DNA of 64,000 bases from Methanospirillaceae archaeon. GTDB lineage: Archaea; Halobacteriota; Methanomicrobia; Methanomicrobiales; Methanospirillaceae. Position 1 is the stretch's first letter; every line of letters begins with the position of its first letter. The position numbers and the translations under genes are program-made. The stretch spans positions 62,001-126,000 of the forward strand of contig JAFGOM010000097.1 of NCBI GenBank assembly GCA_016926505.1. The letters are read 5' to 3'. Below, piece after piece: positions 1 through 64,000 of the stretch. The notes beneath the pieces are model-generated. The model did not search any database, was not told the DNA's origin, and saw only the letters and a list, made by a program, of their open reading frames with translations.

Positions 1-1
1 C

Positions 2-1594
2 GATCGGATTGAAGAACTGACACAGGCAATCGAAACACTCACGCTCCTGCTCAAACAGGATATCAACCCGGATTACCTTGTATCATCCCGTTTTTCTGAT
101 ATTATTGCAGGAACCATTCAATCAGAAGACCTTTCTTTTTTCCAGGAACTGATTCAATCAAAAATACAATCAGGACTGATTACTGCCACTTCAGAAGAGG
201 GCGAAAAGACCCTCGTGGTGGTTTGTGCTGGTGCCCATGAGCATGAGGCACTACAGGGACTCCTGCGTCCTCCTCTCTTTCAGAGAATTGTTCCCCAAAA
301 AGATTTGTCAGGGAAACCGTCCCGCCTGTTACCTGAGAAGAGAGAAGAATTAGCCCTTACAATCACACGAAAAGAAGAACAATACGAGCATCTCTCTTTC
401 ATGGTGAAAGCAAGGCTGCCGGAAGTCCAGGCTCTTTATGAAGAACTCTCTCTGCAGAGAGCACGCATGGAGATGACACGAAGAAGTGGAATAACCCGGG
501 ACGTCATCTTTATCGAGGGTTTTTTCCCGGAAAAAAACAGGAGATTACTCAATGCCATCCTCCAGAGACATGCAGGTGACCAGTACCTGATACGGATATT
601 AGATCCGGAAAAAACAGATACCATCCCGGTGCAGTATAACAACCCGAAATGGTTAAAGCCCTTTGAATTTTTAACAACCATGTACGCACCGCCCCGCTAC
701 AACGAGATCGATCCCACTCCCTTCATCGCTCCGGTCTTTCTCCTCTTCTTCGGATTGATGCTTGGAGATGCCGGATATGGTCTGGTCCTCCTCGTTATCG
801 GTACTCTTCTCTACCGGGGAATCGGACAGCAGAACCGGTCTGTCGGTGATATGTGTATCGTGCTCATCGGATGTGCCATCGCAAGTATCATCTGCGGCAT
901 AATGGAAGGAGGCTGGTTTGGAGACATTCTTCCCCGTTTTTTCGGGATTACTCCTCCACTTGTCCTTCTTGATCCGATGCGTTCACCAATCCTGTTCTTC
1001 CAGCTGGCACTTATTATCGGCATCATCCATATCAATCTTGGATTAGTCCTCGGATTGTGGCAGAATTACCGGAAAAAGATGGTACGTCTTGCTATCCGGG
1101 ACCAGGGAATATGGTTTATTATCCAGCCTGCTGCTGCAATCCTGCTCATCCAGTTCTTTGGATGGAGAAGCATTCCGTCATGGATGGCGTTTCTTGCAGG
1201 AATAATGCTTCTTTTCTCAATTGGCATACTCCTCCTTGGAAAAGGACCGATGGCTTTCTTTGACCTTACCGGGTTCCTCGGGGACTGGCTTTCATATGTC
1301 CGCATTCTGGCCCTCGCACTAGCTACCGGAGGTATTGCCATGGCTATCAATCTACTTGCAGGGATGATAGCAGCCATTCACCCCTTGCTTTTTATTCCTG
1401 CAATAATCTTCCTTGTTCTTGGTCAGACCTTTAATCTGGTTATTCAGGCATTGGGAGGAGTTATCCATTCGTTACGACTTCATTATATCGAATTTTTTGG
1501 CAAATTTTACAGCGGGGGAGGAAAACTATTTCACCCCTTCAAGGCAGAACGGATATATACGACACTCCCACAGGACGATGAATTATCATGCTAG
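2..1594 (+). CDS. atpI: A-type ATP synthase subunit I (a-subunit), 5' end outside window
   Basis: Membrane stator subunit that forms the ion half-channels against the K ring of the A1Ao ATP synthase. The frame is open from base 2, so the N-terminus lies outside the window. The visible part has the end of the cytoplasmic coiled-coil arm, then a hydrophobic region starting near base 715. The family hallmarks GLMLGDAGYGL (near 757) and SYVRILALALA are present; the essential arginine of the latter is the codon at 1301-1303. The stop overlaps the start of subunit K by 7 bases. Subunit H would be expected just upstream in the usual archaeal order. Identification is secure. Confidence 0.96.
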   Translation, partial: DRIEELTQAIETLTLLLKQDINPDYLVSSRFSDIIAGTIQSEDLSFFQELIQSKIQSGLITATSEEGEKTLVVVCAGAHEHEALQGLLRPPLFQRIVPQKDLSGKPSRLLPEKREELALTITRKEEQYEHLSFMVKARLPEVQALYEELSLQRARMEMTRRSGITRDVIFIEGFFPEKNRRLLNAILQRHAGDQYLIRILDPEKTDTIPVQYNNPKWLKPFEFLTTMYAPPRYNEIDPTPFIAPVFLLFFGLMLGDAGYGLVLLVIGTLLYRGIGQQNRSVGDMCIVLIGCAIASIICGIMEGGWFGDILPRFFGITPPLVLLDPMRSPILFFQLALIIGIIHINLGLVLGLWQNYRKKMVRLAIRDQGIWFIIQPAAAILLIQFFGWRSIPSWMAFLAGIMLLFSIGILLLGKGPMAFFDLTGFLGDWLSYVRILALALATGGIAMAINLLAGMIAAIHPLLFIPAIIFLVLGQTFNLVIQALGGVIHSLRLHYIEFFGKFYSGGGKLFHPFKAERIYTTLPQDDELSC

Positions 1595-2313
1595 GAACAG
1601 GTGCTGCACTCATGGCTCTTGGAGCCGGAATATCGGTTGGATGTTGCGCAGTTGGCGCAGGAATTGGTGTTGGAATGACCGGTTCAGCTGCATCAGGAGT
1701 TATTGCAGAACGTCCTGATAAATTCGGGATGGCTATCGTATTTACCGCCGTCCCTCAGACCCAGGGAATATACGGTCTTTTGATCGCCATACTCATCCTT
1801 CAGGCAGGAGGATTTTTTAGTGGAAGTGCGTCAGAGATCCCGATTCCGGTTGGTCTCGTTGCTATCGGTGCAGGGATTGCTACAGGACTTGCAGGTTTTT
1901 CTGCTATCGGTCAGGGAATCGCTGCTGCATCAGGAATTGCAAACGCATCAGAAAAACCTGAGATATTTGGCAAGGGAATCGTCTTCTCATCCATCTGTGA
2001 GACACAGGCGATATATGGTCTGCTCATATCTGTCCTCATCCTCTCACTCACCGGGGTATTATCAGGAGATTATTCGGTAGAGATGCCCGTTGCAATCGGT
2101 GTTGTCGGTGCAGGATTTGCTGTAGGTCTTGCAGGTTTCTCAGGAATCGGTCAGGGTATTACCAGTGCAGGTGCCATATCTGCCGTTGCACACGATCCCA
2201 ATTCCCTTGGCAGAAGTCTTGTTTTTGCTGCCATGTCTGAGACATTTGCCATCTTTGGACTATTAATTGCCATACTTATCCTCTTCGGACTCGGGTTGTT
2301 CCAGGTCAGCTGA
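1588..2313 (+). CDS. atpK: A-type ATP synthase proteolipid subunit K (c), three fused hairpins
   Basis: Rotor ring subunit that binds and carries the coupling ion. At 241 residues it is a tandem of three helical hairpins (about 1-75, 85-155 and 165-241), against about 80 residues for a single-hairpin c subunit. Hairpins 2 and 3 keep the ion-binding carboxylate in the pattern ET (E138, E218), with a glutamine in the preceding helix (Q109, Q189). Hairpin 1 has Q57 where the glutamate should be (PQTQGIYGLL against CETQAIYGLL) and lacks the helix-1 glutamine. So each polypeptide offers two ion sites for six helices. Triplicated c subunits with a dead hairpin are known from some methanogens. The glutamines are compatible with sodium coupling but do not prove it. 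Confidence 0.96.
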   Translation: MLGTGAALMALGAGISVGCCAVGAGIGVGMTGSAASGVIAERPDKFGMAIVFTAVPQTQGIYGLLIAILILQAGGFFSGSASEIPIPVGLVAIGAGIATGLAGFSAIGQGIAAASGIANASEKPEIFGKGIVFSSICETQAIYGLLISVLILSLTGVLSGDYSVEMPVAIGVVGAGFAVGLAGFSGIGQGITSAGAISAVAHDPNSLGRSLVFAAMSETFAIFGLLIAILILFGLGLFQVS

Positions 2314-2329
2314 TATCAAAGGAAAGATT

Positions 2330-2938
2330 ATGGGATTAGATACCATTATTGCCAGGATTCATGACGATGCACAAAAAGAAGCATCCCGGATAAGGGCGGA
2401 TGCACAAGCGGAAGCGAAACAGATTGAGGCAACGGGAGCTCTTGAGGCAGAAAAGGCGTACCAGACAATAATTCTACTCGCATCGCGTGATATCAGGCAG
2501 AAGAGGGCCCAACTCAGATCACGGGCACTCATCGAGGCACGAACAATTATCAGGCAGGAGAAGGAAGACCAGATAAACAGATGTTTCGAAAACGCACTTT
2601 TGGAACTGGAAACCATCCGTGAAAAAGAGAAATACCGGGCAGTATTATTACGATTAATTAACGATGGGATCTCTTCGGTTCACTCTGATTCGTATACTAT
2701 CACCGTAGATGATCGCGATCGCGAGATAACAGGGGAGATTATCAGCGTATTAAAGGAAGATACGGACGAGATATCTATTCGTACCGGTTCCATCAGGACG
2801 GCAGGTGGTGCCCTTATTGCAGGATCGCATGGCGTTATGGTTGATAACACGTTTGAAGCACGCCTTGCCCGATATAAGAAGGAACTCCTGTACCGGGTTG
2901 CCCGTATCCTTCTGGAGAAGGAGCCTGGCATCGCATGA
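2330..2938 (+). CDS. atpE: A-type ATP synthase subunit E (peripheral stalk)
   Basis: Peripheral-stalk subunit that joins subunit I to the A1 head. The 202-residue protein starts with a long alanine-, glutamate- and lysine-rich amphipathic helix (residues about 5-100) and ends in a compact C-terminal domain, as usual for the family. The ATG at 2330 was chosen over an in-frame start further upstream that would overlap subunit K: it follows AAAGGAAAG, a purine-rich ribosome site, and gives the normal N-terminus. The stop overlaps the next start (ATGA at 2935). Confidence 0.93.
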   Translation: MGLDTIIARIHDDAQKEASRIRADAQAEAKQIEATGALEAEKAYQTIILLASRDIRQKRAQLRSRALIEARTIIRQEKEDQINRCFENALLELETIREKEKYRAVLLRLINDGISSVHSDSYTITVDDRDREITGEIISVLKEDTDEISIRTGSIRTAGGALIAGSHGVMVDNTFEARLARYKKELLYRVARILLEKEPGIA

Positions 2939-4128
2939 ATGATCTCCTCTTTCTTTTCGGGCAGGTTCAGGAAGGGATTTTCCTTCTTTCGGCTTTTCCC
3001 CTCATTATACTGCTTGTTATCGGAACATGTTTCTTTGTTTTTGCAGGGCTTTGTGGGTTTCTTCCGACCATCCTTACCATTGCAGGTTCCACCTATCCGG
3101 TTGCACGGGCGAAAACACTCGGCACCCCGTATATTCAGGAAGGGATTCTCGACAACCTTCTTGATTCAGGAGCAATCGAGGAGATTCTCGCAAAGATAGA
3201 GGCATCCGGTTTTTTAACCCGAAAATCTCCTGAAGAGATGAGACACAGCCCTGAGATCGTTCTTGAACGAAATGAGATAGAACAGTTTCAGACATTTATT
3301 TCCTCAGTACCATCAGATTTTAATCCATTCTTTACCAGTTACCAGCAGTTGTATGAAATCCGGATGATAAAGAGAATTCTAAGAATGCTGTATCATTGCA
3401 GTGATTGTGATGCAACAAAAGAGAAGCTATTCCCGGTAGGTATACTCAAGCCCGATATCATCGATGGAATGAGAGAGAGCCCGGGTCTGGAGGACAGCCT
3501 GCACCTCCTGTCACAGACACCGTACCAGTTTCTTTTATCCCTTCCCCTTCTTGCCTATCATGAACAGAAATCCCTTATTGCTTTTGATATTGCCCTGGAT
3601 CAGTTCTGGGCCGATGATCTGTATGCATCCTGTACCCGGATACAATCCACACTGGTAACCCCTTTTCTTGAATTCACACGGATATTTGCAGATCTAACCA
3701 ATATCAGGACATTAATCCGGGGAAAACACGCAGGTCTCTCCACCCCCTTCATCTCGTCCTGTACCCTCTCTATGGGAAAAAGTATTCCACAATGGAGAGT
3801 TACCCAACTCAATGAACTGATGAGTGTACCGGATCTCGTGCGGGAACTTGGCAGTACCGAGTACGGACCATATCTCGAGCCTGTCCTTACCCGATATCCT
3901 GATCCGGGCAGCCTGACAGAGTTTGATCTGGCTCTGGATCAGATCCTTTTAATGACACTCGGGCGAATATCCCGGGTATATTACTTTACCGGCGGGCCAC
4001 TGATCCGATTCATGCTCGCAAAAGAGTATGAATATCGGAATTTGAGAATAATCATCAATGGCATCATGGAAAAAGGAGACAGGGATACCATAAAAAATCT
4101 CCTCGTTCATGATATCATGGCAGGATAA
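2935..4128 (+). CDS. atpC: A-type ATP synthase subunit C with hydrophobic N-terminal extension
   Basis: Central-axle subunit (V-type d homologue) that couples the rotating stalk to the K ring. The family fold begins near residue 50 (YPVARAK) and continues to the C-terminus. Before it lie about 45 residues with one, possibly two, strongly hydrophobic stretches (about 15-50) that read as a membrane anchor. Most archaeal C subunits start directly at the YxxxRxR motif. The start is fixed by the ATGA overlap with subunit E. Alternative starts inside the extension are possible but have no better ribosome site. Function is assigned from operon position and the conserved part of the fold. Confidence 0.88.
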   Translation: MNDLLFLFGQVQEGIFLLSAFPLIILLVIGTCFFVFAGLCGFLPTILTIAGSTYPVARAKTLGTPYIQEGILDNLLDSGAIEEILAKIEASGFLTRKSPEEMRHSPEIVLERNEIEQFQTFISSVPSDFNPFFTSYQQLYEIRMIKRILRMLYHCSDCDATKEKLFPVGILKPDIIDGMRESPGLEDSLHLLSQTPYQFLLSLPLLAYHEQKSLIAFDIALDQFWADDLYASCTRIQSTLVTPFLEFTRIFADLTNIRTLIRGKHAGLSTPFISSCTLSMGKSIPQWRVTQLNELMSVPDLVRELGSTEYGPYLEPVLTRYPDPGSLTEFDLALDQILLMTLGRISRVYYFTGGPLIRFMLAKEYEYRNLRIIINGIMEKGDRDTIKNLLVHDIMAG

Positions 4129-4138
4129 AGGTGGCACA

Positions 4139-4450
4139 ATGAGAGTAGCAGTAATCGGAAAACGAGATGCAGCACTTGGATTCTCTCTTGCAGGAGTCAG
4201 GGATTCTTTCCGGGTTACAACCCAGAACCAGGCAGAAGCGGCGTTTCTCACCTGTACCGGGGATCCGACGATTGGAATTATCCTTATTGATACCGGGACT
4301 TCTTCCCTTCTCGCAGAACTGATACAAAAAGTTCGCCGGGCACATCGCCTGTTTCCGGTTATCCTCACCATCCCGGGAGGGGAACATGATAACGCAGGCA
4401 TAGTACAGGATACAAAGAGGGGACTGACTGAATGTATGCTCAAGGAATAA
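4139..4450 (+). CDS. atpF: A-type ATP synthase subunit F
   Basis: Small central-stalk subunit that regulates A1 rotation. The 103-residue protein opens with the typical MRVAVIGKRDAALGF and contains the GIILID strand of the CheY-like fold. The ATG at 4139 was chosen because it sits five bases after AAAGGTGG and matches the family N-terminus. The C-terminus overlaps the start of subunit A by 19 bases, implying translational coupling. Confidence 0.93.
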   Translation: MRVAVIGKRDAALGFSLAGVRDSFRVTTQNQAEAAFLTCTGDPTIGIILIDTGTSSLLAELIQKVRRAHRLFPVILTIPGGEHDNAGIVQDTKRGLTECMLKE

Positions 4451-6195
4451 TTACACGGGTAATAGGACCGGTCGTTGAGGCTTCCGGTATGGGCGGGAGT
4501 ACGATGTATGAATCGGTACGGGTCGGGGATGAGGCCCTTATCGGTGAGATAATCATCCTGCAGGGAGATATCGCAACGATCCAGGTCTATGAAGAGACAA
4601 GCGGGATAACACCCGGACAGCCGGTACAGCGGACAGGACAGCAACTCTCAGTAGAACTGGGGCCCGGCCTTCTCGGGACCATATATGACGGCATACAAAG
4701 ACCTCTTACGGTGATACGGGGATTTTCAGGGGACATGATCACGCGGGGATCGACGGCACCCGCTCTTGACCACAACCGCAGATGGGCTTTTACTCCTCTT
4801 GTCAGCCCTGGTGATACCGTAAACCCCGGAGACCGGCTTGGCAGTGTGACAGAGAGTACATCGGTCACTCATTACATTCTCGTACCCCCGGAAGGTGACG
4901 GACGCATCCTTACGATAGCAGACACGAAAGATTATACCATAGAGGAAGTGATTGCCACAATTCAGACAGACCGTGGAATCATAAAGGTATCCATGGTACG
5001 ACGATGGCCGGTCAGGGAACCACGTCCGATACAGAGAAGACGTGACCCGAAAGAACCCTTAATAACAGGACAACGAATCATAGATACCCTTTTCCCGCTG
5101 GTAAAAGGAGGAACTGCGGCTATTCCCGGCCCATTTGGATCCGGCAAGACCGTTGTGCAGCAACAACTTGCAAAATGGGTTAATGCTGATATCATCGTCT
5201 ACATCGGATGTGGAGAGAGAGGAAACGAGATGGCAGATGTCCTTGACGAGTTTCCCCAGCTCCATGACCCAAGGACCGGACAACCCCTGATTAACCGCAT
5301 GGTTCTCATTGCAAATACAAGCAACATGCCGGTAGCAGCACGAGAGGCGTCCATCTATACCGGGATCACGATTGCCGAGTACTATCGGGATATGGGATAT
5401 GATGTTGCGGTCATGGCAGACTCCACATCACGGTGGGCAGAAGCAATGCGTGAAATATCAGGGAGGCTTGAAGAGATGCCGGGAGAAGAGGGGTATCCTG
5501 CCTACCTGAGCTCACGGCTGGCAGAATTTTACGAACGTGCAGGTCTTGCAGAACCACTTGGGAAGCATGAAAAACTCGGATCTGTCTCCATTATCGGAGC
5601 GGTATCTCCGCCAGGGGGAGATTTCTCTGAACCGGTAACACAGAATACCCTTCGGATAGTGAAAGTATTCTGGGCTCTTGACGCGGAACTTGCATACCAG
5701 CGGCATTTTCCTGCGATTGACTGGCTCATGTCATATTCCTTATACTCGCACACGGTCGATTCCTGGTGGGAAGAACAGATAGGAGAGGGATGGTCCCGGA
5801 AAAAACAGGAGATGATGGAGATCCTACAGAAAGAGAATGAGATCCAGGAGATAATACGGCTCGTCGGACCTGAAACCCTTCCCGAAGAGGATAAACTTGC
5901 ATTGATAGAGGCAGAGATAATACGGGAGTCATACCTGATGCAGTTTGCATTTCACCCGGTTGATACCTTCTGCAGTCCTAAAAAACAATCCCTTATGCTC
6001 TCTGCCATCTTTGCGTTCTTTACCTGGGCACGTGAGGCGGTTGCAGCAGGAGTTTCTGCATCTGAGATCCGGTCATCACCAATCTTTCCTCTCCTCTCAC
6101 GGATGGGCCCGGTACCTGCAGAAGAAGAAGAAGATCTCTTTTCTGCACTATTTGCCGCAGTAAAAGAGCCTTGTATACCGGTGAGGGGGAACTGA
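4432..6195 (+). CDS. atpA: A-type ATP synthase catalytic subunit A
   Basis: Catalytic subunit of the A1 head, 587 residues, the usual length. The P-loop GPFGSGKT begins at about residue 233, preceded by the family-specific non-homologous insert (about 115-200). Further down are the GCGERGNE segment and the [10 protein letters not shown] nucleotide-site segment. No intein interrupts the P-loop, the site where some archaea carry one. The stop overlaps the start of subunit B (TGATG). Confidence 0.97.
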
Positions 6196-7595
6196 TGGAT
6201 CCTCACGCACGAACCTATACAACCGTATCAAAGGTTGTCGGACCCATCATCGTGGTAGATGACGTCAGGGGTGTTGCGTACGGAGAGGTCGTCGAGATCA
6301 CGATGCCATCAGGCAGAAAACGCCTTGGTCAGGTACTCGAGACAGAGTCCACGAGAGCAGTGGTACAGGTCTTTGGAGGAACACGGGATCTTGATACCGA
6401 TCGCACATCGGTCAGGTTTACCGGTGAGATCATGACCATCGCCCTTTCGCCTGACATCCTTGGGAGGGTTTTTAACGGTATCGCTGAACCGATTGACGGG
6501 GGAGAGGAGGTCATTCCTGAAGAGATACGTGATATCTATGGATCTCCCATAAACCCGACATCACGTGAACCTCCCCATGATCCCATCCAGACCGGCATCT
6601 CGGTCATTGACGGCTTAAACACCCTCGTGAGAGGTCAGAAATTACCGATATTCAGTGGAGCTGGTCTGCCCCATAACCAGCTCGCTGCACAGATTGCACG
6701 ACAATCAAAAGTTACCGGGCAGGAAGAGTCGTTTGCTGTGATCTTTGCAGCGATGGGAATTACCTATGAGGAATCCTCGTTCTTTATCAGAGACTTTACT
6801 GATACCGGAGCACTGGAACGGGCGGTTCTGTTCCTCAACCTCGCTGATGATCCGGCAATTGAGCGAATCATCACTCCCCGGCTTGCTCTTACTACCGCAG
6901 AGTACCTGGCCTTTGAGAAAGGGATGCATGTCCTTGTTATCATGACCGATATGACCAATTATTGCGAGGCCTTACGAGAGATTGCAGCAGCCCGTGAAGA
7001 GGTTCCGGGACGCCGGGGATACCCCGGATACATGTATACCGATCTTGCCAGCATCTATGAAAGAGCGGGCAGAATCACAGGAAAGCCAGGTTCTATCACC
7101 CAGATCCCGATCTTAAGCATGCCTGATGACGATATCACGCACCCGGTCCCTGACCTGACCGGCTACATTACCGAAGGGCAGATCGTTCTCTCCCGCGACC
7201 TGCACCGGAGGGGAATTTATCCCCCCGTTGATATCCTTCCCTGTCTTTCCCGACTGATGCAGGGAGGGATCGGGGAGGGACTCACCCGGGAGGATCATGC
7301 TGATGTAAAGAACCAGGTCTACTCTGCGTATGCACTGGGTATCAGGCTCCGGGGCCTCGTTGCCGTGATGGGAAATGAGGGGCTCTCATCTCTTGAGAAT
7401 GAATATATCAGGTTCGCTGACCTTTTTGAAGACAGGTTTATCAGGCAGGATCACAATGAGGAGAGAACCATTGCAGAGACACTGGACCGTGCCTGGGAAC
7501 TCCTCGCAGTTCTCCCACAGGAGGAGTTAAAACGGATAGATCCCGCTTTTATCAAAAAATACAGCAGAACGGCAAAGGAGACTCCTGATGCCTGA
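6195..7595 (+). CDS. atpB: A-type ATP synthase subunit B
   Basis: Non-catalytic, regulatory nucleotide-binding subunit of the A1 head (466 residues). It lacks a true P-loop; the equivalent segment reads [15 protein letters not shown], as is normal for B subunits. The ATG at 6195 overlaps the stop of subunit A and follows GAGGGGGA, so it was preferred over an in-frame start eight codons upstream. The stop overlaps the start of subunit D by 8 bases. Confidence 0.97.
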
Positions 7596-8250
7596 AGCGA
7601 TATCAACTATCAAACCCACGAGGATCGAACTGCTCAGGCTGCGGCGGCGTGAGATTATCGCGAAAAAAGGGAGGGATATCCTGCAGGAGAAACTCGATGC
7701 CCTGACAATCCTGTATGAAGAGAAGAAAGCAGAACGGATTACATCAGAGAAGGAGATAAAAAGAGTATCTGATCTCGCATATAATGCCCTGAAAAAAGCA
7801 GGGATGATGTGCGGGTTTGAGAACCTCCGGGAGATATCATATGCAGCAGGTTCATTGCCTGACATTACCATGGATACCACCCGGGTTGCCGGGGTAAAGA
7901 TACCGAAAATTCATTATTCCGTACCTTTTCCCGGAGAACGCGACTATAGTTTTATCGGGACATCAGGGGCTGCCGACGAAGCGGTCGAGAAATTTAAAGA
8001 ACTCCTCTCGCTTTGTATCAGGCATGCCGAGATATCAGGTACAGAACAGAGTCTTTTTTTCGAGATATCGAGCTGCCGTCGGAGAGTGAATGCATTAACC
8101 GGGATTGTCATCCCCTCTCTTGCAAAGACCGGCCGGTATATCGAGATGCATCTCGAAGAGAGGGAACGTGAAGATCTCTTCAGAAGAAAGAGAACGAAAC
8201 AACTCATCCTCCACAAAGAACAGGGAAAACAGGATGCAAAAACAATTTAA
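7588..8250 (+). CDS. atpD: A-type ATP synthase subunit D (central shaft)
   Basis: Coiled-coil rotor shaft inside the A/B hexamer. The 220-residue protein starts with the family signature ([13 protein letters not shown]), has a long N-terminal helix, a variable middle and a C-terminal helix with RRVNAL. It is the last gene of the operon in this window. Its stop codon overlaps the stop of the convergent universal-stress gene, so the operon must terminate inside or beyond that gene. Confidence 0.95.
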
Positions 8251-9107
8251 CTGATATCTTTCAGGATCAGCACCGGGCGATTCGTCTGTTCAGCAAGGCT
8301 GCAGGTAACACACCCGGTTAATAACTCAGTTATTCTGTTTTTGCCTGACGGTATGGCACACACAAGCGATACATCTTCTGATTCAGCATACTGCAGAAGG
8401 GCAGATACGGGATCTCCTGATATCACCGTACCCCGGGCAGTAATCCCTCTCTTTAAAACTTTTGCACATAACACATCGATCTTCTGTTGAAGAGATGCAC
8501 ATTTTCCCTCATTCTGATGTGAAAACCGGTGCTGTGCCATGACATGGACAAGGATAATCTCTCCTATCCCGGGAATGGATGTAACCTTATCAAGCGCTTT
8601 TTCAGACAGAGATGAGAAGTCTGTCGGGAAGAGGACTTTCGAGAGGAGCATCGGGCAGTATAACTCATACCGTTCATCAACAAGTCCTTCAATCATCCGG
8701 TGATGAAGGATGAGCTGATTCACCGGACAGTGATGGATGACACCGAATGGAATACTTCCTAAATGAACTCCCCTGCCAAATCCGCCTCCCCCTGCGTTCA
8801 TTACAATAAGAGTTACGTTCTCGCGCTGTGCGGTTGCACAGATACACTCAAAGACCGTTCCTGAAGAGAGATACTCAATACACGAAAAAACCCGGGCTCC
8901 GAGTCTTCCAAGTGTCTCTTCTCCTGCTTTCAGGTGCTTCTTCGCGTTCTCTTCCTGAGAGCCTCTCACCGTTGGGGATGATATTTTGGTAAGATCAAGA
9001 ACATGGAGTAAAATGATCTCTTTGATTGCAGGAAATCCACCGATACAGTCCATCGCACGGTGGGTATGGTTGGAAAAATCGGTTGGAAAAAGTATTCTGG
9101 TAAACAT
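8247..9107 (-). CDS. Tandem-domain universal stress protein (UspA-like)
   Basis: Cytoplasmic stress or nucleotide-binding protein made of two UspA domains in one chain (about 1-145 and 146-286). Each begins with the same strand (ILFPTDFS and VLFPTDFS). Domain 1 keeps most of the G-2x-G-9x-G(S/T) ATP-binding motif (NAGGGGFGRGVHLGS). Domain 2 has only a degenerate version, so probably one site binds nucleotide. The ATG at 9107 was chosen because MFTRILFPTDFS is the typical start; the frame stays open further upstream without resembling the family. It is convergent with the ATP synthase operon and overlaps it by 4 bases. Substrate and stress are unknown. Confidence 0.9.
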   Translation of the reverse strand: MFTRILFPTDFSNHTHRAMDCIGGFPAIKEIILLHVLDLTKISSPTVRGSQEENAKKHLKAGEETLGRLGARVFSCIEYLSSGTVFECICATAQRENVTLIVMNAGGGGFGRGVHLGSIPFGVIHHCPVNQLILHHRMIEGLVDERYELYCPMLLSKVLFPTDFSSLSEKALDKVTSIPGIGEIILVHVMAQHRFSHQNEGKCASLQQKIDVLCAKVLKRGITARGTVISGDPVSALLQYAESEDVSLVCAIPSGKNRITELLTGCVTCSLAEQTNRPVLILKDIS

Positions 9108-9503
9108 AGGACAGATCCGTACAGATTGGGTGTTATCTAAGACGCAAAGCCTCACACGGCATTCATTACCGGGATCCGGGAAAGAGGAGCATACCTCTGG
9201 TTTATGATGCTGCCTGATGATATCAGGCCTGATTCCCCCAATGTGAAAGGATCTCACCCGGAGTATTGAATCAACGATGCTGATCTCTTGCGTTTCTTTT
9301 GTATAGACCTTGGAATCCGAACTATAAAAAACACGGTATAACCCAGATGAATGCACAGAAACTCTAAAAAATTTAAGACTCTTCTCATTTTTAGTTTTTT
9401 TAAAACTACACCGATTTTCCCAGTTAATCCTCTGGAAATACCACAGGATTCAAGGAATAGGAAAAATGAGAGATAACCGTTACAAAATGCTATTTTTTGG
9501 GAT

Positions 9504-9768
9504 TTAATGGAGTTTTAACAGTAAAGAGTCCGTTCCATGATGACTGTTGTTACCCGGTTCTGCATCCTCCCTGATGTGGTAAAGGTCCAGTGCTACAGAA
9601 AGGGGATTACTTCCCGGGGATGTTATATCCGGGACGGTGTAGACCAGTTCATGCACCCCTGTTTCTCCCGGACCGGGAGGCTGAAGGTTGCGTGGACCGG
9701 GATTAACACCCGCGACCCGGGCATGACAAGAACCGGTATCGGACTGCCCGAACAGCTGTTTCCATCAT
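9504..9768 (-). pseudogene. Decayed C-terminal remnant of a secreted beta-sandwich protein
   Basis: A minus-strand frame from about 9768 to a TAA at 9504-9506 encodes protein-like sequence, including GETGVHELVYTVPDI and IREDAEPGNN. That is the rhythm of CARDB-like or similar extracellular beta-sandwich domains. A TGA lies at its upstream edge, and a second frame just upstream (SVSNNDGNSCSG) looks like a continuation after a frameshift. No start codon or intact gene can be built. The rest of the roughly 850-base gap from 9108 to 9957 holds the AT-rich promoter region of the universal-stress gene and nothing else recognisable. Confidence 0.35.
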
Positions 9769-9941
9769 TGTTACTGACGCTGTCTGCATGACCGTGTACA
9801 GGAGGTTCTCGGTGAAAAGAAGGGTCATCTCATTGCCTCGATCTATGCAGCAGGATTATCGTGTTAGACCGGTGGCTGGAACACTGATTCGGGGGGTCAC
9901 TTTTATACCAGTTCCATGGGACTATTCAAAAATGAAACAAA

Positions 9942-9959
9942 AAGCCCGGATTCGGGCTT
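9942..9959 (-). terminator. Hairpin terminator of the symporter gene
   Basis: A perfect 7-bp stem (AAGCCCG / CGGGCTT) with a 4-base loop overlaps the symporter stop codon. On the minus strand it is followed by TTTTTG and further T-rich sequence, which fits both a stem-loop and a U-tract archaeal terminator. Confidence 0.7.
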
Positions 9960-11529
9960 ATTCCTTTATACCTGATAATGATGGCGGGCAACACCGCCGT
10001 ACAAGCAGAAGAACGCCAAGAACAACGGCCGAGATCGGAAGGCCGATGATAATCGGATCAACGTTCTGCCAGGGCATCGGAAGGACAGCATTTACGCCAA
10101 ATAACGCCTGTGAAATTCCAAGAACCGATGATTCCTTGACATGCACAAGAGCAGTCCAGAGGAACCAGGAGATAGCTCCTGAAAGCAGACTGAGTAACGC
10201 TGCAGTTGTCCAGGGTTTTTTGCTGTAGATTGCATAGAGGAATGCCGGGATAAATGATGCGGCACACAGCCCCATAAAAATGACCGTTGCCCGTGCAATG
10301 ATACTACCGGGGAGGAGATAGGCAACAATCGTGGAAATGATGATCATCACAATTGTCCCGACCTGTATCCCCCGCATTGAGGGATGGATGGTGGTATGGC
10401 GGGAGAAGAGATCATACCCGATGGTTGTTCCCATGGTATGGATCAGTGATGAGAGTGTTGACATCGCTGCTGCAAGCAGGGTCAGCATAAAGATGACAAC
10501 GAAAAAGTCAGGCATTGATGCATTGATATAGAGGGGAATAACAGAATCAACGTTCCCACCGGCGGCCTCCAGTGCCAGTTGTCCGCTCTGCTCCATGAAG
10601 TACACATTGGTGAGAGGACCAACGGTAAAGGCAACTCCAAGCATCATCAGGATAAACGGACCACCGACCATGATTGCCCGGCGAATTGATTTGTCGTCCT
10701 GAACCGTCATAAACCGGACAGCAAGCTGTGGCTGGGCCAGAACACCAATCCCGACACCAAGGACCATGGTTGTTATCATTGTAAGCCATATCGGGGAGAG
10801 GAATTCAGGCATGGAAGCCCAGCCGGTCATTCCTCCGGCTGCAAGTGCTGCCGGAACCATGGATGAGAGGTTATCAAGTGCGGTATTAGCCACGGTCACC
10901 CCGCCAAGCAGGGAGTAGGTGATGATGAGAAGAATAGCCATTCCCACAAACATGATGGCACCCTGGAAAGCATCGGTATACATCACCGCAATCAGTCCTC
11001 CAAACAGGACATATGCGGCTACAACGATCGCAAATGCAAGCAATGAGACATCATACGGAAGTTCCAGTGTTGCTTCGATAAACCGGGCACCACCAATCAG
11101 AACCGCTGCGGTATACAGCGGCATGGACACGATGATGATAAAACCACAAATCTTCTGCATGAATGGTGATTTAAAGCACTTGCCAAAGAGATCAGGGAAG
11201 GTAAAGGCACCCAGTTCCTGGCCGCGGCGACGGGTAGGCCGCCCGAATACAATAAATGCAATGAGGATACCGACACCGATACAAAAAACAGTCAGCCATA
11301 CAAGTCCCATTCCCAGCTGGGCAGAGATACCTCCAAATCCTACGATGGCCGAGGTACTGATAAAGGTGGCACCGTAACTGAGTGCGAGAATGACCGGATG
11401 GCTTTTTCTCCCCGCAAGCATGTAGTCCTCGCTTCCGGCGGTCTTTTTGTATCCATAGTAGCCAAGCGCTAACACGATTACCAGATAGACCAGGGTTACG
11501 ATGGCAAAAATACTGGTATCAACGGCCAT
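9958..11529 (-). CDS. Sodium:solute symporter, SSS family
   Basis: Inner-membrane secondary transporter of 523 residues with about 13 hydrophobic helices. The region near residues 30-60 (SEDYMLAGRKSHPVILALS, then STSAIVGFGG) is the family signature around TM1-TM2. It shares the LeuT-like fold and uses a sodium gradient. The substrate cannot be read from sequence; organic acids or osmolytes are common in this subfamily. The ATG at 11529 lies within the end of the small accessory gene (11-base overlap) and follows GGTGAT. A longer in-frame version would only read through that overlap. Confidence 0.93.
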   Translation of the reverse strand: MAVDTSIFAIVTLVYLVIVLALGYYGYKKTAGSEDYMLAGRKSHPVILALSYGATFISTSAIVGFGGISAQLGMGLVWLTVFCIGVGILIAFIVFGRPTRRRGQELGAFTFPDLFGKCFKSPFMQKICGFIIIVSMPLYTAAVLIGGARFIEATLELPYDVSLLAFAIVVAAYVLFGGLIAVMYTDAFQGAIMFVGMAILLIITYSLLGGVTVANTALDNLSSMVPAALAAGGMTGWASMPEFLSPIWLTMITTMVLGVGIGVLAQPQLAVRFMTVQDDKSIRRAIMVGGPFILMMLGVAFTVGPLTNVYFMEQSGQLALEAAGGNVDSVIPLYINASMPDFFVVIFMLTLLAAAMSTLSSLIHTMGTTIGYDLFSRHTTIHPSMRGIQVGTIVMIIISTIVAYLLPGSIIARATVIFMGLCAASFIPAFLYAIYSKKPWTTAALLSLLSGAISWFLWTALVHVKESSVLGISQALFGVNAVLPMPWQNVDPIIIGLPISAVVLGVLLLVRRCCPPSLSGIKE

Positions 11530-11644
11530 TATTATCACCATCATTTTGTGATCTACTGAATAATCCATACAGGACACAGACAATCGTCAGGCCTATCGCA
11601 AGAACATAGCCAACCCAGATTCCGGGATCTGTAATTCCAAACAT
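11519..11644 (-). CDS. Symporter small accessory protein, 41 residues
   Basis: Short gene directly upstream of, and overlapping, the symporter by 11 bases. It encodes one transmembrane helix (GIWVGYVLAIGLTIVCVLYG) preceded by MFGITDPG and followed by a polar tail rich in Asn, Asp and Arg. The start follows CGTGAGGT by 6 bases. Tiny one-helix proteins with this MFGIxDP(G/W)I start are a known companion of SSS transporters in archaea and anaerobic bacteria. A role in assembly or stability of the symporter is inferred from that pairing. Confidence 0.85.
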   Translation of the reverse strand: MFGITDPGIWVGYVLAIGLTIVCVLYGLFSRSQNDGDNNGR

Positions 11645-12073
11645 AAAATGAACCTCACGGTAATTCATTATGACCTTTCCATGGGAATCTCTGACTGTAT
11701 CAGAGGTTCCCTATCTAAAGTGGAAATAAAAGAAAAAACTCCCGGGCAACGCAAAGAAGGAAGAAATCGCCGTATTATGAATGCTCAGGAGGGGGGTCTT
11801 CATGAAATACCTATAGTGATGTACTGATCCTTTGTATTTAATGATTCCGGTTTTTCTTTCGGTCGCCAATCGATGATATTTCTCTTTAATCTCATAGATA
11901 AAACCGTATACAGACGATACGAGTACCGGTGAGAGAAGCCATACAGGTAATCATTCCATCCTCCCATGAAAGATGAACACAAAATCCAGTCTTTTGTAGT
12001 CATTCATCACGATAAGTACCATAAGGATCCTATGCAGGATAACCTCAGGAAACCAAAAAGAGGAAGAGAACCG
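11645..12073. other. Gene-free interval upstream of the symporter pair
   Basis: About 430 bases without a convincing gene. The part near 11,645-11,720 is AT-rich and probably contains the promoter of the symporter pair. The short minus-strand frame around 11,800-12,000 has no ribosome site and an unlikely composition, so it is not called. Confidence 0.6.
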
Positions 12074-12463
12074 TTACCTGATAGCAGTAACTGCCTCGTC
12101 CACGGAATCATACGAGGAGATAACCGTTAAGAACCCGGATAGTTCAAATACCTGTCTGACCGTTCCCGAAAGGGATGAAAGAGCACATCTTCCCTGAACC
12201 TTCTGTAATGCCTTTGCAATCTTGATAACTACCCTGAGTCCTGAACTGGAGATGTAGGGAACAAATGAGAAATCAATAACAATGCGATGCATCCCCTGGG
12301 ATATCCCTTCCATGATCGTTGCTTCCAGATCAGTCGAACTGTCATTATCAATCCGGCCCTCTGGTGCGAATATCCAGACATCACGATAGCATACAACATC
12401 AATGGGAAGCGTTTTTTCGGTAACTTCCTTACGGATAGAGTGGAAAAAAGCTGCATCATCCAT
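12074..12463 (-). CDS. STAS-domain anti-anti-sigma-type protein (second copy)
   Basis: Partner-switching antagonist of the SpoIIAA/RsbV type, with a longer N-terminus than usual (129 residues). The phosphorylatable serine region reads YISSSGLRVV. An upstream segment (IFAPEGRIDNDSS) matches the first strands of the fold. It is the last gene of a four-gene module. The ATG at 12463 follows GGTGAG by 5 bases; a GTG three codons upstream (12472) would overlap the kinase stop as GTGA and is also possible. Archaea lack sigma factors, so the target must be something else. Confidence 0.9.
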   Translation of the reverse strand: MDDAAFFHSIRKEVTEKTLPIDVVCYRDVWIFAPEGRIDNDSSTDLEATIMEGISQGMHRIVIDFSFVPYISSSGLRVVIKIAKALQKVQGRCALSSLSGTVRQVFELSGFLTVISSYDSVDEAVTAIR

Positions 12464-12468
12464 ATCTC

Positions 12469-12876
12469 TCACCGCCTTTTTACAAAGGTAATGATATTGG
12501 TATCCTCCTGCCGCCTGTAGGTAAATGAGTCCATCATCTCCCTAATCAGGTGAACCCCAAGCCCTCCGATAGGCCGGTCCTCAAGATCTCCTTTTGTATC
12601 GGGATCTGCAACCAATGTCGGATCAAATGCACGAGCCTTATCTGAAAGAATGAGGGTAACCTCCTCATCACTCACCAGGCAGCGAACCGCTATCCACCCG
12701 CTTCCCCGGTATCCATGCAGAAACGTATTTGTCAGAGCTTCCTCACAGGATAACTGAATCTGCTGGCTCGTATGTGATTCAATGAAGGCTGCCTCCAGTG
12801 CCTCTCGTACTGCGGTAACGACCGTTGCAACCAGTTCCTCGCCCCCGGAGAGTTCAGCCTCGTATACCTCTTTCAT
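12469..12876 (-). CDS. RsbW/SpoIIAB-like serine kinase (HATPase_c_2)
   Basis: Anti-sigma-type protein kinase that would phosphorylate the STAS partners. The compact GHKL fold shows the N box (EEALTNTFLHG), the D-box strand region ending in a conserved acidic residue, and the G box (GGLGVHLIREMMD). Length (135 residues) is normal for RsbW. ATG 12876 follows the upstream stop and has GGGAG 9 bases before it; the alternative ATG at 12885 overlaps the phosphatase stop region but sits directly on that ribosome site. The gene lies between the phosphatase and the second STAS gene. Confidence 0.9.
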   Translation of the reverse strand: MKEVYEAELSGGEELVATVVTAVREALEAAFIESHTSQQIQLSCEEALTNTFLHGYRGSGWIAVRCLVSDEEVTLILSDKARAFDPTLVADPDTKGDLEDRPIGGLGVHLIREMMDSFTYRRQEDTNIITFVKRR

Positions 12877-12877
12877 C

Positions 12878-14254
12878 TCAATCATCTCCCTTTGCCTTTA
12901 GTACCATAATGGTAATATCATCAAATTGTGGTTCATCTTTGCAAAATCCGGACATTTCCTCTTCTATCTGGCGGATAATCTGGTACGAGGTCATATCTCT
13001 GGATGCACTGACTACCGAGGTCAACCGCTCCAGACCGAACTGCTCTTCGTTCCTGTTAATTGCCTCAGTTACTCCATCGGTATAAAATACAACAATATCT
13101 CCGGGGTGCAGAGTCACCTCATCCTGTTCGTACCCGGTCCCGGTCATGACACCCAGAGCCATTCCGTTCTGGCGGAGATATTCAAACGAATCTGTCTTTC
13201 TCCGGTAAACCAGGGGAGGATTGTGACCCGCATTGGTATAAACCATCCGTTCTCCCATCCTGTCTAAAATACCGTAAAAGACGGTAACAAACATCCCTGA
13301 ATCAGACTCATTGGCGATGATATCATTGGCATCACGCAGGGTCTCAGCGGTTCCCGGATGCCACACGGCAGTAGATCTGACCGTTATCTTTGAGAGAGCC
13401 ATAAAGAGGGCTGCAGGTATACTTTTCCCGGAGACGTCTGCAATGATTAATCCGTGCTTCTGGTTTCCAAAGGGAATGATGTCATAAAAATCCCCACCTA
13501 TCTCCCAGGCCGGAAGGGAGAAAGTGGCAAGATCATACCCGGTTATCGGAGGGATATCTTTGGGGAGAAACTGCTGCTGGATCTCTTTTGCAATCTTTAA
13601 CTCTGCCCGTTTCCGATCCAGTTCACTTTTATACCGATCCCGTTCACCCCGGGTCCGGACCTCCTCGATCCGGTTCTCTGCAATCTTTGCAAAGATACCC
13701 ATCCCGAGGGCATTAAAGAATACAAGGGGACCGGCAACCTGTGAGACGATAGAAACTGCAGTATCCATGTCACTATTGATACACAGTACCAGTATCAGGT
13801 GGAAACATTCGAATAGTGCTGCAAAGAGCACTGCCCACCTGACACTGATCATCTGTCTCTTATGAAGCAGGTAGATAGCACCTCCGGCAAATCCTGAAAT
13901 GCTTGTAGCAATAGTACAGGGAATGGCGGTAAACCCACCGAGACTGAGCCGGTACACGGCACCGATGATACCGGCAACACCACCTACGACCGGACCGCAG
14001 GTAATTCCCGCAACGAGGGGTCCGAGATCCCTGATATTGACCGGGGCACCGAGAATAGCAAACCCTGACATGGTACCGTAGATTGAAAGGGCTCCAAAGA
14101 TGAGAATAAGGACACCATAATCGGTAACAGACCCTTTTCCTTCGTGAACGGTTATAAAAGCCTTCGTCCTCGTGATAAAATAGGCCACAACGATAATGAC
14201 ACAGAGCATCTCAAAGAGATGCAGCCATAGGTCTCCGGTCAGGATAGATGACAT
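12878..14254 (-). CDS. Membrane-anchored PP2C/SpoIIE-family phosphatase (RsbU-like)
   Basis: Likely input phosphatase of the partner-switching module (458 residues). The N-terminal 200 or so residues form about six hydrophobic helices resembling the LytS/YehU 5TM sensor region (GPLVAGITCGPVVGGVAG). A short coiled coil (about 205-235, with KIAKEIQQQFLP) leads into the PP2C SpoIIE domain with metal-binding aspartates in GGDFYDII and IADVSGKS and the C-terminal FYTDGVTEA. ATG 14254 was preferred to a TTG four codons upstream. It would dephosphorylate a phospho-STAS protein in response to an unknown membrane signal. Confidence 0.92.
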   Translation of the reverse strand: MSSILTGDLWLHLFEMLCVIIVVAYFITRTKAFITVHEGKGSVTDYGVLILIFGALSIYGTMSGFAILGAPVNIRDLGPLVAGITCGPVVGGVAGIIGAVYRLSLGGFTAIPCTIATSISGFAGGAIYLLHKRQMISVRWAVLFAALFECFHLILVLCINSDMDTAVSIVSQVAGPLVFFNALGMGIFAKIAENRIEEVRTRGERDRYKSELDRKRAELKIAKEIQQQFLPKDIPPITGYDLATFSLPAWEIGGDFYDIIPFGNQKHGLIIADVSGKSIPAALFMALSKITVRSTAVWHPGTAETLRDANDIIANESDSGMFVTVFYGILDRMGERMVYTNAGHNPPLVYRRKTDSFEYLRQNGMALGVMTGTGYEQDEVTLHPGDIVVFYTDGVTEAINRNEEQFGLERLTSVVSASRDMTSYQIIRQIEEEMSGFCKDEPQFDDITIMVLKAKGDD

Positions 14255-14272
14255 AATGGATCTCAAAAGAGA

Positions 14273-14602
14273 TCAGGCCTTGAGTGCTTCTTCAACGGTA
14301 TCACAGATAACAAAGATTCGTGTAAAACCGGCCAGATCAAAGACCTCATAAACAAAGGGCTTTAAATCACAAAGGATAAGTGAGCCTCCCGTATTCTTTA
14401 ACTGTTTTAATGCAGAGATAAAAACCCTCAACCCGGAACTGCTGATATACTCAACCTGGGAAAAGTTCACGACGATCTTCTTCTCCCCTGACTCAATAAT
14501 CTCCTTTATGGCATCAGAGACTTCAGACGAACCGGTTGTATCTATTCTGCCGGCAATGCGGACCACTACTGCCCCATCTTTCCCTTCCTTCTCTATTTTC
14601 AT
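14273..14602 (-). CDS. STAS-domain anti-anti-sigma-type protein (first copy)
   Basis: First gene of the module, 109 residues, a textbook SpoIIAA/RsbV fold. Strand 2 reads RIDTTGSSE and the switch serine region reads YISSSGLRVF. The start follows CAGGAGATAGT, a strong ribosome site. Together with the downstream phosphatase, kinase and second STAS protein it forms a complete phosphorylation switch. Which of the two STAS proteins meets the output partner is unknown. Confidence 0.93.
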   Translation of the reverse strand: MKIEKEGKDGAVVVRIAGRIDTTGSSEVSDAIKEIIESGEKKIVVNFSQVEYISSSGLRVFISALKQLKNTGGSLILCDLKPFVYEVFDLAGFTRIFVICDTVEEALKA

Positions 14603-14860
14603 ACTATCTCCTGGTGTACTATTGATTTATGATGATAATACCAGATATGATTGTGGGTAGAGATTTCTTCAGTCCCCGGATAAGCCAGACATACCGCTAA
14701 TCCAAAACCGCAGAGATCAGGATTTTTAAAAAAACACTAACCCGTATCAGGAAACAACAGGAGAAGAGCCACGTAATTCCCGGCATTGTGAAAGAGACCG
14801 GAGATTCATATCAGGTACCGGCTCCATACTTTTAACATGGTCCCCCTCGAATGTACCCGT

Positions 14861-15751
14861 ATGAAGATAATCGGCGTGCTGTTTACCTTCGCCCTCCTGG
14901 GCAGTCTGGTTAGCCAGGTTTCCGGATATATTATCCAGATTGACTGTCCATCTGAAATACAGCGGGGGATCCCGCTCGGGGTTACCGGGACAACAACATT
15001 TCCCCAGTCTGCATCATTTGACCTCGTTATATACCGGTCAGAACGGGTTGCCACAGAACTGGCACGGCAGACCATCATCACAACTCCCTCCCGGGAGTTC
15101 AAAGCGGTTTTTCCAACTACAGATATGGAACATGGTCAGCATAAAGTCGAGGTTGCAAAGGTTTCCTATAATAATCAGGCTTATGCCAACTCACAACTGG
15201 GAACAGCATCTGTTCTCTACAGGATATTTAAGGTAATAGACAGGTCTGATTCCCTGCATATTGCATCACCATCATCTCAACCCCTTGACCAGGCTCTGCT
15301 GGTATCAGGGTATATCAGTAATTATGGCAATAATGTCGTTGAGATTCGCGTTTTTGGACCTGACGCATCCTCCTACGGTCCTGAGTCAGCGATAACAAAT
15401 AAAGATCCCTTTACTGATAATGGATCCTTCTCGTTCCAGGTTCCTGTTTCTTCCCCGGGAGAATATTATGTATCACTCTCAGATGCCCGGGGGTTTGTGG
15501 CCGAGATACCATTCACCGTGACTGATTCAGCTAAAACAGTCTCACCCCTGCCTGTTGTCACACCAGTCGTTCCTGAAATAACTGCCCCTCTGAAACGGGA
15601 AGAAGAGAACCGTGTCACGATAAAGAGTCCGGATACACCATTCATTCCAAAAGATTCACCCCCATCTACACCAACCCCGGTATCACTACTCGTTCCTGCG
15701 ATAGCCATCGGGATGGGTGTACTCTCGCAGAGAGGAAAGAAGAAAAAATAA
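14861..15751 (+). CDS. Secreted, C-terminally anchored protein of unknown function
   Basis: A 296-residue exported protein. The ATG at 14861 gives a clean signal peptide (MKIIGVLFTFALLGSLV, cleavage near VSG); an in-frame ATG eight codons upstream gives a poorer one. Two beta-rich domains follow (about 20-120 and 130-225). A Pro/Thr-rich linker (about 228-270) then leads to a C-terminal hydrophobic segment ending in RGKKKK, the layout of archaeal surface proteins. Similar two-domain exported proteins are common in Methanomicrobiales. I do not recognise a function. Confidence 0.75.
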   Translation: MKIIGVLFTFALLGSLVSQVSGYIIQIDCPSEIQRGIPLGVTGTTTFPQSASFDLVIYRSERVATELARQTIITTPSREFKAVFPTTDMEHGQHKVEVAKVSYNNQAYANSQLGTASVLYRIFKVIDRSDSLHIASPSSQPLDQALLVSGYISNYGNNVVEIRVFGPDASSYGPESAITNKDPFTDNGSFSFQVPVSSPGEYYVSLSDARGFVAEIPFTVTDSAKTVSPLPVVTPVVPEITAPLKREEENRVTIKSPDTPFIPKDSPPSTPTPVSLLVPAIAIGMGVLSQRGKKKK

Positions 15752-15788
15752 AATGTGCATTCCCTAATCTTTAAAGGTAAAAACAGGA

Positions 15789-16742
15789 TCAGCTGACATG
15801 AATCCTGCATACCTGGCCGATGGTCTCCTCATAAGAGGGAAAACCGGGATCCACAAGCAGAAGGGGCCAGGCAGGAAGATCCACATCACCATACATATCA
15901 GGAATATACTGGGGAAGTTCTTCGCCATTCATTCGAAAAGCCAGGAGGTATCCGGTATTATCTGCGATTTTTTCGTAGGGTATCGTCACCTGATATCCAT
16001 CGATTGCAGTCAGAACCACATTCTGTATCTGTACATCCGGAGAAACAACCTCCTGTATAAGGGAATAAACAGGCAGACAGAAGAATTCCATATCCTGATA
16101 TGAAAAATCAATAGCGTCTTTTTCTTTGAGAATACCGGTTATTTCATCTGCAGTAAATTCCCGTGTCTTTTCCGGACCATCAATTATGAGTGTGTAGGAT
16201 CGATCCTCTGATGCAGTTATAGTATCAAGTGCTCCGATTGTCACCCTATCATCCAATAATTCCGGACCCATGAGAATAAGAGGCCAGGCAGGGACAGGAT
16301 CTCCGGATAGACCAAAAATTTCATCAGGCAGGGGTTTTTCATCTTTACCATACGCAACAAAATAGTCATCATTATGATAGAGAACCGCATACGGAATGGT
16401 TACCGTAACACCATCTTTTGCAGTCAGATGCACCATGTACGCAGCACCCAGCTCGTGATCTGAATCCACGAGTTTTAGCAGGCGCCAGAGAGGATAGCCA
16501 CGGTATATGCACTCGTGATAACTACGCTCGATAGTAAAATCTCCTGTTTTTTCATTTATCAGTTCAAACAGTTCTGTCTCCGTAAAAGAGAGCGTATCAT
16601 CAGGCCCGGCCAGGGTGATAATCCATTCATCACCGGCAACAGGAGAGACTCCCCAAAAAAATACCCAGAAAAGAAGACTGCTTAGAAGGACCAACCGAAT
16701 TTTCTGCACATATATCCCTGATGTCATCAGAGAGGATCTCAT
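15789..16742 (-). CDS. Exported protein with two molybdopterin-oxidoreductase-fold-like domains
   Basis: Signal peptide (hydrophobic core LVLLSSLLFWVFFWG) followed by two copies of one domain of about 140 residues. Each contains a phrase like YRGYPLWRLL / LPVYSLIQEV, then a strand with DGxxVTIPY and a late PAWPLxLxxP motif. This pattern resembles the sulfite-oxidase-type molybdopterin-binding fold in stand-alone secreted forms; cofactor binding is not shown. A TATA-like CTTATAAAT (16751-16760) lies only about 25-30 bases upstream of an in-frame ATG at 16727, so translation may begin there from a nearly leaderless mRNA. Confidence 0.65.
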   Translation of the reverse strand: MRSSLMTSGIYVQKIRLVLLSSLLFWVFFWGVSPVAGDEWIITLAGPDDTLSFTETELFELINEKTGDFTIERSYHECIYRGYPLWRLLKLVDSDHELGAAYMVHLTAKDGVTVTIPYAVLYHNDDYFVAYGKDEKPLPDEIFGLSGDPVPAWPLILMGPELLDDRVTIGALDTITASEDRSYTLIIDGPEKTREFTADEITGILKEKDAIDFSYQDMEFFCLPVYSLIQEVVSPDVQIQNVVLTAIDGYQVTIPYEKIADNTGYLLAFRMNGEELPQYIPDMYGDVDLPAWPLLLVDPGFPSYEETIGQVCRIHVS

Positions 16743-16829
16743 CTCTTTCTATTTATAAGAAACTGGCCGACTTATTCATTCATAAAGGATGGGAATTTTT
16801 GAATGGATTCCAATACAAAGTCTTGTATC

Positions 16830-17699
16830 TCACGAGAGAGAGATTCGGGAGAGATATTCCAGCAGATCATCCCGTATCTCTGCATCCCTGAGAGAGAAAT
16901 CAATAATCGCCTTGAGATAGCCGATTTTATCTCCGGTGTCATACCGTTTTCCAGAAAATGAGTATGCGTAAACCGGCTCAGAGGAACAGAGAGCCTTGAT
17001 TGCATCGGTCAGCTGGATCTCACCTCCGATACCCCTTCCGGTCTGTTTCAGGGAATCAAAGATTGCAGGAGTAAAAATATACCTCCCGATCGCTCCAATC
17101 GATGACGGTGCATCTGCCGGGTTCGGTTTTTCAATAATATCCAGAAGGCATGAGATGGTATCATCTATCTTTCTCCCGTTAATAATCCCATAACTGCTAA
17201 TCTTTTCAGAAGGAACCGTCTCAACTGCGATGACCGAGCTCTGATAGTGGCTATACACATCCATGAGCTGACGGGTACAGGGAGTATTGTGAATGATGAT
17301 ATCATCACCTAAAAGTACGGCAAATGGCTCATTTCCGACATGTTTCTCGCTGCGAAGGACGGCATCGCCAAGACCAAGCGGCTCCTTCTGGCGGACGTAA
17401 TGGATATCAGCGAGAGAAGATATCTCCTGGATCGTCTGCAATGCACGCTGATTCCCGGCATTTCTGAGATGCATCTCAAGTTCCGGCGAATCATCAAAAT
17501 AGTCCTCAATCGCACGCTTCCCCCTCCCGGTGATAAGGATGATATCCTCGATACCAGACCGGATTGCTTCCAGTACAACATACGAGATAATAGGCCGGTC
17601 TATTAAGGGAAGCATCTCTTTCGGCATCGCCTTTGTTGCCGGTAAAAACCGGGTTCCCAGACCGGCAACAGGAATAACTGCTTTTTTTACGGGAATCAC
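16830..17699 (-). CDS. galU: UTP-glucose-1-phosphate uridylyltransferase
   Basis: Makes UDP-glucose from UTP and glucose-1-phosphate. The nucleotidyltransferase signature GLGTRFLPATKAMPKEMLP is at the N-terminus. The region LGDAVLRSE followed by VLLGDD is the sugar-nucleotide binding core. Length (289 residues) is typical. The GTG at 17699 overlaps the ugd stop (GTGA) and is preferred to a TTG two codons upstream. It works with ugd just upstream to supply UDP-glucuronate, probably for surface glycans. Confidence 0.95.
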   Translation of the reverse strand: MIPVKKAVIPVAGLGTRFLPATKAMPKEMLPLIDRPIISYVVLEAIRSGIEDIILITGRGKRAIEDYFDDSPELEMHLRNAGNQRALQTIQEISSLADIHYVRQKEPLGLGDAVLRSEKHVGNEPFAVLLGDDIIIHNTPCTRQLMDVYSHYQSSVIAVETVPSEKISSYGIINGRKIDDTISCLLDIIEKPNPADAPSSIGAIGRYIFTPAIFDSLKQTGRGIGGEIQLTDAIKALCSSEPVYAYSFSGKRYDTGDKIGYLKAIIDFSLRDAEIRDDLLEYLSRISLS

Positions 17700-18967
17700 C
17701 AGCAAACCCCCTCGACACCGGGACCGGTCACCATGTGTCTTCCATCAATGATTATCTGCCGCCTCATAAGAGAAAATTCTTCTGAAAGCGTACAAAATTC
17801 CGGCCACTCTGTCATTATTAATGCACCATCGGCATGAGACAGGGCTGCTGCCGCTGTCCTGCAGTACTCGATATCAGGAAATACCTCGCTCATCGCTGTT
17901 GCAGCCATCGGATCATAGGCGGTAACATACGCACCGGCATCTTTGAGCAGCTGTATTGCAGGAATTGCACGTGACTCCCTGATATCATCGGTATTGTCCT
18001 TAAATGCAAGTCCGAGGACTGCGATCCTTTTGCCTGCCAGATCACCGCACCGCTCCTGTAAGAGCCGTATCATGCGACCCGGCTGATTTTCATTGACCGC
18101 AAGAACTGCCTTTAAGATGATGGGATCGACACCGGCAGCTGTCGCAAGATGTACCAGTGCCATGACATCCTTAGGAAAACAGGAACCCCCGAATCCTGCC
18201 CCGGCATTCAGGAAGAGCGGACCTATCCGGGAATCATGCCCGACCGCAGACATAACCTCATACACATCAAGTCCCAGTTGTTTGCAGATGTTGCCGATCT
18301 CATTTGAGAACGAAATTTTTGTTGCTAAAAATGCATTTGCTGTGTACTTGATCATCTCGGCAGCAGCAGGTGATGTCCTTATCTTCATAACATCAAATGA
18401 TTCATAGAGGGATGCCATGCGGCTGTAGGCATCATCACCATCAGCACCGAGTACTATCCTGTCCGGGTTGAGAAAATCGTGTACTGCACGGCCTTCACGG
18501 AGAAACTCAGGATTCATCCCAAAACCAATTTCTTCTTCTCTTTTCCCACTTGCAGCAAGGACTGCCGGTTTTACAATATTCTGAACGGTACCGGGGGGAA
18601 CGGTACTTTTTACCACAAGTACCTGGTATTTCCTGCTTTCCTGCATCCGTCTGCCGGCATCGGTTACAGCCTGCCTGATATACGAGAGATCTGCACTTCC
18701 ATCTGCTCCTTCCGGTGTACCTACACAGATATAGATGAGATCTGCATCGGGTATACTATCGTACGAATGACTTGCAGAGAGTGTCACCCCGACACAGTCA
18801 TTCAGGATCTCTAAAAGTCCCTCCTCGTAGATTGGCGGTTCTTTCCGGTTGATGGCTGCAACCTTCTTTGGATCACAGTCAATTATCGTCACTTCCGCGT
18901 TACGGGATGCAAAACATGCACCGGTAACCAGACCGACATATCCCCCTCCGATGACAGATACACGCAT
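17696..18967 (-). CDS. ugd: UDP-glucose 6-dehydrogenase
   Basis: Oxidises UDP-glucose to UDP-glucuronate with two NAD+. The Rossmann start VSVIGGGYVGLVTG is at the N-terminus. The central helix region carries the conserved E(F)LREG and NPEFLREG motifs, and the catalytic cysteine lies in GFGGSCFPKD. The C-terminal UDP-binding domain is complete. ATG 18967 was chosen: a TATA-like GTATAAGA is centred about 24 bases upstream, which predicts a leaderless transcript. An ATG three codons earlier (18976) is the alternative. Confidence 0.95.
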   Translation of the reverse strand: MRVSVIGGGYVGLVTGACFASRNAEVTIIDCDPKKVAAINRKEPPIYEEGLLEILNDCVGVTLSASHSYDSIPDADLIYICVGTPEGADGSADLSYIRQAVTDAGRRMQESRKYQVLVVKSTVPPGTVQNIVKPAVLAASGKREEEIGFGMNPEFLREGRAVHDFLNPDRIVLGADGDDAYSRMASLYESFDVMKIRTSPAAAEMIKYTANAFLATKISFSNEIGNICKQLGLDVYEVMSAVGHDSRIGPLFLNAGAGFGGSCFPKDVMALVHLATAAGVDPIILKAVLAVNENQPGRMIRLLQERCGDLAGKRIAVLGLAFKDNTDDIRESRAIPAIQLLKDAGAYVTAYDPMAATAMSEVFPDIEYCRTAAAALSHADGALIMTEWPEFCTLSEEFSLMRRQIIIDGRHMVTGPGVEGVCW

Positions 18968-18987
18968 GATATGCATCTATATCTGGT

Positions 18988-18995
18988 TCTTATAC
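18988..18995 (-). promoter_or_regulatory. TATA box of the ugd-galU operon
   Basis: The minus strand reads GTATAAGA inside GGGGTATAAGAACC. It is centred about 24 bases before the ATG at 18967, the normal archaeal distance from TATA box to transcription start, so ugd is probably translated from a leaderless or near-leaderless mRNA. Confidence 0.5.
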
Positions 18996-19116
18996 CCCTT
19001 ATTATCTTTCTTATGTCCGTGGACCCATTTATCCCGCCACAGGAGTGATGGATAAATGCAGTCGCGGTCCCGGTAATAAACAGGTTCGCCAGCGGGGAAC
19101 CAGAGGAATAACTATC

Positions 19117-19443
19117 TCAACCAGATATCCTTCCTATTCTGGTTTTCAAATCTAATTCCCTCCTGATAAAGGCAATGCCGCGACTTGAGAGCGTTACTCT
19201 GCTATCGTGGTAATTCTCCTGTGCAATAAGAGGGCAATGACAACAGGCACATTTCATGCCGCTTTTTCTGCATACCCAATCTGATGATTCTTCACCTTCT
19301 TTTTGTAAGTACCCGGTACTGCAGAGCAGTGCTACCCAGGATGAGACCGAACTTTTGGGAATCCCCAGTTCTACGGCAATTTCAGAGAGGAGGCACCCCC
19401 CATGGTTGCTAATATGGTGAAGGATAAAGAGTCCTTCACTCAC
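19117..19443 (-). CDS. Cysteine-rich winged-helix protein in the feo operon (FeoC-like candidate)
   Basis: A 108-residue DNA-binding-type fold. Helix-turn-helix residues are about 17-46 (SEIAVELGIPKSSVSSWVAL). The wing carries five cysteines (C58, C65, C67, C68, C70 in the segment WVCRKSGMKCACCHC). It is the last gene of the ferrous-iron operon. GTG 19443 follows AGGGGTG and overlaps the previous gene by 8 bases; the frame is open further upstream but inside that gene. FeoC proteins are small winged helices whose wing cysteines hold a cluster, so a FeoC-like role is a reasonable inference. A MarR-like iron-sulfur regulator is the alternative. Confidence 0.6.
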   Translation of the reverse strand: MSEGLFILHHISNHGGCLLSEIAVELGIPKSSVSSWVALLCSTGYLQKEGEESSDWVCRKSGMKCACCHCPLIAQENYHDSRVTLSSRGIAFIRRELDLKTRIGRISG

Positions 19444-19882
19444 AGGAGACACCCCTGCATGAAGAGCGGTACAGAATTTTATAGACACCATAATAGAGGG
19501 GAACTGCAAGTATTGCTGCCCAGACAAATGCCGAACTGATGATAGTACACATATCTGCTTCTTCTCCTTCCATGACAAGGGTCAGGTAATTTCCTGCTTC
19601 GATAAGAATTACACAACCGGCAAATACCAGGAGGAGAAGCCCCCCGATATATGAAAAACTGATCCAGCCCGGACGATCGGATCTTCCTCTCAGAAAGGCT
19701 GTAATGAATAGTGCAGATATCAGAAGAAGGATACACCCTCCCGGGATATCGGGGAGGATGAATAGATCTGATTCGATTCCGGCCCCCTCAAGGATAGAGA
19801 GAAGACCTGCGATGAAGGTAGTTACTGCAACAACTGCTGTCCACCCGTAGAGATACCCATGTGGGTATGTAGTGTCTGACAT
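19436..19882 (-). CDS. Four-helix membrane protein of the feo operon
   Basis: A 148-residue protein with four predicted transmembrane helices and few polar residues between them (about 12-32, 42-62, 70-95 and 112-135). ATG 19882 overlaps the feoB stop region (TAATATG) and has GGAG 9 bases upstream. I do not recognise a family. Its place between feoB and the winged-helix gene suggests a part in ferrous-iron transport, but that rests on position only. Confidence 0.65.
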   Translation of the reverse strand: MSDTTYPHGYLYGWTAVVAVTTFIAGLLSILEGAGIESDLFILPDIPGGCILLLISALFITAFLRGRSDRPGWISFSYIGGLLLLVFAGCVILIEAGNYLTLVMEGEEADMCTIISSAFVWAAILAVPLYYGVYKILYRSSCRGVSCE

Positions 19883-19883
19883 A

Positions 19884-21872
19884 TTATGCTCCAATGAAGA
19901 GAGATCCAACGTGTAATAGTATGAACGCAAAGAGGTATGCCATTAAAATACCCCAGCCGATCGCGATTGCGGTCCATTTCCAGTTCCCCATCTCCTGCCT
20001 GATTACCCCCAGTGCAGCGACACAGGGCATGTAAAGAAGGACAAATACCATGTATGCAAGAGCAATGGCAGGGCTTATGGTCGGGTCAGCGGCAAGGGAA
20101 GACTCAAGCATATCTTCTCCACCATACAGTGTTCCAAGAGATCCTACCACGACTTCTTTTGCGATGAATCCAAAGATAAGACCAACGACCAGCTGCCAGT
20201 TAAAACCGAGCGGGGCAAATAGCGGTTCGACGGCCTGTCCGATGATCCCGGCAAGGCTTTCTGCTGATCCGTATTCAACACCTGCCGGAAGGGTTGCTAG
20301 AGCCCATACAACCAAAACCCCCCCGAATATAACTATTCCGGCACGTTTCAGGTACTCCCTGCCTTTATACCACATGTGAAGTACGGCTGTAAATCCACCT
20401 GGCATCCGATAGGGTGGCAGTTCCATAATGAAGGGAGACGGTTCGTCTTTAAATACCACCCGTCTGAATATCAGTGCAGATACGATAGCAACGAGTATCC
20501 CCAGTACATAGAGGAAGAAGATAACATTCCCTGCTGCTGCTCCAAAGAATACTCCTGCAAAGAGGACATAGACAGGAAGCCGTGCGGCACAGGACATGAA
20601 CGGAATGGTAATGATAGTAATGAACCGGTCAGCTCTGCTCTGAAGGGTCCGGGTTGCCATGATTGCAGGCACGTTACAACCAAATCCGATAAGAAACGGT
20701 ATGAATGAACGACCATGGAGACCGATAGAATGCATAAACCGGTCCATTACAAATGCAGCCCTGGCAAGGTATCCGGAATCCTCAAGGATTGAAAGGATAA
20801 TGAACATGACAAAGATGCTTGGAACAAACACGAGGACAGAACCGACACCCCCGATTACCCCGTCTGACAAAAATGACCTGATCAAGGGATCCATCCCGAT
20901 GCCATTTATAATTTTTGTGAAATATCCCCATACGTATTCAATTCCCACGAGAAATGGATTGGATGCACTAAACGTGAGCTGAAATGCAAACCACATGCAG
21001 GAAAGGAAGATCGGTATCCCAAAGATCCGGTGAGTTAGTACCTGGTCAATGAGGTCAGCAGGCATGACACGACCCATCGTGCACATTACCGAACAGGTGG
21101 TTACCTTTTCTGCGGCCCTGTACCGTGCCAGCAGGATATCCTCGGTGATTCCGTCACGCTCTGCCGGATCACCCTTGTCAATGAAGGGAATGTCAAGTCC
21201 CTTCTCATGAAGCATTGTTAAAAGGTGCTCATCACCTTCCAGAAGTCGGATCGCTGCATAGTGTGGAGACAGGGTTTTAAGAAGTGATGCATGGGAACTG
21301 AGATAATTACCAATCTCATCGATATGGGTTGTCACCAGATGTGGGTACTCAATCTTTCTGTGATCAGGTTTTGTTGTCGTTTCTGCTGCCTCGATAATGG
21401 TATCGACAAGTTTCTGTATGCCCTCTCCTTTTTTAGCAACTACCCTGACAACAGGGATATTCAAATTCTTTCCAAGGCATTTGTCATCAATGGTAATACC
21501 CTGTTCATCGGCCAGATCACACATGTTCAGGGCTATTACCAGAGGTATGCCGATCTCAAGGAGTTGAGTGGTAAAAAAGAGATTTCTCTCGATATTGGTC
21601 GCATCAACTATCTGCACAATTACATCAGGGTCAGATGTCAGAAGTGCATCCCGTGCAACCTGTTCATCAGGGGTAAATGCTGAAAGGCTGTATGTACCAG
21701 GCAGATCAGAGATGATAATCGAATGGTCATGTGCCTCGCGTTTTCCTTCCTTAATCTCAACGGTTACTCCCGGGTAGTTACCGGTGTGCTGATGGACACC
21801 GCACAGGCTGTTGAATAAGGTTGTTTTTCCCACATTGGGATTTCCTGCTAATAAAATGCGTATTTCTTTCAT
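19884..21872 (-). CDS. feoB: Ferrous iron transporter FeoB
   Basis: GTP-dependent Fe(II) importer in the inner membrane (662 residues). The N-terminal G domain has G1 GNPNVGKTT (about 10-18), the switch region TGNYPGVTV, G3 DLPGTYSL and G4 NMCD. It is followed by the helical GDI-like region and the membrane domain with two Gate motifs. ATG 21872 directly before KEIRILLAGNPN was chosen; the frame is open upstream but overlaps feoA. It is co-transcribed with two feoA genes upstream and two small genes downstream. Confidence 0.97.
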   Translation of the reverse strand: MKEIRILLAGNPNVGKTTLFNSLCGVHQHTGNYPGVTVEIKEGKREAHDHSIIISDLPGTYSLSAFTPDEQVARDALLTSDPDVIVQIVDATNIERNLFFTTQLLEIGIPLVIALNMCDLADEQGITIDDKCLGKNLNIPVVRVVAKKGEGIQKLVDTIIEAAETTTKPDHRKIEYPHLVTTHIDEIGNYLSSHASLLKTLSPHYAAIRLLEGDEHLLTMLHEKGLDIPFIDKGDPAERDGITEDILLARYRAAEKVTTCSVMCTMGRVMPADLIDQVLTHRIFGIPIFLSCMWFAFQLTFSASNPFLVGIEYVWGYFTKIINGIGMDPLIRSFLSDGVIGGVGSVLVFVPSIFVMFIILSILEDSGYLARAAFVMDRFMHSIGLHGRSFIPFLIGFGCNVPAIMATRTLQSRADRFITIITIPFMSCAARLPVYVLFAGVFFGAAAGNVIFFLYVLGILVAIVSALIFRRVVFKDEPSPFIMELPPYRMPGGFTAVLHMWYKGREYLKRAGIVIFGGVLVVWALATLPAGVEYGSAESLAGIIGQAVEPLFAPLGFNWQLVVGLIFGFIAKEVVVGSLGTLYGGEDMLESSLAADPTISPAIALAYMVFVLLYMPCVAALGVIRQEMGNWKWTAIAIGWGILMAYLFAFILLHVGSLFIGA

Positions 21873-21879
21873 GCAATCA

Positions 21880-22104
21880 TCATACTTGAAATTCAACGAG
21901 AACCATACTGGCTGCACCGGCTCCAAGAGCATACCTGCTCTCTCCTATCCGGACGATCACTGATTCTTTTCCTTTCTCTACAACGGTAAGTTTTATCCCG
22001 ATAATCATACCCAGTTGACCAAGTATTATAGCCAGATGTCCGGTACCCTGGATAGCTCGTACCACAACCGTATCGCCGGTTTGAGAGAGGCTGAGAGGGA
22101 CCAT
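21880..22104 (-). CDS. feoA: FeoA domain protein (second copy)
   Basis: Small SH3-like cytoplasmic protein (74 residues) that supports FeoB. The centre reads ILGQLGMIIGIKLTVVEK and the C-terminal strand SRYALGAGAASMVLVE, as in the family. It is separated by only a few bases from the first feoA upstream and from feoB downstream. Confidence 0.88.
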   Translation of the reverse strand: MVPLSLSQTGDTVVVRAIQGTGHLAIILGQLGMIIGIKLTVVEKGKESVIVRIGESRYALGAGAASMVLVEFQV

Positions 22105-22110
22105 TATGTT

Positions 22111-22353
22111 TCACTTCCCATCGTGTATTTCTACAGTGATCAGTGCAGCTTCCGCTTTTCTAAGAGAGAGCTTGTAACCGCGAATCAGACATTCGGCCGG
22201 ATCTCCTAATGGGGCCCATTTTACCAGGGTTAATTCAGAACCAGGCACCACTCCCATCTCCATTAATCTACGGCGAACTGCCGGTTCTCCCTCGATATGA
22301 GAGACGATTCCCATAGATCCGGGAGGTAGTTGTTTTACTGTCAGCGTAATCAT
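22111..22353 (-). CDS. feoA: FeoA domain protein (first copy)
   Basis: First gene of the iron operon (80 residues). It has the classical FeoA pattern: L-P-G-x-x-G-x-V followed by RRRLMEMGVVPGSEL and a C-terminal GYKLSLRKAEA. ATG 22353 follows GGTGA by 5 bases and is preferred to an in-frame GTG at 22359. Two FeoA copies in one operon are common in archaea. Confidence 0.93.
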   Translation of the reverse strand: MITLTVKQLPPGSMGIVSHIEGEPAVRRRLMEMGVVPGSELTLVKWAPLGDPAECLIRGYKLSLRKAEAALITVEIHDGK

Positions 22354-22364
22354 AGTCACCTAAC

Positions 22365-22386
22365 TAATTTAGTCTTATCTAAATTA
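22365..22386 (-). promoter_or_regulatory. 22-bp palindrome in the feo promoter, likely metal-dependent operator
   Basis: TAATTTAG-TCTTAT-CTAAATTA is a perfect 8-bp inverted repeat with a 6-base centre, 12 bases upstream of the first feoA start. An AT-rich stretch with TATA-like sequence (ATATAGTT, about 22,400) lies just upstream, so the palindrome would cover the transcription start. Size and base content fit a DtxR/MntR-type iron repressor site. No such repressor gene is in the window. Confidence 0.6.
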
Positions 22387-22895
22387 TTACGTATAACTAT
22401 ATTAAATTAATTAAACCGAAAATCCGTCATGCTTATAAAAATCTGGAGAAATGACCACATTTACAAAAATATGCCCAATATATTTTCCAAAATGACTCAT
22501 ACCGAAAAATTGAGCAAGTATAGGAGAATTCCTTTTTTACTGCTTTATCTGGAAAAAGACAGATTATTCAGAGGAAAGAACATGTTATCAAAATCCGGCT
22601 CTCATCTTTTTTTATGACCGCGGCAATGGGTTACACGTAACTTTAGGGAAGAACATATGAGATCCTGGTTCTTCACCGGTCCTGGGATCGAAAGGTTTCC
22701 TTTATCAGGAGATACAGGTAAGACTCAATACAGGTATAATTTCTGTTTCAATATTACGGATGAGAGGGAAGATAATCCGGACTTCAATGAAATCACTTTT
22801 CCGTTCCTCTATCCGTATCCACAACAGTATCATCCAATGAAAAAATTCAACTGACTCTTCATTCGGTTAACCCCAATCCTCTGTTATCAACCGTT
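22387..22895. other. AT-rich interval between feo and the permease
   Basis: About 510 bases holding the feo promoter at its left end and, presumably, the permease promoter at its right. Two plus-strand frames (22,429-22,617 and 22,657-22,854) have odd composition and no family resemblance. The second follows AGGGAAG and cannot be fully excluded as a short gene, but it is not called. Confidence 0.5.
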
Positions 22896-24143
22896 ATGCC
22901 AGCACAAAAAACAACAGCACTCCGTCTCCCTCATATTGTCGCCCTTTATGTCGGTGCGGTACTCGGATGCGGCATTCTTATCCTTCCGGGACTCACCGCA
23001 GACATTGCAGGTTCGGGCTCAATCATCTCCTGGGTTCTTATGAGTGCCATCTCCGTTCCTCTTGCCCTGACCATGGGATTCCTTGCACAAAAGTACCCAA
23101 ACGAAGGGGGGGTTTCCTGGTTCGTCCGTATTGCTTTTAATGAACAGGCAGGATCTCTTATCGGTTGGTTTTTCCTCCTCTCAACCATCATCGGCGTTCC
23201 GGTCCTTGCACTGACCGGAGCAGGGTACATCGCAGCAGCATTCGGTTTTTCTGAACTGGTTCGTATCGGGATTGCTGGCGGAGTAATACTCCTCGGTCTT
23301 CTCCTCAATTACCTTGGAATGAAATTATCCGGCCAGATACAGGTTATTGTTGTGGTAACAACCATCGGAATTCTCCTTGGTTCGTTCCTTGGCAGCCTCC
23401 GGGCTATTGATCCGGCAAACTACATCCCGGTTCTGCCTTTTGGGTGGATGAGTGTCGGGTATGCAACATCGCTTATATTCTGGAGTTTTATCGGGTGGGA
23501 AGCAGTCACCCATATTACGGTAGAGTTCCAGGATCCAAAACGCGATGTTGTCAGGGCAACACTCATCGCATCCGCGATCATCAGCACTCTTTATATTCTG
23601 ACTGCATTCGCCGTTGTAGGTACCCATAGTTACGGATCCGGGCTCTCTGATGTCTCATTATTACGAGTAATCCAGTTATCATTTGGTTCTCACGGAGCAG
23701 TCTGTACAGGGTTTGCCGCGTTATTTGTCTGCATCGCACCTTCCATCACCTACATCGGGGCAGCATCCCGTCTGGGATACTCGCTCTCAAAAACCGGGTA
23801 TGCACCACTGTTCTTATCCCGTCTGTCAGGGAGATATCATACCCCGGTTGGAGGTATCATCTTTCTTTTCATCTGCTTTTCTCTGATATTTTTGATATAC
23901 GGAACCGGCCTGCTTCCGCTTACTACCCTGATTCAGCTCCCGAATGCAACTTTTATCCTGACATATCTCGGCGGATGTGCAGCAGGACTCATCCTGCTTA
24001 AAGATAACCGGTTTACCCGTATCGTATCAGGAGTATCACTCGTGCTGACCGGAATTATCTTCTTTTTTGTATCCTTTGCAATGATATTTCCGGTACTCAT
24101 CACTATCTGCTGGTGGATTTATCTCAAAATAAAAATGAAATGA
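22896..24143 (+). CDS. Amino acid permease, APC superfamily (YjeH-like)
   Basis: Inner-membrane transporter of 415 residues with 12 predicted helices. The unwound first helix (YVGAVLGCGILILPG) and the conserved WSFIGWEAVTH in helix 6 place it in the APC amino-acid exporter/permease group close to E. coli YjeH. The substrate cannot be read from sequence. It is a single gene, convergent with the large histidine kinase. Confidence 0.88.
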   Translation: MPAQKTTALRLPHIVALYVGAVLGCGILILPGLTADIAGSGSIISWVLMSAISVPLALTMGFLAQKYPNEGGVSWFVRIAFNEQAGSLIGWFFLLSTIIGVPVLALTGAGYIAAAFGFSELVRIGIAGGVILLGLLLNYLGMKLSGQIQVIVVVTTIGILLGSFLGSLRAIDPANYIPVLPFGWMSVGYATSLIFWSFIGWEAVTHITVEFQDPKRDVVRATLIASAIISTLYILTAFAVVGTHSYGSGLSDVSLLRVIQLSFGSHGAVCTGFAALFVCIAPSITYIGAASRLGYSLSKTGYAPLFLSRLSGRYHTPVGGIIFLFICFSLIFLIYGTGLLPLTTLIQLPNATFILTYLGGCAAGLILLKDNRFTRIVSGVSLVLTGIIFFFVSFAMIFPVLITICWWIYLKIKMK

Positions 24144-24265
24144 TATATCCTTCGTAATTGTAACGAACAGAACTTCATATCTCTCTGATGAAACAGAACA
24201 TGGGAGAAGAAAAAAAAGATCGGAACAGAGAGATGAATGGGCACAAAATACCCTCAACCATTTTC

Positions 24266-27200
24266 TTATCCCTGTTTCTCATGAGAATGCGGGATTTCTC
24301 TCCGGTACGATCCTCTCGGTACATGGATCTCAAATCGTGCGCCACTACCATCTCCTGTTTCGGCGATGGTAATAGCGGTGAGAGAAAGGATATCTTTTAC
24401 CAGGAAAAGTCCGAGACCGGTATTTTTTCCATATCCGCGTTTAAATATCAATTCCTTCTCATCTTCAGGAATACCAACCCCGTTATCTTCCCAGACAACA
24501 ACAAGGTCATTGGCAGATTCATTGGCAGATACCCGGATCTCATGTACCCGTTCACCATGCCTGAGTGAATTGTCCAGAAGGTTTGAGAAAACCTTGCCGA
24601 GCATCGGATCAGCATAGATACAGAAATTTTTGAGATCCCTGAAAATCGTAAGTGAGTGAACCGGAGAGGGAGGGATAACCGTATCCAGAGCGATCCACTG
24701 TGGTTCCTGGGAACCAAGGTTCTGGTAAATCCGGGTAAACATGATATGAGACTTAATCTCTTCATTTGCGTTCCGTATTCTGGCAAGATAATCTGACAGG
24801 ACAGGATCGTTACATTCCACCTCTGCGATATCAAGAAACCCGGATATGACCGAGGTCTGGTTCAGGATATCATGCCGGGTTATGGTAGTAAGCAGGGTTA
24901 TCTGCCGGTTTGCCTGACGAAGAGCTTCTTCAATTCGTTTCAGGTCGGTAATATCCTGGTTTGCCCCATGGGTCTTGATTGTTCTTCCATCTGCATCCTT
25001 GGTAACCCTGATACGCACACATATGTTTCTTACCTCCCCATCCCTGCGGATAATCCGATGCTCCACGTAGGAGACATAATCAGGATCGGTTGTCTCCAAT
25101 GCTTTTTTTGTCTCTATCGCAACCAGGTGTGAGTCTCCCGGATAAACGAACTCTCCTGCATATATCTCTGCCGGCATCAGAGTCCCTCCTTCCTTCTCAG
25201 CGGTAGTTCCATACAGTGCATAGAACCGGTCATCAAATGAGAACATCCCTGAATCGACATCATACTCCCAGTTGACAATTTTTGCCAGATCCATCGCCTC
25301 GGCAAGTTTTGACTGGCTCTCTTTGAGAACCTGTAAAATCCGTTCCCGTTCGATCTCAGCTGCAGCTTTTACTGCGACAATATCAATGATATCCCGGATT
25401 GCAGGAGATGTTTTGATGGAATCCTGAAAGAACATACACAGAATTCCGATAATCTGATCCTGGGAATTTTTCAGAGATGCCCCGATAAACCCACGGATTT
25501 TATTCTTCTGGATTTCGGGATTATCAGGGAAGAGATCTGCCATATTATCTTCGTATATACAGAATCCCTTCTCTACAACATCTGCGTACGGAGTTCCTTT
25601 GAGGGGACATAAGAGATCACGGATCTCCTGTCCGGAAGACAGCATAAAAAGAACCTTTACCGTTTTTTGATCCGGCTGCAGCTCGCCTACCATAGCAATA
25701 TCAGCGTGTAACCAGGAACTGATACTCTCAATAATTTTCTGGAAAGATTGCATCCCGGTTGTTCCAACCATGCTCCTGACCAGTGTCTCGAATGCAGCCT
25801 GGGTGGTTTTGCGTTCCGTAATATCCTGTATAGACGAGAGTATGATTGGTTTTCCTCCCATCAGCAGGAATGATGTTGAGAACTGACAGATCCGAATCTC
25901 TCCTGAAGATGATCTGACCGGGATCTCCATACCTGATACTTCCCTGTGGTCCTGAAGTACTCTCACGATCTGATGATATGTCTCAACATCGGGAAATAAG
26001 CCCAGGGTCTCTGATGTACTGCCGATAACTTCATCCCGGGAATAACCGGTATTGCTGATGAATGCCTCATTCACATCGATAAAAACACCATCAACTGCAG
26101 AAACCAAAGCAAGAGCGATGGGGCTGTGCATAAATATGGCAGCCATCTTCTGTTCAGACTCCAAAAGAGCATCTAAAGTCTTTTTCTGCTCTGTTATCTC
26201 ATGAATGGAAAGAAAAACCGCAGGAACACCGCGATATCGAATCTTTTTTCCCGTACTCTCTATCCAGATCATCCGCTTATCCCGGGTTACAACCTCAAAG
26301 ATTTCATGAAAATCATCTGCTCCCAACTCAACACGTCTCAGTCCATTGACAAATATTTCACGGCACTCAGACAGAACAAAAGAGAACAGATGAGAGGTTC
26401 CTACCAGGTCAGAAACCTCGTTATAAGAGAGGATCTCCCCGACTCGCGGATTTGCAAAGAGAATCTTCCCGGTAAAATCGGCAATAATGATACCGTCAAG
26501 GGACTGCTCAACCAGGGTCCGGAACTTCTCCTCACTCTCCTGTAACTCCCTCTCCACCTTTTTCTGTGCAGATAAATCAATTACAATTCCACGAATCCCT
26601 GCAACCTTGCCATTATAATAAAAAATCGAAGGATAAATGCGAATGGGGAGGGTAGTTCCATCCTTTCGCATGGCAAGATATATTTCCGGCTCATACGGGA
26701 TCCCGTTTAATAACATCTGAAAATTGTCCCTGATAATCTCATGAAAAGAGGGGTGGATACATGATAGGGCTGATATCCTGTTGCTGATATCCTGCGAGGT
26801 GATACCCATGAGGGCACGTCCGAATTCATTAAGATAGGTAAGATTCATATCCGGATCCACCTCAAAGACCATCATGGGCAGCATCCGGGCGATTGAGCGA
26901 TACCTCTCTTCCCTCTCCCGTAACTCAATATCAGCCAGTTTTTGTTCGGTTATATCCCGTAATGAGGCGAGGATCATTTCAGAGTCCTGATACGGGATCT
27001 TTCTCCCGAGGCTTTCCACCCATAACTCCCGTTTTTTAGCCGTAATCAGTTTATACTGTGAGAGATACCCATCCATCCCCTGCCCGATCGTATGCATGTC
27101 AGATGTTATTGTTCTGACAGAATCAGGGTGAATATAGTCCATGATGTTCTTCCTACCGATAACTGAATCAAAATCCTCTTCATCTATCATGGAAAGACCG

Positions 27201-28120
27201 GTCTGATTGATAAACTGAATGATACCATCAAAACCAACAATAAGAATACAATCACGGGAGTAGGTGACAACATTGCGAAACTTCTTCTCACTATCCATGA
27301 GTTCCTGTTGAGCCGTCTTGAGATCGGTGATGTCACGGATTGATTCTATCGCACCGATAATTTCACCTGCCTCATCATAGAGAGGACACGCTTTTATGAG
27401 TGTTCTTCTAAAAGACCCTTTGGGAGGGTCGATATCCACTTCGGCGGTGATGGTATATCCTTCATGGGATATGGTTGAATAATTCGATGATTTTTTCTCA
27501 TCCGGTTCAAGAATCAGATCGATACAAAGGGAACGCCGGGAACCATAGAATGGAATCGCATATTCGTGGTCACCTTTTCCAAGAATCTCAACCGAAGATA
27601 CACCCGTCATCTCTTCAATGGCCCGGTTCCATGCGATAACTTTCCCGGATTTGTCGATTGCAAAGGTAGCATCGGGAAGAAAGTTGATGATATCAGAAAG
27701 ACGCTTTTCAGACTCACAGAATAACTTTTCAGCCTCTTTTCTCCTTACTGCCTGTCTGATCTTATGGGCCAGTTCAGCGAACTGGGCTTGTGGATCTCCT
27801 CCTTTCTGCAGATAAAAGTCAGCACCATTGTTGATTGCCTCTATGACAACCTCTTCGCGACCCCGCCCGGTAAAGAGAATAAAGGGAATATCCCCAAACT
27901 GCTTCCTTACTCTCTTAAGAAACGCTATCCCGTCCATAAACGGCATCATGTAATCAGCGACGATCGCATCCACATGTTCCTTTTCTAGAAAAGAGAGGCC
28001 TTCCTGTGCAGACTCCACGGTGGTTACAAAAAAATCCCCTGACTCCTCTAAAAAGATCTTGCCAACAAGAAGGAGAGATGCCTCATCATCGACATACAGG
28101 ACTGATATCAGTTCAACCAC
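24266..28120 (-). CDS. Hybrid sensor kinase: receiver, six PAS, GAF, histidine kinase
   Basis: A 1284-residue soluble signalling protein with no membrane helix. In order: REC domain (1-125; acidic pair D11/D12, phospho-acceptor D56 in ADYMMP), PAS 1 to PAS 5 (about 138-265, 275-390, 400-520, 525-650, 655-775), GAF (about 785-945), PAS 6 (about 960-1075), a histidine box with TRHDILNQ (H1083), and a HATPase domain (about 1165-1270; N box SNLLDNSLRHG, G boxes DNGVGIP and GLGLFLVKDIL). Translation starts at a GTG. Kinases of this build are abundant in Methanomicrobiales. The signal is unknown, and no response regulator is adjacent. Confidence 0.93.
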   Translation of the reverse strand: MVELISVLYVDDEASLLLVGKIFLEESGDFFVTTVESAQEGLSFLEKEHVDAIVADYMMPFMDGIAFLKRVRKQFGDIPFILFTGRGREEVVIEAINNGADFYLQKGGDPQAQFAELAHKIRQAVRRKEAEKLFCESEKRLSDIINFLPDATFAIDKSGKVIAWNRAIEEMTGVSSVEILGKGDHEYAIPFYGSRRSLCIDLILEPDEKKSSNYSTISHEGYTITAEVDIDPPKGSFRRTLIKACPLYDEAGEIIGAIESIRDITDLKTAQQELMDSEKKFRNVVTYSRDCILIVGFDGIIQFINQTGLSMIDEEDFDSVIGRKNIMDYIHPDSVRTITSDMHTIGQGMDGYLSQYKLITAKKRELWVESLGRKIPYQDSEMILASLRDITEQKLADIELREREERYRSIARMLPMMVFEVDPDMNLTYLNEFGRALMGITSQDISNRISALSCIHPSFHEIIRDNFQMLLNGIPYEPEIYLAMRKDGTTLPIRIYPSIFYYNGKVAGIRGIVIDLSAQKKVERELQESEEKFRTLVEQSLDGIIIADFTGKILFANPRVGEILSYNEVSDLVGTSHLFSFVLSECREIFVNGLRRVELGADDFHEIFEVVTRDKRMIWIESTGKKIRYRGVPAVFLSIHEITEQKKTLDALLESEQKMAAIFMHSPIALALVSAVDGVFIDVNEAFISNTGYSRDEVIGSTSETLGLFPDVETYHQIVRVLQDHREVSGMEIPVRSSSGEIRICQFSTSFLLMGGKPIILSSIQDITERKTTQAAFETLVRSMVGTTGMQSFQKIIESISSWLHADIAMVGELQPDQKTVKVLFMLSSGQEIRDLLCPLKGTPYADVVEKGFCIYEDNMADLFPDNPEIQKNKIRGFIGASLKNSQDQIIGILCMFFQDSIKTSPAIRDIIDIVAVKAAAEIERERILQVLKESQSKLAEAMDLAKIVNWEYDVDSGMFSFDDRFYALYGTTAEKEGGTLMPAEIYAGEFVYPGDSHLVAIETKKALETTDPDYVSYVEHRIIRRDGEVRNICVRIRVTKDADGRTIKTHGANQDITDLKRIEEALRQANRQITLLTTITRHDILNQTSVISGFLDIAEVECNDPVLSDYLARIRNANEEIKSHIMFTRIYQNLGSQEPQWIALDTVIPPSPVHSLTIFRDLKNFCIYADPMLGKVFSNLLDNSLRHGERVHEIRVSANESANDLVVVWEDNGVGIPEDEKELIFKRGYGKNTGLGLFLVKDILSLTAITIAETGDGSGARFEIHVPRGSYRREIPHSHEKQG

Positions 28121-28343
28121 CCATGAGAACCATTTATTACAATACGTGTTATTCGTTATTCTTCTTGGTAAATCTATGGTGAAGAGATTGATTACCTGAT
28201 CATCAGGAATTTAAAATGCGCCTTTTTGATGATGGGGATTGTATCTGCATGAAAATTAAGGAAAATTCAAATTGACCACAAAAATACAATCAGATTAAAA
28301 ATTTACATGAAAAGGATCGAATGGAAAGTCTGAATTCAGGAGA

Positions 28344-28682
28344 TCAGAGTAATTTTGTCTCTTCTACTGGTTTTGGAACCTTTACAACCAGAACGCGGAG
28401 TGTGTCAGTACTCTCATTTATCCAGCGGTGTGGTATATTAGCCGGGCTCTCAATCAGTGTATCTTTTCTACATACTGCCCGTTCCTCTCCAATCTCAACA
28501 ACTCCGGAACCATCCAGAACATAAAAGAAGACATCAACCGGAGTGATATGCTTCTTTAACGATTCCCCGGGTTGTAAGGTGATGACAACCGCTAGAGCAT
28601 TTTGTGTATCATACACCTGTCTTGCATCTACATGATGGGGATTTGGCCCCGGGGAGACCCCGGAAACTTCAGTAATTTTCAT
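28344..28682 (-). CDS. Cupin-domain protein
   Basis: A small single-domain beta-barrel of 112 residues. Cupin motif 1 reads PGESLKKHITPVDVFFYVLDGSG and motif 2 reads SPANIPHRWIN, with a metal-binding His/His/His pattern only partly kept. Likely a metal- or sugar-binding protein or a small isomerase-like enzyme; the substrate is unknown. The start follows a weak GGTG. It stands alone between the kinase and the ferredoxin membrane protein. Confidence 0.85.
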   Translation of the reverse strand: MKITEVSGVSPGPNPHHVDARQVYDTQNALAVVITLQPGESLKKHITPVDVFFYVLDGSGVVEIGEERAVCRKDTLIESPANIPHRWINESTDTLRVLVVKVPKPVEETKLL

Positions 28683-28995
28683 CTTTTACACCTTCTCTTA
28701 AAGGGATATACGGGAGAAGTGATAGCAGTTCCGATAGAAGCTGTTTCATACCGGTTCGTTCCATAGACCGGGCTGTTCTTTTTCGGGTTTCCCTTGGGAA
28801 ATAACCGGGAAACACACCGGTTTGCCTTTCATGATAATACATACGCATATCAGGCAGATCCTGGTTCGGGATATGTCAGATGCAACCGTCAGATGCAACC
28901 ATCAACAGATCCTGCGATTCGGAGTAAACGGTTCCCGGTGGATTAGGTAACCAAAAAGAGGGCCTCCTGACATTCTGCTTTTTAAAGAGAGATCG
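28683..28995. other. Intergenic region, no gene found
   Basis: About 310 bases. The left part should contain the cupin promoter. The right part, just after the ferredoxin-protein stop, has short inverted repeats and T/A-rich runs that may end transcription. No frame in it looks coding. Confidence 0.5.
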
Positions 28996-29751
28996 TTATC
29001 TTCCTCTGATTGAGTATGAGATAACTCCCTTGTTGCAGGTATCAGCACAACTGGCACAGAGGATACAGTCTGCATTCTCCATCTGGTTCTTCCTGACCAT
29101 GGCATGCACATCAAGACCCATCGGGCATGCTCGTGAACAGTCATTGCAGTCATTGCAGAGGTCTGCATCGGCACTCAGTTGCAGGGCGGGCCACCCGATG
29201 AGATTGCGGATCTTTCTGCCGGCAACCATTAATCCTGCTATCGGGCAGAGGACATGACAAAAACCGCGTCTGCCGGTAAGGAAAGAAACAACGAAGATGA
29301 AAGCAAAGATGATACAGACGACCACCATGACATCCGGTGAAGAGATCGAGATCCCGTTTACCGTGCCATAGAGGGGATCAATTCCCCTGATCCCCCCTGC
29401 TGACAGGAAGGTGAATCCGATGGCTGCAAGCCAGAGAATCGTAATTACGTACTTGATCCAGTTCCTCCAGCCCCCTTTTACCGTCTTTTTCATGACCGGA
29501 GCACATATCTCCTGCCATGCACCCATGGGACAGAACCATCCGCACCAGATTCGTCCTGCGATAAGGGATATAATAAAAAGTGCGATAAAAAGCAGCATAC
29601 TGCCTGCGACTATCCCTTCTGCCGCTCCCATCATAATGACAATGGGAGAGACATAAAAGATTGTTACCGGAATAAGAAGGAACGAGACAATAAGGATAAT
29701 AAATCGTATCTTCTGCCGCAATTTGCCTGCAGATGATTTTTCTTCAGCCAT
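28996..29751 (-). CDS. NapH/NosR-type membrane ferredoxin
   Basis: A 251-residue membrane iron-sulfur protein. Five or so helices contain the cysteine motif CGWFCPMGAWQE in a loop and a second CHVLCPI. The C-terminal cytoplasmic part holds two 4Fe-4S motifs, CNDCNDCSRACP and CILCASCADTC. This is the NapH/MauN/RdxA-like architecture that passes electrons between a membrane donor and a soluble or exported acceptor. No nitrate or nitrous oxide reductase lies nearby, so its partner in this methanogen is unknown. Confidence 0.9.
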   Translation of the reverse strand: MAEEKSSAGKLRQKIRFIILIVSFLLIPVTIFYVSPIVIMMGAAEGIVAGSMLLFIALFIISLIAGRIWCGWFCPMGAWQEICAPVMKKTVKGGWRNWIKYVITILWLAAIGFTFLSAGGIRGIDPLYGTVNGISISSPDVMVVVCIIFAFIFVVSFLTGRRGFCHVLCPIAGLMVAGRKIRNLIGWPALQLSADADLCNDCNDCSRACPMGLDVHAMVRKNQMENADCILCASCADTCNKGVISYSIRGR

Positions 29752-30011
29752 ATATCTCTATTAGCTCGCGGGATATTTACCGCATCCGATGATTCTAGAA
29801 AAGGGGAAAGGATCTCATTTTTACTCATACTCAATTCAAACGACAATCGGCAGGTATATCTCTTATTCATTTAATTTTCTGGAAATTGGTTTTTCAGGGT
29901 CTGTTAGTTATTCTTTCTTCATCCTGCAGTTATAGTAGAAAATCCAGACAGGAACAGGTAATTTTTACCGATAGGTTTTTCAGGTAATAAAATGATTATT
30001 CATTGGTTACT

Positions 30012-30347
30012 ATGACCGGAAAGTTTGAAGTATACAAGGATAAAGCAGGAGAGTTTCGGTTCAGGTTAAAAGCAGGCAACAACCAGGTAATACTGACCGG
30101 GGAAGGTTACAAATCCAAGGCAGGATGTATGAAAGGTATTGAATCGATCCGTAAGAATGCTGCTGATGATTCCCGCTTTGAAGTGAAAAAGGATAAGGCA
30201 GAAAAGTTCCGTTTTTCCTTAAAAGCTGCCAATGGTGAAATTATCGGACAGAGCCAGGGATATAAATCCGAGAATTCCTGCAGGAACGGAATCGAATCCG
30301 TGAAGAAAAACGCTGCAGATGCAGAGATAAAAGAATTAAAAGAATAA
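30012..30347 (+). CDS. DUF1508 (YegP-like) tandem-repeat protein
   Basis: A 111-residue protein made of two near-identical repeats of about 50 residues. Each contains KFxVxKDKAxxFRFxLKA and a GYKSxxxCxxGIESxxKNA tail. This is the DUF1508/YegP fold, a small domain-swapped beta protein often linked to stress. ATG 30012 matches the family start; a TTG three codons earlier is less likely. It stands as a single gene. Confidence 0.93.
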   Translation: MTGKFEVYKDKAGEFRFRLKAGNNQVILTGEGYKSKAGCMKGIESIRKNAADDSRFEVKKDKAEKFRFSLKAANGEIIGQSQGYKSENSCRNGIESVKKNAADAEIKELKE

Positions 30348-30765
30348 CCAACCTGATATTCTTCCTTTTTAACTGAATTGAAAATAAGAAACAACGTCAG
30401 TCATCCTGACTGAATTCAGAAGTCCTGACAGGTTCAAAGTCATTCTGACGAATCAAAATATTCTATTTCATCGCACTTGATTAAATCATCATTTGCCCGG
30501 GTACTGGATATTTTCATCAGCAACTTCCGGGAACAACAGTATTCGTGCAAAAGAATTTTTAAATTCTGTACCGGTATAACCACAGACTGTTGTGAATGAT
30601 GTATTCACCATTTATCAAACCCTTAATAAATAGAAGGGGAAATGCCCTATAACACAGGTCTTGAAGAACAGATAACACAATTAACAGAAACTCAATATCA
30701 CATTCAGATGAACAGGAACGGCATTTTGTGATTATGAACGAATCCCTGGACCTGTCGGATTGCAC
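30348..30765. other. Intergenic region with a small inverted repeat
   Basis: About 420 bases without a convincing gene. Just after the DUF1508 stop there is a T-rich run (TTCCTTTTT, near 30,362-30,370), probably its terminator. A perfect 7-bp inverted repeat TCAGTCA-TCC-TGACTGA lies at 30397-30413, followed by two more CTGAC words. The right end should hold the ATPase promoter. Confidence 0.45.
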
Positions 30766-33345
30766 ATGACACCCCTAGATCTTGAATCGGTACACGGACT
30801 CTCATCTGATGAGGCGGCCCTTCGGATTCAGTCCTTTGGATACAATGAACTGCCCGGTTCAGCCCCCCATGGGATCCTGGAAATTATCGGTGATGTTGCT
30901 AAGGAACCGATGTTCATTCTACTGGTCGCAAGCGGCCTAATCTATTTTTTACTTGGCGACATGGCCGAAAGCATCATGCTGATGAGTTTTGTTGGTATCA
31001 TCATCGCAATCACCGTGTACCAGGAGAGAAAGACCGAGCGGGCACTCGATTCACTCCGGAACCTCTCCAGTCCCAGGGCTCTCGTTATCAGGGATGGTAA
31101 ACAGAGACGAATTGCCGGAAGGGAGGTAGTTCCCGGAGATACACTGATTCTTGTCGAAGGAGACCGGGTTCCGGCTGACGGGATTCTCCTCTCCTCCAAC
31201 AATATCCAGGTAGATGAATCGCTTCTTACCGGGGAATCAATACCGGTTCGGAAAGTAGTATGGACGAAAGATACACCGGCAGAGCGACCGGGGGGGGATG
31301 ATCAACCCTTTCTCTACTCAGGGACGATGGTCGTACAGGGCCAGGGACTGGCAGAGGTAATCCGGACGGGTGCAAAGACTGAGATGGGAAGAATCGGTTC
31401 GATCCTAAAGACAGTAGATAGGGGAGAGACCCGGCTTAAAACAGAGATCGTGCATCTTGTCAGGTCTATCGCCATCATCGGCTTTTTTCTTTGTCTGATA
31501 ATCGTCATTGTATACAGTGTGAGCAGGGGTAACTGGATCGAGGGACTGCTTGCGGGAATTACTCTTGCGATGGCGATCATCCCGGAAGAGTTCCCGGTTG
31601 TTCTGACCGTTTTCCTTGCACTCGGTGCATGGAGAATCTCAAAAAAGAATGTTCTGACCCGTCAGGTCCCGGCAATTGAGACACTCGGCTCTGCAACAGT
31701 ACTATGTGTAGACAAGACCGGCACTCTCACCGAGAACCGGATGACCGTCCATTCTTTTTTTTCCGATGAAAAGATGTATGAAGGTGATAGTCAGAAGATC
31801 CGTTCCGTTCCGGAGAATTATCATGAAATGGCAGAATTCGCCATTCTGGCCTGTAAAAAGGATCCCTTTGATCCCATGGAGAAAGCATTGATAGAACTCT
31901 CGAAAGGGGATTTTGGAAAGACCGAGCATATTCATACCGGCTGGGAACTGATTGTCGAATATCCGCTCTCACCGGACCTTCTTGCCATGTCAAATGTCTG
32001 GCGGTCCCCCGGGGGAGATGAGTATGTCATCGCCACAAAGGGAGCTCCTGAAGCAATCGCCGATCTCTGCCATTTTGATTCCGGGAAACTACAGTCACTC
32101 ACAGAAGACATTAACCGAATGGCAGCACGAGGACTTCGAGTCCTTGCAATCGCACGGGCATCATTTACCATCTGTAAGCTCCCGGAAGAACAACATGATT
32201 TTACCTTTACCTACCTTGGACTGATAGGATTTGCCGATCCGGTTCGTTCCTTAGTCCCGGATGCAATTCACGAGTGTTATGCCGCCGGAATCCGGGTCAT
32301 TATGATAACCGGCGATTATCCACTCACTGCCCAAAATATCGGCGAACAGATAGGTCTGAAACATACCGGTCGGTGTATTACCGGAGCTGAACTGGATCTA
32401 ATGGACGAGGATGAGCTAAAAAGCCGGATCAGGACCACGGACCTTTTTGCCCGGGCAGTTCCGGAACAGAAACTGCGGATTGTCAATGCCCTCAAAGCCA
32501 ACGGTGAGGTTGTTGCCATGACGGGTGACGGGGTAAACGATGCCCCGGCGTTAAAATGTGCAGATATCGGCATTGCAATGGGGGGCAGGGGAACTGATGT
32601 CGCCCGTGAATCTTCGTCACTTGTGCTTCTGGACGATAACTTCACCTCTATTGTCTCTGCTGTACGTCTGGGACGGAGGATCTTTGATAACCTGAAGAAA
32701 GCGATGGCATATATCATATCAGTCCATATCCCCATCGCGGGCATGTCACTTATTCCCGTTCTTTTCAACATGCCGTTGATACTGCTGCCCGTGCATATCG
32801 TGTTTCTTGAGTTAATTATCGATCCTGCCTGTTCTATCGTATTCGAGTCTGAAAAAGAAGAACCAAACGTGATGAATCGTCCTCCCCGGCAAAGCAGGGA
32901 AGGTCTTTTTACAAAAAAAATCCTCGTACTCAGTCTCCTCCAGGGTTTTGTTGTATTAACCATGGTCTTTATCATATACCTGAATGCTGTAAGCAGGGGT
33001 TTTGGTGATGCAGAGGTACGGACACTGACTTTTACAACGATTGTTATATCAAATCTCTGTCTCATTCTGACAAACCGGTCATGGTCTGAAACGATACTTA
33101 CAACTCTACGCTCTTACAACAAGGCTATGATCTGGGTATTTGCAGGGACTATCATAAGCCTAATACTTGTTCTCTTTCTGCCTGTTCTACAGGATCTCTT
33201 CAGGTTTGGTGCCGTTCCGAACATTGATCTTATTATCTGTGTTCTTGCAGGAATCATGAGTGTCATCTGGTTTGAGTGCTACAAGTGCCGGGACTCCCGG
33301 AGAATTGTTGAGGGTGATAAAAGCACCGTATTATTCTTTATCTGA
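30766..33345 (+). CDS. P-type cation-transporting ATPase, P2-like
   Basis: ATP-driven cation pump of 859 residues. Actuator motif LTGESIP, phosphorylation motif DKTGTLTEN (aspartate 316), hinge TGDGVNDAPAL and about ten helices are all present. Helix M4 reads IPEEFPVVLT rather than the PEGLP of Ca2+ pumps, and M6 reads IDPACSIVFESE. These mark an uncharacterised P2 subgroup usually labelled a Ca2+ or Mn2+ pump. No N-terminal heavy-metal (CxxC) domain is present. ATG 30766 was chosen over an in-frame TTG two codons earlier. The ion is not known. Confidence 0.92.
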   Translation: MTPLDLESVHGLSSDEAALRIQSFGYNELPGSAPHGILEIIGDVAKEPMFILLVASGLIYFLLGDMAESIMLMSFVGIIIAITVYQERKTERALDSLRNLSSPRALVIRDGKQRRIAGREVVPGDTLILVEGDRVPADGILLSSNNIQVDESLLTGESIPVRKVVWTKDTPAERPGGDDQPFLYSGTMVVQGQGLAEVIRTGAKTEMGRIGSILKTVDRGETRLKTEIVHLVRSIAIIGFFLCLIIVIVYSVSRGNWIEGLLAGITLAMAIIPEEFPVVLTVFLALGAWRISKKNVLTRQVPAIETLGSATVLCVDKTGTLTENRMTVHSFFSDEKMYEGDSQKIRSVPENYHEMAEFAILACKKDPFDPMEKALIELSKGDFGKTEHIHTGWELIVEYPLSPDLLAMSNVWRSPGGDEYVIATKGAPEAIADLCHFDSGKLQSLTEDINRMAARGLRVLAIARASFTICKLPEEQHDFTFTYLGLIGFADPVRSLVPDAIHECYAAGIRVIMITGDYPLTAQNIGEQIGLKHTGRCITGAELDLMDEDELKSRIRTTDLFARAVPEQKLRIVNALKANGEVVAMTGDGVNDAPALKCADIGIAMGGRGTDVARESSSLVLLDDNFTSIVSAVRLGRRIFDNLKKAMAYIISVHIPIAGMSLIPVLFNMPLILLPVHIVFLELIIDPACSIVFESEKEEPNVMNRPPRQSREGLFTKKILVLSLLQGFVVLTMVFIIYLNAVSRGFGDAEVRTLTFTTIVISNLCLILTNRSWSETILTTLRSYNKAMIWVFAGTIISLILVLFLPVLQDLFRFGAVPNIDLIICVLAGIMSVIWFECYKCRDSRRIVEGDKSTVLFFI

Positions 33346-33440
33346 AAGACAAATATTCCGGGGTATCAGGACAGGACGAAGAATTACCATACCATTGGTG
33401 TCAAAGATGACAAGACCGTAGGGTATATATACGTATAAAG

Positions 33441-33456
33441 TTCAACTTTTTTTGAA
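33441..33456 (+). promoter_or_regulatory. TTCAA-N6-TTGAA dyad in the ProC-like promoter
   Basis: TTCAACTTTTTTTGAA lies directly behind a TATA-like GTATAAAG (33433-33440) and 15 bases before the ATG. It matches 14 of 16 bases of the dyad upstream of the ArsP permease. Here the dyad is downstream of the TATA box, where a bound repressor would block initiation. Confidence 0.5.
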
Positions 33457-33471
33457 ACAAAAAGATCTACC

Positions 33472-34248
33472 ATGTCAAAAACGACAGCCTTTATCGGAGC
33501 CGGAAGGGTAACCCGAATCATCCTTGAAGGTCTTGCCAGAAAGAACAGTCTTCCTGACCGGATTATTATAATGGATACTGATACCGGGATCTCTCAAAAA
33601 CTTGCAGAATCCTTCCCCATGATTGAACAAAAAACAGAACCGGATGAGGCCATCAGGACAGCTGACTTCCTCTTCATCGGCCTTCACCCCCCGGTTGTAG
33701 TTGAGATGCTCAAGCAGGTAACCCCGTACCTTGGTGAAAGTACTGTCATCGTCTCTCTTGCACCAAAGATTAAGATTACAACGATAAATCAGATTACCGG
33801 TACAGACCGGGCTGTCATCAGGATGATCCCAAACGCTGCTTCCTATGTTAATCAGGGATATAACCCGGTTACATTCGGACCTGCATGTACGGATGCCTTC
33901 AGGAAGGCATTCTCTGATCTTGTTCTCCCACTTGGCCTGATGCCGGAAGTTCCTGAAGAGAGACTCGAAGCATATGCGGTTATTACTGCGATGGGCCCGA
34001 CCTATCTCTGGTTCCAGATAGCCGAACTCATCAGTCTCGGAGAATCATTCGGGCTTACCCGGGATGATGCAACCCGTGCGGTCCTCTCGATGACGATAGG
34101 TGCTGTAGAAACGGTAAAAGAGTCAAAAATAACCCTGGAAGCAGTAATAGACCTTATCCCGGTAAAGCCCCTTGCCGACCATGAAGAGGCGATCCGGTCG
34201 ATGTACAAAGAGACCCTTACCGGATTTTACAAAAAACTGATTTCCTGA
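33472..34248 (+). CDS. Pyrroline-5-carboxylate reductase-like protein
   Basis: A 258-residue NAD(P)-dependent reductase of the ProC family. The N-terminal Rossmann start (TAFIGAGRVTRIILEG), the RMIPNAASYVNQG segment and the C-terminal dimerisation helices (AVITAMGPTYLWFQIAEL) fit. The fingerprint GAGRV replaces the usual GxGNM, and overall conservation is moderate, so a different imine substrate is possible. A strong TATA box (GTATATATA near 33422) and the dyad at 33441 lie upstream. It sits at the left edge of the redox island but may not belong to it. Confidence 0.75.
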   Translation: MSKTTAFIGAGRVTRIILEGLARKNSLPDRIIIMDTDTGISQKLAESFPMIEQKTEPDEAIRTADFLFIGLHPPVVVEMLKQVTPYLGESTVIVSLAPKIKITTINQITGTDRAVIRMIPNAASYVNQGYNPVTFGPACTDAFRKAFSDLVLPLGLMPEVPEERLEAYAVITAMGPTYLWFQIAELISLGESFGLTRDDATRAVLSMTIGAVETVKESKITLEAVIDLIPVKPLADHEEAIRSMYKETLTGFYKKLIS

Positions 34249-34262
34249 CTCAAAAAGAGATC

Positions 34263-34724
34263 TCAAAGATTCTTTTCAGAAGTATACCAGAGGTATACTT
34301 CCTCAAAATATTCCTTGATATCAGGAGAACCTTCAAACGCTACCGGCCCGATATAGAGCACCGGAGTATAGACTACCTCCCTGTTGAACTGTTGTTTAAA
34401 CTCCTTAAACAACTTCCGTTCTTCTGAACTATCTGCCAGGTTTAGTATCTGCACGTGAGTTTCCGGGTTAATTTTTATGTATTCATCAAGAAATTCATGG
34501 GCCGGAGTACAGACTCCACATTCGGGATCATAAAAGAAAACGACTGCATCTTCTGAATATTCCGGGGCAACATCTGCGATAAGCTCGTATAACGCACCGT
34601 CTTCTATCTCGGATCCATCTTCGATAAAGATGGTTGCACTGGCAGGTACCATTGCTATGCTCATCCCGAGAACGAGGAGACAGAATACAATTGGTTTTAA
34701 TCTTTTCATCTGTGTCTGATTCAT
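34263..34724 (-). CDS. Exported thioredoxin-like protein, CGVC active site
   Basis: A 153-residue secreted protein with a signal peptide (core FCLLVLGMSIAMV, cleavage after ASA). A thioredoxin fold follows, with the redox motif CGVC (C69, C72) and a cis-proline strand TPVLYIG. Before the fold lies IFIEDGSEIEDGALYELI, which recurs in the gene at 37759, so the two are paralogues. Probably a dithiol carrier or metal-thiol reductase at the cell surface. A dyad related to the regulon sites is at 34776. A start at the sixth codon (ATG 34709) is an alternative. Confidence 0.82.
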   Translation of the reverse strand: MNQTQMKRLKPIVFCLLVLGMSIAMVPASATIFIEDGSEIEDGALYELIADVAPEYSEDAVVFFYDPECGVCTPAHEFLDEYIKINPETHVQILNLADSSEERKLFKEFKQQFNREVVYTPVLYIGPVAFEGSPDIKEYFEEVYLWYTSEKNL

Positions 34725-34775
34725 GAGTTGTACCTCTGTGCCATATGTTGATATGACACTTTAATTATATTTGAA

Positions 34776-34791
34776 TTCTAAATTTTTTGAA
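34776..34791 (-). promoter_or_regulatory. Imperfect TTCAA-N6-TTGAA dyad upstream of the secreted thioredoxin
   Basis: TTCTAAATTTTTTGAA has one mismatch in the left half-site. On the minus strand it lies just upstream of a TATA-like AAATATAATT (about 34,762-34,771), the same arrangement as at the ArsP permease promoter. Confidence 0.4.
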
Positions 34792-34971
34792 ATAAATAGT
34801 TTCCTCAAAAACGTCGAATACACAATTGTGAAGAGAGTTTCTTACTTTATGAGAAAAGATAAAAAAAGAGACAAATAAAAATCGTTCTGCTAATGAAAAA
34901 ATTGCATCAGGATAAGAGATTAAGTAATCAGAAACCTAATAAACCCTAACTATCATAGTACTGTGTGCTGT

Positions 34972-34987
34972 TTCAATATTTATTGAA
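34972..34987 (+). promoter_or_regulatory. TTCAA-N6-TTGAA dyad upstream of the CcdA-thioredoxin fusion
   Basis: TTCAATATTTATTGAA is a perfect palindrome (TTCAATA-TT-TATTGAA). It differs from the site upstream of the ArsP permease at one base in 16. A TATA-like ACATAAAAC follows about 12 bases downstream. Together with the site at 34776 it occupies the 320-base divergent gap 34725-35044, which otherwise holds no gene. Confidence 0.6.
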
Positions 34988-35044
34988 TCAATAGAGGAAC
35001 ATAAAACACCTCATTTGGCTATCAATGAGAGATAATCAAAATAA

Positions 35045-36178
35045 ATGGTTAATACAATGATTCCAACCCAGGCATACAAACCATCTAAAACGAGTATAGC
35101 ACTGGTGATCTTCTGCGCAATCATCTTACTTATTTGCGGAGTGTTTGCAGAAGATGCAACAGAGCCATCAGTACAAATTTATGACCCGGATATCGTTCAT
35201 GTTTTTCACAGCCCTTACTGTGCAGAGTGTCATAAAGTACTGCCCTTTATTGAAGAATACGAAATACTACACCCTGAAGTACCGGTTCAGTATCATGATA
35301 TCACCAGGGATCAGGAGGACATTCTGCTCTTTGAACATTTCAGAAAGATGCACCCTGATGAGAAGATATATGTTCCGGTTATTTTTATCGGCAACCATAT
35401 CCTTGTTGGAGAGAAGAAGATCCTTTCAGATCTCGAGGATACCATCCAGACTGTACAACAGACCGTAACTTCCGAAAACGGGTTTGGTCTCCCTGATTCT
35501 TCCGGGGAGATATCAATTAACCCGGTAATTCTTTTATTAGCTGCAATCGGTGAGGGTTTTAATCCCTGTGGACTTCTGGTGCTTGCCCTGCTGCTCGTCT
35601 CCCTGATGGCCTCGGATTCCAGGAAGACGATTCTTTATGTGGGTTCTGCATTTATCATTGCATTCTTCATTGTCAGGGTGCTGTCCGGATTTGCAATCTT
35701 CTCAGTCATCCAGCTCCCCGGTGTTGCTCACTACTTTCTCATTGCGGCAGGAGTTATCGCTATCATCGCAGGAATATTCCAGATAAAAGATGGCCTGCAG
35801 AAAAAGAAACAAGCATTATTCTCAATACCCCGGTCAAAGAAAGGATCGATATCAAAGTATCTCAAGATGGCCAGTATTCCGGCAGGATTTATTGTCGGAG
35901 GCCTTACCGGGCTGTACGGGATGGCCTGCACAGTCGGGATATATATCTCGGTTCTTGGAATGATCTACCAGGATTTTGAAACGGGAGTCCTGTACCTTCT
36001 CGCATATAATCTCGTGGTTATCATACCCCTCATCGCGATCCTGCTCCTCGTTCTCTTCGGCCTCTCACCGGAAAAATTAAACGCCTGGAGAGATGAGAGA
36101 AAAAGTCATTTACGGATAACAATCGGAGTTATCATGCTTTTAATGGGTATCATCATTCTGGTCCCGATCTTTATTTAA
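35045..36178 (+). CDS. CcdA/DsbD-type membrane protein with N-terminal exported thioredoxin domain
   Basis: A 377-residue fusion. A signal-anchor (about 17-35) is followed by an extracytoplasmic thioredoxin-like domain with CAEC (C59, C62) and the cis-proline strand VPVIFIG. Six helices of the CcdA family then carry the two membrane cysteine motifs NPCGLLVL and GMACTVG. CcdA/DsbD proteins pass electrons from cytoplasmic thioredoxin to exported dithiol proteins. Here the receiving domain is in the same chain and is a paralogue of the secreted proteins at 34263 and 37759. Start could also be ATG 35057. An ArsR-type dyad lies upstream. Confidence 0.88.
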   Translation: MVNTMIPTQAYKPSKTSIALVIFCAIILLICGVFAEDATEPSVQIYDPDIVHVFHSPYCAECHKVLPFIEEYEILHPEVPVQYHDITRDQEDILLFEHFRKMHPDEKIYVPVIFIGNHILVGEKKILSDLEDTIQTVQQTVTSENGFGLPDSSGEISINPVILLLAAIGEGFNPCGLLVLALLLVSLMASDSRKTILYVGSAFIIAFFIVRVLSGFAIFSVIQLPGVAHYFLIAAGVIAIIAGIFQIKDGLQKKKQALFSIPRSKKGSISKYLKMASIPAGFIVGGLTGLYGMACTVGIYISVLGMIYQDFETGVLYLLAYNLVVIIPLIAILLLVLFGLSPEKLNAWRDERKSHLRITIGVIMLLMGIIILVPIFI

Positions 36179-36512
36179 ATTTCATTTTTTATTTAGAATT
36201 TTTTTCCATCCCTACCCTCATCTTTGATCTCCCCAGTGGTCTGTAAGGGTGATTAAAAATTCTAAGAAAATAGGGAATTCTGGATGAAACAGGATTTAAA
36301 GGATATCGCTCATATTCCCTCGAGAGAACTTTTCCTCAAAACTGGTCAGAAATGATATCACCGATAAATTGTGTGGGCTCTCAAAATCCTGAACCGATCC
36401 TTGCAACTGATTTTGAAAGATTGGTGATGCCCCAGGGAGCGACCATTATCTCTATGAATAATGAATGCATGAATGAAACCTGACTATATTCAGGGTAGTG
36501 AAAGATTAATCA
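36179..36512. other. AT-rich interval with a possible gene remnant
   Basis: About 330 bases. A T-rich run follows the CcdA-like stop. A 43-codon plus-strand frame at 36352-36483 ends in ILATDFERLVMPQGATIISM. That is reminiscent of the end of a nuclease-type toxin fold, but it lacks any N-terminal part or ribosome site. It is best read as decayed DNA. Confidence 0.4.
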
Positions 36513-36743
36513 ATGTATACGATAATAAATAACAATAATATGGGATTTGATATCGCTTCACAGAATCAACCTCAGGGAATTCATTCAACGGGATGGATAA
36601 CGATTTCCGTAGATGAATATGAATCAATAACACATTCATTAGAAATTTTATCAGATTCAGACCTTATGGATCAGATTAAAAAGAGTAAAGAACAGGATGA
36701 AGGAAGAGATTTTGAAGAACTCGCAGAAGAACTGGGCATTTAA
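36513..36743 (+). CDS. Short antitoxin-like protein (YefM/RelB C-terminal type)
   Basis: Up to 76 residues (67 if it starts at ATG 36540). The second half (TISVDEYESITHSLEILSDSDLM, then IKKS and an acidic tail) is the toxin-binding part of Phd/YefM-type antitoxins. The first 30 residues show no sign of the usual N-terminal DNA-binding Phd fold, so this looks shortened or replaced at the front. It overlaps the RelE-like gene by 4 bases at the stops, on the opposite strand. Confidence 0.7.
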   Translation: MYTIINNNNMGFDIASQNQPQGIHSTGWITISVDEYESITHSLEILSDSDLMDQIKKSKEQDEGRDFEELAEELGI

Positions 36744-36997
36744 AAATCATCTTTATGCCACAATGCTTCAATGGAAACAACGCCTTCAACTCTGTTTATA
36801 GTATATATTATGCGATATCTGTGTTCAAAATATAATTCCCAATACCCATGAAGCCGACCTCGGAGAGGTTTCCCAAAAATTTCAGGGTATTCTTTTAATT
36901 TGCGAATTTTAGTTGCGAACCGGCTTTGAATTTCTATTGGTTGTCTTCGTAACCAGTCTTCAGCAGGCCTTTTTATGATAACACGAAAAGGACTCAT
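36740..36997 (-). CDS. RelE/ParE-family toxin
   Basis: An 85-residue basic protein with the RelE fold: FRVIIKRPAEDWLRRQP at the front, a helical pair, KPLRGRLHGYWELYFEHRYRIIYTI as the central strands, and ALWHKDDF at the end. YefM-linked RelE toxins are ribosome-dependent mRNA nucleases. The R/Y/H residues in the last third are those usually involved. Normally antitoxin and toxin are co-directional and coupled; here they converge tail to tail. Confidence 0.88.
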   Translation of the reverse strand: MSPFRVIIKRPAEDWLRRQPIEIQSRFATKIRKLKEYPEIFGKPLRGRLHGYWELYFEHRYRIIYTINRVEGVVSIEALWHKDDF

Positions 36998-37406
36998 TGT
37001 CGTATTAATTTATGAGAAAGAAGAATAAGAGAGTATTGATTCATAGTATCCGAGGTTTTTATCCATTTAGTTCGAAATAGTATCTGATATTCGTGATATA
37101 GGTATGTTGCTCACACGTAAGAAAAATTGTTTAAGTGAAATTTTTTAATTTTTCTTATCTAATAACCTCATTGTATCTATAAATACCCTCTCTGATATGT
37201 ATGGAATCCCTGTTGGGATTTATCAATCATCTCATCAATTAGGAATTTTAAGGAGTATTAATCCGATAATTTCTTTGGATAAGGTGGTAGTCCCGTAATT
37301 TTCTGTATGCCCGGTTTAATAAGATTTAATAATTCAGAAAATATTTCAATATTGTATGAATCAGCGTATACCCGATACCTGATTCCAGTCCACGGAAGGG
37401 ATAACC
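36998..37406. other. Gap with a decayed reading frame
   Basis: About 410 bases. The left part should contain the toxin promoter (AT-rich, near 37,010-37,160). A short plus-strand frame from 37,307 (YESAYTRYLIPVHGRD) looks protein-like but has no proper beginning and runs into the next small gene in another frame. The long minus-strand frame at 37,258-37,656 covers the same DNA and is rejected as its shadow. Confidence 0.4.
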
Positions 37407-37562
37407 ATGACGAAAATGACGCCAAAGCAGGAAAAGACTTTTTCAGAGATGTGTTCGATGCTGAAAAATACATTTCAGCAATCAGATGAATTGAGTATAA
37501 GGGGGGCATTGCGCATGGCAATGGCAGAATGGGAGAAGGAATCAGGCCATAGTGTTGCATAA
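37407..37562 (+). CDS. Small protein of unknown function, 51 residues
   Basis: Starts with ATG after a good ribosome site (GGAAGGGAT, spacing 7) and ends with TAA at 37560-37562. The sequence is helical and charged (MTKMTPKQEKTFSEM, later LRMAMAEWEKESGHSVA), with a codon pattern like real genes here. I do not recognise a family. It may form a pair with the frame at 37571, possibly the antitoxin or regulator half of a small two-gene unit, but that is a guess. Confidence 0.5.
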   Translation: MTKMTPKQEKTFSEMCSMLKNTFQQSDELSIRGALRMAMAEWEKESGHSVA

Positions 37563-37570
37563 GCTGAATC

Positions 37571-37720
37571 GTGGTCTTTGATAAATACCAGTCTGAATAT
37601 AATGAACCGGTTCTTCGAAAATTCGTTGCAAAATTAGTTTCACAAGGATATGACAAAACTATTGCAGAAAAAGAATCTGCTCAATTAATTGCACAAATCA
37701 GAAAAAATTATCAGAAATAA
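37571..37720 (+). CDS. Small basic protein of unknown function, 49 residues
   Basis: Begins at a GTG 8 bases after the preceding stop and ends with TAA at 37718-37720. It contains FDKYQSEYNEPVLRKF and IAEKESAQLIAQIRKNYQK and is mostly helical. No ribosome site of note. It could be the truncated end of a larger lost gene. No function is proposed. Confidence 0.4.
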   Translation: MVFDKYQSEYNEPVLRKFVAKLVSQGYDKTIAEKESAQLIAQIRKNYQK

Positions 37721-37758
37721 GCATGATATCAAAAACCAATACTCACGGATATCCGCCC

Positions 37759-38199
37759 ATGAAGATCACAAAAGCAGTATTTCTGTGCATTCTGGTTATG
37801 GTATGGTGCACCACTCCTGGTCTTGCAGATGTATTTCTGAGAGACGGGAAGGTAATTTCAGGAGATGCAATTTTTGAAATTTTTACAAATACCCCTGCGA
37901 TGAAGTCAGAACAGCCGTTTCCGATTTATTTCTTCTATACCTCGAGTTGTGGTTCATGCAAGGATGCACGGGAATATCTCCTGTCATTTGAACGAAAAAA
38001 TCCCTCCATCCCGATTGAATACAGAAATCTTGCATTTAACGGAGAAAACAGGGCGTTATTTACTCCATTTAAGAAAGAGTTTCACCGCCCGGACATTTCA
38101 TATCCGGCAGTTTTCATCGGGAATATCGGAATAGCCGGGAGCAGTGATATTATTCATCATACCGACCAGATTGCAAAAGCATACCTGAACAGGAGCTGA
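37759..38199 (+). CDS. Exported thioredoxin-like protein, CGSC active site
   Basis: A 146-residue secreted protein. ATG 37759 gives a clean signal peptide (core AVFLCILVMVWC, cleavage near GLA); an in-frame ATG twelve codons upstream is less suitable. The segment DVFLRDGKVISGDAIFEIF, the CGSC motif (C64, C67) and the cis-proline strand YPAVFIG show it to be a paralogue of the secreted protein at 34263 and of the thioredoxin part of the CcdA fusion at 35045. Confidence 0.82.
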   Translation: MKITKAVFLCILVMVWCTTPGLADVFLRDGKVISGDAIFEIFTNTPAMKSEQPFPIYFFYTSSCGSCKDAREYLLSFERKNPSIPIEYRNLAFNGENRALFTPFKKEFHRPDISYPAVFIGNIGIAGSSDIIHHTDQIAKAYLNRS

Positions 38200-38313
38200 T
38201 GTTCTCATCCGGGCTTATCCGGAAAAACGGTTAATTTTTGCTTCATCCCGGTTATATCTCTTCGTTATTCGATGTATGAGATGGTCAGAGAACTGGAAAA
38301 AATCTGATTTCTC

Positions 38314-38783
38314 CTACATTTTCTGCCTGATAACCCTGGTCAATTCCTCATGAAATGCATCTTTATCCCCGAGCTTATACCAGAGTGTAATCAGATTCTC
38401 CCAATGAAAACCGGTTTCATCCGTGTACCCAATCATGAGAGAGGAAGATGTCGGTTCAAACCGTGATACCACGTCTGCATTCTCCGGGAGATCAACATTC
38501 ACATGTCTGAATATGATATCTCCATCATCTATCTCCTGTCTGAATGAAGTATTCATGGTCTCTTCCGCCAGTTCGCCAAGCACCCGGCACGTATAACACT
38601 GCTGGGTTTCATGGAAATGATACACTTCTACAACTCCGGAGGCGGAATAAACATCTGCGAGATATTTCCCTCTGTAGAATTATTTTGGAGATTGAAAGGC
38701 TGATTGCAACCAAACCCCCCAAAAAAAATATAAACTCCGGTGAGGGTGGCAAGAATGATAAATGGAACATAATTTTTCTTCAT
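38314..38783 (-). pseudogene. Frameshifted exported thioredoxin-like protein (CYTC)
   Basis: An intact ORF of 103 codons (38314-38625) encodes a thioredoxin-like part with QQCYTCRVLGE and no start of its own except a GTG. Directly upstream, in another frame, an ATG at 38783 opens a membrane or lipoprotein-type signal (YVPFIILATLTGVYIFF, then GFGCNQP) and runs to a TAG at 38628-38630. The downstream frame has a stop at 38680-38682, so one indel between about 38630 and 38682 has broken a single exported protein. The alternative, two separate proteins, would leave the redox domain without export. Confidence 0.7.
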
Positions 38784-38834
38784 GTTAACCGTTATATGCC
38801 CTTTAGAAATAATTCATGAATAAATACGTTTCCA

Positions 38835-39191
38835 TCATATGAGTTTTTCACAAACTACAGATATCAGGAGTTCAATCTCATCAAACCTGGGTTCTTCCAT
38901 ACCATTTTTTACAATACCACATTCGGTAGCAACGATGTGAATAACCGGTTCAAAGCCGTGCTCTCGTACCCTTTTTCGTCCACAGCAGTCAGAACAGCCA
39001 TCAACGACTGCGATTTTCCCTGCATTCATGAGAGCAAAGCAGAATTTTCCCGGCTCCGTCCGTGCCGGAACAAAGCATTCGATAAGACCCGGATATCTTC
39101 TGGCCAGGGTCTCACCCATCTTTGCAGTGAGTTTTCCCGTATTGGATATCCCGGAGCAGGTAACAAGAACAATGTCTGAATCTTTGTACAT
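38835..39191 (-). CDS. DGC-domain cysteine protein (putative zinc/metal-binding), second copy
   Basis: A 118-residue cytoplasmic protein of the DGC family. Motifs: TCSGISNTGKLT near the N-terminus, the invariant DGCSDCCGRK in the middle and VIHIVATECGIVK towards the end. These are the three cysteine patches thought to bind metal. ATG 39191 follows the first DGC gene by 7 bases; a long upstream extension in the same frame only shadows that gene. Function of the family is unsettled. Confidence 0.85.
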   Translation of the reverse strand: MYKDSDIVLVTCSGISNTGKLTAKMGETLARRYPGLIECFVPARTEPGKFCFALMNAGKIAVVDGCSDCCGRKRVREHGFEPVIHIVATECGIVKNGMEEPRFDEIELLISVVCEKLI

Positions 39192-39198
39192 ACAAAAA

Positions 39199-39654
39199 TC
39201 AGGAGCAGTTGCCACCGCAACCGCAGCCACCCGAAGGGCTTTTCTTCCCTGCAGAGATTTCCTCTGGTTTCCCCTCTCCTCTCCACGCTGCAAAGACAAT
39301 CTCTTCAACCTGTTCAGGGGTAAACGATCGGTCATTATTCTTCTTCTCAATACCGAGATCGGTAACCACCAGGTGCTGGTGAACCGGAACACCGGCCTGT
39401 TCGATGATCTTTCTGGCACAGTGTATGCCACACCCGTCAATGGCAACGACCTCTTCAACTTCCTTTGCTTTCCCAGCCAGCGATTCTGAACCCGATGCCA
39501 GAAGAGCGGTGCAGACAAAACTCCCGTATCCTTCGTCAGATAGCTGGATCGCAGCCGCATTTGATATCTGCCCCGTGTTCGCCTGTCCTGAACAGGGAAA
39601 GATCAGCCGGTTCTTCTCGTTGCTCCCACAGGTACAGGGTGCCTGTTCTGCCAT
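39199..39654 (-). CDS. DGC-domain cysteine protein, first copy, with metal-binding tail
   Basis: A 151-residue paralogue of the next gene: PCSGQANTGQIS, then IDGCGIHCARK, then HLVVTDLGIEK. It has extra cysteines at both ends: CTC near residues 7-9 and a C-terminal GGCGCGGNC. The extra thiols suggest metal or sulfur transfer. It overlaps the upstream small thioredoxin by one base (TAATG) and forms an operon with it and the second DGC gene. Confidence 0.87.
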   Translation of the reverse strand: MAEQAPCTCGSNEKNRLIFPCSGQANTGQISNAAAIQLSDEGYGSFVCTALLASGSESLAGKAKEVEEVVAIDGCGIHCARKIIEQAGVPVHQHLVVTDLGIEKKNNDRSFTPEQVEEIVFAAWRGEGKPEEISAGKKSPSGGCGCGGNCS

Positions 39655-39893
39655 TATGCTCCCTCATTGAGGATTGCAATGATCTCGTTTACTGTCGGCA
39701 CCCGTCCGGATACCCGTTCTGTCCCATCGACAAAGAGAGACGGGGTCATCATGACACCCCGGTTAATAATCTCATCCAGTGTATCGACTTTTACAACCTC
39801 TGCTGAAATCCCTGATTTTTTTACTGCTTCAGTCACATTATCGAATAATCGTTTGCATTTCGTGCATCCGGTTCCTAATACTTCTATTTTCAT
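39654..39893 (-). CDS. Small archaeal thioredoxin-like protein
   Basis: A 79-residue cytoplasmic mini-thioredoxin of the MTH895 / redox-active disulfide protein 2 type. The active site is GCTKCK, directly after the first strand, and the cis-proline region reads MMTPSLFVDG. It is first in an operon with the two DGC proteins, so it probably reduces them or a ligand they carry. Confidence 0.9.
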   Translation of the reverse strand: MKIEVLGTGCTKCKRLFDNVTEAVKKSGISAEVVKVDTLDEIINRGVMMTPSLFVDGTERVSGRVPTVNEIIAILNEGA

Positions 39894-40059
39894 TTTTTTC
39901 GCCCCGATTTTAAAATAATTTCACTAGAGAATTAAAATCTGCATTTTTTTCGTTTTTATTGAGTTGATTACCCTGATTCCTTACATCAGGATTCTAATAT
40001 TGCAACGAACGAAGTCTGGTTTTTGTTAGTACTATTGAATTTTTATGCAAACCGCCGAA

Positions 40060-40983
40060 TCAGAATATCAAAATCCCAAAGTAAGCGGCGATAAATTTTA
40101 TTGAAACATACAGGAAATAAATCCCAAAGATCAACTTTAACAGTGCAGGATGAAACTTTTTTATGATTGCTGCACCAAATTGTGCCCCAATTATGGTTCC
40201 TGCTGCCATAATCAGTCCGGCACCGATTGCAACGAAACCCTCTGCCAGTTTAATTCCTCCACCTACAATAGCCAGCGGAATCATCGTTGCCAATGAAGTT
40301 CCCATGGTAACATAGACGGGTGCATTGAAAAGATAGATCAGACCGGGTACAAGAGCATAACCTCCTCCTAAACCAACAAGGCCGGTTAGAATTCCGATAA
40401 TAAAACCAAATGATCCTTTTCGATAATCTGATCCCGGGATGACATTTCCTTCCGGATGTGCCTTATTACGGTTAATAACACCCTCAATGATCATTCGTAA
40501 TGCCGGGAGTAAAAATGCTATCCCAAGCAGTAAACCCAGAAGTGCGGTCTGATCGGTGAGCATGTCAAATACATATGAACCAATGACCACACCAACAACA
40601 CCAAAACCGGCAAGCCAGAGTGTTGTTTTCACATCAAGGTTTTTCCGGATCAAATGACCATATCCTCCGGAGATCGCTGTAAAGATAACTGCAAAGAGAG
40701 TCGTCCCTATTGCAACAGGTGTTGGATATCCAAGATAGAAATGAAGAATCGGTAACATGACACTACAGCCACCAGTTCCAATAATGCCCCCAAGCAAACC
40801 GGCAAACAGCCCGACAATAAGGAGAAGAATTATTGCAGTGGTGGTCAGATCAGGTGTTCCTTCTTTTACTGCCAGACCGGTCGAAAATGACCAGACAGTA
40901 AGTGCTAATATCATAACCAGTAAAATAATGGTTGGCAGATAATTTTTCAATAAATTCAAATTGCTCTTTTCTTCTTTTCTCAT
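40060..40983 (-). CDS. TSUP (TauE/SafE) family anion exporter
   Basis: A 307-residue inner-membrane protein with about eight helices and the two family signatures: GLLGGIIGTGGCSVMLPIL in the first half and GLVGLGGGYALVPGL in the second. Members move sulfite, sulfoacetate, thiosulfate or other small anions. The substrate here is unknown, but its place among thiol-redox genes fits a sulfur or metalloid anion. Confidence 0.9.
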   Translation of the reverse strand: MRKEEKSNLNLLKNYLPTIILLVMILALTVWSFSTGLAVKEGTPDLTTTAIILLLIVGLFAGLLGGIIGTGGCSVMLPILHFYLGYPTPVAIGTTLFAVIFTAISGGYGHLIRKNLDVKTTLWLAGFGVVGVVIGSYVFDMLTDQTALLGLLLGIAFLLPALRMIIEGVINRNKAHPEGNVIPGSDYRKGSFGFIIGILTGLVGLGGGYALVPGLIYLFNAPVYVTMGTSLATMIPLAIVGGGIKLAEGFVAIGAGLIMAAGTIIGAQFGAAIIKKFHPALLKLIFGIYFLYVSIKFIAAYFGILIF

Positions 40984-41026
40984 AAAGTCAACTCTTTTTC
41001 AATAAATTAATTATATTCTAAATTGC

Positions 41027-41479
41027 TTAATGGATTACAAGTACCGGAACATGTGCATTTCTCACGGTTCCTTCAGATACACTACCTAAAATCATGCTTT
41101 TTAATGCACCCTTACCTTTTGCTCCCATTACGATAACGGATATGTTTTCTTCTTCTGCAATTTTACAAATTTCTTTTACCGGCTTTCCAAATTCAATCCT
41201 GACTGAAACCTGAAATCCTGCTTCGATTAAGATTTTTTTTACCCCTTCGACCATCTCTTCATTTTCTGATATCATCTCATCAAGAACTAATTTTTTAAAT
41301 TCTTCCGGCTCGAAACCGGCCATTTTACAATGTTTCAGCAGTCCTTCAACACAAAAATCATCGACTACGTGCAGAACAATAACTTCTTTTGCACCTGAAT
41401 CCCGAAGCTGAATAATGTAGGAAATCGCTTTTTCTGCACACGGTGAGAAATCGGTTGGAAAGAGAATTTTTGAATACAT
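41027..41479 (-). CDS. Universal stress protein (UspA-like)
   Basis: A single-domain Usp of 150 residues. It starts YSKILFPTDFSPCAEKA and ends with a well-kept ATP-binding motif (MGAKGKGALKSMILGSVSEGTVRNA), so it probably binds ATP. It lies 2 bases after the small gene downstream of the ArsP permease and is likely part of that operon. Confidence 0.93.
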   Translation of the reverse strand: MYSKILFPTDFSPCAEKAISYIIQLRDSGAKEVIVLHVVDDFCVEGLLKHCKMAGFEPEEFKKLVLDEMISENEEMVEGVKKILIEAGFQVSVRIEFGKPVKEICKIAEEENISVIVMGAKGKGALKSMILGSVSEGTVRNAHVPVLVIH

Positions 41480-41481
41480 GT

Positions 41482-41745
41482 TTACCTCTTTTGTTGTCTT
41501 TTCTGATTTGTTTCCATGATTGCTTTTATATACATCTCTTCAGCACTTTTTGAGATGTAATTGTATACCTTTACTTTCTTTAGCAGCATCTCCCGTATCT
41601 GCTTCTCATAGGAGAGGTTCATCTCCTTCACATCTGCAATGATCTCATCCAGCATGATACTGCCTGTCAGAATTCCGTTTACCGGTCTCCGCCGCACCCC
41701 TCTCATGACATCTGCCTGACAACAGGGAATATCATTTGTCACCAT
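41482..41745 (-). CDS. Small protein with N-terminal CC motif, function unknown
   Basis: An 87-residue cytoplasmic protein. A vicinal cysteine pair lies near the start (NDIPCCQADV), followed by helical, charged sequence. ATG 41745 overlaps the permease stop (TGATG) and follows GGTGGTG. I do not recognise the family. Vicinal cysteines and coupling to an ArsP-type permease suggest a metalloid-binding helper, which is inference from position. Confidence 0.6.
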   Translation of the reverse strand: MVTNDIPCCQADVMRGVRRRPVNGILTGSIMLDEIIADVKEMNLSYEKQIREMLLKKVKVYNYISKSAEEMYIKAIMETNQKRQQKR

Positions 41746-42815
41746 CACCACCCGCTGTTGCCAAATACAAACCCGGCAATGGTGGAGAAGACAACTACGA
41801 GCACCGCATATACCCCGGTCTTTTTTGCACCCATGACCCGGGTAAGGACAAGCAGACTTGGCAGGCTTATCGTTGGCCCGGAGAGAAGCAGGGCAAGTGC
41901 CGGACCTTTTGCCATGTTTCCTGAGAGGTATCCTAATGTCGTTCCTACAATCGGCACCTCAAGCAGGGTAGGCATATAGAGGATTGCCCCGATAAGGGCT
42001 GCAATAAAGTTTGAAGGGAGTGAGTTGTCTCCGATAAAGGGTTTGAACACCTCAGGCGGGAGGAAGTAGGAGAGCATCCCGAGCGCAAAAGTTCCGATAA
42101 TAAGAATGGGAAATATCTTCTTTGTCAGATCCCAGGTCTCGTATCCCCAACCCGTCACCTCGTCCCGGTTAAAGTAGTAAATGAGCAGGAACGCAATTGC
42201 CATCGAGAGGAAGTACACGATAAGCAGTCGGAAAAAGATATCAAGCTGTGATGTCGCAACGAGAAGGATTGCAATCAGGAAGAGAAAGAATGCAGGAACA
42301 ACCCATCCCGGTCGCTCCTCTTCTCCTGTTGAAACACGAGGATTCTTTTTTGCGGCATCCCGTACTTCATTATCATGCTCCCGAAATATCGCAGCCATAA
42401 TAAGACCGATGATGATTGAGAGCACTACAGCAAAGATTCCCCGGGCAATACCGATATCAAGACCAAGTACTTTTGCAGAGTAGACGATTGCGAGGATGTT
42501 TATTGCCGGACCGGCATAAAGGAAGGCGATAGCAGGACCAATACCACTTCCTTTTTTGAGAATCCCGGCAAACATCGGAAGGATTGTACAACTACATACC
42601 GCAAGAACGGTCCCTGATACCGATGCAATCCCGTAACTGACTGATTTTTTTGCATCCGGGCTGAAGTATGTAAGAATCGCATCCTTCTTGATAATCGCAG
42701 CGATGGCTCCGGCAATAAAGAACGCCGGGATAAGACAGGTAACCACGTGCTCAGAGAGATAACTAAAGAGTGTATTCCATCCGGCAAGCAGGGTTCCTAA
42801 GAGGATATCAATCAA
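41745..42815 (-). CDS. ArsP-type permease (DUF318 family)
   Basis: A 356-residue membrane protein with about ten helices in two homologous halves. The first half carries VCSCTILPMFAGILKKG (the cysteine pair typical of the family) and FLYAGPAIN; the second carries YMPTLLEVP and LLSGPTISLPS. Some members export trivalent organoarsenicals, others are linked to metal or thiol stress. A TTCAA-N6-TTGAA dyad lies upstream at 42996. Confidence 0.9.
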   Translation of the reverse strand: MIDILLGTLLAGWNTLFSYLSEHVVTCLIPAFFIAGAIAAIIKKDAILTYFSPDAKKSVSYGIASVSGTVLAVCSCTILPMFAGILKKGSGIGPAIAFLYAGPAINILAIVYSAKVLGLDIGIARGIFAVVLSIIIGLIMAAIFREHDNEVRDAAKKNPRVSTGEEERPGWVVPAFFLFLIAILLVATSQLDIFFRLLIVYFLSMAIAFLLIYYFNRDEVTGWGYETWDLTKKIFPILIIGTFALGMLSYFLPPEVFKPFIGDNSLPSNFIAALIGAILYMPTLLEVPIVGTTLGYLSGNMAKGPALALLLSGPTISLPSLLVLTRVMGAKKTGVYAVLVVVFSTIAGFVFGNSGW

Positions 42816-42995
42816 AAAAATCTCCCCAAACGGAGAAATAGGAGAGATAACGAAGAATCATATTTATGGTGCAGGTCGAATGAATGCCACGCCTGAACAC
42901 TATTAAACCTGATATTTCAGGATCAGATCTCATGTGGTACGAACGTTTCAACATTATTTGGAATGTTTGTCAGGGGATTATTTAAACATAACTAG

Positions 42996-43011
42996 TTCAA
43001 TATTTTTTGAA
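42996..43011 (-). promoter_or_regulatory. TTCAA-N6-TTGAA dyad upstream of the ArsP permease
   Basis: TTCAATATTTTTTGAA lies about 10 bases upstream (minus strand) of the TATA-like TTTAAATAA. It agrees at 15 of 16 bases with the dyad at 34972, 8 kb away. The neighbouring ArsR gene is the natural candidate for the protein that binds it. Confidence 0.6.
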
Positions 43012-43140
43012 AATGTCGCCCTACTTAAGAAAGACACAGGATATCAAGAGAACAATCGATAATTCCATAGATAAATGGAAAGGGTGAGAAAAAATTTCTC
43101 CTGAGTACCTGTCATTGAGTCTGTGACATGCCCAACTAAC

Positions 43141-43221
43141 TTATAATTCCTTCAGCCGTTTCTTAATCAGGCTGATGAAATACAACCCGAATTTGTACGG
43201 CCTCCGATAAAATAACAGACT
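43141..43221 (-). pseudogene. C-terminal remnant of an unidentified protein
   Basis: A minus-strand frame ends with TAA at 43141-43143 and reads LLFYRRPYKFGLYFISLIKK with RLKEL at its end. It is preceded within 27 codons by a stop; a second frame just upstream (GAYISYGFSKEEDN) may be the broken continuation. It looks like the tail of a larger enzyme, perhaps a radical-SAM type, but the family cannot be named with confidence. Confidence 0.3.
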
Positions 43222-43336
43222 CTGTTATCCTCTTCCTTGCTAAATCCGTATGAGATATACGCACCCATCATCAAGAATACATACGTAGTGAATGGTTTTT
43301 ATCACTCAGTTGAAAAAAAAGAGGTGAGCAAAGTTC

Positions 43337-43747
43337 TTAATCACCGCCAGAAGGTTCAATAACATTGAGACAAAGAGAGAGAGCAAGACTACCACGCTCA
43401 GTAATCGTATAAATAATCCAGTTTCCCTGGGGTGAACCTGATATGAGATTGAGGGTACTGAGTTTTTTTAAGTGATATGAGAGTCGGGTATCTGATATCT
43501 GCAATAATTCCCGGATAATACAGACACATAATGGTTGGATCGAGAGCAATGAGAGAATCTTCATCCTGAAGGGATCCGAAAGTGCCTTAAACAACTTCAG
43601 GTTTTTCGATATCATGTCAGGAGATATAACATGACTATATAGTCCCTCCATCCCACCGTTTTTACAGAGGCACTCGTAGACAAGAGGCGGAATATTTTGT
43701 GGGATATCTGTTATTTTCTGGGTTTCCCCGCAACCGGAACATTTCAT
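43337..43747 (-). CDS. ArsR-family metal/metalloid-responsive repressor with N-terminal cysteine finger
   Basis: A 136-residue regulator. An N-terminal four-cysteine unit (C3, C6, C26, C28) is unusual for ArsR. The winged helix follows (about 48-125), with the ArsR metal-box PLCVCII (C74, C76) and the recognition helix SDTRLSYHLKKL. ATG 43747 was chosen over an in-frame start 15 codons upstream because it directly precedes the CSGCG finger. The metal-box cysteines are those that sense As/Sb/Cd in relatives. It probably governs the dyads at 34972 and 42996. Confidence 0.88.
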   Translation of the reverse strand: MKCSGCGETQKITDIPQNIPPLVYECLCKNGGMEGLYSHVISPDMISKNLKLFKALSDPFRMKILSLLSIQPLCVCIIRELLQISDTRLSYHLKKLSTLNLISGSPQGNWIIYTITERGSLALSLCLNVIEPSGGD

Positions 43748-43901
43748 GACATAATATAATCTTCCTGATACTACATAGGAGATTCGGTTCAATAATACCT
43801 GACTGTGAAGAATAGGATGGAGAAGAATCTAAAAAAGTAACCCATTCAGATATTATTGGTAAAGGGAAAAAAATAACTGATAAACAGATACCATAACCGT
43901 A

Positions 43902-44330
43902 TTATGCATCAGGGATGCAGTCAATCGAAGGGATATAGGGTTTGATATCAAGGATAAAAGAGCCGTCCATTGCATCAAGCCGGGTCACTTCGATTATCCC
44001 GTCTGCAACCTTCATGATTCGGGCAATGCTGATAGCGATCGGATTTGGCCGATCCGGTGAACGGATGGTAAAGACCGGCCGGGGATGATTCCAGTCAGAC
44101 CGCCGGGCAGAAAGACGGGTCCTATCAGCCTTGTCCATCCAATACAGCACATAAATATGGGTGATACCTGTCATGGATCCAAGACCCGGCTGATAGGGAG
44201 GAAATATCTCCAAAATCATTTTTTCAGCCGACACAGCTCCCTGGCGGGGTGCATCACTCCTCTCCAGATATGGGGAATGAATCCTGCCGATAGGAGTAAG
44301 GCAGATCTCCGTCGTTGTATCTTCGTCCAT
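43902..44330 (-). CDS. trmO: tRNA (m6t6A37) methyltransferase TrmO
   Basis: SAM-dependent N6-methylation of t6A37 in tRNA (142 residues, UPF0066/TsaA beta-barrel). Motifs: TPIGRIHSPY at the start, then IYVLYWMDKADR, then RSPDRPNPIAIS with the family arginine and proline, and IDIKPYIPSID-like strand near the end. ATG 44330 follows GGAGAT by 4 bases and is preferred to a start 16 codons upstream. Confidence 0.92.
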   Translation of the reverse strand: MDEDTTTEICLTPIGRIHSPYLERSDAPRQGAVSAEKMILEIFPPYQPGLGSMTGITHIYVLYWMDKADRTRLSARRSDWNHPRPVFTIRSPDRPNPIAISIARIMKVADGIIEVTRLDAMDGSFILDIKPYIPSIDCIPDA

Positions 44331-44442
44331 AACATCTCCAGACGGGTGTTCCGGTAGTACAGATTTATAGTACCTCAATCGTATGATGAACCTTTACGAT
44401 TGTGTCATTTTTCCCGTATTCGTACCTGATATCATAAAAGTT

Positions 44443-45054
44443 TCACCATCCCCGTGAATACTCAGAAAAGCAGGGGATACAGACAATTGATCCATTCTCA
44501 ACCCGTGCACGTGACTCTGAAACCATCTCGTTGCACCTGGCACATGCAACCGAGCGGAACAGTCGTGCCTTTTCCGGAATATCTGCGGTGACATGCCGGT
44601 AAGAGAAGATATCCCCGAGAGATGCAGTGAGAAGATACTCAATCTTTTCCGCACGATCAGAGGCGACTCTCTCTATCTCTTCCGGTGTTGCCGTGCCTGC
44701 AAAGACACGTGACACGATCTCCTGCATCATTCTGCTCTCCTTACTATCCTCTCGTGGGTGCGGGACTATTCGTATCGCATCACTTTTGTTTCGCCTGATA
44801 AAGGTGTATACCTGCTTCCCGTAATCACGCAGGATGAGGTTTCCTTTTCCAATGGTACACCCCGTTACGTACTGAATCGCATCCAGACCACAGGCATCGT
44901 TCTCAACGATTGCCACCAGTTCCTCATCCCCTGACCGGGATGTCGCCAGTTCGCGAAGGGCAAGTTCTGATACCCGGTATCCGGTTGCAAGACCCGGACA
45001 ACGGTGCCCATGAAAACGAACCACTTCATCAAATGCAGGCATTTCTCGAGTCAT
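44443..45054 (-). CDS. FmdE-family protein with C-terminal zinc finger
   Basis: A 203-residue protein. The FmdE fold starts with FHGHRCPGLATGYR, the conserved HxxxCPG metal site, and includes ENDACGLDAIQYVTGCT. The C-terminal CxxC...CxxC finger (CARCNEM and CIPCF) is also typical. The family is named after a protein co-purified with formylmethanofuran dehydrogenase, but stand-alone copies occur in many organisms and may serve other molybdenum or tungsten enzymes. ATG 45054 has GGTG 5 bases upstream. Confidence 0.9.
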   Translation of the reverse strand: MTREMPAFDEVVRFHGHRCPGLATGYRVSELALRELATSRSGDEELVAIVENDACGLDAIQYVTGCTIGKGNLILRDYGKQVYTFIRRNKSDAIRIVPHPREDSKESRMMQEIVSRVFAGTATPEEIERVASDRAEKIEYLLTASLGDIFSYRHVTADIPEKARLFRSVACARCNEMVSESRARVENGSIVCIPCFSEYSRGW

Positions 45055-45206
45055 CATTGCACCAAGGTACACCTCTGCAGGGATAAGGGATCTGTCCCGG
45101 CAGAGACAATTTCCGGTAGTATCAATAAGAGAGGATCTAATGAAAAAATGTCATTCTCTTTAGAGCTATTTAGTACCAGCGAGGGGATACTCTGCTTTCT
45201 TTCAGA

Positions 45207-46604
45207 TCACCGGTACCGCAGCAGCCGCGAGAGATAGATTCGTGCCCAGGCATACCCGACCAGACCACCGAGGATATCCCCGGTAACCACTCCCCACCAG
45301 ACCCCGTGCTCACCAAACCCGAACCAGAACCCAAGAAGATACGCGCAGAGAACAATAAAGACAAGGTTCCTGAACAGATTAATGCAGAGGGATGTTGCCC
45401 CCTTTCCGACTCCCTGGAAGAGAGAACTGGACATGATCCCGGGAGGAACGAAGGGATAGAACAGGCACATGATACCGAGAAATATCGCGATTCCCGGAGC
45501 AAGATGAGCACTTTCCGGGGAATATGCAAATATAAGCGCCATCTGGTCTTTAAAAAGCCAGGTAATAGCGCTGATGCAGACCGAGATCACAACACCAAGG
45601 AGTATCGAGAATGTATGGATAACCGGGAGTTTCTCATAGGAACGCCCGCCATACGCTGCACCGGCGACAGAGATGACCGATGTTGAGATGGCAACAAGAG
45701 GAATGATGGCAAAATATACGATACGCCAGCCGGCAGTAAAGACAGCGACCGCATCAGTTCCTGAAACAACAACCAGCATACCGTTTAGGATGATGGCAAC
45801 AAGAGACATGAGCATAAACTCAAGACTCGCCGGGAATCCGACACTCAGGATGTCCCGTACCGTTTTTGTATCAACTTTCCTGGGATCGAGGGAGAAGGAG
45901 ATGTAGGTATCCTTCTTTCCAAAGAACCAGTAGAGGAGCACGACGGTGACCATGACAAGCGAGAGTATCATTCCCCATGCAGCTCCCGCGATCCCCAGAC
46001 CTGCCCCGTAAATGAGAAGAGGATCCAGGATAATATTGAGAATTGCAGAGGCACCCATCACGTACATGGCTCTCCTGGTGTCACCCTCTGCCCGCAGGAT
46101 AGCATATACAATATTGGTAAAGAGAACAAGGACAGTCCCGAGAAAGATAATCTTCCCGTATATGACAGCAAGGCTCGTTGTCTGTCCGGCACCGAAAAGG
46201 AGCATTATCGGTTCGACGAAAATAAAGAGAACCACCGTCAGAAAAAGAGAGAGCACAAGGGTTATGAGCATGGCATTCGTGGCTGCGAGGTTTGCCCCTG
46301 CACGGTCCCCTGCCCCAATCCTTCGTGATATTGTCGAGTTGACTCCTGCACCGATACCTACACCAAGACCGATAAGGATCATGAAAAGCGGGGTCACAAA
46401 CCCGACCGCGGCAAGAGCATCTGAACCGAGACCGGCAACCCAGATGGCATTCACCAGGTTGTAGGTAGACATGAGTAGCATGGCAACAATCATCGGTCCG
46501 GAAAGTCGCAGAATTGCCTTTTTCGGATCCCCTCTCATCAGGATAACACCCGTAGTCTCGGTATCTGTGGGTGCTGGTTCAGTTATTGATGGGTTGCTGC
46601 TCAT
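45207..46604 (-). CDS. MATE-family efflux transporter
   Basis: A 465-residue antiporter with 12 helices in two bundles. The first helix region reads SGPMIVAMLLMSTYNLVNAIWVAGL and the two lobes show the typical GxGxGxxxxxSRxxGAG segment (GIGAGVNSTISRRIGAG). It exports organic cations or drugs in exchange for Na+ or H+. It stands as a single gene; the substrate is unknown. Confidence 0.93.
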   Translation of the reverse strand: MSSNPSITEPAPTDTETTGVILMRGDPKKAILRLSGPMIVAMLLMSTYNLVNAIWVAGLGSDALAAVGFVTPLFMILIGLGVGIGAGVNSTISRRIGAGDRAGANLAATNAMLITLVLSLFLTVVLFIFVEPIMLLFGAGQTTSLAVIYGKIIFLGTVLVLFTNIVYAILRAEGDTRRAMYVMGASAILNIILDPLLIYGAGLGIAGAAWGMILSLVMVTVVLLYWFFGKKDTYISFSLDPRKVDTKTVRDILSVGFPASLEFMLMSLVAIILNGMLVVVSGTDAVAVFTAGWRIVYFAIIPLVAISTSVISVAGAAYGGRSYEKLPVIHTFSILLGVVISVCISAITWLFKDQMALIFAYSPESAHLAPGIAIFLGIMCLFYPFVPPGIMSSSLFQGVGKGATSLCINLFRNLVFIVLCAYLLGFWFGFGEHGVWWGVVTGDILGGLVGYAWARIYLSRLLRYR

Positions 46605-46872
46605 TCTGGTTACTCTTCTCCTCTCCCGGAAAGAACAAGAATCTTCCTGCTTACAAGATCCGTTATCACTTCGGTTTCTTACTATGGGTAGATGATATCG
46701 CTTATGCCTTTCTGTAAGAAATTCTGGAGAGAACAGAACCGCAATATATAATCACTCCCGTAACGATTATCCCCCTTTCACTTCAAAAAGGGAGAGAAAA
46801 GATGGATAATCACTCAGTCAAACTCTATGGTTACCGGTCCTATGATACACCGGAAAACCAAATCATAATGCA

Positions 46873-47406
46873 TTGAGATTACAGACCAAACGCTTGGATC
46901 TTATTCCCATGAACCGGGAATTATGTCTGTACGAACTGTCATCACGGAGCAGACTGCAGGAGGCACTGGATGCATCAGTGCCAGGTACCTGGCCGCCGGT
47001 TCTCATGGACAATGATACCATACAGGAGTTCCTTATCAGACTGACTGATCCGCGATTATGCAGACTGTACGCATTTTACTGGATACGTTTACCAGACCAG
47101 GATTCAAAAGAGCGAATCTGTATCGGAAACGGGGGATTTTTCCTTGATGATGAAGGGATTTTTGAACTGGGCTACTCAATCCTTCCTGAATGGGAAAATC
47201 AGGGATATGCAACAGAGGCTGTCTCAACACTGGTGCCGTGGGCATTTGACAATCACCAGATCCACACGATTATAGCAAGAACATACCCGTATCTGCATGC
47301 TTCTGTCCGTGTTTTAGAGAAGAACCAATTTGTTTTTACCGGCCTTGATTCAAAAGATGGTACAGTCATATACCATAGGTGTAAAAGTCCTGATCCAGAG
47401 AGATGA
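46873..47406 (+). CDS. GNAT-family N-acetyltransferase (RimJ/RimL-like)
   Basis: A 177-residue acetyltransferase. RLDLIPMN at the start, FELGYSILPEWENQGYATEAV as motif A with the acetyl-CoA loop, and the C-terminal ASVRVLEKNQF are typical of the RimJ/RimL group that acetylates protein N-termini or small amines. The only plausible start is a TTG at 46873; no ATG or GTG in frame lies close by. It is a single gene. Confidence 0.85.
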   Translation: MRLQTKRLDLIPMNRELCLYELSSRSRLQEALDASVPGTWPPVLMDNDTIQEFLIRLTDPRLCRLYAFYWIRLPDQDSKERICIGNGGFFLDDEGIFELGYSILPEWENQGYATEAVSTLVPWAFDNHQIHTIIARTYPYLHASVRVLEKNQFVFTGLDSKDGTVIYHRCKSPDPER

Positions 47407-47797
47407 TGACAGGACATATCGTCATACCTTAACCCGGGTATCCTTCGGCAGGGTAGGGATAGGAGAACCAGGTGGTTGTAAAAGAGATCCCTTTCCGCTC
47501 TTTTGATTTAAATAAAACAAGATTGATGCTGTAATCAGACGAGATGCAGAGAGAGCCTGCAATCGTCACCAATGCAGGAGGTGATACCAAAGAAGAGAAA
47601 ACACACATTCTGTATCAATCATACCCGCTGCTGACAGAGTTACCGATACCAGCACGATAACCGATATACCCTAAAAACCCGTTCATCACCAATATCATCT
47701 TTCAATATTCTGTCAGCCGGCATCAATACAAATCAGTAATCCACCCCTCCCAAAATCACCCCTCTTTTTGTGTTCAAAAAAAGTGATGCAGGATACA
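47407..47797. other. Intergenic region, no gene found
   Basis: About 390 bases between two convergent genes. The frames are short and broken. An A/T-rich stretch near 47,505-47,520 (TTGATTTAAATAAAAC) could end the acetyltransferase transcript. Nothing else is recognised. Confidence 0.5.
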
Positions 47798-48967
47798 CTA
47801 CTCATGTCTGAGTGCTTCTATCGGGTTTAGGTTTGATGCTTTCCATGCAGGATACAGACCGGAAACAACACTGGTAACGATACCAAAGGCCATGCCATAC
47901 GGGATATATACCAGACTGGATGGTTCAAAAAGATACCGGGTCTCCTCGAGCATGATAAGTATCGCAACATATCCCCCGATAAACGAGAGTAACCCGCCTA
48001 TCAGGCTCCCGCCCAGGCCGAGCAGCAGGGATTCATAGATAAAAATCTTCCGTACTTCGCTCCGCAGGGTTCCAATCGACCTGAGAATACCGATCTCCTT
48101 GTACCGCTCCATCACCGACATCATCATCACGTTAAAGATGGACACCCCGGCAACAAGCAGGGATATTCCGCCAATAGCCATGGTAAAGGTCGCGATCCTC
48201 CCGAAGGTCTCAAGTATCGTCTCAAGGATTGCACGGGTATCATACACATCAACAGTCGTCTCACGCCGGTTGAGCTGGGCCTCAATGGCAGCCTTTGTCG
48301 ATTCAATATGTGAGAGATCCCTGACTTTTACGATGACACTGTCATACCCTTCTTCATGATAGTAGTTCCTGTACCATTGATCAGAAAATACCAGGCCATA
48401 ATCAGGATTAATATCAAATCCCATTCCCCGTTCATCAAGAATACCTGTCACCCTGACACCGGTCTCCTCTTCGCCGATAAGAACCCGGGATCCAACGATA
48501 AGATCATACTCCTCGGCCAGTTTCTTCCCGGCCATAACACCTGATGAACCCCTGATGTACTGACCCTCAAGCTTATCAAGCATCAGCGGGATATCCTTTG
48601 GATCCAGGCCGTAAATCACAGCAGCCCCGGTCTCACGTCCTACCTTGATTCGTTCACCGCCAGAGTATACCGGAATAACATCGGCATTACCTGCAGCCCT
48701 TCTTATCTGCTCAAGTTCGCGTTCGCTAATTCTGGAATTTCCCGGTGATGATCCCATCCCATAATAGCCGACATGAGGACTGACAACAATCGAATCCCCT
48801 ACATCTGATAGCGATTCAGAGACAGACAGAGTAAGACCGTTTCCGAGGATTCCCATCGATGTAATCGCAACAACCCCGATGATGATCCCGATTGCTGCAA
48901 GAAGAGAACGCAACCAGTGGATTCGCAGGTTTCTGATCGCGAGATTGAAAAACAACCGCTGTTGCAT
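47798..48967 (-). CDS. ABC transporter permease, MacB/FtsX type
   Basis: A 389-residue membrane protein: one N-terminal helix (SLLAAIGIIIGVVAITSMG), a large extracytoplasmic MacB periplasmic-core-like domain (about 45-235) and three C-terminal helices of the FtsX fold ending in YPAWKASNLNPIEALRHE. These ABC systems work mechanically, moving surface molecules or lipoproteins. It overlaps the ATPase gene by one base. Confidence 0.93.
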   Translation of the reverse strand: MQQRLFFNLAIRNLRIHWLRSLLAAIGIIIGVVAITSMGILGNGLTLSVSESLSDVGDSIVVSPHVGYYGMGSSPGNSRISERELEQIRRAAGNADVIPVYSGGERIKVGRETGAAVIYGLDPKDIPLMLDKLEGQYIRGSSGVMAGKKLAEEYDLIVGSRVLIGEEETGVRVTGILDERGMGFDINPDYGLVFSDQWYRNYYHEEGYDSVIVKVRDLSHIESTKAAIEAQLNRRETTVDVYDTRAILETILETFGRIATFTMAIGGISLLVAGVSIFNVMMMSVMERYKEIGILRSIGTLRSEVRKIFIYESLLLGLGGSLIGGLLSFIGGYVAILIMLEETRYLFEPSSLVYIPYGMAFGIVTSVVSGLYPAWKASNLNPIEALRHE

Positions 48968-49659
48968 TATGCAACTCCTGATATCCTTCCATCGACAATA
49001 TGAATCGTCCGGTTTGCATACACGGCGAGGGAGGGATCATGAGTTACCATAATAACCGTCTTATTCTGGTGCGTACAGAGCCGTGACAACAGTTCCATGA
49101 TGGCATTGCCTGTCTTTGAATCGAGGTTCCCGGTTGGTTCATCACAGAGTAAAATCTCGGGATCATTGACCAGCGCCCGGGCAATAGCAACCCGTTGCTG
49201 CTGACCACCTGACAATTCATTCGGGCGGTGATGATCCAGGTGTGATTCTAACGCAACCGATCGTAACACATCCAGGCACCGGTCATCACAATCAGCTGAA
49301 CCGGTCTTTAATAAAAGAGGATACTCCACATTCTCACGGGCAGTCAATAAGGGAATGAGATTAAACTGCTGAAAGATAAATCCGATATGATCCCTTCTGA
49401 GCTTTGTCAGTTCATCGTCACTCATATTTGTCGTTTCGATGCCATTGATAAGAATCTCACCTGAATCGGGAACATCAAGACAACCGAGCATATTCAGGAG
49501 AGTTGATTTTCCTGAACCGGACGGACCCATGATAGCAATAAACTCCCCCCTCCTGACCGATCCCGAAACATCAAGAAGAGCGGTCACATTCTCACCCAGC
49601 AGATGGTAGACCTTCGTAATGTTGCGAAATACAATGACCGGATCGGCTGAATCAGACAC
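48967..49659 (-). CDS. ABC transporter ATP-binding protein, LolD/MacB type
   Basis: A 230-residue ATPase: Walker A GPSGSGKST, signature LSGGQQQR, Walker B ILLCDEPTGNLD and the H-loop VTHD are intact. It pairs with the FtsX-type permease immediately downstream and follows the secreted protein at 49667. Confidence 0.96.
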   Translation of the reverse strand: MSDSADPVIVFRNITKVYHLLGENVTALLDVSGSVRRGEFIAIMGPSGSGKSTLLNMLGCLDVPDSGEILINGIETTNMSDDELTKLRRDHIGFIFQQFNLIPLLTARENVEYPLLLKTGSADCDDRCLDVLRSVALESHLDHHRPNELSGGQQQRVAIARALVNDPEILLCDEPTGNLDSKTGNAIMELLSRLCTHQNKTVIMVTHDPSLAVYANRTIHIVDGRISGVA

Positions 49660-49666
49660 AAAAATC

Positions 49667-50833
49667 TTATCTCCTGAACCGGGTATAATAGATTACACCG
49701 CCAACCAGAGCCAGAACGATGATAACAACCACGAATATCATCGGAGATAAATCATCCTTCGGAACCGATTCAGATTCCGGAAGACTCTTTACATTCACTT
49801 CAGTAGTTCGTACCTGGTCATTGCCGTCATCATCCTTGTATGATATCACGACCGTTACATTCGTAGCATCAGGGGGAGTCGTAAAGGTCACCTCAAACCC
49901 GGCAAAATCATCGGGTTTTAAAGCTCCCACTGCATACAGGCGGTAGGGTATTGTCGGCACTGCCGGTTCATCGGTTGTGATAACCACGCCATTTGCATTC
50001 TCAAGACCAGAGTTGGTTACGTCACCAGAGAGACGGTAATATTCACCGGTATCCTCAAGGATAATATTTGAGATTACCGGTTCTGCCCGTGTCTTGGACT
50101 GTCCAAAAACAACAGGGATGGCATAACTCTCCTCATGCTCATTCACTCCGTTCTGGTATAAAACTGAGAAGACAAGATCCTCTTGTGATCCCGGAGTAAA
50201 CGTGAAGGGAACATCAACTGAGGTATCAGGCTCCAAAACACCGACAAAGTAACTTGAGGGCATCACCTCATGACCCTGACCACCCGGTACGATGGTAACA
50301 CCGGTAACCTTGTTATCACGGGGGTTTCCAATATGAAGAGTCAGTCTCTCTTTCTTGCCGATACGAAATGAATCCGGCTTGTCAAGGATGGCAACAGTTG
50401 GTGCCCGGTCCTGGACCCGGATCTGGAAGGGGTTTCGTAAGTATCCTGCATCACGAAAATCGAGGGAGAATACCGGGTTAAAGATACCTTCCTTTCCGTC
50501 AGCCTGGATGGTAAAGATAAATTTCATCGCATTTCCGGCACCAATCGAACCAACAACATCGTACTGACTGCTGGTCGTCTTTATCGTACTGTCACGAAGC
50601 CGGGCAGTGGAGATCGGAACACCCTCGTTCCCTGAATTGGTTACCTCGATAGCAACGGTACCGGTATCCCACGGCATCAGCACTTCCGGATCAAGGGTAA
50701 CAGAAGATACAAAAACCTGTGCTGAAGCCTTTACCGCGGCAGGATCCTGTTCTGCACAACCCGGATATACCGATACCATGCACAGGAGCAGGAAAGTAAT
50801 CGGGATAAGGGACATGATCAGTCTTTTATTCAT
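49667..50833 (-). CDS. Exported multi-domain beta-sandwich protein with C-terminal anchor
   Basis: A 388-residue surface protein of the kind often seen with MacB-type ABC genes in archaea (S-layer-like, COG1361 style). A signal peptide (core IPITFLLLCMVSV) is followed by three CARDB/NEW3-like beta domains rich in VxNxGxxxxxxxxxxL patterns (for example VAIEVTNSGNEGVP), then a linker and a C-terminal helix (MIFVVVIIVLALVGGVIYY) before RFRR. ATG 50833 overlaps the Yip1 stop (ATGA). Probably the extracytoplasmic partner or substrate of the ABC pair. Confidence 0.82.
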   Translation of the reverse strand: MNKRLIMSLIPITFLLLCMVSVYPGCAEQDPAAVKASAQVFVSSVTLDPEVLMPWDTGTVAIEVTNSGNEGVPISTARLRDSTIKTTSSQYDVVGSIGAGNAMKFIFTIQADGKEGIFNPVFSLDFRDAGYLRNPFQIRVQDRAPTVAILDKPDSFRIGKKERLTLHIGNPRDNKVTGVTIVPGGQGHEVMPSSYFVGVLEPDTSVDVPFTFTPGSQEDLVFSVLYQNGVNEHEESYAIPVVFGQSKTRAEPVISNIILEDTGEYYRLSGDVTNSGLENANGVVITTDEPAVPTIPYRLYAVGALKPDDFAGFEVTFTTPPDATNVTVVISYKDDDGNDQVRTTEVNVKSLPESESVPKDDLSPMIFVVVIIVLALVGGVIYYTRFRR

Positions 50834-51528
50834 GATGGAAACCATCCCATTGATGTGCCGAGTGAGTAGAGTAAAAACAGGGCATATAACACTGCAGGAA
50901 CTCCCCCACAGATAACCGCCTGTTTTACCGAAAGGGATTTCCCGGCCTGTAATCCAAAAATCCACTGGTTTGCACTCCACAAAAGGCAGATCAGGGTTAT
51001 CAGTGAAGTAAGCAGTGAATACTGCATAAATGCCGGATCTTTCAGCATGTTTTCAGTGGCTTTCTCAACAATGCTCTGTATCTCAGGAGCATTCGTCATC
51101 GTGGTCAGGTGGAATGATCCAATCTCAACCAGGGGGATCAGGTAAAATCCTGTGATCATGGTGATACATGAGGCGATAATGAGAGGTATCATCCCGTAAC
51201 CACAGATCTGAAGAACCCGGGTAAACGAGTAACCGGATCGCAAATGCCGTGCAATGAGATACATGATTACTCCAAGAACAAGCCACATAATATAGAGTGA
51301 GATAAATCCTGATATCCCGGCAACAACCATCATAACGGTCGTTATTGCCCCGGACATCCCTGAGAAGAGATCTCCCATGATACCAGTCATCTGGTAAGCG
51401 CTGATAGCGGTACAGAGTCCACCCACAGCCAGAATGAGGGCAGGTATCAACAGGGAGGGCTCTTTTTCCCAGATTTTCACAAAAAAATCACCGGGATTGG
51501 TTACATACTTATGAAGTGACGGATCCAT
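50830..51528 (-). CDS. Yip1-domain membrane protein
   Basis: A 232-residue protein with five predicted helices and the Yip1-like C-terminal pattern (about 100-225; GYGMIPLIIASCI, then WSANQWIFGLQ). ATG 51528 (MDPSLHKYV) was chosen over a start 16 codons upstream. First gene of a four-gene operon with the surface protein, ABC ATPase and permease. Role unknown; Yip1 proteins in archaea commonly accompany export ABC systems. Confidence 0.8.
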   Translation of the reverse strand: MDPSLHKYVTNPGDFFVKIWEKEPSLLIPALILAVGGLCTAISAYQMTGIMGDLFSGMSGAITTVMMVVAGISGFISLYIMWLVLGVIMYLIARHLRSGYSFTRVLQICGYGMIPLIIASCITMITGFYLIPLVEIGSFHLTTMTNAPEIQSIVEKATENMLKDPAFMQYSLLTSLITLICLLWSANQWIFGLQAGKSLSVKQAVICGGVPAVLYALFLLYSLGTSMGWFPS

Positions 51529-51752
51529 TGCTTTCAGTCCTGATACATTTTTGTTGGTCAGGTAACTATAAAACACCCTTTCCTTTCAGAAGTGATACGG
51601 ATTTAAAGAGAGAATCGGAAAAGACAATCTCGATATAATCCGGTTTTGAAACAGAATCGGTAGAAAGAAGAGTAAGGGTAGCACAGAAACGAAATCAGAT
51701 ACCGCACCCGTAAATCTTCTTTCTATTCTGCTTTATTGTGTGTTATCACCAG

Positions 51753-52688
51753 TCAGAGGACTTTTTTCCTGACAAGAACAAAAAATCCACAGATGACGAG
51801 GATTAAAGAGAGTACCATCACCTCGATGAATGCAAGCGGGTCATCCTGGAACGGGAGCCTGACATTCATCCCGTACATACTGGTGATAAAGGTCGGTATC
51901 ATTAAAAGCATGGTAACACTCGTGAGAAGTTTCATCACGACATTCACGTTGTTATTGATAACAGATGCAAAGGCATCCATCATACCGGTGAGGATACTGG
52001 TGTAGATATTCGCCATCTCGAGACCCTGTTTATTCTCAATAACCGCCTCCTCATAGAGATCTTCCTCATACTCGGCAGAGATATCAAGTGCTGCAATATA
52101 GGGAAACTTCTCAAACATCAGCGAATTAGTCCGAAGTGACGTGGTAAAATAAACAAGACTCTTCTGCAGGGAGAAGAGATTGATGAGTTGTTCGTTCTTG
52201 GTAGATCGGTGCAACTCATTCTCCATTTTGTTTGTCAGACGGTTTATCTCCTTTAAATAGCGAAGGAAACGCAATGCTGAACGGTAACAGAGTTGGAGGA
52301 CAAACCGCGTCCGAAGGCGGGTGTCAAAATTTCTGACTAATCCATTCAGAAATTCCTGGATAACATCAACTTCAGTCAGGGAGACGGTAATTATCATGTC
52401 AGAGGTGAGTATAATCCCGATAGGCAGGGTAATAAACGGGATCGCCGAACCTTCCGGTTCTCGTTTGGGTGAACGCAACAGGATAAGGGTATTACTCTCT
52501 TCTACCTCGACACGTGCCCGTTCATCGAGATCGAGCGGATCTGTGATGAAATCAAGCGGCATGTCAAACCGATCAATAAGGGTGGCAATCTCCTTTTCTG
52601 TCGGATTAACGACCCTGACCCAGCATCCCTCTACGTAATCTTCGATCTCAGACAGACCGTCCTCAGTTGAGATCTGAATAAAAATCAT
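51753..52688 (-). CDS. corA: CorA-family magnesium/divalent cation channel
   Basis: A 311-residue CorA protein. A long alpha/beta and coiled-coil cytoplasmic domain (about 1-245) is followed by two C-terminal helices, with the family motif YGMN (YGMNVRLP) between them. The usual charged ending (RKK) is present. It imports Mg2+ or, in some members, Co2+ or Ni2+. Single gene with a TATA-like TATATATAA upstream near 52,860. Confidence 0.93.
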   Translation of the reverse strand: MIFIQISTEDGLSEIEDYVEGCWVRVVNPTEKEIATLIDRFDMPLDFITDPLDLDERARVEVEESNTLILLRSPKREPEGSAIPFITLPIGIILTSDMIITVSLTEVDVIQEFLNGLVRNFDTRLRTRFVLQLCYRSALRFLRYLKEINRLTNKMENELHRSTKNEQLINLFSLQKSLVYFTTSLRTNSLMFEKFPYIAALDISAEYEEDLYEEAVIENKQGLEMANIYTSILTGMMDAFASVINNNVNVVMKLLTSVTMLLMIPTFITSMYGMNVRLPFQDDPLAFIEVMVLSLILVICGFFVLVRKKVL

Positions 52689-52928
52689 GAATTCTTCTCC
52701 TGCCTGAAACCCGGGTTTCCGTTTTGGTTAAGCGTTTGTTCTACGGTGCTAAACCGGGAAGCAACGTCTTTTAAAAAGACCTGTTTCCCCGGTGATAGTA
52801 CCCTTAAAGGGGCCCCCGGATCTCCTGCCCTCCGGAAGGGTACCGATATACCGGTATTATATATAGTACGGGAACAGTTATAAAAAAAACGAGACTCCTT
52901 CCATCATTTACTAAAACAGTCCTCTTTT

Positions 52929-52948
52929 ATTTTCCCCAAAGGGAAAAT
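52929..52948 (-). terminator. Hairpin after the aminotransferase gene
   Basis: A perfect 8-bp stem ATTTTCCC / GGGAAAAT with a 4-base loop lies 18 bases after the aminotransferase stop (minus strand). No long T-run follows on that strand, so its role as a terminator is likely but not sure. Confidence 0.45.
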
Positions 52949-52965
52949 CCAAAAATCGTGACTCC

Positions 52966-54102
52966 TTAAGAAATAATACCGGCGATCCGATCCATGGCGA
53001 TCCGTAACTGATCCATGGATGCGGCATAACTCATACGAATCCAGCCGGGAGTATTGAATGCAACACCAGGGGTGACCGCGACGTGTGCCTTTTTTAGCCA
53101 TTGGCCGGCGACAACATCATCATCACCTTCGACTTTAATAAAGGCATAAAATGCACCATCAGCAGGGGCATAGGGGAGATCCATATCCATGAGGGAGTTT
53201 AAGACGAGCGAGCGTCTTCGTTCAAACTCGCATCTCATCTCCTCGACACAGGCCTGTGAACCGGTAAGGGCAGCAACACCTCCATACATCGCAAATGTTG
53301 TCGGATGGCTGATGGTATGCTGCTGGACGATATTCATCAGGTTTAATATCGGTTTCGGAGCGATAGCGTACCCGAGACGCCAGCCGGTCATTGCATATGC
53401 CTTTGAGAAACCATTGATGGTAATCGTCCTCTCATCCATTCCCGGGAACATCGCAAGTGAATAATGTGTCTGCCCGTAGATCAGCTTCTCATATATCTCG
53501 TCTGAAAGTGCATAGAGATCATGGTCCTGACAGAGATCAGCAATCAGTTTTAAGGATGCCCGTTCAAGAACAGAACCGGAAGGGTTTGAAGGACTGTTAA
53601 CGATTATCATCTTAGTTTTGTCTGTAACCGCTTCTAACAGCGTATCATCCGGCTGGAAGGTCTTTTTCTCAAGAGGATGGTGAACGGGTCTCCCGCCTGC
53701 CAAAAGAACACAGGGTTCGTAACTGACCCATGAGGGATCAAGGATAATCACCTCATCACCGGGATTAAGAACCGCTTCACATGCCTCATAGATAGCATTC
53801 TTTGCACCACAGGTCACGATCACATTGTCAGGCGAACAGGAAAAACCTCCTTCAGCCTCTGTTTTATAGGCAATCGCACTGAGGAGTTCAGGTATCCCCC
53901 TTCCTGGTGCATAATGTGTCTTTCCTGACCGGAGAGCAGTCACTGCAGCATCGATAATATGAGAAGGGGTATCAAAATCGGGTTCTCCAATAGACAGGCT
54001 GATAACATCAATGCCGGAAGCAGCCATGAGACGTGCTTTTTCACTAATCTCAATGGTAGCTGATGGGGGTATCTGTCTGATCTTATCAGCAGGAGGTTTC
54101 AT
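52966..54102 (-). CDS. Pyridoxal-phosphate aminotransferase, class I (aspartate type)
   Basis: A 378-residue fold-type I enzyme of the aspartate/prephenate aminotransferase group. The motif SNPSG, the substrate arginine region near the C-terminus (GWIRMSYA) and the Schiff-base lysine in NGFSKAYAMTGWRLGY are present. It probably makes aspartate, or an aromatic or branched amino acid. The ATG overlaps the stop of ribH (ATGA). Confidence 0.93.
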   Translation of the reverse strand: MKPPADKIRQIPPSATIEISEKARLMAASGIDVISLSIGEPDFDTPSHIIDAAVTALRSGKTHYAPGRGIPELLSAIAYKTEAEGGFSCSPDNVIVTCGAKNAIYEACEAVLNPGDEVIILDPSWVSYEPCVLLAGGRPVHHPLEKKTFQPDDTLLEAVTDKTKMIIVNSPSNPSGSVLERASLKLIADLCQDHDLYALSDEIYEKLIYGQTHYSLAMFPGMDERTITINGFSKAYAMTGWRLGYAIAPKPILNLMNIVQQHTISHPTTFAMYGGVAALTGSQACVEEMRCEFERRRSLVLNSLMDMDLPYAPADGAFYAFIKVEGDDDVVAGQWLKKAHVAVTPGVAFNTPGWIRMSYAASMDQLRIAMDRIAGIIS

Positions 54103-54506
54103 GACAACCGCTGAGACATCTTTACTGCGGATTCAACCGCACGCCTGGCATAATCAATCCGCTCAGTTGCCTCCATCCGGGTCATTCCAGGCCCTGATAT
54201 CCCCAATGCAACCGGTTTTTTATACTCAAGAGAGAGATCGATGATCTTTCGTGCGGCATGCTGAACAACAATCTCATCGTGCTGGGTTGAACCCTCTATC
54301 ACACATCCGATGGTGACAACCGCATCAACATTCTTCTTTGTAAGCATGTATTGTATCGCTAACGGCATGTCATACGCACCGGGAACATAAATTCGTTCCA
54401 CAACCTCTGCTCCGAGGAATTTTGCATGTTCCTCTGCTTCTATCTCCATCATGTACGTGATATCACGATTAAATTCAGAAACAACAAATCCCAGTTTTAT
54501 CGCCAT
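54099..54506 (-). CDS. ribH: 6,7-dimethyl-8-ribityllumazine synthase
   Basis: Next-to-last step of riboflavin synthesis (135 residues, the short archaeal form). FNRDITYMMEIEAEEHA at the start, the VPGAYDMPLAIQYM binding loop, GCVIEGSTQHDE and the SGPGMTRMEATER phosphate region are all present. ATG 54506 follows AAGGTTAG. The frame is open 38 codons further upstream but without similarity. RibC is encoded 0.5 kb away. Confidence 0.95.
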   Translation of the reverse strand: MAIKLGFVVSEFNRDITYMMEIEAEEHAKFLGAEVVERIYVPGAYDMPLAIQYMLTKKNVDAVVTIGCVIEGSTQHDEIVVQHAARKIIDLSLEYKKPVALGISGPGMTRMEATERIDYARRAVESAVKMSQRLS

Positions 54507-54674
54507 AAGACTAACCTTGAGTACTTCTATATCCTGACTATCACAAAAAGCATCCTTTCTCATCTCGATGAAAGAGAGAAAAAGAAAGAAAAGACTGACC
54601 ACAGAGGGTATGACCCGCAATAAAAGGGACAGGTATATGAGGAAGAATCACCTACCATCTGGTAAGGTGATAAA

Positions 54675-54974
54675 ATGCCGGAATTTGGTAATCCGTTCGC
54701 GGGATGCGCGTCAGATAGGCGACTGACAGAACAGGAATTAATCCGTGCTGTCAGGTTCATGATTGCAGCAGAGTATGAGGCAATCCAGTTGTATATGCAA
54801 CTGGCCGAATCAACTGATAACGAACTCGCAAGAAAGGTGCTTATTGATATTGCAGATGAAGAGCGGGTTCATGCAGGGGAATTCATGCGATTGCTCTTTG
54901 TTCTTGCCCCTGATGAAGAGGGGTATTATCACGAAGGCGCAGAAGAAGTTGAAGAACTGATGGAAGAGAAGTAA
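54675..54974 (+). CDS. Encapsulin-type ferritin-like protein, no shell gene nearby
   Basis: A 99-residue two-helix iron protein: EELIRAVRFMIAAEYEAIQLY, then IADEERVHAGEFMRLL, giving the ExxY...E...ExxH di-iron pattern, and an acidic tail (EEVEELMEEK). It closely follows the ferritin-like domain that is fused to, or packed in, Thermotoga/Pyrococcus-type encapsulins. No encapsulin gene is next to it in this window. It may work alone as a small ferroxidase or join a shell encoded elsewhere. Divergent from ribH. Confidence 0.82.
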   Translation: MPEFGNPFAGCASDRRLTEQELIRAVRFMIAAEYEAIQLYMQLAESTDNELARKVLIDIADEERVHAGEFMRLLFVLAPDEEGYYHEGAEEVEELMEEK

Positions 54975-55013
54975 GAGAGTATGAAAGAAATATCACTGCA
55001 ATAATTTATCACA

Positions 55014-56599
<1,586 letters not shown>

Positions 56600-56654
56600 T
56601 CTCAATCAGCTTAGGCTATTAGCATTCATGCCAGATTATACTCGTGGGTACGGT

Positions 56655-57059
56655 ATGGTTGATGTAAGTATCATCTGTGGCTCAGATTCTGACAGTGCAG
56701 TTGCACAAAAGGTCAGGGATACACTAAAAAATAATGCAATATCCTTCGAAGACCGGGTTCTCTCGGCACACCGTGATCCGGAAGAACTCGATATCTACGT
56801 GAAAAAATCAGATGCATCGGTCTTTATCTGTATTGCAGGCCTTTCCGCAGCCCTTCCCGGAGTCGTTGCTGCAAAGACGATGCGACCGGTTATCGGCGTC
56901 CCGGTAAGCGGGGGAGTGTTAGGAGGTCTTGATGCCCTTCTCTCGATCGTCCAGATGCCAAAAGGAGTCCCTGTGGCGTGTGTCGGCATTGACAACGGGC
57001 AAAATGCAGCACTCCTTGCAATCAGGATCTTATCTCTGGAAAAAGGGACGAGAGACTGA
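56655..57059 (+). CDS. purE: N5-carboxyaminoimidazole ribonucleotide mutase / AIR carboxylase
   Basis: Purine pathway step making CAIR (134 residues). The phosphate loop [12 protein letters not shown], the SAHRDPEEL catalytic histidine and the GLSAALPG loop are intact. ATG 56655 was chosen over one nine codons upstream because it precedes the family start ([12 protein letters not shown]). Single gene, divergent from the aminotransferase. Confidence 0.95.
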
Positions 57060-57147
57060 CAGGGGTAGATAATAGAAAAGGAAAATTTCGAAGAAATCCT
57101 TTATACGAATCCGATCCAGAGGCAGGTAAAAATCCCGGGAAAAAAAG

Positions 57148-57408
57148 TTAATACCGGTTAAATTCACGGCGTGGCTTGGGAGGACGTGCTTCATCGATTC
57201 GAAGAGTTCTTCCCTCAAAAACGGTCTCATTGAGTGCTTCCATCGCTTTTTCTGCTTCTTCGACTGAACTCATCTCAACAAAGCCAAACCCTTTCTGTCC
57301 AATGATCCTGACATCAACTACTTCGCCATAATCTTCAAAAAGAGTCCTTAGTTGAGACTCATTTACCGAGTATGTCAGGTTCCCGACATACAGTTTCTTT
57401 TCCTGCAT
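57148..57408 (-). CDS. RNA-binding protein, single RRM domain
   Basis: An 86-residue RRM protein. RNP2 (KLYVGNL) is at residues 4-10 and RNP1 (KGFGFVEM) about 40-47. A short basic tail (RPPKPRREF) follows. ATG 57408 gives the compact form; an in-frame start fourteen codons earlier is possible. Such proteins are rare in archaea outside Methanomicrobia and may serve as cold-shock RNA chaperones; that role is inferred from bacterial relatives. A TATA-like GGTATATAG lies near 57,490. Confidence 0.93.
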   Translation of the reverse strand: MQEKKLYVGNLTYSVNESQLRTLFEDYGEVVDVRIIGQKGFGFVEMSSVEEAEKAMEALNETVFEGRTLRIDEARPPKPRREFNRY

Positions 57409-57817
57409 AAGATTCACTAATACATTTTCCGCAGCTTGAATACACGACATTCATCGGTCTTTACTCAATCAGGAGAAATAGCGCTATATACCGGTCTATC
57501 AGGCAATGGACCTGATTATCAGGTCAGGCAAACTATTTCGTCCATTCTGCGTTACTTAGTAGTGATCCTTTCTTATTTTGAATTTTTCGGATAAAATTTT
57601 AATATAATTTTTAGGAGAAACGATGATCCCCATAACCGGAAAACAAAAAACGAAACCTCTGGATCATATCAGGGAACGCAGCCGATTCCCACGAAATGTT
57701 CCATTATAACTCAAATATCAAAAGATAGAGTTTCCTGACATGCATGCACTACCACCGGTATCGCCCGGGTTTGTTGGAGAGCCTGTTTGAGAGGGAAATG
57801 GACGAGAAGGAAAGAGA
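57409..57817. other. Leader/promoter of the RRM gene, otherwise no gene
   Basis: About 410 bases between the RRM gene and thiC. The TATA-like sequence near 57,490 predicts a leader of roughly 55 bases before the RRM start. The rest is AT-rich with no convincing frame. Confidence 0.5.
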
Positions 57818-59074
57818 TCAGGGGAAAATATCACGAATCATCTTTACCGCGCACAGATCCCCGCACATCGAACAGGTTCCGTCTCCCGGATCCCGATCAT
57901 GAATAACCCGTGCAACTTCCGGGAAGAGTGCTGTGGCAAATTGCGCTTCCCAATCAAGATTATGCCGCATCTCACCCATCAGGAGTTCCTGCATCTTTGC
58001 CTTGCGGCTACCCTGAACCAGATCACCAATATGGGCAGCGATAACGGATGCACGGGTTCCTTCAATGATATCTTCCACTCGGGGAAGTGCAAGATGTTCA
58101 CTGGGCGAGACCATGCAGAGGAAATTGGCTCCATACATGCAGGCAACAGAACCCCCGATGGCACCGACAAGATGATCATACCCGGGTGCAATATCGGTAA
58201 CGAGCGGTCCTAACAGATACAGGGGGGCGTCACCGGTAAGCTCCTTTATCATCCTCACATTGTATCCAATCTGTTCAAGGGGGATATGCCCGGGTCCTTC
58301 AATCATGCGTTGAACCCCGGCATCGAGGGCACGTCTGGCAAGACGACCGAGATTTAAGTATTCAACAGATTTTGCCAGTCTCTCTGCATCATCCTGGCAA
58401 CCAGGGCGCATCCCGTCACCAAGGCTCGCAACAACATCATATTCACCAAGGATCTCTAAAAGATAGTCAAATTCAGACCAGAGCGGGTTTTCAATCCCCT
58501 GTGATGCCATCATGGCAACATGGAACGCTCCCCCCCGGGATACCACCCCCATGGTCCGGGGATCCTCGTGGAGTGACTGGAACACATCGGTATTCACCCC
58601 GCAGTGAAGGGTCAGAAAATCAACACCCTGGTTGCAATGCTCCCTGATTACCCGAAAGAGGAGATCTGCCTCGAGATCTGCAGCATTGCCAGCCCTTCGT
58701 ACCGCTTCATAGACAGGGACGGTACCGATGACTGTATCCAACCGAAGCAGTTCTTTTCGCATTCCCAGGAGATCACCCCCGGTAGAGAGATCCATGAGAC
58801 TATCAGCGCCATTTATGAGAGCTGCTTCTGCTTTTTGCAGTTCAAGGGCAGGATCACAGAGCTGGTTACTGGTCCCGATATTGACATTGACCTTAACCTG
58901 ACAGATATCACCAATTCCGATGACTTTGTGTTTACGTCTGGTGTTATGAGGAATAACCAGCCTGCCGGTAATAATGTGCTCTGCTGCTTTTCCCGGATCG
59001 AGACCCTCCAGCAGGGCAACATTCTCAACCTCAGGCGGGATATTGTGCCTGCAGTGGTTGATAAGGGTATCCAT
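57818..59074 (-). CDS. thiC: Phosphomethylpyrimidine synthase
   Basis: Radical-SAM-type enzyme that turns AIR into the thiamine pyrimidine (418 residues, the shorter archaeal form). GNIGTSNQ-like segment (VNIGTSNQ), ADSLMDLSTGGD, LHCGVN, MIEGPGHIPL and the C-terminal cluster motif CSMCGDLC are seen. The cluster cysteines read CX2CX3C instead of CX2CX4C. The start is only about 40 bases from the divergent lactamase gene, leaving no room for a TPP riboswitch. Confidence 0.95.
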   Translation of the reverse strand: MDTLINHCRHNIPPEVENVALLEGLDPGKAAEHIITGRLVIPHNTRRKHKVIGIGDICQVKVNVNIGTSNQLCDPALELQKAEAALINGADSLMDLSTGGDLLGMRKELLRLDTVIGTVPVYEAVRRAGNAADLEADLLFRVIREHCNQGVDFLTLHCGVNTDVFQSLHEDPRTMGVVSRGGAFHVAMMASQGIENPLWSEFDYLLEILGEYDVVASLGDGMRPGCQDDAERLAKSVEYLNLGRLARRALDAGVQRMIEGPGHIPLEQIGYNVRMIKELTGDAPLYLLGPLVTDIAPGYDHLVGAIGGSVACMYGANFLCMVSPSEHLALPRVEDIIEGTRASVIAAHIGDLVQGSRKAKMQELLMGEMRHNLDWEAQFATALFPEVARVIHDRDPGDGTCSMCGDLCAVKMIRDIFP

Positions 59075-59113
59075 ACCGGTACTTGTTTGTGGGCAGCCGG
59101 TTAATAGAGTACC

Positions 59114-59722
59114 ATGAGTACCACAAAGGTCAGGCTCCTCCCGGGAGTTGGTTTTTATGCCAATGCATACCTGGCAGGACCCGTTCTCTTTGATGCCGGT
59201 GTTTCTCCCGTCTCAATAGAACCATACCGGACCGGGATAACCCATATTATTATTACCCATGCCCATTTTGACCATATTGTCTACCTTGCGCACCTTGCCC
59301 GATATACCGGGGCGATGGTTTGCATTCATGCCCTTGATGCAGAGGGATTAATCAGTGACCGTGAAAGTCTTGCAATGAATTTCGGAGGTCATGCTCCCGG
59401 AATTCAGGCTGACAGGATTGTACATGACGGTGATACCATCGAGGGATGGACCGTATTGCATACTCCCGGCCATACAAAGGGAAGCATCTGCCTGTATGAT
59501 CTGGAATCAGAGACGCTCATCAGTGGAGATACCGTCTTTACAGACGGAGGATTTGGGAGATATGATTTTTTTGGCGGCAGCAGGGAAGCATTAACAGAAT
59601 CACTGGAACGCCTGAGTTCAATCCCGGTAGAAGGGCTTTATCCCGGCCATGGCCTTCCGGTAATATCGGGAGGCTCCCGTCATATCAGTGCTGCCCTTCA
59701 GATGATAGAGCGGTTTGGATAG
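59114..59722 (+). CDS. Metallo-beta-lactamase-fold hydrolase
   Basis: A 202-residue metal hydrolase. The zinc motif HAHFDH is followed by a second histidine in HTPGHTKGS, an aspartate in ISGDTVFTDG and a final PGHG. The size and the FDAG strand (LFDAGV) fit the glyoxalase-II-like group. Substrate unknown. Divergent from thiC. Confidence 0.92.
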   Translation: MSTTKVRLLPGVGFYANAYLAGPVLFDAGVSPVSIEPYRTGITHIIITHAHFDHIVYLAHLARYTGAMVCIHALDAEGLISDRESLAMNFGGHAPGIQADRIVHDGDTIEGWTVLHTPGHTKGSICLYDLESETLISGDTVFTDGGFGRYDFFGGSREALTESLERLSSIPVEGLYPGHGLPVISGGSRHISAALQMIERFG

Positions 59723-59956
59723 TCAAAAATGTGATACGATGCGAGAAGACGGGATTTATTCGGACAGGATGAAGGTGGTCAGGATGATGGCGGTCAGGGA
59801 AATGCAACCTAAAAGGCACAGATTTGGAATTATTGCCAAAATAAGATGCTTATTGAGATCATCCTTCCACAGGAAAATGAGGTATGGATACACACAGTGC
59901 TCTCTTTTTATATCCTCCCGCTGATATACCACTAACACGTTGAATGGAGGTGCATG

Positions 59957-60976
59957 ATGATTAACGTAGCAATTAACGGGTACGGAACTATTGGAAAGCG
60001 TGTTGCAGATGCAGTCAGTCTTCAGCCGGATATGAAGATTATCGGAGTATCGAAAACAAGACCGAATGCAGAGGCATATATCGCAAAGGAAAGAGGTTAT
60101 CCCCTGTATATCGCAGACATCTCTAAAAAACAGGCTTTTGTTGATGCGGGCATACCTGTTGCCGGTAGTGTTGATGAGATGATTCAGTGTGCCGATCTTG
60201 TCGTTGACGCAACCCCCGGAGGAGTTGGTATCAAGAACAGGGAACTGTACGAAAAACATACCGTCAAGGCAATCTGGCAGGGTGGTGAGGATCACGATGT
60301 GGCAGGTTTTTCCTTTAATGCTTCGTGTAATTATGAGGAAGCACGCAACCGGCAGTTCACAAGGGTAGTCTCATGTAATACTACAGGATTGTGCCGGATC
60401 ATCCATGCAGTTGAAGAACGGTTCGGGGTAAAGAAGGTCCGTGCGGTTATGGTAAGAAGAGGCGCAGATCCGCATGTAATTAAAAAAGGACCAATCGATT
60501 CGGTGGTCTTGGATCCGGTAAGCATCCCAAGTCACCACGGACCGGATGTAAACTCCGTGCTTCCCCATATCCCGATCGTTACCATGGCGATGATCGTTCC
60601 CACAACCCAGATGCATATGCACGCCCTTACTATTGAACTTGCACAAGATGCTACCAGGGAAGAGATTCTTGATATCATAAAAGCCCATCCACGCCTTGGC
60701 CTGGTAAAGAAGACAACGGGAATTGTCAGCACCGCGGAACTAAAGGAATTTGTCATGGACATGAACCGCCCCAGGTCAGATCTCTGGGAGAACGGTATCT
60801 ATGAGGGATCCGTCTCTGTAGTCGGGCGTGAACTCTTCCTGTTCCAGGCCATTCACCAGGAAGCAGATGTCGTTGTTGAGAATGTAGATGCGATCAGGGC
60901 AATGGCAGGAGATGTTTTAGATGGCGCAACATCGATACAGATAACCAACAATGCTCTCGGGTTCGTCGCACTGTAA
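59957..60976 (+). CDS. gap: Type II glyceraldehyde-3-phosphate dehydrogenase (NAD(P)+)
   Basis: Archaeal GAPDH of 339 residues, central to gluconeogenesis in a methanogen. NAD(P) fingerprint NGYGTIGKRVADAV, catalytic cysteine in VSCNTTGLCR and the HHGPDV segment are typical. ATG 59957 has GGAGGTG with 4-base spacing, so the preceding ATG (59954) is less likely. Confidence 0.96.
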   Translation: MINVAINGYGTIGKRVADAVSLQPDMKIIGVSKTRPNAEAYIAKERGYPLYIADISKKQAFVDAGIPVAGSVDEMIQCADLVVDATPGGVGIKNRELYEKHTVKAIWQGGEDHDVAGFSFNASCNYEEARNRQFTRVVSCNTTGLCRIIHAVEERFGVKKVRAVMVRRGADPHVIKKGPIDSVVLDPVSIPSHHGPDVNSVLPHIPIVTMAMIVPTTQMHMHALTIELAQDATREEILDIIKAHPRLGLVKKTTGIVSTAELKEFVMDMNRPRSDLWENGIYEGSVSVVGRELFLFQAIHQEADVVVENVDAIRAMAGDVLDGATSIQITNNALGFVAL

Positions 60977-61020
60977 GAGAACACCCAATCATTAACTCCT
61001 TTTCTTTCCAATCTGTGATA

Positions 61021-61965
61021 ATGGATCCCTACTTACTGGCCACACGCAATATCGTAGAGGTGGTCACCGATGACGAACTGCGGTCCCTGTTACAGAAACC
61101 GCATAAAAAAGTCTATGCCGGGTATGAACCAAGCGGTGAGATTCATCTCGGCCACCTGGTAACGATTAATAAACTGATTGATCTGCGCGATGCAGGTTTT
61201 GAGGTTATCGTTCTTCTCGCCGATCTCCATGCATTCCTGAACCGGAAAGGGACAATGGAGGAGGTTTTAAAGATTGCAGACTATAATCGCCGTTGTTTTG
61301 AAGGGCTTGGCCTGACTGATGTTACCTATATCCTTGGATCCCGGATGCAGCTCTCAGAGGAGTACCAGATGCTTGTTCATGAACTTTCACAGGTAATCAC
61401 GCTGAACCGTGCAAAAAGAAGCATGGATGAAGTGGGACGGATGATGGAGACGCCGACTGTTTCACAGATGATATACCCGATAATGCAGATGGCAGATATC
61501 GCGGTTCTACAGGTGGATGCAGCAGTTGGCGGTATTGACCAGCGTAAGATCCACATGCTGGCTCGTGAATACCTTCCACCAAAGGGATACCCGTCACCGG
61601 TCTGCATCCATCTTCCCATCATAAACGGACTTGACGGGAAGAAGATGTCCTCTTCATCAGGCAATTATATATCAGTCGCTGATTCCCGGGAAGAGATTGA
61701 GAAAAAGATGAAACGGGCATTTTGTCCCCCGGAAATACAGGATAATCCGGTGCTTCAGATCCTGCAGTACCACATCTTCCCACGGATAGATGAAGTCACC
61801 ATCACGAGACCTGAGAAGTTCGGTGGTGACAGGACCTGCTCTTCCTATGAAGAGATAGAGAAAGCATACGCAGACGGGGAGATTCACCCTGCTGATCTGA
61901 AATCTGCCGTTTCACGGTATTTATCAGAGATACTCTCACCGGTACGGGATCACTTAGGTGGATAG
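61021..61965 (+). CDS. tyrS: Tyrosyl-tRNA synthetase
   Basis: Class I synthetase of the short archaeal type (314 residues). HIGH-like motif is PSGEIHLGHL; the KMSKS-like motif is KKMSSSSGN. ATG 61021 is preferred to a GTG two codons earlier. Its last codons overlap the start of the RIO1 gene. Confidence 0.96.
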   Translation: MDPYLLATRNIVEVVTDDELRSLLQKPHKKVYAGYEPSGEIHLGHLVTINKLIDLRDAGFEVIVLLADLHAFLNRKGTMEEVLKIADYNRRCFEGLGLTDVTYILGSRMQLSEEYQMLVHELSQVITLNRAKRSMDEVGRMMETPTVSQMIYPIMQMADIAVLQVDAAVGGIDQRKIHMLAREYLPPKGYPSPVCIHLPIINGLDGKKMSSSSGNYISVADSREEIEKKMKRAFCPPEIQDNPVLQILQYHIFPRIDEVTITRPEKFGGDRTCSSYEEIEKAYADGEIHPADLKSAVSRYLSEILSPVRDHLGG

Positions 61966-62785
61966 CCGGGTTGATATTGTGGAAAAACAGGACTATACAG
62001 AACGTATCGACCGGTTGATCGATGAGAAACGTGCACGGATAAAGGACATTGATCAACTCAAAGTCAGGGGGGATGTCTTTGATGAGAATACGCTGCATGC
62101 CCTGTACAAACTATCACTAAAGAACTGGATAACTGCAGTGGGGGGTCCGATATCCACAGGAAAAGAAGCAAACGTGTTCCTTGCAGAACGCAATGAAACA
62201 TTGGTAGCGATAAAGATCTATCTTATCAGGACCGCAAATTTCAAACGGATGCAGGAGTACATTGCAGGGGATCGGCGATTCCATGGAACGAAAAAAACCA
62301 GAAAGGAACTCATCTTTACCTGGACCAGGAAAGAGTTCTCTAATCTGAAGCGGGCACAAAAAGCAGGCATCTGTGTGCCTATGCCCCTCGTCTTTGACAG
62401 AAACATCCTTATTATGGAGTTTTTGGGAAGAGGTGAGGAACCATACCCGCAACTCAGAAATGCAGTCATACCAGAACCGCAACAGGTTTATGAAGAGATT
62501 ATCTCACAGGTAACGGTCCTGTACCAGAGTGCTCAACTGGTCCACGGTGACCTTTCTGAATATAACATCCTGTATGGTGACAGAACGTATCTCATCGATA
62601 TGGGTCAGGCAGTAACAACCGAGCACCCTGCTGCTCATTTCTTCCTTGTCCGTGACTTGGAGAACATCACCAGGTTCTTTGCTGATATCTGTGTAACAGA
62701 TGATGTAGCAGATCTATTCAGAACCATTACCGGCATCCCTATGATGAGACAGGAAAACAAACAAGACAGGAGAGAAGATCCATGA
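61958..62785 (+). CDS. rio1: RIO1 serine protein kinase
   Basis: Atypical kinase for late small-subunit ribosome assembly (275 residues). Nucleotide loop STGKEANVF, the long flexible loop with KKTRKELI, catalytic HGDLSEYNIL and metal-binding LIDMGQAV are all present. A GTG at 61958 starts it, overlapping tyrS by 8 bases. It overlaps the KH gene by 4 bases, an operon conserved across archaea. Confidence 0.96.
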   Translation: MDSRVDIVEKQDYTERIDRLIDEKRARIKDIDQLKVRGDVFDENTLHALYKLSLKNWITAVGGPISTGKEANVFLAERNETLVAIKIYLIRTANFKRMQEYIAGDRRFHGTKKTRKELIFTWTRKEFSNLKRAQKAGICVPMPLVFDRNILIMEFLGRGEEPYPQLRNAVIPEPQQVYEEIISQVTVLYQSAQLVHGDLSEYNILYGDRTYLIDMGQAVTTEHPAAHFFLVRDLENITRFFADICVTDDVADLFRTITGIPMMRQENKQDRREDP

Positions 62786-63321
62786 AACAGGAGACGCGAA
62801 TTACAACAGAGAGAATCGGTGTTCTTATCGGAAAACAGGGACAGATAAAGCGGGACATAGAGGAGAGGACCAGTACCTCGATACAGGTTGACAGTGATAA
62901 GGGTCTTGTTACCATCGAAGGTGAAGATGCGGACCGGTTTATAAGAGCGGTAGAGATGATTAAAGCAATATCCCGCGGTTTTTCTCCGGAACGTGCCTCC
63001 TGCCTGCTTGAAGATGAAGACCTGTATTTAGAGATCATCAACCTGGGAGATATCGCAGACAATCCAAACCAGCTCGAACGAATCCGAGGTAGAATTATTG
63101 GAAAGAACGGATTTGCACGATCCCAGATCGAGGACCTGACACGGACGTCTCTCTCGGTATATGGAAAAACTGTTGCCATTATCGGGACCTTTGACCAGAT
63201 AAAAACAACAAAGGAAGCAATAGAGATGCTTATTACCGGGGCACCGCACGAAGCCGTCTTTTCGTTTCTTGAGAAGAAACGTCGTGAAGCAAAACGGGAT
63301 ATGCTGGGCTATTACTATTAA
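62782..63321 (+). CDS. KH-domain ribosome assembly protein (Pno1/Krr1-like)
   Basis: Two KH domains in 179 residues. KH1 has GVLIGKQGQIKRDIEE (GxxG), KH2 has GRIIGKNGFARSQIED. The archaeal homologue of Pno1 (Dim2), which works with RIO1 in 16S rRNA maturation. ATGA overlap with the RIO1 stop. Confidence 0.95.
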   Translation: MKQETRITTERIGVLIGKQGQIKRDIEERTSTSIQVDSDKGLVTIEGEDADRFIRAVEMIKAISRGFSPERASCLLEDEDLYLEIINLGDIADNPNQLERIRGRIIGKNGFARSQIEDLTRTSLSVYGKTVAIIGTFDQIKTTKEAIEMLITGAPHEAVFSFLEKKRREAKRDMLGYYY

Positions 63322-63423
63322 TGCTCATGATATGAAAGAAGAGAATACTATCAGAAGGAAATGCATCCTGTTTTTCAAAACGGTTGCTGATTAAAGCCTT
63401 AATTTTCGAAAGTTAGAGAATCC

Positions 63424-64000
63424 ATGGATATCGCCTCCTTATCCCTGCCGGAACCTCTTGTTGATGCGTATGCTGCAAAAGGGATAGATACGCTCTACCC
63501 GCCACAGGTAACCTGCATCGAACAGGGTCTCCTTACCGGGAATAATCTGCTGATATCGATTCCTACCGCGAGCGGAAAAACACTCATTGCTGAGATGGCG
63601 ATGCATCAGCAGATTAAATGCGGGGGAAAATGTCTCTATATCGTCCCGCTTCGGGCACTGGCATCTGAAAAGTTTGAGGATTTTTCCCATAAGGGAGTAC
63701 AGGTAGGTGTTGCCACCGGTGATCTTGACCGGACTGATCCCTACCTGGGATCCTATGATATCATCGTAGCTACCAGTGAGAAGGTTGATTCACTCGTAAG
63801 AAACAAGAGTCCCTGGCTACCCGGGATAACCTGTCTCGTTCTCGACGAGGTTCACCTGATAGATGCACAAAGACGCGGGGCAACTCTTGAGATGGTTATC
63901 ACCAAGATGCGCTATCAAAATCCGGCAATACAGGTCATCGCACTCTCTGCAACCATCGGAAACCCGCAACAACTTGCAGACTGGATGGATGCAACCCTCA
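63424..64000 (+). CDS. hel308: Hel308-like SF2 DNA helicase, 3' end outside window
   Basis: The first 192 codons of a Ski2-like ATP-dependent helicase used in replication-fork repair. ATG 63424 opens [12 protein letters not shown]; the Q-motif-like TLYPPQVTC is followed by Walker A PTASGKT, motif Ia [26 protein letters not shown], Walker B DEVH and motif III SATIGNP. The frame runs unbroken to the window end. Confidence 0.95.

Follow-up and report, generated by a model that had tools for sequence, protein, structure and literature searches.

An RsbU/V/W-type partner switch in a methanogen of the order Methanomicrobiales without a detectable sigma factor: a metallo-beta-lactamase protein and NCS2 permeases as candidate partners

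What does a partner switch of the bacterial type act on in an archaeon that has no sigma factor for it to release? The question is raised by a four-gene operon in a stretch of 64,000 nucleotides from a Methanospirillaceae archaeon (contig JAFGOM010000097.1), hereafter called the window. A sequence-only reading had described positions 12074–14602 as a complete STAS, PP2C, kinase, STAS set with a LytS-type membrane sensor on the phosphatase, and had proposed a transcription factor, a transporter or the histidine kinase encoded at 24266 as possible outputs. The present analysis upheld the parts list, the sensor and the missing sigma factor and lent support to the transporter, whereas the transcription factor and the histidine kinase lost ground. 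The basic finding, a switch without a sigma factor in Methanomicrobiales, has been known since 2009, because Anderson et al. (PMC2686161) reported the anti-sigma, anti-anti-sigma and serine phosphatase proteins of this order, pointed out that the sigma factor is missing and named no target. The apparently new part is a pair of candidate partners, and neither of them is a transcription factor.

The genes of the operon and the features discussed below are listed in Table 1. All four lie on the minus strand and are read from 14602 to 12074 in the order STAS1, PP2C, RsbW, STAS2. The genes for PP2C and RsbW overlap by 8 nt and those for RsbW and STAS2 by 4 nt, and STAS1 ends 6 or 18 nt ahead of the PP2C start, depending on whether TTG 14266 or ATG 14254 is chosen; the latter, behind GAGA, is more likely. 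Based on these overlaps and the short gap, the four genes were assigned to one operon. As the operon core was found again in many relatives, the arrangement is not due to chance.

Table 1. Position, strand and supporting matches of the features discussed in the text
Feature	Position in the window	Strand	Evidence
STAS1, RsbV/SpoIIAA-like antagonist, 109 aa	14273..14602	-	PF01740 2e-25; TIGR00377 above cut-off; aligns to SpoIIAA 1th8_B
Candidate phosphoacceptor Ser55 of STAS1 (YISSSG)	14438..14440	-	aligned with SpoIIAA Ser58
Membrane PP2C, RsbU/SpoIIE type, 462 aa	12878..14266	-	PF07228 (SpoIIE) 3.6e-47; PF07694 1e-36
5TM-5TMR_LYT sensor region of PP2C, residues 42-198	13673..14143	-	PF07694 1e-36
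RsbW-type GHKL serine kinase, 138 aa	12469..12885	-	PF13581 (HATPase_c_2) 4.2e-22; aligns to RsbW 6m36_A
STAS2, 132 aa, N-terminal extension of ~20 aa	12074..12472	-	PF01740 6e-20
Candidate phosphoacceptor Ser76 of STAS2	codon 12247-12245	-	aligned opposite SpoIIAA Ser58
Symporter small accessory protein, 49 aa	11519..11668	-	NF045580 3.2e-13, above cut-off
SSS-family sodium:solute symporter (ATG 11529)	9958..11529	-	PF00474 1.1e-48

Pfam matches, active-site residues and gene overlaps together confirmed the set of four as complete. Both candidate phosphoacceptor serines were located by alignment to solved structures, and a serine at the position of Ser55 is kept in most archaeal STAS copies. 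The phosphatase contains all four metal-binding Asp motifs (GGDFYD 257, ADVSGK 276, YTDG 395, and FDD 448). The kinase has the N-box residues E49 and N53, D82 and the GGLG stretch at 107–110, and retains the invariant columns of the RsbW alignment. With a phosphorylatable-type serine in STAS, GHKL boxes, a SpoIIE-type PP2C and a single operon, the locus has the hallmarks of an RsbU/V/W module except for the cognate sigma factor. The LytS-type sensor region was borne out by its Pfam match; the output domain attached to it is a PP2C and not a histidine kinase. The scores stayed below the cut-offs of the NCBIfam equivalogs for SpoIIAA, SpoIIAB, SpoIIE, and RsbW (TIGR02886, 72.4 and 51.7 versus 114.75; TIGR01925, 32.3 versus 135; NF003144, 42.3 versus 145; TIGR02865, 29.5 versus 490.8).

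The host is a methanogen of the order Methanomicrobiales, with mcrA in a genome of 2.94 Mb (99.97% complete, 0.55% contamination). No Sigma70 region 2 (Sigma70_r2) was detected in this genome, and the same search was positive in 10 bacterial control genomes; the archaeon had thus been correctly described as being without a sigma factor. Of 199 genomes analyzed from this order, just three gave a Sigma70_r2 match, and only one of them, a draft of 85% completeness (G122), also encodes RsbW. RsbW was present in 119 of the 199 genomes and a SpoIIE-type PP2C in 121; the same genes are found in the named relatives Methanoregula, Methanolinea, Methanospirillum, and Methanofollis. In a tree resting on few columns and with many unresolved forks, archaeal RsbW clustered mostly in a single group that also took in three bacterial sequences. 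Searched with the archaeal RsbW profile, the genome of the window gave a single strong match, the RsbW of the window itself. A second, very divergent RsbW-like ATPase (L060, 15533–16003) adjoins a ClpB-like gene in the same genome; the permease operon described below is about 7 kb away. Three more SpoIIE-type PP2C genes in G000 (contigs 24, 34, and 46, the last near a contig end) had no STAS or RsbW neighbor in the stretches read.

The switch of the window is the Methanomicrobiales system of Anderson et al. (2009). It shares with the SpoIIAA/SpoIIAB/SpoIIE-like sets Memar_2467-2469 and Mlab_1450-1452 (PMC2686161) the three core proteins, the order of archaea and the missing sigma factor, but adds a second STAS gene after rsbW; no target is proposed in that paper. 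Its statement that the system is confined to the order is no longer valid, as switch genes (L230-L233) were also found in further families of the phylum. The Bacillus RsbU/RsbV/RsbW switch of sigma-B likewise combines a PP2C, a STAS protein with the aligned serine and a GHKL kinase. In contrast, the switch in the window has no sigma factor and a 5TM-LYT membrane domain as sensor, and fails to reach the NCBIfam equivalog cut-offs for RsbW.

The check for conserved genes near the operon in relatives, as recommended by the sequence-only reading, was carried out on neighborhoods selected by RsbW or permease matches; the genes of the relatives were called with a simple ORF caller, and several of the genomes are drafts. 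Among the genes up to five positions from rsbW at 63 archaeal loci, the most common one outside the core encoded a protein of ~585 aa (32 loci). It has a metallo-beta-lactamase (MBL) domain with the full HxHxDH-H-D-H metal set, the ligands being invariant, and its model (pLDDT 86.7) gave Foldseek matches to MBL enzymes. The C-terminal half resembles the ATPase domain of the kinase (GHKL) in its modeled topology. Actual relatedness of this half to RsbW was discarded, since the profile comparison was not significant (probability 2–5%) despite the GHKL-like modeled secondary structure. In four loci, the MBL gene directly follows STAS with a stop/start overlap. Both the MBL protein and RsbW were found in 95 of the 199 genomes, RsbW alone in 24, the MBL protein alone in 3 and neither in 77 (Fisher p = 1.6e-29, a value that ignores shared ancestry, related genomes not being independent). 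The three genomes with the MBL protein but without RsbW are all less than 90% complete. Of the 95 genomes with both, 47 have the MBL gene no more than 6 kb from rsbW. In the genome of the window, the ortholog is encoded on contig 45 (20358–22064), unlinked to the switch.

These neighborhoods also bear on the outputs suggested before. An archaeal transcription factor (TFB or another regulator) that is encoded elsewhere and held by RsbW, so that transcription would be controlled as in bacteria, fits the classical logic of the module, and targets need not be linked, as even the MBL gene lies apart from the switch in the genome of the window. However, no such family recurred within five genes of the 63 archaeal rsbW loci, whereas MBL and STAS-fusion proteins did, and we regard this explanation as unlikely. 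The histidine kinase at 24266 was not recurrent beside rsbW either; it lies 10 kb away and looks like an ordinary REC-PAS-HisKA hybrid kinase.

The transporter, in contrast, gained support from an NCS2 permease that has an RsbW-like tail and is part of the switch operon in related genomes. In the genome of the window, contig 65 carries an operon of NCS2 permease, STAS and PP2C (LYT), in which no kinase is encoded. The permease domain (PF00860, 9.3e-55) is followed by a C-terminal RsbW-family domain: the last ~130 residues matched the RsbW profile over their full length (hhalign E 1.1e-9, probability 96), all 23 unrelated families used as control remained at E > 0.04, and the reverse search with an HMM of the tail recovered RsbW proteins at E-values down to 6.6e-11. 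Kinase activity of the tail is improbable, because the ATP-site residues Asn and Asp (equivalent to N53 and D82) are lost in 21 of 21 permease tails.

The operon context of the permease varied. It is the first gene of a permease-STAS-PP2C-RsbW operon in three genomes (G102, G138, and G134) and the last gene of a STAS-PP2C-RsbW-permease operon in G381, with a divergent MBL gene beside it. Permease, STAS and PP2C occur together in G180, G008, and G469, as on contig 65, and permease and PP2C in G155 and G432. All 25 genomes of the order with a tail permease also encode RsbW (p = 8e-7, uncorrected for shared ancestry), and switch genes adjoin only about one third of the tail permeases inspected within this order. 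The window itself contains no gene for the permease or the MBL protein, and the permease, too, is unlinked to the switch in this genome. Tail permeases were also found in 2 of 22 bacterial genomes, away from switch genes. In the genus that holds the Methanoregula relatives, an MBL-only protein adjoins the permease in G139, G172, and G174; the one such protein tested (293 aa) reached the cut-off of the ODP (di-iron, oxygen-binding) family. In another archaeal family, an 811-aa protein in which STAS is fused to TCAD9 (PF19974) adjoins a tail permease (L229, 1255–3690). No relevant report of a permease with an RsbW tail was found in the open-access literature, subscription journals being outside the scope of the search.

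We tentatively favor the reading that the operon encodes an RsbU/V/W-type switch that controls, at the post-translational level, proteins other than a sigma factor, with the MBL protein and the NCS2 permeases as the best candidates; this appears plausible, if a little short of probable. From the genes, residues, tail homology, linkage and co-occurrence, we infer phosphorylation, binding and an effect on transport as follows. The 5TM-LYT membrane domain would sense a signal and switch on the PP2C, which would remove phosphate from Ser55 of STAS1 and probably also from Ser76 of STAS2. RsbW would re-phosphorylate STAS with ATP, and unphosphorylated STAS would swap partners between RsbW and other proteins. 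The permease tail could bind STAS as a decoy kinase and should not phosphorylate it. The RsbW of the window may serve the operons in the window and on contig 65 alike, as it is the only strong RsbW in the genome and the operon on contig 65 has no kinase. In its most specific form, the switch would gate the transporter directly, the phosphorylation of STAS deciding between the true kinase and the dead RsbW domain on the nucleobase permease, with the MBL/kinase-like protein as second partner; this version is possible, leaning toward the improbable.

The MBL protein could also serve as input instead of output. It might, for instance, sense redox state or oxygen and thereby modulate STAS or RsbW, the true output being another protein; the complete metal site of the MBL domain and the ODP match of the related protein beside the permease are consistent with such a role. 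On the other hand, a membrane sensor is already provided by the PP2C of the switch, and we consider an input role rather doubtful. As output, the SSS symporter encoded on the same strand about 0.4 kb downstream of the operon is highly improbable: it probably forms a unit of its own because it has its own small accessory protein, it carries no regulatory tail, and it does not recur as a neighbor of rsbW. The gene for the accessory protein is the first of this unit, just ahead of the symporter gene. Long branches of the window's RsbW and STAS2 would suit a horizontally acquired relic without present function, but this is very hard to reconcile with the retention of all catalytic residues and gene overlaps, the presence of the module in 119 of the 199 genomes and the largely single group formed by archaeal RsbW.

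The favored reading, post-translational control of partners other than a sigma factor, has parallels in bacteria. SiaABCD of Pseudomonas (PMC8457831), SypA/SypE of Vibrio, and Btr of Bordetella (PMC8256260) likewise apply STAS, kinase and PP2C to a non-sigma target, and SiaC directly binds and activates an enzyme. There, the targets are a diguanylate cyclase or type III secretion, whereas we propose a permease with an RsbW-derived tail and an MBL protein as partners. SulP/SLC26 transporters are also regulated via partner-switch domains. In those proteins, however, the transporter carries the STAS domain, while here the RsbW side is attached to the permease, and STAS is a protein of its own. 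Two named candidates turn the target question of 2009 into one that can be tested with a few purified proteins. If the permease reading is true, a partner switch would act directly on transport, and a signaling module would have been retained by a lineage without its usual target.

A third element was found in relatives and is absent from the window. In 17 of the 63 archaeal loci, a STAS protein with a C-terminal domain of ~310 aa adjoins rsbW, directly so in L041, L074, L086, L127, and others. The fold of this domain is acetolactate-decarboxylase-like (Foldseek E 2.8e-9, TM to target 0.63), its residues H369, H371, and H404 (HxH...H) are invariant, and it is also encoded next to switches in Aminicenantes, Lentisphaerae, and a proteobacterium. 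STAS2, which takes the same position, was considered as a remnant of this fusion and rejected: a tblastn search of the window with the C-terminal domain gave no hit, and STAS2 did not group with the fusion.

STAS1 and STAS2 are STAS-only proteins with no RsbR-type sensory N-domain, which sets the switch of the window apart from an RsbRST stressosome. A separate RsbR-RsbS-RsbT-like cassette with an additional HATPase protein, the latter with a weak PP2C match, was observed in relatives (L055, 5101–7741; L056, L057, and L058). Its proteins of 279, 129, 131, and 333 aa make up a stressosome-like set in archaea.
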